From the NCBI GenBank assembly GCA_022773025.1, contig JALEZF010000105.1, forward strand, positions 1 through 41,062: a DNA stretch of 41,062 nucleotides, given 5' to 3'. The translations under genes and the position numbers were made by a program. The notes below the pieces were generated by a model, which made no database searches, was not told the origin of the DNA, and saw only the letters and a list, made by a program, of their open reading frames with translations. Of the stretch, positions 1 to 41,062 are shown one piece after another; the stretch's first letter is position 1, and every line of letters starts with the position of its first letter. Source of the stretch: Clostridium sp. GTDB taxonomy: Bacteria > Bacillota > Clostridia > Clostridiales > Clostridiaceae.

Positions 1-3
1 TTA

Positions 4-38
4 TAAAAAGATGACTTTTGCATATTGCAAAAGTCATC
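4..38 (-). terminator. Intrinsic terminator of the pyruvate:ferredoxin oxidoreductase gene
   Basis: Perfect 13-bp inverted repeat (10-22 and 26-38) with a 3-nt loop, followed on the minus strand by a run of T. It lies 25 bp after the stop codon of the oxidoreductase. Confidence 0.93.
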
Positions 39-63
39 CTCATATTATAGGTCAAATTTTAAA

Positions 64-3000
64 CTATTGTTGATTCGCTAATTTCTTATAGTTTTCTAAT
101 CTTTCCATAGCATCTCTATGAGTCTTTTCAAATAAAGCATCTGCTGCTTCTGGGAATGCCTTAGCAAGTGAAGCATATCTAACTTCTCCCATTAAGAATT
201 CCTTAAAGTCTGCAGTTGGCTCCTTAGAGTCTAATGTGAATGGATTCTTTCCAGCTTCTTTTAATTCTGGATTGAATCTGTACATTTGCCAGTATCCACA
301 TGCAGTAGCTCTCTTAGCTTCTTCTTGGCTTGAACTCATACCAATCTTAATTCCGTGGTTGATACATGGTGCATAACCTATTATTAAAGATGGTCCATGA
401 TAAGCTTCAGCTTCAGCTATTGCCTTAAGAACTTGGTTTCTGTCAGCTCCCATGTTAATTTGTGCTACGTATACATAACCATAGCTCATAGCCATCATTC
501 CAAGGTCTTTCTTCTTAGTCTTCTTACCTGATGCAGCAAATTTAGCTATTGCAGCAGTTGGAGTAGATTTAGAAGATTGTCCACCTGTATTAGAGTAAAC
601 TTCTGTATCAAATACAAATATGTTTACATCTTCTCCAGAAGCTAGTACGTGGTCAACTCCACCGTATCCGATATCGTAAGCCCAACCGTCTCCTCCGAAG
701 ATCCATTGAGATCTCTTAACGAAGTAGTCTTTTTCAGCTAAGATTTCCTTAGCAGCTTCTGTTCCTGATTTTTCTAGAGCTAAAGCTAATTTGTCTGCTC
801 TTTCTCTAGTTCCAGCACCTTCATTCATGTTGTCTAACCAGTCTTGTAATTCAGCCTTAGCTGGATCTCCTGCTTCTATAGCAGCCTTAGCTTTTTCAGC
901 TATAGCTTCTCTTATAGCCTTAACTCCTAAGAACATACCTAATCCGAATTCAGCATTGTCTTCGAATAATGAGTTAGCCCAAGCTGGACCATGTCCATTG
1001 TGGTTCTTAGTGTATGGAGTTGAAGGAGCAGATCCTCCCCAAATTGATGAACATCCTGTTGCGTTAGCAATCATCATTCTGTCACCAAATAATTGAGTTA
1101 TAAGCTTAGCGTATGGAGTTTCTCCACAACCTGCACAAGCTCCAGAGAACTCAAGTAATGGCTTTTCAAATTGGCTACCCTTAACTGTAGTGTTCTTCAT
1201 TGGATTAGCTTTTGGAGATACTTCGTCTATTAGGTATTCCCAAGCTTCTATTTGATCGTGTTGGCTTTCTTGTGGCTTCATTTCTAGTGCATTTACTGGA
1301 CAGATTTGAGCACAGTTTGAACATCCAGTACAATCAAGTGGTGCTATTGCCATAGCATATGATAATGTTTCTTCAGTCTTTATTCCTTTAGCTGCTACTA
1401 TCTTAGTAACTTCTGGAGCTGCTGCCTTTTCTGCATCATTTACAAGAATTGGTCTTATAGCAGCATGTGGACATACTAAAGAACATTGGTTACATTGGAT
1501 ACACTTGTCCATATTCCATTCTGGAACATTTACAGCGATTCCTCTCTTTTCGAATGCTGCAGTACCAGCTTCGAAAGTACCATCTTCCATTCCTACGAAT
1601 GTTGAAACAGGAAGAGAATCTCCTTCTTGTCTGTTCATTGGGATAACTATATTCTTAACGAATTCAGAAGCGTTCTTTATTGGAGCAACTTCTTCATCCT
1701 TAGCATCCTTCCATGATTCAGGAATTTCGATTGCAACTATTGATTCGATTCCCTTATCTATAGCAGCGTTGTTCATGTTAACAACTTTTTCACCCTTCTT
1801 ACCATAAGAAGTTACAACTGCAGCTTTTAAGTACTTAACAGCATCTTCAACTGGGATAATGTTAGCTAACTTGAAGAAAGCAGATTGCATTATCATGTTG
1901 ATTCTTCCACCAAGACCTATTTCTTGAGCAATTCCAACAGCATTTATAGTGTAGAACTTGATGTTGTTCTTAGCCATAAATCTCTTGTAGTAAGCTGGTA
2001 ATTTTTCATCTAATTCTTCTGGAGTCCAGATAGTATTTAATAAGAAAGTACATCCTGGCTTTAATCCATCAAGAACGTTATATTTGTGTACATATGATTG
2101 GTTAGAACAAGAAATGAAGTCTGCCTTATTGATTAGATATGGTGACTTAATTGCTTTCTTACCAAATCTTAAGTGAGATACTGTTATTCCACCTGACTTC
2201 TTAGAGTCATAGAAGAAGTATCCTTGAGCATACATGTCTGTATGGTCTCCAATGATCTTTATAGCACTCTTGTTTGCTCCAACAGTACCATCTGATCCTA
2301 ATCCCCAGAACTTACAAGCTGTAGTTCCAGCTGGAGTAGCATCTATATCTTCAGTTACTTCTAATGAAGTATTTGTAACGTCATCAACTATTCCTATAGT
2401 GAATCCATTCTTTGGTTCTTCCTTTGCTAAGTTTGCATAAACTGCAGCAATATGTCCTGGGTTTGGATCCTTTGATCCTAATCCAAATCTTCCTCCAACT
2501 ATTACTGGAGCATTTTCTTTTCCATAGTATGCATTTCTAACATCTAAGTATAATGGTTCTCCATCACAGCCTGGTTCCTTAGTCTTGTCAAGAACAGCAA
2601 TCTTCTTAACAGTTGCTGGGATAGCTGCTAATAATTTTTCTATTGAGAATGGTCTGTATAGTCTTACTTTTACAAGACCAACTTTTTCTCCATGTGCATT
2701 TAAGTAATCTATAGTTTCTTCAACTACGTCTGTAACTGAACCCATAGCTATTATTACTCTATCAGCATCTTCTGCTCCATAGTAGTTAAAGCAATGATAC
2801 TCTCTTCCAGTTATCTTAGAAATCTCAGCCATGTATTCTTCAACGATTTCTGGTAATTCGTTGTAGAATCTGTTAACTGATTCTCTTTCTTGGAAGTATA
2901 TATCTGCGTTTTGTGCAGTTCCTCTTGTTACAGGATGATTTGGGTTTAATGCTCTAGCTCTGAAAGCTTTAACTGCATCCCAGTCAACTAACTTAGCTAA

Positions 3001-3567
3001 TTCATCATACTCAAGTAATTCTATCTTTTGAATTTCGTGAGAAGTTCTGAATCCATCAAAGAAACTTAAAAATGGAATTCTTGACTTAATAGCACTTAAA
3101 TGTGCTACAGCTGCTAAATCCATAACTTCTTGTACTGATCCTTCTGCAAGCATTGCAAAACCAGTTTGTCTTGTTGCCATAACGTCTTGGTGGTCACCAA
3201 AGATGTTTAATGATGAAGTTGCTAATGCTCTAGCAGATACATGGAATACTCCTGGTAACATTTCTCCAGATATCTTGTACATATTTGGGATCATTAATAA
3301 TAATCCTTGAGATGCTGTATAAGTTGTAGTTAATGCACCTGCTTGTAATGAACCGTGAACCGCACCTGCTGCTCCTGCTTCTGATTGCATCTCCATAACT
3401 TTTACAGTTTGTCCAAAAATATTTTTTCTTCCTTGTGCTGCCCACTCATCTACGTGCTCAGCCATTGGTGATGATGGTGTGATTGGATATATTGCAGCTA
3501 CTTCAGTAAATGCATAAGATACGTGAGCTGCTGCGGTATTTCCATCCATAGTTTTCATTTTTCTCAT
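64..3567 (-). CDS. nifJ: Pyruvate:ferredoxin (flavodoxin) oxidoreductase, single-chain
   Basis: Oxidatively decarboxylates pyruvate to acetyl-CoA and CO2 and reduces ferredoxin; the central catabolic step of anaerobic clostridia, cytoplasmic. The 1167-residue length is normal for the fused alpha-gamma-delta-beta enzyme. The N-terminus has the pyruvate-binding signature (YPITPSSPMAEHVDEWA). Two CxxCxxCxxxCP ferredoxin motifs lie near residues 690 and 745. CAGCGE, contributing to the proximal 4Fe-4S cluster, is near 809. The thiamine-diphosphate motif GDGWAYDIGYGG is near 980, followed by YSNTGGQSSKSTP. All cofactor ligands look intact. The start gives MRKMKTMDGNT, as in the family; a GAGAGG ribosome site sits about 11 nt upstream. 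It is monocistronic, with a strong promoter about 180 bp upstream. Codon choice looks restricted to a few favoured codons, as in highly expressed genes. The symbol por or pfor is also used. Confidence 0.97.
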   Translation of the reverse strand: MRKMKTMDGNTAAAHVSYAFTEVAAIYPITPSSPMAEHVDEWAAQGRKNIFGQTVKVMEMQSEAGAAGAVHGSLQAGALTTTYTASQGLLLMIPNMYKISGEMLPGVFHVSARALATSSLNIFGDHQDVMATRQTGFAMLAEGSVQEVMDLAAVAHLSAIKSRIPFLSFFDGFRTSHEIQKIELLEYDELAKLVDWDAVKAFRARALNPNHPVTRGTAQNADIYFQERESVNRFYNELPEIVEEYMAEISKITGREYHCFNYYGAEDADRVIIAMGSVTDVVEETIDYLNAHGEKVGLVKVRLYRPFSIEKLLAAIPATVKKIAVLDKTKEPGCDGEPLYLDVRNAYYGKENAPVIVGGRFGLGSKDPNPGHIAAVYANLAKEEPKNGFTIGIVDDVTNTSLEVTEDIDATPAGTTACKFWGLGSDGTVGANKSAIKIIGDHTDMYAQGYFFYDSKKSGGITVSHLRFGKKAIKSPYLINKADFISCSNQSYVHKYNVLDGLKPGCTFLLNTIWTPEELDEKLPAYYKRFMAKNNIKFYTINAVGIAQEIGLGGRINMIMQSAFFKLANIIPVEDAVKYLKAAVVTSYGKKGEKVVNMNNAAIDKGIESIVAIEIPESWKDAKDEEVAPIKNASEFVKNIVIPMNRQEGDSLPVSTFVGMEDGTFEAGTAAFEKRGIAVNVPEWNMDKCIQCNQCSLVCPHAAIRPILVNDAEKAAAPEVTKIVAAKGIKTEETLSYAMAIAPLDCTGCSNCAQICPVNALEMKPQESQHDQIEAWEYLIDEVSPKANPMKNTTVKGSQFEKPLLEFSGACAGCGETPYAKLITQLFGDRMMIANATGCSSIWGGSAPSTPYTKNHNGHGPAWANSLFEDNAEFGLGMFLGVKAIREAIAEKAKAAIEAGDPAKAELQDWLDNMNEGAGTRERADKLALALEKSGTEAAKEILAEKDYFVKRSQWIFGGDGWAYDIGYGGVDHVLASGEDVNIFVFDTEVYSNTGGQSSKSTPTAAIAKFAASGKKTKKKDLGMMAMSYGYVYVAQINMGADRNQVLKAIAEAEAYHGPSLIIGYAPCINHGIKIGMSSSQEEAKRATACGYWQMYRFNPELKEAGKNPFTLDSKEPTADFKEFLMGEVRYASLAKAFPEAADALFEKTHRDAMERLENYKKLANQQ

Positions 3568-3626
3568 TGCTCATCTGACCTCTCTTCCATTAAGCTTTAT
3601 AATTAACTTTAATACTCTGAATAATC

Positions 3627-3655
3627 TAACTCTATAACTTATGATTATAGAGTTA
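3627..3655 (-). promoter_or_regulatory. Hairpin in the 5' leader of the oxidoreductase mRNA
   Basis: Perfect 11-bp inverted repeat (3627-3637 and 3645-3655) with a 7-nt loop. It lies inside the predicted transcript between the promoter and the start codon. There is no T-run after it, so it is not an obvious terminator. It may be an mRNA-stabilising stem or a dyad operator (for example for a redox regulator); this is inference. Confidence 0.55.
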
Positions 3656-3745
3656 AATTAATTGAAAGTAATAAAAATAACCACTATGTTATAATAAATA
3701 CTATATTTAATCGTATATTATAACGGAATTTTCTCGCATATCATT

Positions 3746-3774
3746 ATTATAGTACAAGGATTTAAAGGTTTCAA
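3746..3774 (-). promoter_or_regulatory. Sigma-A promoter of the oxidoreductase gene
   Basis: Minus strand: TTGAAA, 17-bp spacer, TATAAT. The -10 is at 3746-3751 and the -35 at 3769-3774. Predicted transcript start is near 3739, giving a leader of about 170 nt. Confidence 0.85.
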
Positions 3775-3868
3775 ATGCCATAATTGGTATAAATATATAG
3801 AAATTTCGCGTTTGCTTGCCAATATCTCTAATTTTCATCTTATAGCACACTGTTACCTTTCATATATT

Positions 3869-5242
3869 CTACAAAATAACCTTTTCTCCTTCTTTTGCAA
3901 TAAAACAATTTAATCCCTTTTTATTTAAATAACTACAAAAAATTTTTTTTTCTTCTTCATCTCCATGTACTAAATAAATGGCTTCTGGTTTCTCTTTAAA
4001 GGATTCTATCCATTTTACAAGTCCATTTTGGTCTGCATGGCCTGAAAGTCCAGGAATTTTATATACATGGCATTTAACTTCTTTTTCTTTTCCTGCGATT
4101 CTTATTTCCTTATTTCCATTTAATATTTGACTTCCCAAAGTTCCCTTAGCTTGATATCCTACAAAAACAATGGCACTGTTTTTATCATCTAGATTATTCA
4201 GTAGATGATATTTAATTCTCCCACCCTCACACATGCCGCTAGAGGAAATTATTATAGAGCCCTTTTCTTCCTTTATCTTTTTTGATTCATCCGCTGAATC
4301 TGTAAAAATTAAATTCTTAAAATCTAAAGGATTATCGCCTTGTAATAAAAGCTCCTTTGCATCTTTATCATAGTATTCTTTGAATTCACTAAAAACTTTT
4401 GTTGCTTCTTTAGCTAGAGGGCTGTCTATATATACCTTTGCTTTTAGTTTCTCACTTTCAACATATTTGTTTAAGATATATATTATCTCCTGGGTTCTAC
4501 CAACGGAAAATGAAGGTATCACCACATTTCCGTTATTTTCTATGGTTCTATTTATTATATCAATTAATGCTTTATATGAATTTCCTTCATCATGATTCTC
4601 ATTGCCATATGTACTTTCCATAATAACATTTTTAGCATATTTTATTTTTGTAGGGTCTTTTATTATGGGTACATCTATATTTCCAATATCTCCGCTAAAT
4701 ACAAGCTTTGGTTCTTCCTCGCCATTTTCATATATCTCTACTATGGCAGACCCTAAAAGATGGCCTGCATCTCTAAATATTATATGGATATCCTCACTTA
4801 ACCTTATATCTTCATCATAAGAATATCCTTCAATATTCTTTAGAGTCTTTTCTGTATCTTCAATAGTATATAATGGCCTTATTAGTTCCATGCCTTTTTC
4901 TTTTCTGTACCTGTTTTGATTTTCCACATTATGTTCCTCAATTAAGGCACAATCCTTCAACATTATTTTGCATAAAGCTTTAGTCCCTTTAGTACATATA
5001 ATCTTTCCTTGAAATCCCATCTTGTACAAAAGTGGTATTCTCCCACAATGATCTATATGAGCATGGCTTAATAGTACATAATCTATATCTTTTGCATGAA
5101 AAGGAAACTCACAGTTAGAATCCCTTCCTCCATCATCACCTTGATACATACCACAATCCAATAAAAAGTTTATTCCTTTTCCTTTAATAATATGACAAGA
5201 ACCTGTTACACCTTCTGTAGCACCATAAAACTTTACTTCCAT
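3869..5242 (-). CDS. Beta-CASP metallo-beta-lactamase-fold RNA/DNA hydrolase
   Basis: Likely a zinc-dependent nuclease of the CPSF73/YSH1-like beta-CASP group, which process RNA ends or degrade RNA. What is seen: the metallo-hydrolase signature SHAHIDHCGR, then DAGHLLGSA, SGDIG, and the beta-CASP elements VIPSFSVGRTQEI, SSSGMCEGGRI and the C-terminal GLSGHADQ. All metal-ligand motifs appear intact. The ATG at 5242 is chosen over a GTG at 5251 because AAGGTGG lies 5 nt upstream of that ATG; this gives 457 residues, usual for the family. It lacks the extra C-terminal region of RNase J. It stands between the oxidoreductase and murG, preceded by the murG terminator, so it is probably its own unit. 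The in vivo substrate cannot be told from the sequence. Confidence 0.9.
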   Translation of the reverse strand: MEVKFYGATEGVTGSCHIIKGKGINFLLDCGMYQGDDGGRDSNCEFPFHAKDIDYVLLSHAHIDHCGRIPLLYKMGFQGKIICTKGTKALCKIMLKDCALIEEHNVENQNRYRKEKGMELIRPLYTIEDTEKTLKNIEGYSYDEDIRLSEDIHIIFRDAGHLLGSAIVEIYENGEEEPKLVFSGDIGNIDVPIIKDPTKIKYAKNVIMESTYGNENHDEGNSYKALIDIINRTIENNGNVVIPSFSVGRTQEIIYILNKYVESEKLKAKVYIDSPLAKEATKVFSEFKEYYDKDAKELLLQGDNPLDFKNLIFTDSADESKKIKEEKGSIIISSSGMCEGGRIKYHLLNNLDDKNSAIVFVGYQAKGTLGSQILNGNKEIRIAGKEKEVKCHVYKIPGLSGHADQNGLVKWIESFKEKPEAIYLVHGDEEEKKIFCSYLNKKGLNCFIAKEGEKVIL

Positions 5243-5260
5243 AAATACCACCTTATCTTA

Positions 5261-5309
5261 AAATAATATAATGGAGTTACCTGTTTAAAGTAACTCCATT
5301 ATATTATTT
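5261..5309 (-). terminator. Long hairpin after murG
   Basis: Perfect 20-bp inverted repeat (5261-5280 and 5290-5309) with a 9-nt loop, between murG and the beta-CASP gene. On the minus strand it is followed by TTTTAAG, a short T-run. TATAAT-like sequences lie within both arms, so promoter elements for the downstream gene may overlap it. Confidence 0.75.
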
Positions 5310-5339
5310 CCTAAGACATAAATACTATTATATTTTCAT

Positions 5340-6413
5340 TTATTTTTTTGTATTTTCTTTAATTACAGAAATGATAGCCTCTACTCCATTTCCTATAGTG
5401 CTGTTTTCCATGGTTTTTATATATTTTATTTTATTTTTGTTCAGTTCATTTACAGCTTTTAAAAGACTTTCTTTATTTAAATCTTCTTCTTGAATAACCA
5501 TACTATATCCGCTTTTTTCAAAGGATGCTGCATTTAAAATCTGATCTCCTCTGCTAGAATTTCTAGAGAGCGGCACTAAAAGGTTAGGCTTTTTTAGTGC
5601 TAAAAGTTCAAAAATAGAGTTTGCTCCAGCTCTAGATAGGACAAAATCAGCTGTTGTCATCACATCAGGAAGCTCTTCTCTTATGAATTCAAATTGCCTA
5701 TAGCCTTTTAAACCTTTAAGAGATGTATCTATGTTTCCATTTCCACATATATGAACTACATTATAATGAGCAAGGATCTCATCAAGAGCTCCTCTTACAG
5801 CTTCATTTATAGCCTTTGATCCTAAACTTCCTCCTATGACCATCATTATTGGTTTTAAATCATCAAAATTTAGAAATCTTCTTCCCTTTTCTCTACTTCC
5901 CTTTAGTAATTCCCTCCTTATAGGCGTTCCAGTAAGTACCCCCTTTCCTCCCTTAATATGCTTTAAGGACTCTGGAAAAGTCACACAAAGCTTCGTCGTA
6001 TATGGAGTAGTAAGCCTATTTGCAAGTCCTGGTGTCATATCTGATTCATGACATACAACTGGTATTCCTCTTAACTTTGCAGCTATTACAACTGGAACTG
6101 TAACAAAGCCCCCCTTAGAAAATACTATGTTAGGTTTTTCTTGTTTAAGGACACTGTAGGCATCCTTTATTCCAACTATAACTTTAAATGGGTCTGTAAA
6201 ATTTTTCACATCAAAATATCTTCTAAGCTTACCACTTGAAATTTCATAATAAGGTATTCCCTCTTTGTTTATTATTTCTTTTTCTATACCATCTTTACTT
6301 CCTATGTATTTAACTTCATAATCAAGTGCTCTAAGAGTTGGTACTAGTGCTAAGTTTGGGGTAACATGCCCTGCTGAACCCCCACCTGTCATTATTATTT
6401 TGTATTTACTCAA
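5340..6413 (-). CDS. murG: UDP-N-acetylglucosamine--N-acetylmuramyl-(pentapeptide) pyrophosphoryl-undecaprenol N-acetylglucosamine transferase
   Basis: Adds GlcNAc to lipid I to make lipid II, the last cytoplasmic step of peptidoglycan precursor synthesis, at the inner face of the membrane. What is seen: the N-terminal glycine-rich loop [29 protein letters not shown], the second loop [10 protein letters not shown], and the donor-site stretch [23 protein letters not shown] with GDQILNA. The length of 357 is normal. The start is TTG, with GGAGAGGA six nt upstream; an ATG seven nt upstream is out of frame and stops after four codons. No other division or cell-wall cluster gene (murD, ftsW, ftsZ) is next to it. 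A strong hairpin ends the unit. Confidence 0.96.
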
Positions 6414-6480
6414 AAGACATCCTCTCCTCTTATATTTTCACCTATATATATTATCCACAAAATAGCATTAAGTTACAAGA

Positions 6481-6510
6481 GAAAAGGTACAAAGTTTATA
6501 CTTTGTACCT
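6481..6510 (-). terminator. Intrinsic terminator of the histidine kinase gene
   Basis: 10-bp inverted repeat (6485-6494 and 6501-6510) overlapping the kinase stop codon, followed on the minus strand by TTTTCTCTT. Confidence 0.8.
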
Positions 6511-8560
6511 AAATATCAGAGAATTCCACTTCAACTTTATTTTTTATATTATCAAGCTGACAGCTTTTAAAATCGCATTCTTCACGCTCTATAGCTTCTC
6601 TTGAAAATTCTATAGTGAAGGTTGACCCTTCATCCTCTATGCTGTCTACATATATAGACCCATTCATGATTTCAACTAATTTTTTTACAAGAGATAGACC
6701 AATTCCTGTGCCTGAAGATTTGTTTGACATTTTGTTATTGACTTGAATGTATCTATCAAAAACGTTTTCTATCCTGTCTTCAGGAATTCCAACACCTTCA
6801 TCGCTCACATTTATAGTTAAATATTTACTATCTAAGTTTAAAAACACATGAATATTTCTTCCGTCTGGTGTATATTTTATGGCATTAGATAGTAAATTCA
6901 ACATAATCTTCTCATACTTATCCTTATCTAAAGATACAAAATACTCTTTTAAGCTACAGTAAAAATGTACTGAAAGGTTTTTGGAATTCGCATAAGATGT
7001 TACTGATTCAATTATATAGCTAGTTGTATCAATCAAATCGAAAACTGAATTGTTTACTTCCATAAATCCAGCTTCTGCCTTTGATATATCTAGGATATTA
7101 TTGATAAGCTTTAGAAGCTTATGGCAATTATTATTGATAGTACTAAGTGTTCTATCTATATTTGAGCTTATCTCTCCTCCGTATATGTTTTTTGCAAGCT
7201 GAATAGATGAGCTCATTATAGCCAGTGGCGTTCTAAGCTCATGAGAGGTCATTGCAAAGAAATCATCCTTTATTTTAGTCATATTTTGAAGTTGCATGTT
7301 TATGTTTACTTCATCTGTTATATCAACTCCATAAATACATATATGTTTTATATTTTCTTCCTCATCTAAATACGGTGATATTTTTATCTTATAGAATTTA
7401 TCTTGTCCATTTTTATCTTTTATTTTAAATTTATTTACTATCTTTTCTCTGTTTTCTTTTATTACATGATCTAAAATGTCCAAAAATTTTTCTTTTGTAT
7501 CGTCCTTAATTATATCTAAAAAATAGTTATTTAAAACCGGAGTCCTTTCCACCTTTAAAATACATTGAACCATATTATCAAAATCTTCATTTTCTAAATT
7601 TACATAAAATGATGGGTAATCCAATATAGCCATTGGAACGTCTATAGTATATACCATCCTTTCCATAAGGGACCTAGCATATTCTAACTTCTTTTCATGT
7701 TGCTTAATTTCAGTTATATCTTTAACTGTTATTATCATATACCTAAACTTATTGTTAGAGTTATAGACTGGATTTGCATTAAACTCTAGATACTTCTCTT
7801 CCTTATTCTTAGGACTTATGTATGAAACTATATCTCTTATAACCTTTTTATTTTCAAGAATATACATTTCTATAAACTGTCTTATGTCATAAGATTTATT
7901 ATTATCTTTTATAATCACATACTTATCTAAATTTTTTCTTTTATTTTCTATATCAAGATTTGTAATACCTAAGATATCATAAAAAGAACTATTACAAAAA
8001 TTAGTTTTGCCTATGTTTGGCATAACCAAAATTCCTTCTGATATATTCTTCAAAATATCATTTAAATTTAAAAGATGCTGCTTTTCTTTTGCTCTTAATG
8101 TATCTATAACTTCACATTTACATTGAAGCTCTGTATTTAATAGCTCAAGTTTCTGCTTTTCTTTTAATTCCTTATCTGAACTTTCCTTATGCTTTGTAAC
8201 ATCACTAAAGATAGCACTTATCCCTTTGATTTTCCCGTCATCTTCACTTAATGAAAGAATATCTAAGTTATATATTCTCTCCTCATATTTAACTACTATT
8301 CTTTGTTGAGTTTTAAAATTATGACTTATTATATTATATAATGGATTGTTGTCTTTCTTTAATTCTCTGCCATCTTCTAGATAAAATTTGTTGAAATCTA
8401 TAAGATCTAATATGTTCTTTGAAATGACATCTTCTTTACTTTTATTAAGATACGTTAAAACATTGTTACTGCATTCCAAAATATTACCATTTTGATCTAA
8501 GATGTAAATATACTTTTGAGACCCATCCATTATGGATTTCATCCATAAATCATTAATCAT
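6509..8560 (-). CDS. PAS-domain sensor histidine kinase (orphan, predicted cytoplasmic)
   Basis: Autophosphorylating sensor kinase; signal and partner regulator unknown. Order in 683 residues: PAS domain at about 10-120 (YILDQNGNILECSNN), coiled-coil at about 128-165, a second PAS-like domain at about 165-290, a third at about 300-420, then HisKA with SHELRTPL (His near 438), and HATPase with N-box NLLSNAIKYTPDG, G1 DEGVGIPEDR and G2 SSGTGIGLSLVKKLVE. No membrane segment or signal peptide was seen, so the signal is probably intracellular (redox, ligand or energy state). No response regulator gene is adjacent. It resembles Spo0A-phosphorelay orphan kinases of clostridia, but that role is inference. 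Confidence 0.9.
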   Translation of the reverse strand: MINDLWMKSIMDGSQKYIYILDQNGNILECSNNVLTYLNKSKEDVISKNILDLIDFNKFYLEDGRELKKDNNPLYNIISHNFKTQQRIVVKYEERIYNLDILSLSEDDGKIKGISAIFSDVTKHKESSDKELKEKQKLELLNTELQCKCEVIDTLRAKEKQHLLNLNDILKNISEGILVMPNIGKTNFCNSSFYDILGITNLDIENKRKNLDKYVIIKDNNKSYDIRQFIEMYILENKKVIRDIVSYISPKNKEEKYLEFNANPVYNSNNKFRYMIITVKDITEIKQHEKKLEYARSLMERMVYTIDVPMAILDYPSFYVNLENEDFDNMVQCILKVERTPVLNNYFLDIIKDDTKEKFLDILDHVIKENREKIVNKFKIKDKNGQDKFYKIKISPYLDEEENIKHICIYGVDITDEVNINMQLQNMTKIKDDFFAMTSHELRTPLAIMSSSIQLAKNIYGGEISSNIDRTLSTINNNCHKLLKLINNILDISKAEAGFMEVNNSVFDLIDTTSYIIESVTSYANSKNLSVHFYCSLKEYFVSLDKDKYEKIMLNLLSNAIKYTPDGRNIHVFLNLDSKYLTINVSDEGVGIPEDRIENVFDRYIQVNNKMSNKSSGTGIGLSLVKKLVEIMNGSIYVDSIEDEGSTFTIEFSREAIEREECDFKSCQLDNIKNKVEVEFSDI

Positions 8561-8605
8561 ATTATCTAACCCCTATAAAGAATTATTTTACTTTTAATGT
8601 ATTTA

Positions 8606-8634
8606 ATTCTATAAGTTGTCTCAAATCCCTTCAA
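8606..8634 (-). promoter_or_regulatory. Candidate promoter of the histidine kinase gene
   Basis: Minus strand TTGAAG, 17 bp, TAGAAT. An overlapping alternative, TTGAGA with 17 bp to TACATT, lies slightly downstream. The gap after recJ has no visible terminator, so read-through is also possible. Confidence 0.45.
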
Positions 8635-8665
8635 ATTTTTAATATTTTATTTGTTTTAACATAAA

Positions 8666-10429
8666 TTATCTGAAATCTTCTATCACCAATTGTATACTTG
8701 TATTTCCATTAAACTGATTTACTTCTGGATAAAAAACTATATCAATATAAATATTATTTTTATGTCCTTCATACAGATTTTTTAATTCATTTTCACCATA
8801 CTTCATCATCATAGTATTCTCAAATTCCACTATATCTCCAAAATATATTCCTTCCACAAGAAGCCCTTCCTTTGAGAGGAATTGGATTTTCAGCACATTT
8901 TTATTCTTTCCAAGAATATTGGCTCTAATAGCTTTCAGTCCTTTTTCGCCAAATAGCGGTTTAGGATTTGCTTTTCCAAAAGGTTCAAGGCTATGAAGTG
9001 CATCTATTATTTCATAACTTATTGTCTTTATTGGAAGCTGCATATCTAAATAAATTTTAGGTACAAGGTCATCTTTTGTAAGAGGCGACATAGCATTTAG
9101 TCTTTCTCTTAATAAATCTATATTTTCTTCTGCAATTGATAGTCCAGCAGCCATAGGATGTCCTCCAAACCTAGTTAAAAGGTCTTTACATTTTAGAAGC
9201 TCTTCAAACATATTGTATCCCTCTATGGATCTTCCCGAACCCTTAGCTCCTTCCTCAGCTTTAGTTATTATTATGGAAGGCACATTATACTTTTCTCTTA
9301 CTCTTCCTGCTACTATTCCTGCTAAACTTTCATGAATATCCGGAACATAAATGACAAATACACTTTGATCCTTATAGTTGTTTTTTTCTATAACCTCAAT
9401 GGCTTTTTCAACGCCATCTTTGGTCATATCTTTTCTCTCTGAATTCAAATCATATAATTCCTTAGCTAACCTATTTGCAGTTTCCTCATCTTTGGATAAC
9501 AAAAGTTCAATTCCTCTTTTTGCATTATCCAACCTTCCTGATGCATTTATACATGGACCTATAACAAATCCCAGGTGATAAGCTGACAAAGTTTTATCCG
9601 CTATGTTGTTAATCTTAATCAGCGCCTTAAGACCAATATTTTCAGTATTATTCAGCATCTTAAGTCCTTCTTTAACGAATATCCTATTTTCATCTATAAG
9701 ATCAACTACATCACATACCGTTGCTATAGCTACAAATTCCATAAATTTCATGGTTTCTTCTTTAGGAATCAGAAATTCATCATAAAGCACCTCTATAAAC
9801 TTGTAGGCTACTGCTGCTCCACAGATTTTTTTAAACTTATATGGACAATCCTCTTGCTTAGGATTTACTACACATTGTGCTTTTGGTACTATAAAGCTTC
9901 TACGGCCACTTTCCTCTTCTACAAAGGGAATATCATGATGGTCTGTTACTATTACAGTCATACCCATTGATACGGCATGTTCTATCTCATTTATAGCAGC
10001 TATACCATTGTCACAAGTTATGAGAGTATCTACCCCTTGCTCCTTGGCCCTATTTATTATGTCTATATTTATTCCATATCCATCCTTAATTCTATCTGGT
10101 ATATCATAATCAACTAAAGCTCCAACTCTTTTTAGAGCAGTATAAAGCAAAAATGTGCTTATGACTCCATCAACATCATAATCACCTATTACTCTTATTC
10201 TCTTTTTCTCATATATCTTTTCTTTTATTATCTTAGCTGCGTTTTCAACATCTTTCATTTCTTTTGCTGTATGCAACAGTTCTACAGAAGGATTTAGAAA
10301 ACTTTCTATAAGCTCATCATCTGTAACGTCTCTGTTTACAATGAGCTTTGCTAAAAAGCTACTTATATGAAATTTCCTTGATATCTCATTGTAATCTATA
10401 TTCTTATTTTTAATGTACCACTTCTTCAA
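8666..10429 (-). CDS. recJ: Single-stranded-DNA-specific 5'-3' exonuclease RecJ
   Basis: DHH-family exonuclease that resects single-stranded DNA during recombination and base-excision repair. Motifs seen: VIGDYDVDGVIST (motif I), TCDNGI, VTDHHD (DHH), NPKQEDCPYKFKKICGAAVA, and the DHHA1 part with GSGRS and FGGHPMAAGLS. A C-terminal OB-like segment follows. The TTG at 10429 gives MKKWYIKN, which fits the family, and lies about 10 nt from AGGA. A GTG at 10438 is the alternative but has almost no spacing to the ribosome site. The gene follows the M16 peptidase gene with fewer than 20 bp between stop and start, so translation is probably coupled. At 587 residues it is close to the usual length. 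Confidence 0.95.
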   Translation of the reverse strand: MKKWYIKNKNIDYNEISRKFHISSFLAKLIVNRDVTDDELIESFLNPSVELLHTAKEMKDVENAAKIIKEKIYEKKRIRVIGDYDVDGVISTFLLYTALKRVGALVDYDIPDRIKDGYGINIDIINRAKEQGVDTLITCDNGIAAINEIEHAVSMGMTVIVTDHHDIPFVEEESGRRSFIVPKAQCVVNPKQEDCPYKFKKICGAAVAYKFIEVLYDEFLIPKEETMKFMEFVAIATVCDVVDLIDENRIFVKEGLKMLNNTENIGLKALIKINNIADKTLSAYHLGFVIGPCINASGRLDNAKRGIELLLSKDEETANRLAKELYDLNSERKDMTKDGVEKAIEVIEKNNYKDQSVFVIYVPDIHESLAGIVAGRVREKYNVPSIIITKAEEGAKGSGRSIEGYNMFEELLKCKDLLTRFGGHPMAAGLSIAEENIDLLRERLNAMSPLTKDDLVPKIYLDMQLPIKTISYEIIDALHSLEPFGKANPKPLFGEKGLKAIRANILGKNKNVLKIQFLSKEGLLVEGIYFGDIVEFENTMMMKYGENELKNLYEGHKNNIYIDIVFYPEVNQFNGNTSIQLVIEDFR

Positions 10430-10445
10430 ATTCGTCACTTCCTAG

Positions 10446-11639
10446 CTATCTTATTATTTGTACTATAGGATTTTTCAAAACTTTACAGGCAGTTTCTAAA
10501 ACTTTTTCTGCAGTTACATCCTTAGAATCAAGGTCCATATCATTATGGAACATTATATTATTTACACAAAGCCACTTAGCTCTTTCTATGGTTCTCTCCT
10601 CTAAAAACTCTTTTCTCATTTTGATTCTTTTTTTGTAGGTATCTATAGACTTTATTTTTAGAAACTCTTCTTTCCATGAGTTAAGCAAAGAATCTATGAG
10701 CTCTTTAACCTTATATATTTCAGATTTTTTACATCCTGCATATATAGTATATAAGCCTATGTTTTTCTCATATTTTATCTTGCCATACACATCATAGCTA
10801 AGACCGTTTTCTGTCCTTATCTTATCATATAGCTTAGAGCTCACCCCTTCACCGAAATATCCATTAAATACGTATAAATCTTTAAGCTCATCTATTGAAA
10901 GACTGCTTATATCAAAACCATAAAGTATCTTTGCCCCCAAGAATCCTTCTATCTCTTTTTCATAGATTCCACAATTCATTGTTTCCTTAAGTTCTTTCAC
11001 TTTAAGCTTCTCATTTACAGGTGCTTTTCCCCAAATATCAAAAATAATTTTAAAGACTTCATTATAATCCATGGAGGTCACTACAGATATGACGCAATTG
11101 TTTGCCACATAATATTCTTTATAAAATTTATTTAAATCTTTCATAGTTAGATTTCTTATATTTTTTTCGTCACCTATTATTATATCTTTTATTCTTTTAG
11201 TGTCATATCCATTAAAGAGCATCTCATCCTCTAGAAGCTGTTCAAAATCTTCTTTCCACTCCTTTGATTCCTGTATAACCACATCTCTTTCTGTAATAAA
11301 CCCATCCCCACTCATCATAGGATTCAAAATTATATCGCTGTAGAGTCTAAATCCCTTTTCAAAGTCTTCTTTTAACGTTGTCCCATAATAAATAGCATAA
11401 GGATAATTAGTCATTGCATTATTAAATACAAATAGTTCATCTAGTATGCTATTTATCTCATCTTCGCTCTTTGAAGTAGTTCCCTTAAAAAGCATATGTT
11501 CTAAAAGGTGGGCTGCTCCTATGTTTTCTTCATCTTCCATAAAGGCACCTGCTTCAAACCCTATAGAAAAGGACGTTAAATCTCCTTGTCTATATTCATA
11601 TATAAATGTCAAACCATTAGGTAAAATTATTTTTTCCAT
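10446..11639 (-). CDS. M16-family zinc metallopeptidase (insulinase/processing-peptidase type)
   Basis: Predicted cytoplasmic zinc peptidase of pitrilysin clan ME. The inverted zinc motif HLLEH (His44, Glu47, His48) is intact, and the downstream helix supplies the third ligand glutamate (VIQESKEWKED region). The second M16 domain carries FNGYFGEGVSSKLYDKIR, the usual glycine/serine-rich signature. The 397-residue size is typical of the short two-domain bacterial enzymes, one half of an M16 heterodimer or a homodimer. The start has AAGGAG upstream. It is the first gene of a pair with recJ and is divergent from the GtrA gene, whose start region overlaps its promoter. The substrate is unknown. 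Confidence 0.9.
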   Translation of the reverse strand: MEKIILPNGLTFIYEYRQGDLTSFSIGFEAGAFMEDEENIGAAHLLEHMLFKGTTSKSEDEINSILDELFVFNNAMTNYPYAIYYGTTLKEDFEKGFRLYSDIILNPMMSGDGFITERDVVIQESKEWKEDFEQLLEDEMLFNGYDTKRIKDIIIGDEKNIRNLTMKDLNKFYKEYYVANNCVISVVTSMDYNEVFKIIFDIWGKAPVNEKLKVKELKETMNCGIYEKEIEGFLGAKILYGFDISSLSIDELKDLYVFNGYFGEGVSSKLYDKIRTENGLSYDVYGKIKYEKNIGLYTIYAGCKKSEIYKVKELIDSLLNSWKEEFLKIKSIDTYKKRIKMRKEFLEERTIERAKWLCVNNIMFHNDMDLDSKDVTAEKVLETACKVLKNPIVQIIR

Positions 11640-11654
11640 CTACAATCTCCTTTA

Positions 11655-11682
11655 TTGTAAATTTGTGCAATTGTATTATAAT
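11655..11682 (+). promoter_or_regulatory. Candidate promoter of the GtrA gene, overlapping the divergent M16 promoter region
   Basis: TTGTAA (11655-11660), 16 bp, TATAAT (11677-11682). The -10 region TATTATAATA is itself palindromic and could serve as -10 on both strands. Confidence 0.5.
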
Positions 11683-11698
11683 ATATATGGTGATAAAA

Positions 11699-12136
11699 TT
11701 GAAATTTAAAATTAACTTTAAAATACCAAAAGCTTTCAGACAATTAATAATTTACAGCTTAGTTGGCTTCTCCAACATGATTTTAGATCTTCTCATAGTA
11801 AATATACTTATGAAAACCTTTAATACATATAATGGCCCACTGCTTATGGCATTTAACATTATATCATTTCTTGTGTACTCCTTAAATGGATATACACTAA
11901 ATAAAAAATTTACATTTAAAAGCTCAGAAAAATCTTATTTAAAATATATGATAGTATTAGGAGGATCTGTAATAATCGAAACACCTCTTTTTTCGATTCT
12001 CACTGTCTTTAATATTTTTTCTTTAGATAAAGTTTTATGGGCAAACCTATGCAAGATACTCTCCTTTACCATAGGTGGTATTATGTGTTTTTTGATAAAC
12101 AAATTTTTAATCTTCAAAGAGAAAAAATCAGATTAA
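11699..12136 (+). CDS. GtrA-like small membrane protein
   Basis: Four-helix membrane protein of the GtrA family, thought to help move lipid-linked sugars across the membrane for cell-surface glycosylation. The signature is seen: QLIIYSLVGFSNMILDLLIVN, a Y.LNKKFTF motif after helix 2, and a second pair of helices ending GGIMCFLINKFLIFKEKK. About 145 residues, normal size. The start is uncertain: TTG at 11699 has GGTGAT four nt upstream and sits just after the predicted transcript start. An in-frame ATG at 11687 has no ribosome site. No glycosyltransferase lies beside it, so its sugar partner is unknown. Confidence 0.82.
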   Translation: MKFKINFKIPKAFRQLIIYSLVGFSNMILDLLIVNILMKTFNTYNGPLLMAFNIISFLVYSLNGYTLNKKFTFKSSEKSYLKYMIVLGGSVIIETPLFSILTVFNIFSLDKVLWANLCKILSFTIGGIMCFLINKFLIFKEKKSD

Positions 12137-12161
12137 ACTTTAAAGTCTAATCTGATTTTTT
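12122..12161. terminator. Bidirectional terminator between the GtrA and DJ-1/PfpI genes
   Basis: 14-bp perfect stem (12122-12135 and 12148-12161) with A-runs on one side and T-runs on the other, so it works for both convergent genes. It overlaps the GtrA stop codon. Confidence 0.9.
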
Positions 12162-12165
12162 TATT

Positions 12166-12714
12166 TTATCTATCATATATCATTGAGGCTCTTAATTCTT
12201 TTCCCTGTTTTTCGTAGCCAAGGTAACCCATTATGGCAGCTGCAAAGTCAAAAGCCGTTCCTGCTCCCCTGCTTGTTATTATGTTGCCGTCCTTTACTAC
12301 AATGTCTTGGCTATAATAAGCCTCCTTAAGGTCCTCTTCAAAGCCTGGGTAACTTGTTAGGTTCTTTCCCTTAATTATGCCTGCTGAGGCTAAAACTATT
12401 GGAGCAGCGCATATGGCTGCTATAAGTTTTCCTTTTTCATTATATTCTTTAATCATCTCCAACACATAGGTGCTATTTTGAAGATTTCTAGTACCAGGCA
12501 TTCCTCCCGGTAAAATAAGACCATCATACTCAGCTGTAGCGTCACTTGCCTTCATGTCTGCAATGACTTTAATATTGTGGGCACCATTAACCTGAAGATC
12601 TTCTGATATAGATACTGTATCACATCCTATACCAGCTCTTCTAAGGACATCTACTACTGTAAGAGCTTCTATCTCTTCAAATCCGTCAGCTAAAAAAAGA
12701 ATTATTTTTTTCAT
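12166..12714 (-). CDS. DJ-1/PfpI family protein (YajL/ThiJ-like)
   Basis: Member of the class I glutamine-amidotransferase-like DJ-1 superfamily: possible glyoxalase III, deglycase, chaperone or oxidative-stress sensor. What is seen: the N-terminal acidic motif LADGFEEIEA with the conserved Glu, the nucleophile elbow AAICAAPIVLA with the conserved Cys, and the C-terminal TSRGAGTAFDFA. The ATG at 12714 is chosen because GGGAGG lies 7 nt upstream; a longer TTG-started reading from 12729 would cover that ribosome site. It gives 182 residues, as expected. It is the last gene of the mnmH-parE-parC run, 23 bp after parC, and ends at a bidirectional terminator. The exact activity cannot be told. Confidence 0.9.
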   Translation of the reverse strand: MKKIILFLADGFEEIEALTVVDVLRRAGIGCDTVSISEDLQVNGAHNIKVIADMKASDATAEYDGLILPGGMPGTRNLQNSTYVLEMIKEYNEKGKLIAAICAAPIVLASAGIIKGKNLTSYPGFEEDLKEAYYSQDIVVKDGNIITSRGAGTAFDFAAAIMGYLGYEKQGKELRASMIYDR

Positions 12715-12737
12715 AAATCTGCCTCCCAAAATACTTT

Positions 12738-15647
12738 TTATGATAAATCTACTTTTATAATTTTATCATCCATAACCATGGTCATAATATTTGTTCCTCT
12801 GCCTGCTCTATTTTGAAGTTTTATGAAGTCTATGTCTATATTTCTTTCTTCTTTGTACTGAGTTTTTATTGTAGCACAAGATTTATCTCTTGTAATAGAA
12901 ACCTCATCATCATCACTATAAGAGTTTAAAATTACAGATCCAAATATAACTTTATCTTCTTCCTTAAGACTTATAGCAGTAACTCCTGTTGCTATTCTTC
13001 CCATTGGATTTACAGGATCAATTAAGAATCGTATTGCCATACCAAGTTCTGTTATTAGTAGAGCTTCACTTCCTTGTGATTTCACATACTCAATGGAAAT
13101 CAGTTCATCTGTTTCCTCTTTAAACTTGTGACAAGGCATCCCTTGGAAGTCACCTAAGAATTCTTTCATAAATGTTTTCTTTATCATACCACCCTTAGTG
13201 AAAAATACAAAGGTATCTTCATCATTGTATTGGGTAAACTCTACAACTTTTATTATCTTTTCTTCATTATTTAAAGCATCTACAAAATCCCATAATTTTA
13301 TATTGCCATCTTTGATGCCTTGAACCATAAATCCTTTTATCTTATATACATTTCCTTTGGTTGTGAAGATCAATATATCACTAAAGGAATTTGCTTTAAC
13401 CTTCTGATACGAATCTCTTCTATATCCATCATAAATTTTAATCATACCCTTTTCATTTATACCAAAGGTGAAATTATAAAAATCTATATTTTCCACTATG
13501 TCTACACTTATTATAGAATCTCTAGAAGATAAATTCACTATACTGGTTCCTAATATATTTCTGTCAACAAGCTGCAATTCTGGTTCTTCTATAGTGAAGT
13601 CTAAACCTAAACTGCTCTTTAATCTTAGATTTTTTCTCTCTTCTTCATTATCTCTAAGCTCTATGAAGATAAGGGAATCATCATCTTTCATCTTTAAAGC
13701 TAAAAGTCTGCTATAATTTGTTGAGAATTTATCTAAAGGCGTCTTTTTAATCATACCTTTAGATGTTACAAAAACAAAGGACTTATTCGGATTAAATACA
13801 TCTATAGAAAAGGCATTAACTATATTTTCTTCATTTAAATCTAATCCCCTAACTAAGCTGTCAATCCTCTCACCTTTATCTTTCCACTTGCATTCAGGCA
13901 GGGAATTCCCTCGAGTTTGATACATATTTCCCTTATCAGTAAATAAAAGTAGAATATCTTTTGTGTTTGATGAAATAAGATATTTTCCAAAATCCCCTTC
14001 TCTATATTCTATATCACTTAAATCACTGTTTAATCTGTTATAGGATTTTAGAGGTATTCTCTTTATGAAACCATCCTTGGATAAAGTTATCATTATGTCC
14101 TCTGACACCATGATCTCCTCAAGATCTATCTTAGCCTCTTTATCGTCTTCTATTATCTCTGTCCTTCTGTCATCATTGTATTGCTCCTTCACTCTAAGAA
14201 GTTCCTCTTTTATGACTTTCATAAGCTGACTTTCACTGCTTAATATTCCCTTAAGCTTCTTTATAAGCTTTTCTAATTCTCTATGTTCCTTTTGGAATTC
14301 TTTTATTTCAAGACCGGTTAATCTATAAAGCATAAGCTCTAATATAGCTTCTGCCTGCATTGCCGTAAATCCAAACTTATTAGAAAGATTCTCTCCTGCT
14401 TCTTTTTTAGACTTAGAACTTCTAATAGTAGCTATTATCTGATCCATTATATCTATAGCCTTTATGAATCCTTCTACTATATGGAATCTCTTTTCTGCTG
14501 TTTCAAGTTCTTTTCTTGTTCTTCTTGTTACTATCTCTTTTCTATGACTTACATAATGCTTTAATATGGATTTCAAACCTAAAGTTTCAGGCTTTCCATC
14601 TGCTATTGCAACCATATTAAAGGTAAGATTACATTGAAGATCCGTTCTTTTAAAGAGATATTTAAGAACTTTATCTGCCATATCATAGTCAACTGACTTT
14701 TTGAATTCAATTACAGCCCTTATTCCTGTTCTATCAGATTCATCTCTTATATCGCTTATGGACTCTAAAGCCTTTGAGTGCCTTTTGTCTCCCGTCATTT
14801 CAGATATGTTTTGAAGAAGCTTCGCTTTATTTCTCCTATAAGGGAATTCAGTTATAACTATACCAAGCCTTCCATTTTCTAATTTTTCTATAGACGTCTT
14901 TGCCCTTAAAGTTACTTTTCCTTCTCCTTTTTCATAGGCAGCTATAAGGGAATCTTTTCCTATGAGGATACCTCCAGTTGGAAGATCCGGGCCCTTTATA
15001 TACTGCATAAGTTCCTTTGTGCTTATTTCCCCATTGTCTATATAAGCCAAAGTTCCATCTATAACTTCTCCTAAATTGTGAGGAGGTATATTTGTGGCAA
15101 GTCCAACAGCTATTCCAAAGGTTCCATTGACTAAAAGATTAGGATAGCTTGCTGGAAGAACTTTGGGCTCCATCTCAGTTTCAGAATAGTTTGGAACCAT
15201 ATCCACAACATCTTTTTCTATATCCTTTATCATTTCAAGGGCCATAGATGTAAGCCTTGCTTCTGTGTAACGCATAGCAGCAGCTCCATCACCATCTGTA
15301 CTTCCCCAGTTACCATGACCATCTATAAGAGGTTTTCTAGTTGAGAAGTCCTGCGCAAGTATTACCATTGCATCATAGACAGAGGCATCTCCATGAGGGT
15401 GAAATTTACCTAATATATCTCCAACTATTCTAGCGGATTTATAATAGGGCCTATCCGGAAAAGCTTTTAAGAGATAAGCTCCATATAATATTCTTCTGTG
15501 TACAGGCTTTAATCCATCTCTTACATCAGGCAATGCTCTATCTTTTGCAACTTCTACCGCATAAGGAAGATAATTTTCCGGCATAGCTTCTTCAATAGCT
15601 ATATCTATTATGTTATTATCCTTTGGGATATCAATTTTCTTCGCCAT
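12738..15647 (-). CDS. parC: DNA topoisomerase IV subunit A
   Basis: Breakage-reunion subunit that passes DNA duplexes, decatenates daughter chromosomes and relaxes supercoils with ParE. What is seen: winged-helix domain with GLKPVHRRILYG, HPHGDASVYDAM, and the catalytic tyrosine at about 127 in AAAMRYTEARLT. A coiled-coil follows at about 370-500, then a beta-pinwheel C-terminal region with repeated blade motifs. It is 969 residues, longer than the usual 800 or so, from a large C-terminal domain; no GyrA-box of QRRGGRG type was seen, which favours ParC over GyrA. The residue after HPHGD, Ser in most quinolone-sensitive enzymes, is Ala88. ATG start with AAGGAG about 12 nt upstream, 26 bp after parE. 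Confidence 0.9.
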   Translation of the reverse strand: MAKKIDIPKDNNIIDIAIEEAMPENYLPYAVEVAKDRALPDVRDGLKPVHRRILYGAYLLKAFPDRPYYKSARIVGDILGKFHPHGDASVYDAMVILAQDFSTRKPLIDGHGNWGSTDGDGAAAMRYTEARLTSMALEMIKDIEKDVVDMVPNYSETEMEPKVLPASYPNLLVNGTFGIAVGLATNIPPHNLGEVIDGTLAYIDNGEISTKELMQYIKGPDLPTGGILIGKDSLIAAYEKGEGKVTLRAKTSIEKLENGRLGIVITEFPYRRNKAKLLQNISEMTGDKRHSKALESISDIRDESDRTGIRAVIEFKKSVDYDMADKVLKYLFKRTDLQCNLTFNMVAIADGKPETLGLKSILKHYVSHRKEIVTRRTRKELETAEKRFHIVEGFIKAIDIMDQIIATIRSSKSKKEAGENLSNKFGFTAMQAEAILELMLYRLTGLEIKEFQKEHRELEKLIKKLKGILSSESQLMKVIKEELLRVKEQYNDDRRTEIIEDDKEAKIDLEEIMVSEDIMITLSKDGFIKRIPLKSYNRLNSDLSDIEYREGDFGKYLISSNTKDILLLFTDKGNMYQTRGNSLPECKWKDKGERIDSLVRGLDLNEENIVNAFSIDVFNPNKSFVFVTSKGMIKKTPLDKFSTNYSRLLALKMKDDDSLIFIELRDNEEERKNLRLKSSLGLDFTIEEPELQLVDRNILGTSIVNLSSRDSIISVDIVENIDFYNFTFGINEKGMIKIYDGYRRDSYQKVKANSFSDILIFTTKGNVYKIKGFMVQGIKDGNIKLWDFVDALNNEEKIIKVVEFTQYNDEDTFVFFTKGGMIKKTFMKEFLGDFQGMPCHKFKEETDELISIEYVKSQGSEALLITELGMAIRFLIDPVNPMGRIATGVTAISLKEEDKVIFGSVILNSYSDDDEVSITRDKSCATIKTQYKEERNIDIDFIKLQNRAGRGTNIMTMVMDDKIIKVDLS

Positions 15648-15673
15648 ATAATTTCTTCGCTCCTTCTATAATG

Positions 15674-17623
15674 TTAAAACTCAGCATATTTGTACATATA
15701 ATTTTTTCTAGGCTCTACTACATCCCCCATAAGAAGTGATACCATCTTTTCTGCCTTTGCTGCATCATGTATACTTACTCTGTGAAGAGTTCTTGTCTCA
15801 GGATTTAAGGTTGTATCCCAAAGCTGATCTGGATTCATCTCTCCAAGACCCTTATATCTTTGAACAACTATGTTTTTACCCATCTTCTTTTTTACATCCT
15901 CAAGCTCATCATCACTATAAGCATATTCAAAAACTTCTTTCCCCTTTACCTTCTTTGAAATCTTATATAAAGGAGGCTGTGCTATATAGAGATGTCCATT
16001 TTGAATAAGTGGTCTCATATACCTATACAAATATGTCATCCATAATGTCCTTATGTGATATCCATCTACATCGGCATCACTCATTATTATTATTTTATCG
16101 TATTTTAAATCCGCTTCTTTATAATTATCTAAAGTTCCTGTTCCTATAGCAGTATTGAATATCTTTAGTTCTTCAGATGCCAATACATTTTCAAGTTTCT
16201 GCTTTTCAGTGTTCATTATCTTACCCTTTGAAGGCATTATAGTCTGGAATCTTCTATCTCTAGCTTGCTTTGCAGAACCTCCTGCAGAGTCTCCCTCAAC
16301 TACTATAAATTCATTTACTGTCTTATCCTTCATTGTACATACAGCTACTTTCCCTGCTAAAGGTGCAGTTCCCTTACCTATCTTTTTCTTTTCGGCTTCA
16401 TTTATCTTTTTTATCTTATCTCTTCTTGCAGCGGCATCTATAGCATTATTTATTATGGAAGATGCTATATCCTTATTGTCTTCTATCCACTGGCTTAACT
16501 TCACATAAGTAAGCTCATTCATCATGGTGTAAGCTTCATTATTTCCAAGCTTAGTTTTTGTTTGTCCTTCAAACATAGGATTTGAAAGCTTTATTCTAAC
16601 TATTGCAGTTAACCCTTCTCTAAGGTCGTCCCCCTCAAATTCCTTGTCCTTTTCTTTTATCAAATTAAGTTTTTTTGCCCATTCCTTAAATGCTCTAGTC
16701 ATTCCTGTTTTAAATCCAGTTTCATGAGTTCCAGCTTCTGTTGTAGGTATGTTATTTACGTAACTTGCTATATATTCCGTAGTGGAGTCTGTGAATTGCA
16801 TGCATATTTCTCCATACATATCTATTCCATTAATGGACTTTTCACCGTCAAATAATATTGGACTTTGATGAAGGACAGTTTTGCTCTCGTTTAAATAATC
16901 TATAAAGTCTAAAAGCCCTCTCTCTGAGAAGTATTCTTTTTGAAACGGTTCTTCTTTTCTATTATCTATAAGTTCAAGAGTTATTCCTTTGTTTTGAAAA
17001 GCAAGTTCTTGAAGTCTCTCATCTATAATTTCAACTTTAAAGTCTGTTGTAGAAAAAACTTCTTTATCTGGCATGAATGTTATTTCTGTACCAGTAATCT
17101 TAGTTTTCCCAACCTTTTCAAGGCCATTAACAGGAGTTCCAGGCATATTTCTTTTAAGTTCCTTATCATACGCATATTCAAACCTCTGCTTGTAAATATA
17201 CCCATCCTGATAAATAGTAACTTCCATCCATGTAGAAAGTGCATTTACTACTGCAGCACCAACACCATGAAGTCCTCCTGAAGTTTTATAGTTCTTGTTG
17301 TTAAACTTTCCTCCAGTATGAAGTTCCGTAAATACCATCTCAACCCCAGACTTTTTCTTTATAGGGTGTATTCCTGTAGGAATCCCTCTTCCATTGTCTA
17401 TGACAGTTACACTCTTATCTTTGTTTAAGATTATTGTAACTTTGTTTCCAAAACCATTTGTTATCTCATCTATAGCGTTATCTAATATTTCCCATACACA
17501 ATGATGTAATCCCTTTGATCCTGTAGAACCAATGTACATACCTGGTCTTATTCTAACAGGTTCAAGCTTTTCTAAGGATGTAAGGTCAGTTACATCATAG
17601 GATTTTTTAATTTCTTCTCCCAT
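15674..17623 (-). CDS. parE: DNA topoisomerase IV subunit B
   Basis: ATPase subunit of topoisomerase IV. GHKL ATP-binding domain at about 1-220: EILDNAIDEI, DNGRGIPTGIHP, and the GGLHGVGAAVVNAL lid. Transducer domain at about 225-400. TOPRIM domain with EGDSAGGSAKQARDR and the metal-binding DADVDGYHIRTL; C-terminal ending with QRYKGLGEMNPDQLW. The 649-residue length fits ParE or clostridial GyrB; adjacency to parC and the lack of dnaA, recF or gyrA neighbours favour ParE. AGGAGG lies 6 nt before the ATG. It is second in the run after mnmH with a 22-bp gap, so it is probably transcribed from the mnmH promoter. Confidence 0.92.
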   Translation of the reverse strand: MGEEIKKSYDVTDLTSLEKLEPVRIRPGMYIGSTGSKGLHHCVWEILDNAIDEITNGFGNKVTIILNKDKSVTVIDNGRGIPTGIHPIKKKSGVEMVFTELHTGGKFNNKNYKTSGGLHGVGAAVVNALSTWMEVTIYQDGYIYKQRFEYAYDKELKRNMPGTPVNGLEKVGKTKITGTEITFMPDKEVFSTTDFKVEIIDERLQELAFQNKGITLELIDNRKEEPFQKEYFSERGLLDFIDYLNESKTVLHQSPILFDGEKSINGIDMYGEICMQFTDSTTEYIASYVNNIPTTEAGTHETGFKTGMTRAFKEWAKKLNLIKEKDKEFEGDDLREGLTAIVRIKLSNPMFEGQTKTKLGNNEAYTMMNELTYVKLSQWIEDNKDIASSIINNAIDAAARRDKIKKINEAEKKKIGKGTAPLAGKVAVCTMKDKTVNEFIVVEGDSAGGSAKQARDRRFQTIMPSKGKIMNTEKQKLENVLASEELKIFNTAIGTGTLDNYKEADLKYDKIIIMSDADVDGYHIRTLWMTYLYRYMRPLIQNGHLYIAQPPLYKISKKVKGKEVFEYAYSDDELEDVKKKMGKNIVVQRYKGLGEMNPDQLWDTTLNPETRTLHRVSIHDAAKAEKMVSLLMGDVVEPRKNYMYKYAEF

Positions 17624-17645
17624 GTTATTCCTCCTAAGCTCTATA

Positions 17646-18692
17646 TTAAATATGAGTTTCTATATTGTCTTTGTACCAATTCTCTAAGGCATTTACTCCC
17701 TCATCTACATTTTCAACATAAAATTTAAATTCAAATTCATAACCCTTCATTGAATTTAGATACATTGGGTCATAATAATCTGTCATGAGTTCTAAAGTCA
17801 CTTCATAAAAATCATTATTATTTATAAGTTCTTTATAATGAGCCGTTTTCTTTTTTCCTAAATACTTTTCCATATTGTCTAGTGCAGATAATATCTCTTC
17901 TTTAGAGCTTCCATGACTAGTGTACTCCTCTATGAGAAGATCAGCTCTCTCTTCTAAACTCGACTCTATGTATATATGATATCCTCTTTTCATAGCATCA
18001 AATATATCATTGCTAAGTATTATATTACCTATTCTTTTGCTTTCTCCCTCTACAAATACGTAGTTAGTTTTTCTTTTTCTGAGCTCCTCTATAACAAGAG
18101 ACTCAAACATCTTTTGGCTTCTACATTCACCAAGACCAATACTTCCAAGAAGAGATCCTCTATGATTTGCACAGGCCTCTAAGTCTAACATATCGTATCC
18201 TTTAGAGCGAAGCTTTTTTAGCATTTCAGTCTTTCCTATTCCTGTTTTCCCATGGACAACAATATATTTTATTTCGGAGTTTATATCATTCATTTCACTA
18301 TTTATAAATTCTCTATAGCCCTTATATCCACCTTTTATTTTGTAAGCGTTCATCCCTAAAGAATTAACTAATGCACTTATGCTTCCGCTTCTCATTCCGC
18401 CTCTAGCACAAAAAAACACTAGATTTCTATGATCTTTATGTAATTTTAATATATCATCAAAAATAAGAGGCAATTTACTTGATACAGCTTCAATGCCCAT
18501 TCTTTTAGCTTTTTCAACACTTTCATTCACATATACAGTTCCTATTTTTTCTCTCTCTTCATTAGTAAAAAGAGGTATATTCACCGCTCCTGGAATAGTA
18601 AAGTCCTCGTATTCTTTAGGACTTCTAACATCAATTAGTACGTAGTCTTTAAGATTCCCTATAAGATTTTTATACTCTACAGTTTTAAACAT
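17646..18692 (-). CDS. mnmH: tRNA 2-selenouridine/geranyl-2-thiouridine synthase
   Basis: Replaces sulfur with selenium in the wobble 2-thiouridine of tRNA-Lys, -Glu and -Gln, through a geranylated intermediate, using selenophosphate. The N-terminal rhodanese domain has DVRSPKEY and the catalytic-Cys loop FFCARGGMRSGS (Cys95, with the tandem glycines typical of the family). The C-terminal P-loop domain has Walker A GKTGIGKT (148-155), the family motif NHRGSLLGSIG, and FVEGESKRIG. The length of 348 is normal. The ribosome site is weak (AAAGG about 13 nt upstream of the ATG). It is first gene of the operon with parE, parC and the DJ-1 gene. No selD is in the window. Also called selU or ybbB. 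Confidence 0.94.
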   Translation of the reverse strand: MFKTVEYKNLIGNLKDYVLIDVRSPKEYEDFTIPGAVNIPLFTNEEREKIGTVYVNESVEKAKRMGIEAVSSKLPLIFDDILKLHKDHRNLVFFCARGGMRSGSISALVNSLGMNAYKIKGGYKGYREFINSEMNDINSEIKYIVVHGKTGIGKTEMLKKLRSKGYDMLDLEACANHRGSLLGSIGLGECRSQKMFESLVIEELRKRKTNYVFVEGESKRIGNIILSNDIFDAMKRGYHIYIESSLEERADLLIEEYTSHGSSKEEILSALDNMEKYLGKKKTAHYKELINNNDFYEVTLELMTDYYDPMYLNSMKGYEFEFKFYVENVDEGVNALENWYKDNIETHI

Positions 18693-18745
18693 TCATCGCA
18701 CATGCCTTTCTCATTAAAGTTCTTAAGAAAACACCTCAACTAAAT

Positions 18746-18774
18746 AGTATAAAGCTTCCTTTTTTATATGTCAA
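18746..18774 (-). promoter_or_regulatory. Promoter of the mnmH-parE-parC-DJ-1 operon
   Basis: Minus strand TTGACA (18769-18774), 17-bp spacer, TATACT (18746-18751): near-consensus sigma-A promoter 54 bp before the mnmH ATG. No equally good promoter was noticed directly before parE. Confidence 0.87.
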
Positions 18775-18913
18775 ACTTACGTTCTATAAGTATCAATTTT
18801 TATTTACTTTAGATATTATAAACTAAAAACACGCTTTTAGAAAACCCATGATAAAAAAACTTGCTGCTTTCGCCACTTCCATTACTCTACCATATATTTT
18901 ATAAAACCTATGA

Positions 18914-18943
18914 TAGAAAAAAACCAGTGATATCTCACTGGTT
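18914..18943 (-). terminator. Intrinsic terminator of the glycosyltransferase gene
   Basis: 9-bp perfect stem (18922-18930 and 18935-18943) with a 4-nt loop and, on the minus strand, seven T after it. The arm overlaps the stop codon. Confidence 0.9.
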
Positions 18944-20327
18944 ATACATCGTATATTCCTATCTGTCTTACGTGCTTTGTATGATTCCATTCTTTATTAT
19001 TCTTGTCTAACATACCTTGGATAGTTATTGGAATCCAAGTTAAAGTATATAGACCAAATAATAGGTACCAAAAGAATCTCTTACTTTCAAGTTTCCCCAT
19101 AAACATATATGTTATTCCAAAGAAAACTACAAAATATACTATCTGGCTTATTGCAACCATATAAAAATCCGGATTTTCTCCTATGAAGTTTGCCATAACC
19201 AATACATTTGTTGAGTAAAGAGCTAAGATTGCAAAAAGCTTTTTGCTAAGCTTAGAATCTATTAACATAACAAGTGGAGTCAGCATAAATTGGCAAATAG
19301 AAAATGCTTTCCATAGGAATCCTGGAACTAATTCGTTAATTGTAAATATGTTAAGTGGGCTCATTGCTTGAACAAAAGTCAATATAGCTGATAGTCCTAT
19401 AAGTAATACAGCAAAAGGTTGTATTACGTATAGTGCACAGTCTAATACCACCATATTTCTCTCTTTAATTCCCTTTTTCATAAGCTTTGTAAAAAATCTT
19501 GAAGCTACATCAGCAAAACCTTGCATCCATCTCTTTCTTTGACGCCAAGATTGTTTTAATGTTAAAGGCTTTTCATCATAAACTACAGCTTCATGTGCCC
19601 AGCCTACCTTATATCCGTTTAACACAAGCTTACAAGTGAACTCAAGGTCTTCAGTAAGGCAAGTAGCACCCCATCCTAGTTCTTTTAATATATCAGTGTC
19701 AACTATGAATCCAGTTCCACCAAGCTGATTAGAAAGTCCAAGATTATGTCTTGCTAATTGGAACAATCTATTTGCTGCCCAGAAAGATACTGAGTAAGAT
19801 TCACTTATCCATGAATCATGAGGATTTTTGCTATCTATATATCCTTGAACAACTTTATATCCTTCACACATATAACAATTCATTTCTGATAAAAAGTTTT
19901 GTGACACAAGATTGTCAGCATCAAAAATACCTACTGCATCATATTTTCTATCCATTTTGAATATCCTATCAAACATCCACTCTAAGGCAAATCCTTTTCC
20001 GCGCTTATCTTTGTTAGTTCTTTCAAAAACTTTAGCGCCACGCTCTCTCGCTATAGCAGCAGTATTATCATCACAATTATCTGCTATAACAAATACATCA
20101 TATAGCTCTTTAGGATAATTTAAATGCATTAAACTTTCTACTGCTTTTCCTATAACTACTTCTTCGTTGTGCGCTGCTACTATTAAAGCAAATGATTTTT
20201 GATTCTCATGTATATTAACTTTTTTTCTCTTTTTAAGTCCAAATAGTGATAAAACTACATAATATCCGGACAACACGAATACAAAGATTTGAAAAACCGC
20301 TGTAAGTGTGTATATATAATTTCCCAT
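18942..20327 (-). CDS. Membrane-bound processive-type family 2 glycosyltransferase
   Basis: Transfers sugars from nucleotide-sugar donors, probably building a surface polysaccharide or glycolipid at the cytoplasmic membrane. Layout: one N-terminal membrane helix (about 8-30); GT2 catalytic domain with AAHNEE (51-56), the DxD motif FDADN (135-139), the acceptor/base motif TEDLEF (225-230) and QRKRW (263-267, the QxxRW of cellulose-synthase-like processive enzymes); then about four membrane helices at 295-440. All catalytic acidic residues are present. AGGAGG lies 6 nt before the ATG. It is a single-gene unit with its own terminator; no polysaccharide cluster is adjacent, so the product is unknown. 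Confidence 0.92.
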   Translation of the reverse strand: MGNYIYTLTAVFQIFVFVLSGYYVVLSLFGLKKRKKVNIHENQKSFALIVAAHNEEVVIGKAVESLMHLNYPKELYDVFVIADNCDDNTAAIARERGAKVFERTNKDKRGKGFALEWMFDRIFKMDRKYDAVGIFDADNLVSQNFLSEMNCYMCEGYKVVQGYIDSKNPHDSWISESYSVSFWAANRLFQLARHNLGLSNQLGGTGFIVDTDILKELGWGATCLTEDLEFTCKLVLNGYKVGWAHEAVVYDEKPLTLKQSWRQRKRWMQGFADVASRFFTKLMKKGIKERNMVVLDCALYVIQPFAVLLIGLSAILTFVQAMSPLNIFTINELVPGFLWKAFSICQFMLTPLVMLIDSKLSKKLFAILALYSTNVLVMANFIGENPDFYMVAISQIVYFVVFFGITYMFMGKLESKRFFWYLLFGLYTLTWIPITIQGMLDKNNKEWNHTKHVRQIGIYDV

Positions 20328-20422
20328 GTTTTCCTCCTAATTTTATAATAGTCGATTTTTATCTCTCCCCTAATCTTAACCTAGTATATCATAAAATTGT
20401 TTAAGGCTAGTCTTTTAGAAAA

Positions 20423-20449
20423 TATTCTAATTATTCTAACTATTCTACC
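20423..20449. repeat. Three tandem 9-bp repeats upstream of the glycosyltransferase promoter
   Basis: Three consecutive units TATTCTAAT, TATTCTAAC, TATTCTACC (core TATTCTA). They lie about 35-60 bp upstream of the candidate -10 of the glycosyltransferase gene, a usual place for an activator or repressor site. Function is inference. Confidence 0.6.
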
Positions 20450-20571
20450 GTTTATTTCGTTTCATTACCTATTTTTAATTGTATCCTTAGTGAAAGATAT
20501 ATATTCCTATAGACAAAAAAATATAATTTATTAAAATCTTAATATTATTTTAATTTTTTTCTGGGTCTTTT

Positions 20572-20614
20572 ACAAAAAGAAAACCATTAGCCTCAAATTT
20601 TGCTAATGATTTTC
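20572..20614 (-). terminator. Intrinsic terminator of the 840-residue protein gene
   Basis: 13-bp stem with one G-U pair (20579-20591 and 20602-20614), followed on the minus strand by TTTTTG. Confidence 0.82.
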
Positions 20615-20625
20615 TTCATAATTAC

Positions 20626-23148
20626 CTATTCTATTATTTTAAGCCGCCCATTAGAATCTACCCATATAATTTCAGAATCCCAAATCTCTTTTGGTAGAAC
20701 TTTTAGAATTATATTTTTCTCCTGAAGATATTCTTGTATTCTTGTTATAGTCATAGAGTCATCATATTCATTTTTTATTATATAAACTATTAAATCAGAT
20801 ATATTTTTTATATAAGAATCAGCCTTAACTAATATGGAACACTTATACCTTCTGTCTTTAAAATACTTTTCTATGATTCTGTACTCAGGAATATATTCCT
20901 TGACTATAGCTTCTAATAGATAAGAATTCCACCCGTATCCTATGGCTGGATAAGAATCAAAATTTTCTATTCCCCGTAATGGCAAATACTCCCTATTAAT
21001 CATGATATTTTTAATGTTTGTCCTTACTTTTTCTATACTGTTATCATCTATGTTAAAAGTATTCTTTAATACATAGCTATTATCATTTATCTCTATGAGA
21101 TCTTTAGACACTTTGTGGAAAGCATTGTATATTGTTCTCTCTGTAAACTCTAAGGCTTTAAAGTAATTATAGAATTCATCATAGCTTATTTTCTTCTTGT
21201 TTTCTATCAAGGTGTAAAAAAGATCCATAGTTGTAAACTGCTTTTTAGGTCTTTCCTGCAATATGTGTGGTCTCCTAAAGTAATACATATTTCCGAAGCT
21301 GTATTCTAAGATTGAATACAAATTAAATGAGTTTTTTATATTGTTCCATTTTACAAATTCACTCATGGCTTTCTTTACTTCTTTGTAGATTATATTGGCG
21401 TTAGTATAGCCTCTATTTTTAGCAAATGAATCTTCAACAATGGTCTTCAAATTTCTTGTCCAGTCGTCCCTCATATTTAGAGCCTTAGCACTTATGAAAA
21501 ACCCATTATCCCAGTATAGTATATTTTTGTTAAGAGCTACAGCATTATTAAACATAGAGTCTGTCCACCCTGGATATACCTTTCGTATTTCTTTTTTGCT
21601 TACAGGTGCATTCTTAGAAGATAAAAATTTCTCAAATATCTCATGAGAAGTCATAGTTCTATTAAGGTCTTTTACTATATTATCTTTAGTAAAAATAAAT
21701 TCATCCCCATAGTAATATTTAAGAGCTCCATGTAAAAAATATCTATTATCTATATTGCTTTTACATGATAATTCATCCTCAAACTTTCTATATACATCTG
21801 CTATAAATATAGAATTTTCATGAAAATCCAGTATATATCTCTTTATCTTTTCTAAAGTCTTTAAATTTATATCTATATAATCCGGACTTATATACGTACC
21901 CCTATCGCATAAAACATTGTCACTTTCTATTCTTGCAGCAATAGCCCTATTATTTTCACAAGCATCTTCACGACCAAATTTTTCTTTGAATATCTTTCTT
22001 ACAAATTCTATACTATTATCATCACTAAGTTTTATTCCATCTTTAAAATATTCTTTAACTATTATGCTGTAGCATTTTGATAGTTTCATAGAACCTTTCC
22101 AGATATAGTCTTTGTACCTTTTATATCCATGCTTCATTATATAAGCTATAAAGTCATCATACTCTAGAAAACCTATATTATTTTCCTCTAGGCATTCTTC
22201 TATAGGGTATATCCCCTCATAGTAATTAAAGACTTCTGGTACATCATCTAATATCATAGAATTAAGCTTTCTTAAAAACTCTTCCATAGGCTCGTCTATT
22301 ATATATTTCTTTATCTCTTCACAATAGACTATTCTACCACTATCACCACTTTTAAGTGCATACTTTATTATGACTCTATCCTCGATATTCTCAAATAACA
22401 TATTTAAATCTTCACCATCAAAAATCTTTTCTTTTTCTAATGTACTTATTATATAGGATGAAAACATTGCAAAATATCCTTTAAACTTTTGATGTATTCT
22501 AAGCTCTAACTGACGTACGCGCTCTCTGCTTATACCTTTACTATCAGCAATATACTGCAGTGTCTCTTTGTTTATAGCTCTTCTTTTAAAGATGTTAAAG
22601 TGTTCATCATCTTTTATCAAATGAAGCGTAAGCTTGTACAAACTTTCCTGTGGTATTTTAAGAAGTCCAAGGCCATCTATAAATCTTTTATATTTAGCTT
22701 TACCTATATTAGGTATTGTACTTATGATAGACAAATCTATTTTCTCTATCATTCCTATAGTTTCTATGTGATTTTTTTCTAACCATTGAATTATTTTTGA
22801 ATCTATCGAAAGGGCGCCTAGAGCCTCTACAGGCATTAACTTATAACAGGAGTGTATATCAATACTTTTTTCGTAGTTCTTGTAAGGATTGTCTCGCATG
22901 GGTAAATCTCTATTCTTCCACTGATTCCATCGCTTTATTATGCTTTGCACTTTTGCATTTCCAAAACCTTTTTCTTCATATAGCACATTAAAATCAAATT
23001 TTTCTAAATCCTTTAAATAAAGTTTATGATTCTTCCTACAATAATCTTTAAATAATCTAAAAGAGTTCTCATAAAATAAATCATCAATTCCATAGGAATC
23101 ATAATCTTTTGAAACGATATTTGTGGCGTTCACAACTGAATTATTCAT
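20626..23148 (-). CDS. Large protein with alpha-CTD-like and sigma-region-4-like DNA-binding modules, function unknown
   Basis: I do not recognise a characterised homologue. N-terminal part: a helix-hairpin-helix-like segment at about 43-76 (KGFGNAKVQSIIKRW). A second at 107-162 matches the RNA polymerase alpha C-terminal domain pattern (LSIDSKIIQWLEKNHIETIG, IPNIGKAKYKRFIDGLGL). A sigma-70-region-4-like helix-turn-helix follows at about 188-224 (TLQYIADSKGISRERVRQLE). The remaining 600 residues look like several winged-helix-type repeats and contain no enzymatic motif I can name. No signal peptide or membrane segment was seen, so it is probably a cytoplasmic DNA-binding protein. ATG with AAGGAG 8 nt upstream and a strong promoter; monocistronic. 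Annotation as a sigma factor would be wrong: regions 2 and 3 are absent. Confidence 0.8.
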   Translation of the reverse strand: MNNSVVNATNIVSKDYDSYGIDDLFYENSFRLFKDYCRKNHKLYLKDLEKFDFNVLYEEKGFGNAKVQSIIKRWNQWKNRDLPMRDNPYKNYEKSIDIHSCYKLMPVEALGALSIDSKIIQWLEKNHIETIGMIEKIDLSIISTIPNIGKAKYKRFIDGLGLLKIPQESLYKLTLHLIKDDEHFNIFKRRAINKETLQYIADSKGISRERVRQLELRIHQKFKGYFAMFSSYIISTLEKEKIFDGEDLNMLFENIEDRVIIKYALKSGDSGRIVYCEEIKKYIIDEPMEEFLRKLNSMILDDVPEVFNYYEGIYPIEECLEENNIGFLEYDDFIAYIMKHGYKRYKDYIWKGSMKLSKCYSIIVKEYFKDGIKLSDDNSIEFVRKIFKEKFGREDACENNRAIAARIESDNVLCDRGTYISPDYIDINLKTLEKIKRYILDFHENSIFIADVYRKFEDELSCKSNIDNRYFLHGALKYYYGDEFIFTKDNIVKDLNRTMTSHEIFEKFLSSKNAPVSKKEIRKVYPGWTDSMFNNAVALNKNILYWDNGFFISAKALNMRDDWTRNLKTIVEDSFAKNRGYTNANIIYKEVKKAMSEFVKWNNIKNSFNLYSILEYSFGNMYYFRRPHILQERPKKQFTTMDLFYTLIENKKKISYDEFYNYFKALEFTERTIYNAFHKVSKDLIEINDNSYVLKNTFNIDDNSIEKVRTNIKNIMINREYLPLRGIENFDSYPAIGYGWNSYLLEAIVKEYIPEYRIIEKYFKDRRYKCSILVKADSYIKNISDLIVYIIKNEYDDSMTITRIQEYLQEKNIILKVLPKEIWDSEIIWVDSNGRLKIIE

Positions 23149-23185
23149 TCATATATCTCCTTTTAATAAGCTTCTCTTTTATTAT

Positions 23186-23215
23186 TTTATACCATTATTC
23201 AGAATTTAATGTCAA
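23186..23215 (-). promoter_or_regulatory. Promoter of the 840-residue protein gene
   Basis: Minus strand TTGACA (23210-23215), 18-bp spacer, TATAAA (23186-23191), 38 bp before the start codon. Confidence 0.8.
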
Positions 23216-23243
23216 TGGAAATAACATTATTTTTTCATTATTC

Positions 23244-23286
23244 AAAAAAACACCTTAAGGATAGTCACATTATCCCTAAGGTGTTT
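23244..23286 (-). terminator. Intrinsic terminator of the MATE transporter gene
   Basis: 16-bp stem with one mismatch (23248-23263 and 23271-23286), 7-nt loop, followed on the minus strand by a run of T. Confidence 0.9.
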
Positions 23287-23290
23287 ATAT

Positions 23291-24667
23291 TTAAGCATTT
23301 ACTACATCTTTAATCTTATCATAAGAAATTCTCTCTTCTTCTATATCTTTATTTGCCTTCCTTATATATATAACTCCTGTTACTGATGCTATTATATCTG
23401 TTATAGGGTATGTAACCCACGCCCCTTCAACCTGCCATAGAGCTACAAATACTATTACTAATGGTATGAAAATAACTATTTGTCTATATATTGAAAGTAA
23501 AAAGCTCATCTTTGCTTCTCCTATAGCTTGATAGTAATACATAGCTATATAATATAGTCCTATTATAGGGAATAGGGATATGCAGATTCTAAAGGCTCTC
23601 ACAGCTTCATCTAAAAATTGTATTTCTAAAAGAAAGCTTCCTATGATTTGTTTTGTAAAAATCATCATTACAGCCCACATTGCGAAGGATGCAAAGGTTG
23701 CAGATTTCACTGCACTTTTTACGGTATCCTTAATTCTCTTAAAGTTCCTAGCTCCATAATTAAAAGCTACTATAGGCTGCATTGCAGATGCAATTCCTAG
23801 TATAGTTATATACATAAACATGGACACCTTCGTTATGATACCAACTATTATAATGGCTTCATCGCCGCCGCTATTTGATAAAATATTATTTAATAACACT
23901 GCCACAACAGCATCTGATATTTCTATTACGAAAGTCGAAAATCCTACTGCAATTATAAGTTTTGCAATGCTTACATTTATTTTAAAGGATAACTTCAAAT
24001 GTATCTGATCTTTTATTTTCAAAAATTGAATTACTGCAAAGATAAATGCTACTATCTGGGAAATAACCGTTGCTATAGCTGCTCCCTTAACTCCCATAAA
24101 TAATTGACTTACGAGAAGAAAATCTATAACTACATTTATCATAGCCCCAATAGAATTCGTATATAATGTAACTCTTGTATTTCCTAAGGAATTCATTATG
24201 AAGCACATTACAAAAGTAAGCCCTTGGAAAATACCGCCTAAAAGTATTATTGACACATAATCTCTAGCCAAAGGATAAATAACACTGCTTGCTCCCATTT
24301 TAGTTAATATAGGTTCTAAAAACATATATATTCCTAGTGGTAGAACAACCAGAAACCCTAAAGTTAACGCTAAAGCAGTACTTATGGTTTTCTTTAATTC
24401 ATCATAATTTTTTTCTCCTAGATACCTAGCAACAGCTGTGGATGTACCTATTGATATCAACATTCCTATTGATGATAATAACCTCTGTATTGGAAATGCT
24501 ATAGTTAAGGCGCCAATAGCGTTAGCTCCTACATACCGTCCCACAAAGAAGGTATCTACCATATTATAAAGTTCTGATACTAAAAGAGAAATTATTGCTG
24601 GTAGCGCAAACTTCCATAATACTCGGCTTATCCTTCCTTCTGAAAATATTTTACTATCTATACCCAC
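23291..24667 (-). CDS. MATE family multidrug/cation efflux transporter
   Basis: Na+- or H+-driven exporter of the MATE/MOP superfamily with about 12 membrane helices in 458 residues, as usual. The N-terminal signature is seen: LWKFALPAIISLLVSELYNMVDTFFVGR, then GANAIGALTIAFP and GIGTSTAVARYLGEKN-like text. The second half repeats the pattern (GIASAMQPIVAFNYGARNFKRIK). It resembles the NorM/DinF-like and MepA subgroup of firmicutes; the substrate is unknown. The start is GTG with GAGG 7 nt upstream. It is a single-gene unit with its own terminator; the AraC-type regulator upstream on the same strand might control it, but a hairpin stands between them. Confidence 0.93.
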   Translation of the reverse strand: MGIDSKIFSEGRISRVLWKFALPAIISLLVSELYNMVDTFFVGRYVGANAIGALTIAFPIQRLLSSIGMLISIGTSTAVARYLGEKNYDELKKTISTALALTLGFLVVLPLGIYMFLEPILTKMGASSVIYPLARDYVSIILLGGIFQGLTFVMCFIMNSLGNTRVTLYTNSIGAMINVVIDFLLVSQLFMGVKGAAIATVISQIVAFIFAVIQFLKIKDQIHLKLSFKINVSIAKLIIAVGFSTFVIEISDAVVAVLLNNILSNSGGDEAIIIVGIITKVSMFMYITILGIASAMQPIVAFNYGARNFKRIKDTVKSAVKSATFASFAMWAVMMIFTKQIIGSFLLEIQFLDEAVRAFRICISLFPIIGLYYIAMYYYQAIGEAKMSFLLSIYRQIVIFIPLVIVFVALWQVEGAWVTYPITDIIASVTGVIYIRKANKDIEEERISYDKIKDVVNA

Positions 24668-24817
24668 TTTAACACCTCATATCATATTTTTGTAATAATT
24701 TTATTTACTACTCTAATATAATTATAGCTTGTCTTAAACTTTTTTTCTTTCACCCACTTGTGGATATATAAGTACTTTCTTAAGGGATTTCAATAAACAT
24801 GTTTTTATATATAAAGC

Positions 24818-24850
24818 ACAAAAACACCTCTAAAAAGGTGTTTTTGTACT
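24818..24850. terminator. Hairpin terminator after the AraC-type regulator gene
   Basis: 12-bp perfect stem (24818-24829 and 24836-24847) with a 6-nt loop, 21 bp downstream of the regulator's stop. On the minus strand the following T-run is short (GCTTTAT). Confidence 0.75.
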
Positions 24851-24868
24851 TTTTTGAATAGAATTTTT

Positions 24869-26905
24869 CTATTTTACTGCATTAAATGTTACAAGAACAG
24901 CTCCATAACCTTGAATCTTTATCCCTAAATGGTGTACTGTATTCTTTTTTCTGTACTCCATATCTATTTTTGGATTACACGCAATCTTTATCAAATCTAT
25001 TTCTTCATCACTTAACCTTCTTGGAGAACCTAAGGCTAAATATTTATTGTAGCAAGAATTTATTTTTTCGTAGATTTCATACTTTGTTACCTTATACTCT
25101 TTAAACAAGTTAGTTATATTTAATGAAATGTTCCGTTGGGATATATTTTTCTTTCCTCTTAATTTATTTATTTCCGAAAGCTTTATTAAATTCTCCATCT
25201 CTTCATTATAAATATATAAAAGAATTTGAAGATCATCACCCTTAGAGGTAACTATATATCCTTCCCCTTGAGCTACTATCTTGTCCCCTAGTCTGCTCAA
25301 AAATTGATAGGCATAATAGGATGGTTTTTTTATGCCTTCCCAATTTATTATTCCAGAATCCCCGAAGAATACTTCATTATTTTTGTCCAAGCTCAAAGCT
25401 ATATCGTCTATAATCTTTAAAAAAGATATCTTCTTTCCATCTCTTAAGCCATGGTGTATTGTGTAGGGCAACATATATGAAGTGTCATAAATTTCATTTT
25501 GTCCTATTTTAGCAATTTCCTCTTCCCCTGCTGGAAGACCCCATTCATCCACTAAAATTTTCTTAAGTTCATCCTTTATAGCTGAATCTAGATTTTTATC
25601 TATGGTGTATCTCCACTTGCTTATTTCATAATTTCCATATTCATCAGAAAAATAAACTAGAAATTCATCTAATATTCTCAATGTGTCGGAATCTACTGTA
25701 TCAATTATTATATCTGGCCTTAAATCAAGGGACAATATAAAATCTATTACATCTTTAGCCATCTTTGCATTCTTAAACTCTCTAACAAACAAGCCAGATA
25801 GCCTTCCATAATCAAAAGTAATATCCTTTTGTATATTTTTTATGGTATTTCTATTGTAATAATCCATTAAATTTTCAGCTTTAGGAAGCCATATGCTGTT
25901 TTTATAAGGATGCTCAAAATTCCCTATGACATCACTGGCGTTTATCGAAATTTTTATTATCTTGTCATCATAATAAAATCTATCATAATCCTCTAAAAAT
26001 GCTGTTAGATGTTCCATTGCTATGTCTAAATCATAACTTTCAACATCCTTTATCTCCTCTAATCTAGAATCATCAACTTTGTACATCTTTCTGTACTGCA
26101 TAGGAGTCATATTGTAATGCTTCTTAAAATGTTTATTGTAATATCTTATATGAGAAAATCCCACTTCTAAAGATATATCGGAAATAGTCATATCTGTATC
26201 TAGTAAAAGTTTTATAGACTCTTGAACTCTAGTCAAATTTACGAAATCCTTAAAACTTAAGCCCATGGTGCTCTTTATTTCATGAGAAAGATAATGAGCA
26301 CTTAAAAATTCTTTTTCAGCTATATCCTGAAGACTTATTTTATTGTTGTAATTATTATATATATATTTAGCTATTCTATGATATCTCTCAAGCTGCTCCT
26401 CATTGTCCTTGAGCTCTTCCTTTTCATATATGAGATAATGAAAATTATTCAGCAAATGATATAAAAGTTCCACCATGGTCTCTTCTATATACTCATCATA
26501 ATCATCACCTTTTTGCACAACTTCGCAGACTATCATAGATATATATTTTCTTAAAATCTCATACTTTTCCTCACCTTGCTGTATATTTTCTTCTGTGGTA
26601 TCAGTATAAAAGAACATATTTTTTATGTCATCATAATATTTTTGAAAGAAATTTGGATCCATATGCACCATAAGTACCATATTATCTTCAGCACTATGTA
26701 TTCTATGGCATTCTTCCATATTTATTATCTCTATTTCATTTTCTTCCACAGTATAATTATCACTTTCTATAGTAACTTCTATTGAGCCTTTGAGAACCAT
26801 CAAAAGTTCTATAGCATCATGCCAGTGGATAGGATGTTCTTTTATATTTAAAAGCTCCACCTTTACAGGAATGTTATCATTGTAACTCACGTATTCCTTA
26901 CGCAT
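24869..26905 (-). CDS. AraC-family regulator fused to a degenerate GH39-like (beta-xylosidase-like) domain
   Basis: Transcription regulator. Layout in 678 residues: N-terminal cupin at about 15-90 (HPIHWHDAIELLMVLKGS), helical linker, AraC double helix-turn-helix at about 175-275 (ISLQDIAEKEFLSAHYLSHE and SDISLEVGFSHIRYYNKHFKKHY, then MTPMQYRKMY). A 380-residue C-terminal region resembles the family 39 glycosidases found fused to such regulators, including GIKKPSYYAYQFLSRLGDKIVAQGEGYIV. The acid/base motif expected as N-E-P after strand 4 reads NYEISKWRY here, so catalysis is doubtful; a ligand-sensing role is likely. AGGTGG precedes the ATG. It is 17 bp downstream of the small membrane protein gene, probably one operon. 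The target genes are unknown. Confidence 0.85.
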   Translation of the reverse strand: MRKEYVSYNDNIPVKVELLNIKEHPIHWHDAIELLMVLKGSIEVTIESDNYTVEENEIEIINMEECHRIHSAEDNMVLMVHMDPNFFQKYYDDIKNMFFYTDTTEENIQQGEEKYEILRKYISMIVCEVVQKGDDYDEYIEETMVELLYHLLNNFHYLIYEKEELKDNEEQLERYHRIAKYIYNNYNNKISLQDIAEKEFLSAHYLSHEIKSTMGLSFKDFVNLTRVQESIKLLLDTDMTISDISLEVGFSHIRYYNKHFKKHYNMTPMQYRKMYKVDDSRLEEIKDVESYDLDIAMEHLTAFLEDYDRFYYDDKIIKISINASDVIGNFEHPYKNSIWLPKAENLMDYYNRNTIKNIQKDITFDYGRLSGLFVREFKNAKMAKDVIDFILSLDLRPDIIIDTVDSDTLRILDEFLVYFSDEYGNYEISKWRYTIDKNLDSAIKDELKKILVDEWGLPAGEEEIAKIGQNEIYDTSYMLPYTIHHGLRDGKKISFLKIIDDIALSLDKNNEVFFGDSGIINWEGIKKPSYYAYQFLSRLGDKIVAQGEGYIVTSKGDDLQILLYIYNEEMENLIKLSEINKLRGKKNISQRNISLNITNLFKEYKVTKYEIYEKINSCYNKYLALGSPRRLSDEEIDLIKIACNPKIDMEYRKKNTVHHLGIKIQGYGAVLVTFNAVK

Positions 26906-26922
26906 TAAACCCCACCTTTTTG

Positions 26923-27489
26923 TTATGGCGTATATATCTTAATAACCTTTTCTACAAATTCGCCATCTCTATTTTCCATATATACATTGGCAAACATATC
27001 ATTTACCATTTTATTTATAGGATTGCTATTTTTAAGACATTTTATTTTATATATATTTATTTCTTCGTACTTTGCATTTTTCTTATCCTCTATAAATTGA
27101 ATATTTTTTTCTTTGCTATAATATCTCTCATAGCCTTTTGACTTTCCATTGCCTTTTTCATTTACTACATAAATTTCACCATTGTCAGTGCTCTCATCCT
27201 TTACATAAGTTCCATCCTCAAAAGGAACAAGCGAGTTCTCCTGAACTATCATCTCCACTTCCCTAAAATCCTTTTTTCCAACAAGCCATATTCCATATGG
27301 TATTATAAAGCTTATTGTAATCATAATTAAAAAGGCTAGTACCAAGTCAACTATGATAAACTTTGTAAGCTTTGTCCTAATTTTAACCTCATTGTCTGTT
27401 CTCTTATGAATATTTCTTGTTTGCTTATGAAACATAATCCACGCTACTATAAATCCTGTTATAAATCCTATATATAAAAGTATAATCAT
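26923..27489 (-). CDS. Two-helix membrane protein of unknown function
   Basis: I do not recognise a family. The 188 residues show two membrane helices, about 2-20 and 44-70, separated by a very basic loop (HKQTRNIHKRTDNEVKIRTKL). A hydrophilic C-terminal part of about 115 residues follows, rich in Lys, Glu and Tyr, and is probably extracytoplasmic by the positive-inside rule. AGGA lies 8 nt before the ATG. It is the first gene of a likely two-gene unit with the AraC/GH39 regulator (17-bp gap) and is divergent from the PHP hydrolase gene. A role in presenting a signal to the regulator is speculation. Confidence 0.75.
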   Translation of the reverse strand: MIILLYIGFITGFIVAWIMFHKQTRNIHKRTDNEVKIRTKLTKFIIVDLVLAFLIMITISFIIPYGIWLVGKKDFREVEMIVQENSLVPFEDGTYVKDESTDNGEIYVVNEKGNGKSKGYERYYSKEKNIQFIEDKKNAKYEEINIYKIKCLKNSNPINKMVNDMFANVYMENRDGEFVEKVIKIYTP

Positions 27490-27647
27490 GTATCCCGTCC
27501 TACCTTCCTTAGTGTTTTAATCTATCCAATATCATAATAATACCATAGGGTGAATTTAAAATAAAGAATACTAAGGCCCTTGATTTCTTTAACAATTTTA
27601 TAATTATGAAATACTATATAATATAACATTTTATAAGGAGCCTTTTC

Positions 27648-28643
27648 ATGTCCAGTTTTCCAAAATACAAAACACTATATGGAGTTCCACATTGTCATTC
27701 TTCCCTTTCTACTGGAGAAGAAATTCCCGGCAGGATATTGTCCTCTGCTAGAGATAGAGGCTTAGACTTTGTCATATTATCTGATCACAATACTTTTTTA
27801 ATAAAAGACACTAAGCTTAAATCCTCTAAAATAATGAGATGGGCTGCATGTCAAAAGGTTTGTGCATCTTTTAATAAAAAATATAAAGATTTTCTTGCTC
27901 TAACGGCCTTTGAAGCTAAAAGTCATTTGTATGGGCATTTTAATATAATCGGTTCCTCTAATTTTTTTAGCAGTCCTATAAGAAATATAAATACTTTCAT
28001 GCTATGGCTTTGGGCAAATCCCTCAATAGTAGCTATAAACCATCCCCATTCCGCCGCCGAAAATATTCCTTGTCATAAATTTTTAAAAGAGTCCATATGT
28101 TTGATGGAAGTTGGAAATGGCTGTCTAAAAAATAATTATTGCCGTTTCGAAAAAGGATATTATTCAATGCTAGATTTGGGATGGAAAGTTGGTGCCATAA
28201 ACGGCCAAGATAATCATAAAAAAGATGTGGGTGTCAGCGATAATTTAACTGCTGTCTTGTGTAGAGAAAAATCAATTTCTTCTCTTTTAGAAGCCTTAAA
28301 ATATCGTAGAACTTATTCAACTGAATCTAGATCCTTAAAATTATTGTTTTCTATAAACAAAGCTTTCATGGGAAGTACTTTAAAAATTAATGAAGGTAAA
28401 AAATTAAATTTTAACATATGGGCACATGATTCAGAAAATCATATAGATAAGATAGAAGTAATAACTTCCACTGGAAAGGTAATAAGGACTCAAGATTTTC
28501 CACCAGAAAAAAACATTTCATACCTTCTTAGCCTCAAGGCTTCTAGAGAAGAAAAATGGTATGTAGTAAAAGTTTATCAGGCTAATGAAAAAATTTCCTT
28601 TTCATCCCCTATATTTATAGAAATAGATAAATCAGCTAAATAA
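27648..28643 (+). CDS. PHP-domain metal-dependent phosphoesterase
   Basis: Predicted phosphohydrolase of the polymerase-and-histidinol-phosphatase superfamily. Metal-ligand motifs are present: PHCHSS (His15, His17), LSDHN (46-48 region), the glutamate in TAFEAKSH, NHPHS near 137, and GQDNH near 205. The C-terminal 100 residues form a beta-rich extension (LNFNIWAHDSENHIDKIEVI) seen in PHP proteins resembling secreted or polysaccharide-linked phosphoesterases, though no signal peptide is present here. AAGGAG lies 7 nt before the ATG. Monocistronic, ended by a bidirectional terminator. The substrate is unknown. Confidence 0.88.
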   Translation: MSSFPKYKTLYGVPHCHSSLSTGEEIPGRILSSARDRGLDFVILSDHNTFLIKDTKLKSSKIMRWAACQKVCASFNKKYKDFLALTAFEAKSHLYGHFNIIGSSNFFSSPIRNINTFMLWLWANPSIVAINHPHSAAENIPCHKFLKESICLMEVGNGCLKNNYCRFEKGYYSMLDLGWKVGAINGQDNHKKDVGVSDNLTAVLCREKSISSLLEALKYRRTYSTESRSLKLLFSINKAFMGSTLKINEGKKLNFNIWAHDSENHIDKIEVITSTGKVIRTQDFPPEKNISYLLSLKASREEKWYVVKVYQANEKISFSSPIFIEIDKSAK

Positions 28644-28663
28644 GCTGATTTCTCTATTTTTTT
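28621..28663. terminator. Bidirectional terminator between the PHP and 116-residue membrane protein genes
   Basis: 17-bp stem with one mismatch (28621-28637 and 28643-28659), loop of 5, T-run on the plus strand. It overlaps the stop codons of both convergent genes. Confidence 0.88.
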
Positions 28664-29004
28664 TCATCATGTGAATTTTTTGCTCTATTTGGTTTAGCTT
28701 TTGGTTTTATTACTATTTTATTCTTTGCTGCTTCTTTTTTCTGTTTGTAATCTCCTATGTCTCCTCTAGTTATATCAAAGAACCACATGAAGAAGATAAC
28801 AAAAACAGCAGACTTAACAAAAATAGCTATGTTTCCTGTAAATCCTATAGAAGGTATTGTTGGAAATACTAATCCTACTATAGCTATAGCCAACACTATC
28901 CATCTAGAAATCTTTACTTTTTCTAATACAAAAATCTTTAAAAGGTTATATACCATTATTATAAGTATTGAAAATAATAATAATATACCAATCTGTTTCC
29001 ACAT
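28654..29004 (-). CDS. Small membrane protein of unknown function
   Basis: 116 residues with three predicted membrane helices (about 5-27, 34-50, 58-76), then a highly basic tail (about 85-116, many Lys and Arg) that is probably cytoplasmic. No family recognised. AAGGAGG lies 9 nt before the ATG, and a candidate promoter is present, so it is likely a real gene in its own unit. Codon use matches the neighbours. Confidence 0.78.
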   Translation of the reverse strand: MWKQIGILLLFSILIIMVYNLLKIFVLEKVKISRWIVLAIAIVGLVFPTIPSIGFTGNIAIFVKSAVFVIFFMWFFDITRGDIGDYKQKKEAAKNKIVIKPKAKPNRAKNSHDEKK

Positions 29005-29036
29005 ATTCTAATTCCTCCTTGTAGATGCTAATATAT

Positions 29037-29065
29037 ATTGTATAGCAAAAGTATGTTATAGTAAA
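29037..29065 (-). promoter_or_regulatory. Candidate promoter of the 116-residue membrane protein gene
   Basis: Minus strand TTTACT (29060-29065), 17 bp, TACAAT (29037-29042). Confidence 0.5.
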
Positions 29066-29108
29066 CATTTCAGAGCCATTGTTTTAATATTTTAATATTC
29101 AAACACCT

Positions 29109-29174
29109 AAAATAAGTAAAAAAATAAATTACTTAACTTATTTTTTAAAAAATATTATTTTTTTTGATAAGTTA
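29109..29174. promoter_or_regulatory. Cluster of TAAGTWA half-sites, candidate Lrp operator
   Basis: Several copies of TAAGTAA/TAAGTTA or the reverse complement lie at about 29113-29119, 29129-29135, 29134-29140 and 29168-29174. They include a 9-bp inverted repeat (29109-29117 and 29136-29144). They sit over and just upstream of the -35 of the Lrp-type regulator gene, fitting autoregulation. Confidence 0.5.
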
Positions 29175-29193
29175 CTATATTTTCTGATATAAT
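29164..29193 (+). promoter_or_regulatory. Promoter of the Lrp/AsnC-type regulator gene
   Basis: TTGATA (29164-29169), 18 bp, TATAAT (29188-29193), 45 bp before the GTG start. Confidence 0.75.
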
Positions 29194-29238
29194 AAAAATA
29201 AATAACAACAATTACAAATAAAATTATGGGGTGATTTT

Positions 29239-29706
29239 GTGTCTTTTATTTCAACTTCACAATTAGATGATTTGGATTTACAAATTCTTGACATACTAAT
29301 CAAGGATTCTAGAACACCTTATTTAGAAATAGCTAGAATATGTCATGTTAGTGGTGGAACTATACATGTGAGAATGAAAAAAATGGAGGACCTTGGCATC
29401 ATAAAAGGTACCAAAATACTTTTGAATATGCCTAAATTAGGTTACGATGTATGCTGTTTTGTTGGTATATATGTTGATAAATCTTCTTCATTCTCAAATG
29501 TTATAACTGAGATGGAAAAAATCAAAGAGGTTGTTGAGCTTCACTATACTACAGGAGATTATTCTATCTTTGCTAAGGTTATATGTAGAAACATAACAGA
29601 CCTTCAAGATTTACTTATGAACAGGATAAACAATATAGTTGGTATTCAAAGAACCAACACTTTTATATCCTTATCTCAACCAGTAGACAGAAATGTTCAG
29701 TTGTAA
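29239..29706 (+). CDS. Lrp/AsnC family transcription regulator
   Basis: Feast-famine regulator that binds DNA as an oligomer and senses an amino acid or related ligand. N-terminal helix-turn-helix at about 8-60 (LDDLDLQILDILIKDSRTPYLEIARICHVSGGTIHVRMKKMEDLGII), then the RAM ligand-binding domain at about 70-150 with VGIYVD, VVELHYTTGDYSIFAKV and INNIVGIQRTNTFISL. 155 residues, normal. The start is GTG with GGGGTGAT three nt upstream. Monocistronic, with a promoter overlapped by repeated half-sites and a strong terminator. The ligand and target genes are unknown. Confidence 0.93.
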   Translation: MSFISTSQLDDLDLQILDILIKDSRTPYLEIARICHVSGGTIHVRMKKMEDLGIIKGTKILLNMPKLGYDVCCFVGIYVDKSSSFSNVITEMEKIKEVVELHYTTGDYSIFAKVICRNITDLQDLLMNRINNIVGIQRTNTFISLSQPVDRNVQL

Positions 29707-29716
29707 GCATATTTCT

Positions 29717-29759
29717 ATATAAAAAAGAGACCATTTTTAAAGTGGTCTCTTTTTTATAT
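29717..29759. terminator. Bidirectional terminator after the Lrp regulator and lipoprotein genes
   Basis: 17-bp perfect stem (29717-29733 and 29743-29759) with a 9-nt loop and A/T runs on both sides. Confidence 0.93.
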
Positions 29760-30277
29760 CAATATTTTTCACCAGCTTCAAGCTGTTGAAACTTTTCTCC
29801 GCCATCGGTGGATACTTCCACATTTTTAAATTCCTTTGTAACTTTAACTACAATATTGGGATATGTTAATGCCTGAGTCACCTGTTCTTTAGGACCAGGT
29901 CCTTTTTCCTTTATGATTATAGAAGCATTTTCCCCTTTATCATATGCTTCAAGCACATCTATACTAACTCCACCAGTAGTTTTTTTACCAGCAAAAATTA
30001 TTATATAGTGTTTTCCATCATTGGCATACTCTATAAATCCTCTCTTTTCCTTCATATTTTCTATCATAGACTTTATATTGTCCGTATAAAGTTCAGGCTT
30101 TACAACCTTAAAGCTACTTTTATTAGTGTCTTCTTTTTCTGTATCTTGTTTTACTGTAGGGACTTCTTCTTTATTCACTTTAGCTTCCTCCCTATTTACC
30201 TCAGATTCTTTTTTTACATTGCATCCTAAAAGAGCAATTGTAAAAACACACAAAAGTATCAATATAATTTTCTTCAT
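29759..30277 (-). CDS. Lipoprotein with a PrcB C-terminal-like domain
   Basis: Predicted surface lipoprotein. Signal peptide MKKIILILLCVFTIA followed by lipobox LLGC (Cys19). A charged low-complexity linker (about 22-55, Glu/Lys/Asn rich) follows. A C-terminal domain at about 75-165 (HYIIIFAGKKTTGGVSIDV, EKGPGPKEQVTQALTYPNIVV) matches the protease-complex PrcB C-terminal pattern. The ATG at 30277 is chosen because of GGGGGGAAG just upstream and the signal peptide; reading further upstream gives a non-conserved extension that overlaps the divergent DUF378 gene. 172 residues. A role in envelope protease regulation is inferred from the family name only. Confidence 0.85.
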   Translation of the reverse strand: MKKIILILLCVFTIALLGCNVKKESEVNREEAKVNKEEVPTVKQDTEKEDTNKSSFKVVKPELYTDNIKSMIENMKEKRGFIEYANDGKHYIIIFAGKKTTGGVSIDVLEAYDKGENASIIIKEKGPGPKEQVTQALTYPNIVVKVTKEFKNVEVSTDGGEKFQQLEAGEKY

Positions 30278-30342
30278 AGTCTTCCCCCCTCTTCTATTAT
30301 ATATTATTTCTCTTCCAAATAAAATTATTGATTTCAAAATAT

Positions 30343-30402
30343 AATTTAACTTTTTATACATAAAATTCTCTAAAAAACTAATACTAACCATAAAGTTAAA
30401 TT
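30343..30402. promoter_or_regulatory. Widely spaced inverted repeat before the DUF378 gene
   Basis: 11-bp perfect inverted repeat (30343-30353 and 30392-30402) separated by 38 bp, in the divergent region between the lipoprotein and DUF378 genes. It could be a pair of operator half-sites or a long leader stem. I saw no convincing -35/-10 pair between the arms. Confidence 0.4.
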
Positions 30403-30420
30403 TAAAGGAGATGTGTTTTA

Positions 30421-30627
30421 ATGAAAGCTTTTGATATCGTAGCACTTTTATTAGTTATAATAGGTGCAGTAAACTGGGGTCTAATTGGATTCTTCCAATT
30501 CAATCTTGTAGATACTTTATTCGGAACAATGAGTGCTGTTTCAAGAGTAATTTACGCTTTAGTAGGACTCGCAGGATTATATTCAATATCATTCTTTGCA
30601 AAAGACAAATATCGTGATGCTGAATAA
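30421..30627 (+). CDS. DUF378 family small membrane protein
   Basis: 68 residues with two membrane helices (about 5-25 and 40-58). The family hallmark VGAVNWGLIGFF-like text is seen as IGAVNWGLIGFFQFNLVDTLFG, then YALVGLAGLYS. The function of the family is not known; proteins of this kind are widespread in firmicutes. AAGGAG lies about 10 nt before the ATG. It is its own unit, convergent with the acyltransferase gene. Its codon choice (GTA, GGA, TTC-rich) is like that of well-expressed genes, suggesting good expression. Confidence 0.9.
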   Translation: MKAFDIVALLLVIIGAVNWGLIGFFQFNLVDTLFGTMSAVSRVIYALVGLAGLYSISFFAKDKYRDAE

Positions 30628-30636
30628 TACCTAAGA

Positions 30637-30671
30637 TAAAAGCCTGACAGAGAATTTACTTTGTCAGGCTT
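30637..30671. terminator. Terminator between the DUF378 and acyltransferase genes
   Basis: 10-bp perfect stem (30640-30649 and 30662-30671), loop of 12. TTTT follows on the minus strand; only a weak T-run on the plus strand. Confidence 0.8.
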
Positions 30672-30683
30672 AAATCTTATATG

Positions 30684-31403
30684 TTATCTATTCTTTTGTT
30701 CTAAATTCTCTACTATCATAGCCCTTATCTCATCTATAAGGTTATTTTGCTCTTCTTTTGTCATTCCATCTGTATATATAGGTTTATCTACAGTGACTAT
30801 GACATGAGCCTTTCTAAGTCTATTATTTTCCTCTAAAACCCTATAAGTTCCATCTATGGTAACTGGAACTATTGGAACACCGGATTTTAGTGCAAGCTTT
30901 AAACTTCCCTTTTTAAAGGTTCCCACATTGTTACTTTTGCTTCTTGTTCCTTCTGGGAATATACATAAAGAATGTCCTTCTTTTAAATATTTCACTCCCT
31001 CAATAATTACCTTTATAGCTTCTCTTGTATTTTCTCTATCTAAAAATAAACTTCTAGTTCTTCTAATCCAAACTCCAAATAGAGGAACTTCTGCTAATTC
31101 CTTTTTTGCAACAAAGCCTAAATGACTCTTGGCTATAGAAACTATTATAGGTACATCCATATAACTTTGATGGTTTGCAACAAAAAGGCATGGTCCATCA
31201 ACTAAATTTTCTTCTCCATGCACCTCCATGGTTGTACCTGTGATTTTCAATGTTCTTCTTGCCCATCGCTTTCCTATTTTAAACATAAATTTATCTACAT
31301 CTTCTTGGGTTCCTTTAGATTTAACTCTTTTATATTCTATGCTATTCAAGTAAAAAAGTAGCATATATATCCCAAAAATTAATCCACCTATTATAGTCCT
31401 CAT
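30684..31403 (-). CDS. plsC: 1-acyl-sn-glycerol-3-phosphate acyltransferase
   Basis: Acylates lysophosphatidic acid to phosphatidic acid at the membrane. One N-terminal membrane segment (about 2-20). The acyltransferase motifs are HX4D as NHQSYMD, then FLDRENTREA, FPEGTRSKSNN and VPIVPVTIDGTY. 239 residues, as in the family. ATG start with GGGAAG about 8 nt upstream. Monocistronic. Genomes often have several PlsC-like paralogues, so the acyl-acceptor is not certain. Confidence 0.92.
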   Translation of the reverse strand: MRTIIGGLIFGIYMLLFYLNSIEYKRVKSKGTQEDVDKFMFKIGKRWARRTLKITGTTMEVHGEENLVDGPCLFVANHQSYMDVPIIVSIAKSHLGFVAKKELAEVPLFGVWIRRTRSLFLDRENTREAIKVIIEGVKYLKEGHSLCIFPEGTRSKSNNVGTFKKGSLKLALKSGVPIVPVTIDGTYRVLEENNRLRKAHVIVTVDKPIYTDGMTKEEQNNLIDEIRAMIVENLEQKNR

Positions 31404-31555
31404 ACAATCACTTCCCTTATGTTCATCTTAAACTAAGTTTAATTATACCACAAATAGTCATAATTTTTATAGTTTACTTTTAAATTATGTTCGCTTTTAT
31501 AACAAAATCATTTTTGTTATAATTATTTTAAAGGAACTATGAAAGGAGCAATAAA

Positions 31556-32419
31556 TTGCGAAATAAAATACTAAAAAAAATCATACTGATACTTGTAGTA
31601 ATACTTTCACTATCTTTAGCAGCATGCAGTAGTGAAAGCAGTTCAAAAAAGGCACCCGTTTCTACAGGTGCTGAATTAAAAGTTCATTTCATTGATGTTG
31701 GACAAGGTGACTCTATACTTGTACAATTTCAAGACAAGAATTTACTAATTGATGCTGGTACTAGAAGCAGCAGTGACGATCTTTTAAAATATCTAAAAGG
31801 TCTTAACTTAACTAAATTAGACTACGTAGTAGCAACTCATCCCCATGAGGATCACATTGGTGGAATGCCTGGAATTATAAAAAACTTTGACATAGGAGAA
31901 TTCTACGCTCCTAAAAAGCAGGCAACAACTAAGATCTTTCAAACTATGGTGGAAGACTTAAAGAAAAAAAATCACAAGATAAATGTAGCTAAGGCTGGGG
32001 TAACCCTAGATATGGGCTCTGATATATCTGTAGAAATGATCGCTCCAAACAGCAGTGAGTATGAAGATATAAATGATTATTCAGCAGTTATTAAGCTTAC
32101 TTATAAGGATAATTCCTTCCTATTTACTGGTGATGCTGAAAAATTATCTGAAAAAGAAATCCTTCAAAAAAAATATGATGTTAAAGCAGACGTGCTAAAG
32201 CTTGGTCACCACGGAAGTTCAACTTCATCTTCTAAGGAATTTTTAGATAAAGTCAGCCCTAAAATAGCACTAGCTTCCCTTGGAAAAGATAATGACTACG
32301 GTCATCCTCACACGGAAATTACAAAAGCTATGAACGATAGAAAGATCACATTCTATAGAACTGATGAACTTGGTACCATAGTACTTAAAAGTGATGGTAA
32401 AAATATAGTTAAGGAATAA
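31556..32419 (+). CDS. Surface lipoprotein with a ComEC/Rec2-like metallo-beta-lactamase domain
   Basis: Signal peptide with lipobox LAAC (Cys near 23), then a hydrolase domain like the C-terminal domain of ComEC: VHFIDVGQGDSILVQF, DAGTRSSSDDLL, zinc motif THPHEDHIGGMPG, FLFTGDAE and LKLGHHGSSTSSS. ComEC itself has a large channel domain that is missing here, so this is a free extracytoplasmic hydrolase, perhaps a nuclease or phosphodiesterase. The start is TTG with GGAG 7 nt upstream; 287 residues. Monocistronic, ending in a strong hairpin. The substrate is unknown. Confidence 0.9.
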   Translation: MRNKILKKIILILVVILSLSLAACSSESSSKKAPVSTGAELKVHFIDVGQGDSILVQFQDKNLLIDAGTRSSSDDLLKYLKGLNLTKLDYVVATHPHEDHIGGMPGIIKNFDIGEFYAPKKQATTKIFQTMVEDLKKKNHKINVAKAGVTLDMGSDISVEMIAPNSSEYEDINDYSAVIKLTYKDNSFLFTGDAEKLSEKEILQKKYDVKADVLKLGHHGSSTSSSKEFLDKVSPKIALASLGKDNDYGHPHTEITKAMNDRKITFYRTDELGTIVLKSDGKNIVKE

Positions 32420-32423
32420 AAAT

Positions 32424-32468
32424 TAAGCTAACGGAGAATTTAAAATTTTTAAATCCTCCGTTAGCTTA
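32424..32468. terminator. Bidirectional terminator after the lipoprotein hydrolase and RNase H-like genes
   Basis: 13-bp perfect outer stem (32424-32436 and 32456-32468); the interior is self-complementary and AT-rich, so one long hairpin can form. It overlaps the end of the minus-strand gene. Confidence 0.88.
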
Positions 32469-33143
32469 TTCCTTTTCTTGCTCTTTAGTCTCATGCACCA
32501 TGGTATTCCATCTTGTTAGTATATGAAACAAGTTAACCACATCCTGTTCATTGTAAAGAAGTATCTTCTCTATTTTTTCTTCAGGCATTCTATTTATATA
32601 ATCCTTATCTTTCACTACTTTAGCGAAAGTCTTTGCCAAAGTTGAACCACTTATAAGCTCGCCTTCACGCTCTATTCCAATTTTCTTCTCTAGAGCCTTA
32701 AGCCCTATATTTTCCTTAGTCTTTTTTTCAAAAGCTTTCTGCAGGTCTAAATCTTTAAAGGAACTTTTAAAGTCAAATTTCAAATTATACTTCTCTAAAA
32801 GATAGTTTATAACAAAAAAATCATTGTTCCCTGAAAACGTAACAATATAATCTTTTTGTAATACCTCTTTTGCATAGGTGAAGTACTTTACTGCCATTAT
32901 CAATATATCTTTTATCTCTTTTTTGCTTTCAAGCATATATTGAATCACTTTCAAAGAGTTTGTTTCTTCATCATAATATGCACATCCAAAAACACCTATA
33001 CATATAGGATGCTTATATACATAATGTTCTAAATCAAAATATAGCGCTCTCTTATATACATTTACATCATCTTCTACTGACAGTATATCTTCTTCGCTAA
33101 ACTCCTCTACTTCAATAGTATTATCTCTAATTATCACTGTCAT
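32466..33143 (-). CDS. RNase H-like (YprB-type) exonuclease-fold protein, divergent
   Basis: Likely a DEDD-superfamily nuclease or nuclease-like protein. Seen: a DxE motif in YFDLEHYVY, the second block VTFSGNNDFFVINYLL, FKDLDLQKAF with GLKALEKKIGIERE, and the last block LLYNEQDVVNLF with the conserved Asp. This order is that of the YprB RNase H-like family. It is more diverged than the second family member at 35613. The start is unsure: ATG at 33143, with GTG at 33146 and 33137 as alternatives; the last has the best spacing to AAAGAG. About 225 residues, monocistronic, divergent from feoA. The substrate is unknown. Confidence 0.8.
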   Translation of the reverse strand: MTVIIRDNTIEVEEFSEEDILSVEDDVNVYKRALYFDLEHYVYKHPICIGVFGCAYYDEETNSLKVIQYMLESKKEIKDILIMAVKYFTYAKEVLQKDYIVTFSGNNDFFVINYLLEKYNLKFDFKSSFKDLDLQKAFEKKTKENIGLKALEKKIGIEREGELISGSTLAKTFAKVVKDKDYINRMPEEKIEKILLYNEQDVVNLFHILTRWNTMVHETKEQEKE

Positions 33144-33209
33144 CACTCTTTCTCATAAAATCAATTCCGCTATATTTTAACTTCAATATAACTCATCATT
33201 TACGACACA

Positions 33210-33238
33210 ATTATAGCATAATGTGGTTGTGTTTTCCA
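33210..33238 (-). promoter_or_regulatory. Candidate promoter of the divergent RNase H-like gene
   Basis: Minus strand TATAAT -10 (33210-33215) with a weak TGGAAA -35 17 bp away (33233-33238). Confidence 0.5.
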
Positions 33239-33314
33239 CAACAAAATAAAGAATTGTATCTCTTACCCTGAGTAGCTCCTTATGAAAAATTTTACTTATA
33301 TTATTTTCACAATA

Positions 33315-33343
33315 TTGACAACGAATCATAGGGGTGGTATTAT
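33315..33343 (+). promoter_or_regulatory. Promoter of the feo operon
   Basis: TTGACA (33315-33320), 17-bp spacer, TATTAT (33338-33343). An overlapping TATAAT (33341-33346) would give a 20-bp spacer. Confidence 0.75.
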
Positions 33344-33354
33344 AATAATATAAA

Positions 33355-33369
33355 TGATAATGATTTTCA
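33355..33369 (+). promoter_or_regulatory. Fur box of the feo operon
   Basis: TGATAATGATTTTCA matches the 7-1-7 Fur consensus TGATAATNATTATCA at all but one position. It lies just downstream of the -10, over the predicted transcript start, where Fe-Fur would block RNA polymerase. Confidence 0.85.
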
Positions 33370-33385
33370 GTACGAGGTGGTAATG

Positions 33386-33646
33386 ATGTGCATTAATGAT
33401 TTAAAATATGGTGATAAAGTTTTTGTAGAAGACATAATTGGATCTTCAAAATTAAATAAACGTTTGTTAGCTTTAGGTTGTATAAAGGGAACAGAAATTA
33501 CTTTTAAGGGAAAGGCTCCTTTAGGAGATCCTATATTAATCTCTATAAGAGGTTTTGATATAGCAATTAGAAAGAAGGATGCCAAGAATATATTGATATC
33601 TGATACTAAGGAGGATATTTATGCTTACAATTGCTTTGCTAGGTAA
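33386..33646 (+). CDS. feoA: Ferrous iron transport protein A
   Basis: Small cytoplasmic SH3-like protein that helps FeoB. Seen: LKYGDKVFVEDIIG, LNKRLLALGCIKGTEITFKGKAPLGDPI and the C-terminal RGFDIAIRKKDAKNI, the usual FeoA pattern. The ATG at 33386 is preferred (GAGGTGG about 5 nt upstream); ATG 33383 and GTG 33377 are in frame but too close to, or inside, the ribosome site. 86 residues. Its 3' end overlaps feoB by 26 bp in another frame, so translation is probably coupled. Under Fur control by the box upstream. Confidence 0.93.
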   Translation: MCINDLKYGDKVFVEDIIGSSKLNKRLLALGCIKGTEITFKGKAPLGDPILISIRGFDIAIRKKDAKNILISDTKEDIYAYNCFAR

Positions 33647-35396
33647 TCCTAACGTTGGAAAAACTACTTTATTTAACTCTCTTACAGGATCTAATCAATA
33701 TGTTGGAAACTGGGCAGGAGTAACCGTAGAAAAAAAGGAAGGTTTTCTCACTGAGGATATAAAAATAGTGGATCTTCCAGGTATATACGCTATGGATACT
33801 TTCTCTAATGAAGAAAAGGTATCTAAGGCCTTCTTAGAATCTGGTGAGGTGGACCTCATAATAAATATAGTTGATGCTGCTAATTTGAGTAGAAATTTAT
33901 ATTTGACAACTCAATTAAAAAAATTTAATATTCCCATGGTTTTGGTCCTAAATATGATGGACGTTGCAGAAAAAAAGGGATTGAAAATAGATACAGCTAC
34001 TTTAGCTAGAAACCTTAATTTGGACGTGCTTTCTATGGTGGCAAGTAAAAAATCCGGCATTGAAGAAGTTAAAAACTTTCTTAAAAACAAAAAATTCTTA
34101 GCTCCTTCAATTGATAATAATTATAATTTTCAAAGCGAAGAGGAAGCTTATAAATTTATAGATAATATAATTCTTAATAGCACTTTAAAAGACAATAAAA
34201 AAATAAGCAAATCCTCCTCAGATAAAATTGATAAATATTTTCTAAATCAATGGTTAGCTTATCCTATATTTTTAGGACTTATGTTTTTAATGTTTAAACT
34301 TACTTTTTCATGGATTGGCCAACCCCTATCAGATGCTTTAGATGGATTTGTCAGTGATACTTTTTCCCCATTTGTAGAAGGACTACTCTCAAACTCCAGT
34401 CCATGGTTTTCATCCTTGGTAGTAGATGGAATTATTGGTGGAGTTGGAGGCGTCATAGTTTTCGTGCCTATAATATTTACTTTATTCTTTTGTATTTCTT
34501 TTTTAGAAGACAGTGGATATATGGCAAGAATAGCTTTTCTTATGGATAAAGTAATGAGAAAAATCGGACTTTCTGGAAAAGCATTTATACCCTTTATAGT
34601 TGGTTTCGGATGCTCTGTTCCTGCTATAATGTCAGCTAGAACTTTGGAAAGTGAAAAAGATAGAAAGATGGCAGCTCTTTTAGCCCCACTGATGTCATGT
34701 AATGCAAGACTTCCTGTATATATATTATTTGCAACTGCTTTCTTTCCAAATAACAGTGACTTAGTTGTAATATCTCTGTATCTTTTAGGCATATTCCTTG
34801 CAATAGGAATGGGACTTCTATTTAGAAATACTATATTTAAAAAAGATGAGGAACCTTTTATAGTTGAACTTCCTGAGTATAAACTTCCTGATCCTAAAAG
34901 CATAGTAAAATTAACATGGGACAAAGGAAAGGGCTTTTTAAAGAAAGCTGGAACTATAATCTTTGCTATGTCCATAATAATATGGGTACTATCTCACATG
35001 AGCTTTAACGGATACGTAGAAGATGTGTCTAACGGATTCTTAGCTTCAATTGGTAGAATCATAGCACCTATATTCAAACCTTTAGGTTTTGGAAACTGGC
35101 AGTCATCAGTAGCTATTCTTACTGGACTCGTTGCAAAAGAATCTGTAGTTTCAACTATGGAAGTTGTTTTTGCGGGAAGCCATGAAGTTCTTCCTCTATT
35201 CTTTAATCAATTGTCTGCTTATGCTTTTATGGTATTTGTATTAATTTACACTCCTTGTATTGCAGTTATAGCTACAATGAAAAAAGAATTTGGAAAGAAG
35301 ATGATGTATTTTTCAATATTCTATCAGCTTGTACTCGCTTGGATAGTGTCTTTCTTAGTATATAATATAGGTGGACTTTTAATAAATATATTGTAG
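33621..35396 (+). CDS. feoB: Ferrous iron transport protein B (GTP-binding permease)
   Basis: Fe(II) importer of the cytoplasmic membrane. N-terminal G domain: G1 GNPNVGKTTL (8-17), the G2 threonine in VGNWAGVTVE, G3 DLPG (51-54), G4 NMMD (111-114), then a helical GDI-like part. Membrane domain from about 210 with the Gate motifs (GGVGGVIVFVPIIFTLFF, LEDSGYMARIAFLMD, GFGCSVPAIMSARTL, then TGLVAKESVVSTM). The 591 residues put it at the short end of the family (often 650-800). The GGAGG-like ribosome site lies inside feoA. A Cys-rich small gene follows in the operon. Confidence 0.96.
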   Translation: MLTIALLGNPNVGKTTLFNSLTGSNQYVGNWAGVTVEKKEGFLTEDIKIVDLPGIYAMDTFSNEEKVSKAFLESGEVDLIINIVDAANLSRNLYLTTQLKKFNIPMVLVLNMMDVAEKKGLKIDTATLARNLNLDVLSMVASKKSGIEEVKNFLKNKKFLAPSIDNNYNFQSEEEAYKFIDNIILNSTLKDNKKISKSSSDKIDKYFLNQWLAYPIFLGLMFLMFKLTFSWIGQPLSDALDGFVSDTFSPFVEGLLSNSSPWFSSLVVDGIIGGVGGVIVFVPIIFTLFFCISFLEDSGYMARIAFLMDKVMRKIGLSGKAFIPFIVGFGCSVPAIMSARTLESEKDRKMAALLAPLMSCNARLPVYILFATAFFPNNSDLVVISLYLLGIFLAIGMGLLFRNTIFKKDEEPFIVELPEYKLPDPKSIVKLTWDKGKGFLKKAGTIIFAMSIIIWVLSHMSFNGYVEDVSNGFLASIGRIIAPIFKPLGFGNWQSSVAILTGLVAKESVVSTMEVVFAGSHEVLPLFFNQLSAYAFMVFVLIYTPCIAVIATMKKEFGKKMMYFSIFYQLVLAWIVSFLVYNIGGLLINIL

Positions 35397-35416
35397 ATAC
35401 TGGAGGTGTTTCTAAA

Positions 35417-35569
35417 GTGGAATTTATTATAACAGGTTTATTGATACTAGTATCTTTATTTATCTTATACAAAAACTTAAAAGCTAAAAAAGGTGGCAGT
35501 TGTAGCTGCTGCTCGAAAGATTGTGCTCATTGCCATAAGGCCGTTTTAAATACAATAGAGAAAAAATAA
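35417..35569 (+). CDS. FeoB-associated Cys-rich membrane protein
   Basis: A 50-residue protein: one membrane helix at about 3-18, a basic stretch (KNLKAKKGG), then a Cys/His cluster with pattern C-S-C-C-S-K-D-C-A-H-C-H (residues 29-40). Such proteins regularly follow feoB in firmicutes and may handle iron at the channel. The start is GTG with GGAGGTG 8 nt upstream, 20 bp after the feoB stop. The stop at 35567-35569 touches the operon terminator. Confidence 0.88.
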   Translation: MEFIITGLLILVSLFILYKNLKAKKGGSCSCCSKDCAHCHKAVLNTIEKK

Positions 35570-35614
35570 AAAGAACATGTGCAAAGCAAATTTTGTTTTG
35601 CACATGTTCTTTTT
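35568..35614. terminator. Bidirectional terminator between the feo operon and the YprB-type gene
   Basis: 18-bp perfect stem (35568-35585 and 35597-35614), loop of 11, with A/T-rich ends. It ends both the plus-strand feo operon and the minus-strand unit. Confidence 0.94.
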
Positions 35615-36404
35615 AATAGCTTTCTTTTATTACTGCTATTAGCTCTTCTTTACTTAATTCCCCTGTATTTAAGGAGTGTATTATTCGCTTTGCACACTTT
35701 TTAGATATCTTAGAATAATCCGGATTAAAATTTAATCCCTTTTTGTTTATTAAAGTTATAATTTTGAATTTTTGACCTGGACTTAATAGGTCACTACGAG
35801 AAATATAATTTCTATCTATATAATCTTTTATTATAAAAAGATATGGAAGACTAAAAACATCCTCACAATTGTGAAGTAATATGTTCTCTAGAATATTTAC
35901 GTTTCTGCTTTTCAAATAAATATTATACTGCTCCTTAGTAGCTTCACCATTCATAGAATCTATTCTATCTATTCCTATATATTTTTCAAAAGCTCTAAGA
36001 TTACACTCATCTAGTCCTATGGATTTTGCATAAGGAGTGAGCATCCTATAAAGATCATAGGTATTTTTCTTTGCTTCAATTTTAACTCCATACTTTATAG
36101 ATTTCTCCAAAATATATGGTTCATCTAATGACTTTCCATTGAATGTAGCCCAGCTGTCATATCTATTTAAAAGTTCTGCTGATTTTTCAATAAGCTCTCT
36201 TTCTTCATTTAAATCTTCACATAAAAACTGCTCTATCATAAACCTTTTTCCCTCTATATACCCTAAAGCTATAGACCATATAGAACCTAGTTTACTATTT
36301 AGTGATGTCACTTCTATATCAAAATAAATAATTTTATTTAAAGCATACACTTTTATTATTCTATTTTCTATATCTAATTTTTTTGCATACTTTCTATATA
36401 TCAT
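35613..36404 (-). CDS. YprB-type RNase H-like domain protein
   Basis: Predicted 3'-5' exonuclease-fold protein (DEDD superfamily). All blocks of the YprB family are seen: YFDIEVTSLNS (D and E ligands), ATFNGKSLDEPYI, the DLYRMLTPYAKSIGLDECNLRAFE region with YIGIDR, and LLHNCEDVFSLPYL (H, D). The N-terminal 20 residues and C-terminal 60 residues are extra; the tail (FKIITLINKKGLNFNPDYSK) is basic. 263 residues. GAGGGG lies upstream of the ATG. It is 33 bp downstream of the ArgRS-like gene, so the two are probably one operon. YprB in other firmicutes often sits with a helicase (YprA); none is present here. Confidence 0.85.
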   Translation of the reverse strand: MIYRKYAKKLDIENRIIKVYALNKIIYFDIEVTSLNSKLGSIWSIALGYIEGKRFMIEQFLCEDLNEERELIEKSAELLNRYDSWATFNGKSLDEPYILEKSIKYGVKIEAKKNTYDLYRMLTPYAKSIGLDECNLRAFEKYIGIDRIDSMNGEATKEQYNIYLKSRNVNILENILLHNCEDVFSLPYLFIIKDYIDRNYISRSDLLSPGQKFKIITLINKKGLNFNPDYSKISKKCAKRIIHSLNTGELSKEELIAVIKESY

Positions 36405-36437
36405 ACTTTCCCCTCACATAATCTGCCTACAACCATA

Positions 36438-37826
36438 TCATATCTCATCTATAGTTTGTACTCCTATTAGCTTCATAGCATTATTAAAGACTACTTTATA
36501 AGCCTTAATTAGCTTTATTTGATATGGCTCATACAAAGGATTCTCACCTTCTATTGTTAGGATAAATTTATTAAATTTCTGTGTAATATCTATAATATAT
36601 CGCGTTATTACATATGGTTCTAATAAATTTATTGCCTCTAGGATTTTTTTATGGAACTCACCTAATATTTCTGCAAGTTCCCAAGAAGATGTTTCTATAG
36701 GACCTTTCATAAGACAATTAAATTCTATATCTTTTGATTTATCTAAGATATTTAATGCTGTTATATAGGAATGTTGTACATAAAGATAACTTTCATCATG
36801 GAAGTTCATAATGTCATTTAATAAAATGTTCTTATCTTTTTCCCTTGGACTTTTGAGATAAGAAAATACAACGGCTTCCTTTAACACTTTTTCTTCTATC
36901 CTATCTTCATAATCCCATAAAGAATTTGCATAGTGAAGATTTTTTTTCATATTTCTCTTAAATTCATTGAGAAAGCTATCTATATCAATAAAACTATAAT
37001 CCTTATACTTTTCAAATCTTACCATTCCCAATGGTATATATTCTAAAGAGTCTTCATCTAAGTCTATTTTCAGAACCTGTGAAGCTTTAGTTAATTGGTT
37101 AAAGCTGATTTTCTTATCTTTTCTTCCTATAATCATATACCTATTAAAATCATAAAATTTCTTTATATATATTAGCTTTCCTAGAACTTTAGCTTCTTTA
37201 GATACTTCTCCAAAAATATTTTCTGCTATAAAGGGCATCATATTATAATCTTTAAATTCAATGACTTTTGCACAATTTTTATATTTAATCTGTTCTTTTT
37301 TCATTAAGCCATCTGTTATATTCTTTAAGAAGTCCTTATCTATATAATCAAAATCACAACTGTCATATACATTGTAGCTTTGAGATTTAAATATATTATA
37401 TAAAGATCTTTTTATAACCTCTGAAAAATTTATCCTTTCCCCTACTCCCTCTGTCATCACAGAAAATGAATCTTCTATATATATTACTTTTTCACTGCCA
37501 ATATCAGATTTCCCTAGTTTATCTCCATTTAATAAAATGTTATCTATTGTAGAGTTCATAAAAACACTTTTATTTAAATAAAAATTTAAATAAACTCCAT
37601 GGATTTCTACTCTTTCAAAGATATCACTATTAAATTCCTTTTTTATTTCCTTGGCAATCATAAATGGATTTGTTAGAGATTTATTGAGCAATTTAAAGCA
37701 TGGCAAAGAAAAATCCCCCAACTCTTTTTGTGGAGGTATCTCTATTAACTCTTCTAAAAACTCCTGACCTAAATTTAATATATCATTGATAGCAGCAGCC
37801 AAGATACTCTTATTATAGTTCATCAT
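36438..37826 (-). CDS. Arginyl-tRNA synthetase paralogue lacking catalytic motifs (pseudo-enzyme)
   Basis: Collinear with class Ia arginyl-tRNA synthetase but shortened (about 462 versus about 560 residues). N-terminal Add-1-like domain: IPPQKELGDFSLPCFKLL, then GVYLNFYL. Where the HIGH motif should be, the text aligns as VMTEGVGERINFSEVIKRSLYNI (about 126-148): HIGH has become GVGE. The GDWGTQFG motif is absent. The KMSKS region after IPLGMVRFE reads KYKDYSFIDIDSFL, with no lysine-serine loop. The C-terminal DALR anticodon-binding domain is well kept (LYVQHSYITALNIL and LLEPYVITRYIIDITQKFNKFI, ending KLIGVQ). Catalysis is very unlikely; tRNA-Arg binding or regulation is possible. Start: ATG 37826 (or 37823) fits AGAGG spacing better than ATG 37835, which abuts it. 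Confidence 0.85.
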   Translation of the reverse strand: MMNYNKSILAAAINDILNLGQEFLEELIEIPPQKELGDFSLPCFKLLNKSLTNPFMIAKEIKKEFNSDIFERVEIHGVYLNFYLNKSVFMNSTIDNILLNGDKLGKSDIGSEKVIYIEDSFSVMTEGVGERINFSEVIKRSLYNIFKSQSYNVYDSCDFDYIDKDFLKNITDGLMKKEQIKYKNCAKVIEFKDYNMMPFIAENIFGEVSKEAKVLGKLIYIKKFYDFNRYMIIGRKDKKISFNQLTKASQVLKIDLDEDSLEYIPLGMVRFEKYKDYSFIDIDSFLNEFKRNMKKNLHYANSLWDYEDRIEEKVLKEAVVFSYLKSPREKDKNILLNDIMNFHDESYLYVQHSYITALNILDKSKDIEFNCLMKGPIETSSWELAEILGEFHKKILEAINLLEPYVITRYIIDITQKFNKFILTIEGENPLYEPYQIKLIKAYKVVFNNAMKLIGVQTIDEI

Positions 37827-37851
37827 ATTCTCCATCCTCTAAGTGACATAC

Positions 37852-37883
37852 AAAAAACGTCCCTTAATGAAATTTAAGAGACG
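37852..37883 (-). promoter_or_regulatory. Terminator-like hairpin in the leader of the ArgRS-like gene
   Basis: 10-bp stem with one G-U pair on the minus strand (37874-37883 and 37858-37867), loop of 6, followed by six T. It lies between the promoter and the start codon, so it would act as an attenuator if it folds. No T-box AGGGTGG...GCG motif was seen. The flank GGGACG-TTTTTT-GTATGTCACTT recalls REP elements of IS200-like tyrosine transposases (from memory). Confidence 0.6.
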
Positions 37884-37926
37884 ACTCTACTAGGTAAATC
37901 TAAAATTCATAAAATTATTTTAAAAT

Positions 37927-37955
37927 ATTATATCACAGCAACTTCAACTTATCAA
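37927..37955 (-). promoter_or_regulatory. Promoter of the ArgRS-like/YprB-type unit
   Basis: Minus strand TTGATA (37950-37955), 17-bp spacer, TATAAT (37927-37932). Leader of about 94 nt. Confidence 0.82.
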
Positions 37956-37993
37956 TACACATAGAAATTATTATCATATTTTCTCTTAAGATA

Positions 37994-38022
37994 TTGCAAA
38001 ATCTTTCCTTATAAAATAAGAT
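37994..38022 (+). promoter_or_regulatory. Candidate promoter of the Ppx/GppA-HD gene
   Basis: TTGCAA (37994-37999), 17 bp, TAAGAT (38017-38022). Moderate match. Confidence 0.45.
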
Positions 38023-38064
38023 AGTGTTATGCTTTAATTTTATTTATAAGGAGATATCTGTAAT

Positions 38065-39576
38065 ATGCATTTAGGTATAATAGACATTGGTTCTAACTCA
38101 GTTAGATTAATAATTGCTGAAATTCAGAAGAACGGTGGTTATAAAGTAATAAATGATGTAAAAGAATCTTTAAGACTTGGAATGGATGTAGAAATAGATG
38201 GTTTCATATCTGAAGATAAAATAAATGCCACCATAGATACACTTAAGAATTTTAAAAATTTATGCAGCTATATGAAAACTGCAGAGGTAATAACAGTAGC
38301 TACAGAAGCTCTTAGGAAAGCTTCTAACAAAGAGGATGTCATCTCTAGGATAGCTAAAGCTGTAGACCTTGATGTCCGAGTTTTAAAAGGGGAAGAAGAA
38401 GCTTATTTAGACAGCGTTGCTGTTTTAAGCAGTTTCTACACTAAAAGCTCTCTTGTAATAGATATAGGCGGTTCTAGCACAGAATTATCCCTGCTTAAAG
38501 ATAACAAGGTATACAAATATACCTGCTTACCTTTTGGCTCTATAAATTTAACTCATAGATATGATTTGACCGATATAGTGATTCCTAATAAAGAAGATGA
38601 TTTAAACTCCTTTTTATTAGATGAGTTCAAAAAAATCCCTTGGCTTCAAGATGAAAACATAGATTCATTGATTGCCATTGGAGGAGCTGCTCGAAACCTT
38701 GGACGCATGGATAGAAAACGAAAGAGATATCCTTTAGATGTATCTAGCGGCTATAGTTTTTCAGACATAGACCTTAACCAAATGTTCAATATCCTTAAGA
38801 GCAAGAATTTGAAGCAACGTTTGAAGGTAGATGGCATTTCCAAGGATAGAGCTGATATAATAGTTGCCTCCACAGCCATACTTGCTAATCTTACATCCTT
38901 TACTAATATCAAGGAAATCACTGTAAGCGGCAAAGGTCTTCGTGAAGGAATTCTATGTCAATACGTAAATGACACTACAGATACCCACAAAGATATATTG
39001 GATTTTTCATTAGAGTCCATAATGTGCGACCATAATCTAGACAAAAATCATGCTTATAATGTCTATAATTTGACTAATACCTTGTTTGAAGAATTAACTT
39101 CTATCCTTGAGCTAGATGATGGTTCCTATGAAAAGATATTAAAAGTAGCATGTTTATTGCACGATTCTGGTATAAGCATAAGATATTATGATCACCATAA
39201 ACATTCTTTTTATATAATACTAAATTCGCCTATAAATGGACTTAATCATAAGGAACTTATAATGGCTGCTTCTATAGCATACTGTCATAGAAGTATGGTG
39301 CCTCAAATAAACACCATGGCCTTTACAGGAATTATAAATCGACTTGATGGTGAAGTTATAGGCAAACTTTCTATTCTTTTAAGAATAGCTGAAGCCTTAG
39401 ACCAAAATATGATGGGTGTTGTAAAAATAAAGAGATGTTCTATAGATATAGATAAGGTTACTGTATTCATATCAGGCCTAAAAGATCCTTCTTTGGAAAT
39501 AGAAAAAGCTATGCTAAATAAGGATAAATTTAAAGAGATTTTCAAAAGAGATTTAGATATACAATTTGAAGAGTAA
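38065..39576 (+). CDS. Ppx/GppA phosphatase with C-terminal HD domain
   Basis: Exopolyphosphatase / guanosine-pentaphosphate phosphohydrolase family, acting on polyphosphate or pppGpp. ASKHA fold N-terminal part at about 1-300: IDIGSNSVRLIIAEI, the catalytic Glu region TVATEALRKASN, LKGEEEAYLDS, and IDIGGSSTELSLL (phosphate loop 2). The C-terminal HD-type helical part is at about 310-500, with LLHDSGISI, HHKHSFYIILNS and GLNHKELIMAASIAYCH. 503 residues, the long form with the HD domain. AAGGAG lies 11 nt before the ATG. Monocistronic. Polyphosphatase and pppGpp activity cannot be told apart from the sequence. Confidence 0.92.
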   Translation: MHLGIIDIGSNSVRLIIAEIQKNGGYKVINDVKESLRLGMDVEIDGFISEDKINATIDTLKNFKNLCSYMKTAEVITVATEALRKASNKEDVISRIAKAVDLDVRVLKGEEEAYLDSVAVLSSFYTKSSLVIDIGGSSTELSLLKDNKVYKYTCLPFGSINLTHRYDLTDIVIPNKEDDLNSFLLDEFKKIPWLQDENIDSLIAIGGAARNLGRMDRKRKRYPLDVSSGYSFSDIDLNQMFNILKSKNLKQRLKVDGISKDRADIIVASTAILANLTSFTNIKEITVSGKGLREGILCQYVNDTTDTHKDILDFSLESIMCDHNLDKNHAYNVYNLTNTLFEELTSILELDDGSYEKILKVACLLHDSGISIRYYDHHKHSFYIILNSPINGLNHKELIMAASIAYCHRSMVPQINTMAFTGIINRLDGEVIGKLSILLRIAEALDQNMMGVVKIKRCSIDIDKVTVFISGLKDPSLEIEKAMLNKDKFKEIFKRDLDIQFEE

Positions 39577-39579
39577 CTA

Positions 39580-39614
39580 AAAATGACTTGGATTACATAA
39601 ATCCAAGTCATTTT
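39580..39614. terminator. Bidirectional terminator between the Ppx/GppA and trmB genes
   Basis: 15-bp perfect stem (39580-39594 and 39600-39614), loop of 5, A/T ends on both sides. Confidence 0.93.
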
Positions 39615-39615
39615 A

Positions 39616-40251
39616 CTATTTTAATTTTGCTATAAGACACATGGTTTTCATTCCAAGCTTAGTGAATTTTTCTTCATATTCTGTCATGACATTTCCTTTA
39701 AAATCAGAATTGTGCAAGTCATATGTTGAAAATATAACTTCAAAACCGCTTTCTAGGAAGTATTCTAGGGAAGCTTCAAAAAGCTCCTTATCATCAGTTT
39801 TAAACCAAATCTCTGTATTAGGTTTTATAAACTTTTTATATCTTTCCAAAAAAGTTGTGTGGGTAAGTCTTCTTTTATTGTGGCTCTTTTTAGGCCATGG
39901 ATTGCAGAAATTTATATATATCCTGTCTATTTCATCCTTATCAAACACATCCTCTATAAAGGCAATTTCTAGAGGTACAATTCTAACGTTCTCTATTTCC
40001 TTTTCTTGAACATTTCTAAGGGTATATATAAGAACCTCATCCTTTATGTCTATTGCAACATAATTTATCTGTTGATTATTTTCTCCATGAGTTGATATAA
40101 ACCTACCTCTTCCACATCCAAGTTCTAAGTATATGGGATTAGAATTTTTGAATTCCTCACTCCATTTTCCCTTCATTTCTTTTGGATTAGTTATAACTAA
40201 CGGGCTTTCCTCAAGCATTGGTCTTGCCCACCATTTTTTTCTTAATCTCAT
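39616..40251 (-). CDS. trmB: tRNA (guanine-N7-)-methyltransferase
   Basis: Makes m7G46 in the variable loop of tRNA with SAM. Seen: [11 protein letters not shown] (SAM motif I), [37 protein letters not shown] (the family signature) and [16 protein letters not shown]. 211 residues, normal. AGGAGG lies before the ATG. It is 25 bp downstream of the M50 peptidase gene on the same strand, probably one operon, ended by a bidirectional hairpin. Confidence 0.96.
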
Positions 40252-40276
40252 TTTGTCCTCCTGTATATGCGTATTT

Positions 40277-40924
40277 TTATAACATTCCTATTCTTAGTGC
40301 TATCATCAAAAGAGTATTTGTTAGTCCATCGATTGGTTTTCTTATTATTCCTATTATAGGAGTTAAAAGTATTATAGCTACGATAATATATCTATATTCA
40401 TAGTACTTGTTGTAATAGTTATAGTAAAACTTAGGGAATAAGTCTCTTACAACGCTCCCTCCATCGAAACTTGGAAGAGGAAGAAGATTAAATATAAACA
40501 TCATAGAATTCAAATATATCGTATAATATAAGACATTATTTATTATTGTATACATAGACGCAGATTGAAGTCCGCCGCCAAACTTATAAAATAAACCTAA
40601 AATTATTGCAGAAATTATTGCTACTGCTAGATTGGCTAGAGGTCCTGCTAAAGTTACCTTTAAATCATCCTTATAATAATTTTTAAATGCCCTAGGGTTT
40701 GTCTCCACAGGTTTTGCCCAACCAATCTTGGCAAATATCATTAAAACAAATCCTATTAAATCTATATGCACAAATGGATTTAATGTAAGCCTTCCTTGAA
40801 ATCTAGGTGTTTTATCACCTAACATATCAGCTACCTTTGCATGAGCATATTCATGAAATGTGAAGCCTATGAGCATTGCTGGAATCATACATATTGTATC
40901 TATCAAATTAAAATTACCAAACAT
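40277..40924 (-). CDS. Site-2 protease (M50) family membrane metallopeptidase
   Basis: Intramembrane zinc peptidase of the short, PDZ-less group (YwhC/Rip3-like). Zinc motif HEYAH (His24, Glu25, His28) in the second half of the first membrane segment; the third ligand motif is in [12 protein letters not shown] (Asp), slightly different from the usual P-P-L-D-G. Five or so membrane helices in 215 residues, including [21 protein letters not shown] about 10 nt before the ATG. First gene of the unit with trmB. The substrate is unknown; such proteins in clostridia are not tied to one pathway. Confidence 0.92.
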
Positions 40925-41018
40925 TTTATTTTATCCTCCTTTGATACTATTTTATAATTATATCATTTATTTTTATAATGAAAAAGGATGACTTGTTGTA
41001 AAATGAAATTGAACTAAT

Positions 41019-41039
41019 AAAAAAAATCCATAGTGGATT
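41019..41039 (-). terminator. Possible terminator of a minus-strand gene beyond the right edge
   Basis: Short 6-bp stem (41025-41030 and 41034-41039) followed on the minus strand by eight T. The stem is weak. Two in-frame stops just to its right could end an incoming gene, which is not in the window. Confidence 0.4.
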
Positions 41040-41062
41040 ATCTGTGTTATGATTTAATTGCT

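Follow-up and report, generated by a model that had tools for sequence, protein, structure and literature searches.

A displaced resident arginyl-tRNA synthetase gene, probably kept as a protein without catalysis, in Clostridium

Why would a Clostridium genome keep an open reading frame for an arginyl-tRNA synthetase (ArgRS) from which the catalytic motifs have disappeared? Such a frame lies in the window analysed here, a stretch of 41,062 nucleotides from Clostridium sp. (assembly GCA_022773025.1, contig JALEZF010000105.1). A preliminary description, made from the letters alone, regarded it as a synthetase paralogue without catalysis, kept as a protein and plausibly responsive to tRNA-Arg. 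Below, a resident argS that looks inactivated is called dead for brevity.

An ArgRS-derived frame at the ancestral argS locus

The frame and the domains recognised in its product are as follows.

36438..37835, minus strand: dead ArgRS (pseudo-synthetase), open frame, 465 aa from the first ATG
37575..37811, minus strand: N-terminal ArgRS domain PF03485, aa 9-87 (Pfam, E 6e-14), with the D-loop pocket G-x-Y-L-N-F kept
36444..36779, minus strand: DALR anticodon-binding domain (DALR_1, PF05746), aa 353-464 (Pfam, E 1e-11)

The ATG at 37826 or 37823 is the likelier start (461-462 aa), because the orthologue in Clostridium cadaveris begins at a matching MNY. By descent the protein is an ArgRS: the N-terminal domain, the DALR domain and the argS locus are all present, and the two Pfam matches, together with the alignment to intact ArgRS, confirm the end-to-end derivation that had been proposed. 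What it lacks are the attributes of a working enzyme, namely the HIGH and KMSKS motifs, a score above the curated cut-off and a complete catalytic core. The Pfam scan gave no match to the catalytic domain PF00750, and the TIGR00456 argS model scored 110 bits, below its cut-off of 261.65. In an alignment with 54 intact relatives, GVGE stood at the position of HIGH and KDY plus gaps at that of the KMSKS loop; YATRDLA was replaced by KEAKVLG, GDWGTQFG was absent, and 104 residues in total were missing, with intact-enzyme residues 152-248 gone as one run. The motif losses and the gap of about 100 core residues noted in the preliminary description were thus reproduced, and the orthologue in C. cadaveris shows the same loss. 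These features suggest that the ArgRS-derived protein of the window is without catalysis.

The genes around the frame speak to its origin.

35613..36404, minus strand: RNase_H_2 family protein, 33 bases downstream of the dead ArgRS and possibly co-transcribed with it; part of the argS neighbourhood
38065..39576, plus strand: Ppx/GppA homologue, divergent; synteny marker of the argS locus
33377..35396, plus strand: feoA-feoB; synteny marker of the argS locus

In relatives, an intact ArgRS of ~563 aa lies between feoAB/RNase_H_2 and ppx/trmB/M50, and the entire block is present in two genomes (G154 and G155). The same place is occupied by the window gene and by its orthologue in the same genus (C. 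cadaveris IFB3C5, G001), and trmB and two RNase_H_2 genes lie near the dead gene. Across the family, each of the 12 dead genes is flanked by genes whose sequences match the surroundings of an intact argS in some relative; for G198, the match is to G197 and comprises four flanking genes, at 60-89%. Since the dead gene sits where relatives carry the intact enzyme, it is best read as the ancestral argS, and the second argS of this genome, P0002, as the newcomer. An origin by duplication was rejected on the same grounds, so the earlier term paralogue gives way to a resident argS displaced, at its ancestral locus, by one that probably spread horizontally. The nearby RNase_H_2 and trmB genes were likewise dismissed as recruited partners, since intact argS has them alongside too. 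As a side observation, the RNase_H_2 gene at 35613-36404 shares 73% identity between the genome of the window (G000) and C. cadaveris, compared with 85-94% for the other five neighbours.

A second argS and the leaders of both genes

P0002, a complete argS of 587 aa, lies on another contig of the same genome, so the absence of a second argS, which the preliminary description had named as an objection to its own reading, does not apply. A search with the window protein at E 1e-3 did not find it, the two sequences being too unlike. A CRISPR direct repeat array (RF01316, twelve matches) lies ~7 kb from this working argS, on contig C111 (L316 14035-14785). In a quick tree of 32 P0002-type rows, made without bootstrap, the branching disagreed with the RpoB tree and with the genus codes: the G000 and G001 copies joined those of G080 and G086, and the G194 copy (genus g14) fell inside a g17 group. 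This conflict speaks for repeated horizontal transfer, by which the P0002 type was probably acquired. Two copies each occur in G198 (L320) and G097 (L190), those of G198 in tandem and each with a T-box.

We surveyed 206 genomes of one family, calling a P0002-type argS at E below 1e-200, and found it in 31. Among these 31 genomes, the resident argS looks dead in 11 (G000, G001, G066, G097, G117, G084, G098, G080, G198, G210 and G163) and keeps HIGH in 13 (G004, G031, G086, G114, G139, G154, G155, G159, G191, G194, G195, G206 and G207). No resident was seen in the remaining seven (G091, G099, G110, G111, G193, G211 and G212), of which three are assemblies less than 90% complete; the argS model was run on G211 alone, and weak matches were counted among the seven, so degraded copies are possible. 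The seven genomes suggest that the resident copy can be dispensable. The 175 genomes without the P0002 type comprised one with a dead gene (G062), 168 with a canonical match, four with none and two with a partial one. HIGH was present in all 45 canonical genes whose motifs were checked, these being picked by match rank rather than at random, and the other 123 could include motif-dead full-length copies.

A P0002-type argS thus accompanies the dead gene in 11 of 12 genomes. The exception is G062, in which no second argS was seen even with the argS model, and whose five nearest relatives have one. In G163, the P0002-type copy (L138) carries many stops and frame changes in its first half; these are more suggestive of indel errors in the assembly than of decay, and an assembly cause is likely behind both G062 and G163. 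Counted by genome and ignoring kinship, the association of the dead gene with the P0002 type gave a Fisher p of 1e-10, or 1e-5 when the P0002-negative genomes were restricted to the 45 that were motif-checked. A kinship-corrected pairs test on the RpoB tree, with G211 omitted from the dead/live counts and G062 from the P0002 counts, pointed in the same direction in 4-5 of 6 pairs and never in reverse, at p 0.0625-0.125, which is not significant.

The leaders of the two genes differ in kind. Upstream of the dead gene in the window lie two elements.

37955-37927, minus strand: sigma-70 type promoter TTGATA-17-TATAAT, 11/12 consensus bases
37883-37852, minus strand: intrinsic terminator-like hairpin with T6, between the promoter and the start of the dead ArgRS

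The gene's own promoter had been recognised before; the hairpin that intervenes is an addition. The same layout, with a matching promoter TTGTTA-17-TATAAT, precedes the C. cadaveris orthologue. T-boxes of intact relatives end in a similar hairpin (by eye), and the hairpin of the window may be what is left of a lost T-box leader. The terminator, being retained, argues for low expression of the dead gene. No T-box was detected before the window gene at either the gathering or a permissive threshold, nor before any of the 12 dead genes at permissive thresholds, with positive controls detected in one run. In genomes without a P0002-type copy, an Rfam T-box leader preceded the resident argS at 12 of 13 loci tested, and the thirteenth (G079) still carries the T-box core sequence. 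Where both genes are present and the resident keeps HIGH, a T-box was found before the resident in 8 of 13; the other five comprise three with the core sequence, one with part of it (G114) and one with none (G031). This last resident, with the T-box gone, GDW changed and HIGH kept, looks like an early stage. The P0002-type argS carried a T-box in 8 of the 9 copies examined, from 8 genomes, the exception being G080. By eye, the leader of the G066 dead gene retains decayed T-box sequence with the terminator, those of G000 and G001 retain the terminator alone, and in G117, G084 and G098 a promoter stands directly before the dead gene. The leaders of dead genes therefore look like wrecked T-boxes. 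As for the tRNA-Arg-responsive role once suggested for the protein, the tRNA-responsive leader belongs to the working argS, and the dead gene is without one.

Repeated loss, selection and the parts retained

The dead genes differ in how far the loss has gone. Four are full length with a broken motif at HIGH, namely G066 (HVGD), G097 (QLGD), G117 (EVEN) and G163 (KVNH), and seven are short (G084, G098, G062, G210, G080, G000 and G001). In G198 the HIGH motif survives, 82 residues of the core are gone, and the remaining sites have become GDFETQFG, CRSMDIA and KLLIRKE. Five of the 12 dead forms, G066 (L145), G097 (L146), G117 (L162), G163 (L147) and G198 (L078), exceed the argS cut-off, so that classing them as dead depends on the motif reading; more generally, it is from the motifs that the dead forms appear inactive. 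In five of the six origins delineated below, the short forms have lost a common segment within intact-enzyme residues 152-254; G001 and G080 are missing another stretch beyond it, and nine residues at 254-262 are absent from G084 and G098. Open frames of 456-585 codons are kept in all 12 dead genes. In contrast to these, an argS relic in Fontibacillus phaseoli (L210 5797-7306) is broken across two frames that overlap; it retains HIGH, and by eye some of the core is absent.

A careful RpoB tree, built for 30 genomes, placed the 12 dead genes in six clades, split by relatives with intact residents, and the dead/live trait required 6 changes (G211 not scored). By parsimony, dead genes arose at least six separate times in the family. 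A single dead lineage was rejected by this tree and also on a quick ArgRS tree without bootstrap (p-AU 3e-7), in a clade test that used 22 of the intact rows and left out G062. Long branches mark the ArgRS trees, in which G000, G001, G062, G084, G098 and G210 are badly placed, so we relied on RpoB for these; one ArgRS tree omits 17 of 85 resident-type proteins, 3 being partial or of another type and 14 closely related to rows that stayed in.

Change in the dead genes is fast, with 51% identity between the two sister species compared with 73-94% for six neighbours, and they nevertheless bear the marks of constraint. By the NG86 method, dN/dS was 0.345 (0.24-0.47) for G000-G001, whose dS is near saturation, 0.374 (0.28-0.50) for G066-G097, 0.452 (0.36-0.59) for G066-G117 and 0.298 (0.21-0.41) for G084-G098; two other estimators gave 0.11-0.36 for the dead pairs. 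Shared losses suggest that both members of each pair were already dead at their split, least surely for G066-G117. By NG86, working P0002-type pairs gave 0.03-0.05 and neighbours 0.04-0.16, indicating that the dead genes are constrained, though much less than usual genes. Furthermore, neutral simulations (300 runs a pair, substitutions only) averaged 20-37 in-frame stops per pair and in every run yielded at least 10, whereas none was observed in the seven genes compared. A neutral relic, or pseudogene, was rejected on these two results, which uphold the earlier view that the intact frame is kept as a protein. In G084-G098 (L076/L077), the dS of the dead gene was 0.40, about twice that of its neighbours (0.15-0.20).

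We compared which parts of the protein are retained, scoring the residues that at least 95% of intact residents have in common (G013 and G056 left out of the residue counts). The retained fractions are given in the order N-domain, HIGH-to-GDWGTQFG block, deleted segment, KMSKS region and DALR.

Seven short dead proteins: 0.80, 0.18, 0.05, 0.34, 0.54
Other five dead proteins (four full length and G198): 0.89, 0.74, 0.64, 0.63, 0.74
Working P0002 type: 0.30, 0.58, 0.38, 0.53, 0.58

The order N-domain, then DALR, then core held in 6 of 6 origins. Five of the 12 dead proteins have lost the tyrosine that aligns with yeast Y565, a residue with a role at the anticodon. In the N-domain, all 12 retain the Y and N of the pocket G-x-Y-[LIV]-N-F, which correspond in the alignment to F82 and N84 in the E. 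coli enzyme; these two, according to the portion of PMC8975779 consulted, contact A20 of the tRNA D-loop. The same portion gives wild-type kinetics for yeast mutants of the D-loop pocket, and the pocket may therefore matter little there.

What the dead protein may do

Catalytically dead synthetase-like proteins are known, mostly as old duplicates; HisZ and other synthetase-derived regulators keep the synthetase fold without charging. HisZ works in complex with HisG, and the window protein differs in that no HisG-like partner was seen for it. Relative to the class Ia ArgRS of TIGR00456, the dead gene appears as a direct descendant, with both terminal domains and the locus of the relatives' intact argS, and is set apart by the loss of the four motifs, the 104 residues and the T-box. 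NrtL (NF045898, ArgS-related anticodon-binding protein) is likewise ArgRS-related and by its name not a synthetase, but the matches are weak: the window protein scored 11 bits (E 0.17) against a cut-off of 340, the best of six other dead proteins scanned scored 52 bits, and an intact resident ArgRS scored 76. Several argS per genome with differing T-box status have a parallel among Firmicutes, where Bacillus cereus ATCC 10987 has three argS, one of them under a T-box (PMC2494555); that work, in the part consulted, counts tRNA ligases and is silent on catalytically dead ones. Vertebrate DALRD3, which resembles ArgRS and has a DALR domain but none of the catalytic motifs of a synthetase, takes METTL2 to tRNA-Arg (PMC7237682, as excerpted). 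The window protein resembles it in having a DALR domain without the catalytic motifs; it differs from the excerpted account in that DALRD3 is reported in vertebrates and has no recognisable domain in its N-terminal part, whereas the ArgRS N-domain is the best-kept part of the window protein. In the searches made of open-access literature, no title or abstract dealt with such dead ArgRS proteins in clostridia.

The account that we favour, with rather better than even confidence as a whole, is that of a displaced resident argS kept as a non-catalytic tRNA-binding remnant by virtue of its N-domain. The dead gene would be the species' original argS at its ancestral locus. The arrival, by horizontal transfer, of a P0002-type ArgRS under T-box control would have made it dispensable for charging; it would then have lost its T-box leader, its catalytic motifs and ~100 core residues, and stayed as a protein under purifying selection. 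On the sequence comparisons, this origin and retention in place are highly probable. The function is a closer call, to which we give slightly less than even weight: the dead protein may be a non-catalytic tRNA-Arg-binding protein whose N-terminal domain recognises the D-loop or elbow. The task of this domain, perhaps to hold or present tRNA-Arg, would be one that is beyond the newcomer, whose N-domain differs. Selection sees mainly the N-domain, which the newcomer does not share; non-catalytic tRNA-Arg binding is the simplest function that fits.

The main rival is slow decay without function, in which a displaced argS is on its way out and still open by chance or since broken products do harm. 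The residents that went unseen in seven P0002-positive genomes, the graded series from T-box loss through motif loss to core deletion, the high evolutionary rates and the frame-broken Fontibacillus relic would all suit such a course; nevertheless, we consider it unlikely, given the absence of the 20-37 stops per pair that neutrality predicts, dN/dS well below 1 and an N-domain retained better than the core in every origin. That the protein is still active as an ArgRS, by itself or as the complementing subunit of one, through motifs that have moved elsewhere in the sequence, is very improbable: the HIGH of G198, the five dead forms above the argS cut-off and the lack of another argS in G062 could be read in its favour, but the window protein lacks all four motifs and 104 residues, and a complete argS is present in the same genome.

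Two further proposals also involve tRNA-Arg. In a more specific form of the preliminary suggestion, the dead protein might bind uncharged tRNA-Arg as a sensor or buffer and so adjust how T-boxes regulate the new argS or arginine genes. The T-box on 8 of the 9 new argS copies examined and on none of the dead genes, the direct promoters in G117, G084 and G098 (by eye) and the kept N-domain, with DALR less well kept, are compatible with this; yet the Pfam scan revealed no regulatory or DNA-binding domain, the anticodon tyrosine is lost in 5 of 12, and the proposal is purely inferential, so we judge it improbable. Slightly less probable again is an adaptor role, in which the protein would deliver tRNA-Arg to an enzyme that modifies or processes it, in the manner of DALRD3 with METTL2. 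The precedent, in the excerpt of PMC7237682, is a similar ArgRS remnant with DALR kept, and trmB and two RNase_H_2 genes lie close by; however, the same neighbours accompany intact argS in relatives, which makes them inherited rather than recruited, and no partner is known.

For the displaced resident argS that we prefer, living relatives offer a series: a second argS with a T-box gained, the resident T-box lost, motifs lost, a common core segment removed, and a short protein kept or a gene not found. The series also carries a warning for annotation, as the curated argS model would label the five dead forms that pass its cut-off as arginine--tRNA ligase. With at least six repeats in one family, it amounts to a natural experiment on which part of a synthetase serves a purpose besides charging, and it points at the N-terminal domain. 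We raise, tentatively and as a generalisation that we hold to be rather unlikely, the idea that clostridial ArgRS has a second, charging-independent role, mainly N-terminal, and that only this role stays under selection once a foreign ArgRS takes over charging, so that residents repeatedly turn in place into dead tRNA-binding proteins dropping the same core segment. Were that true, nature would have supplied, in the dead copies, separation-of-function mutants that reveal a hidden role of ArgRS.
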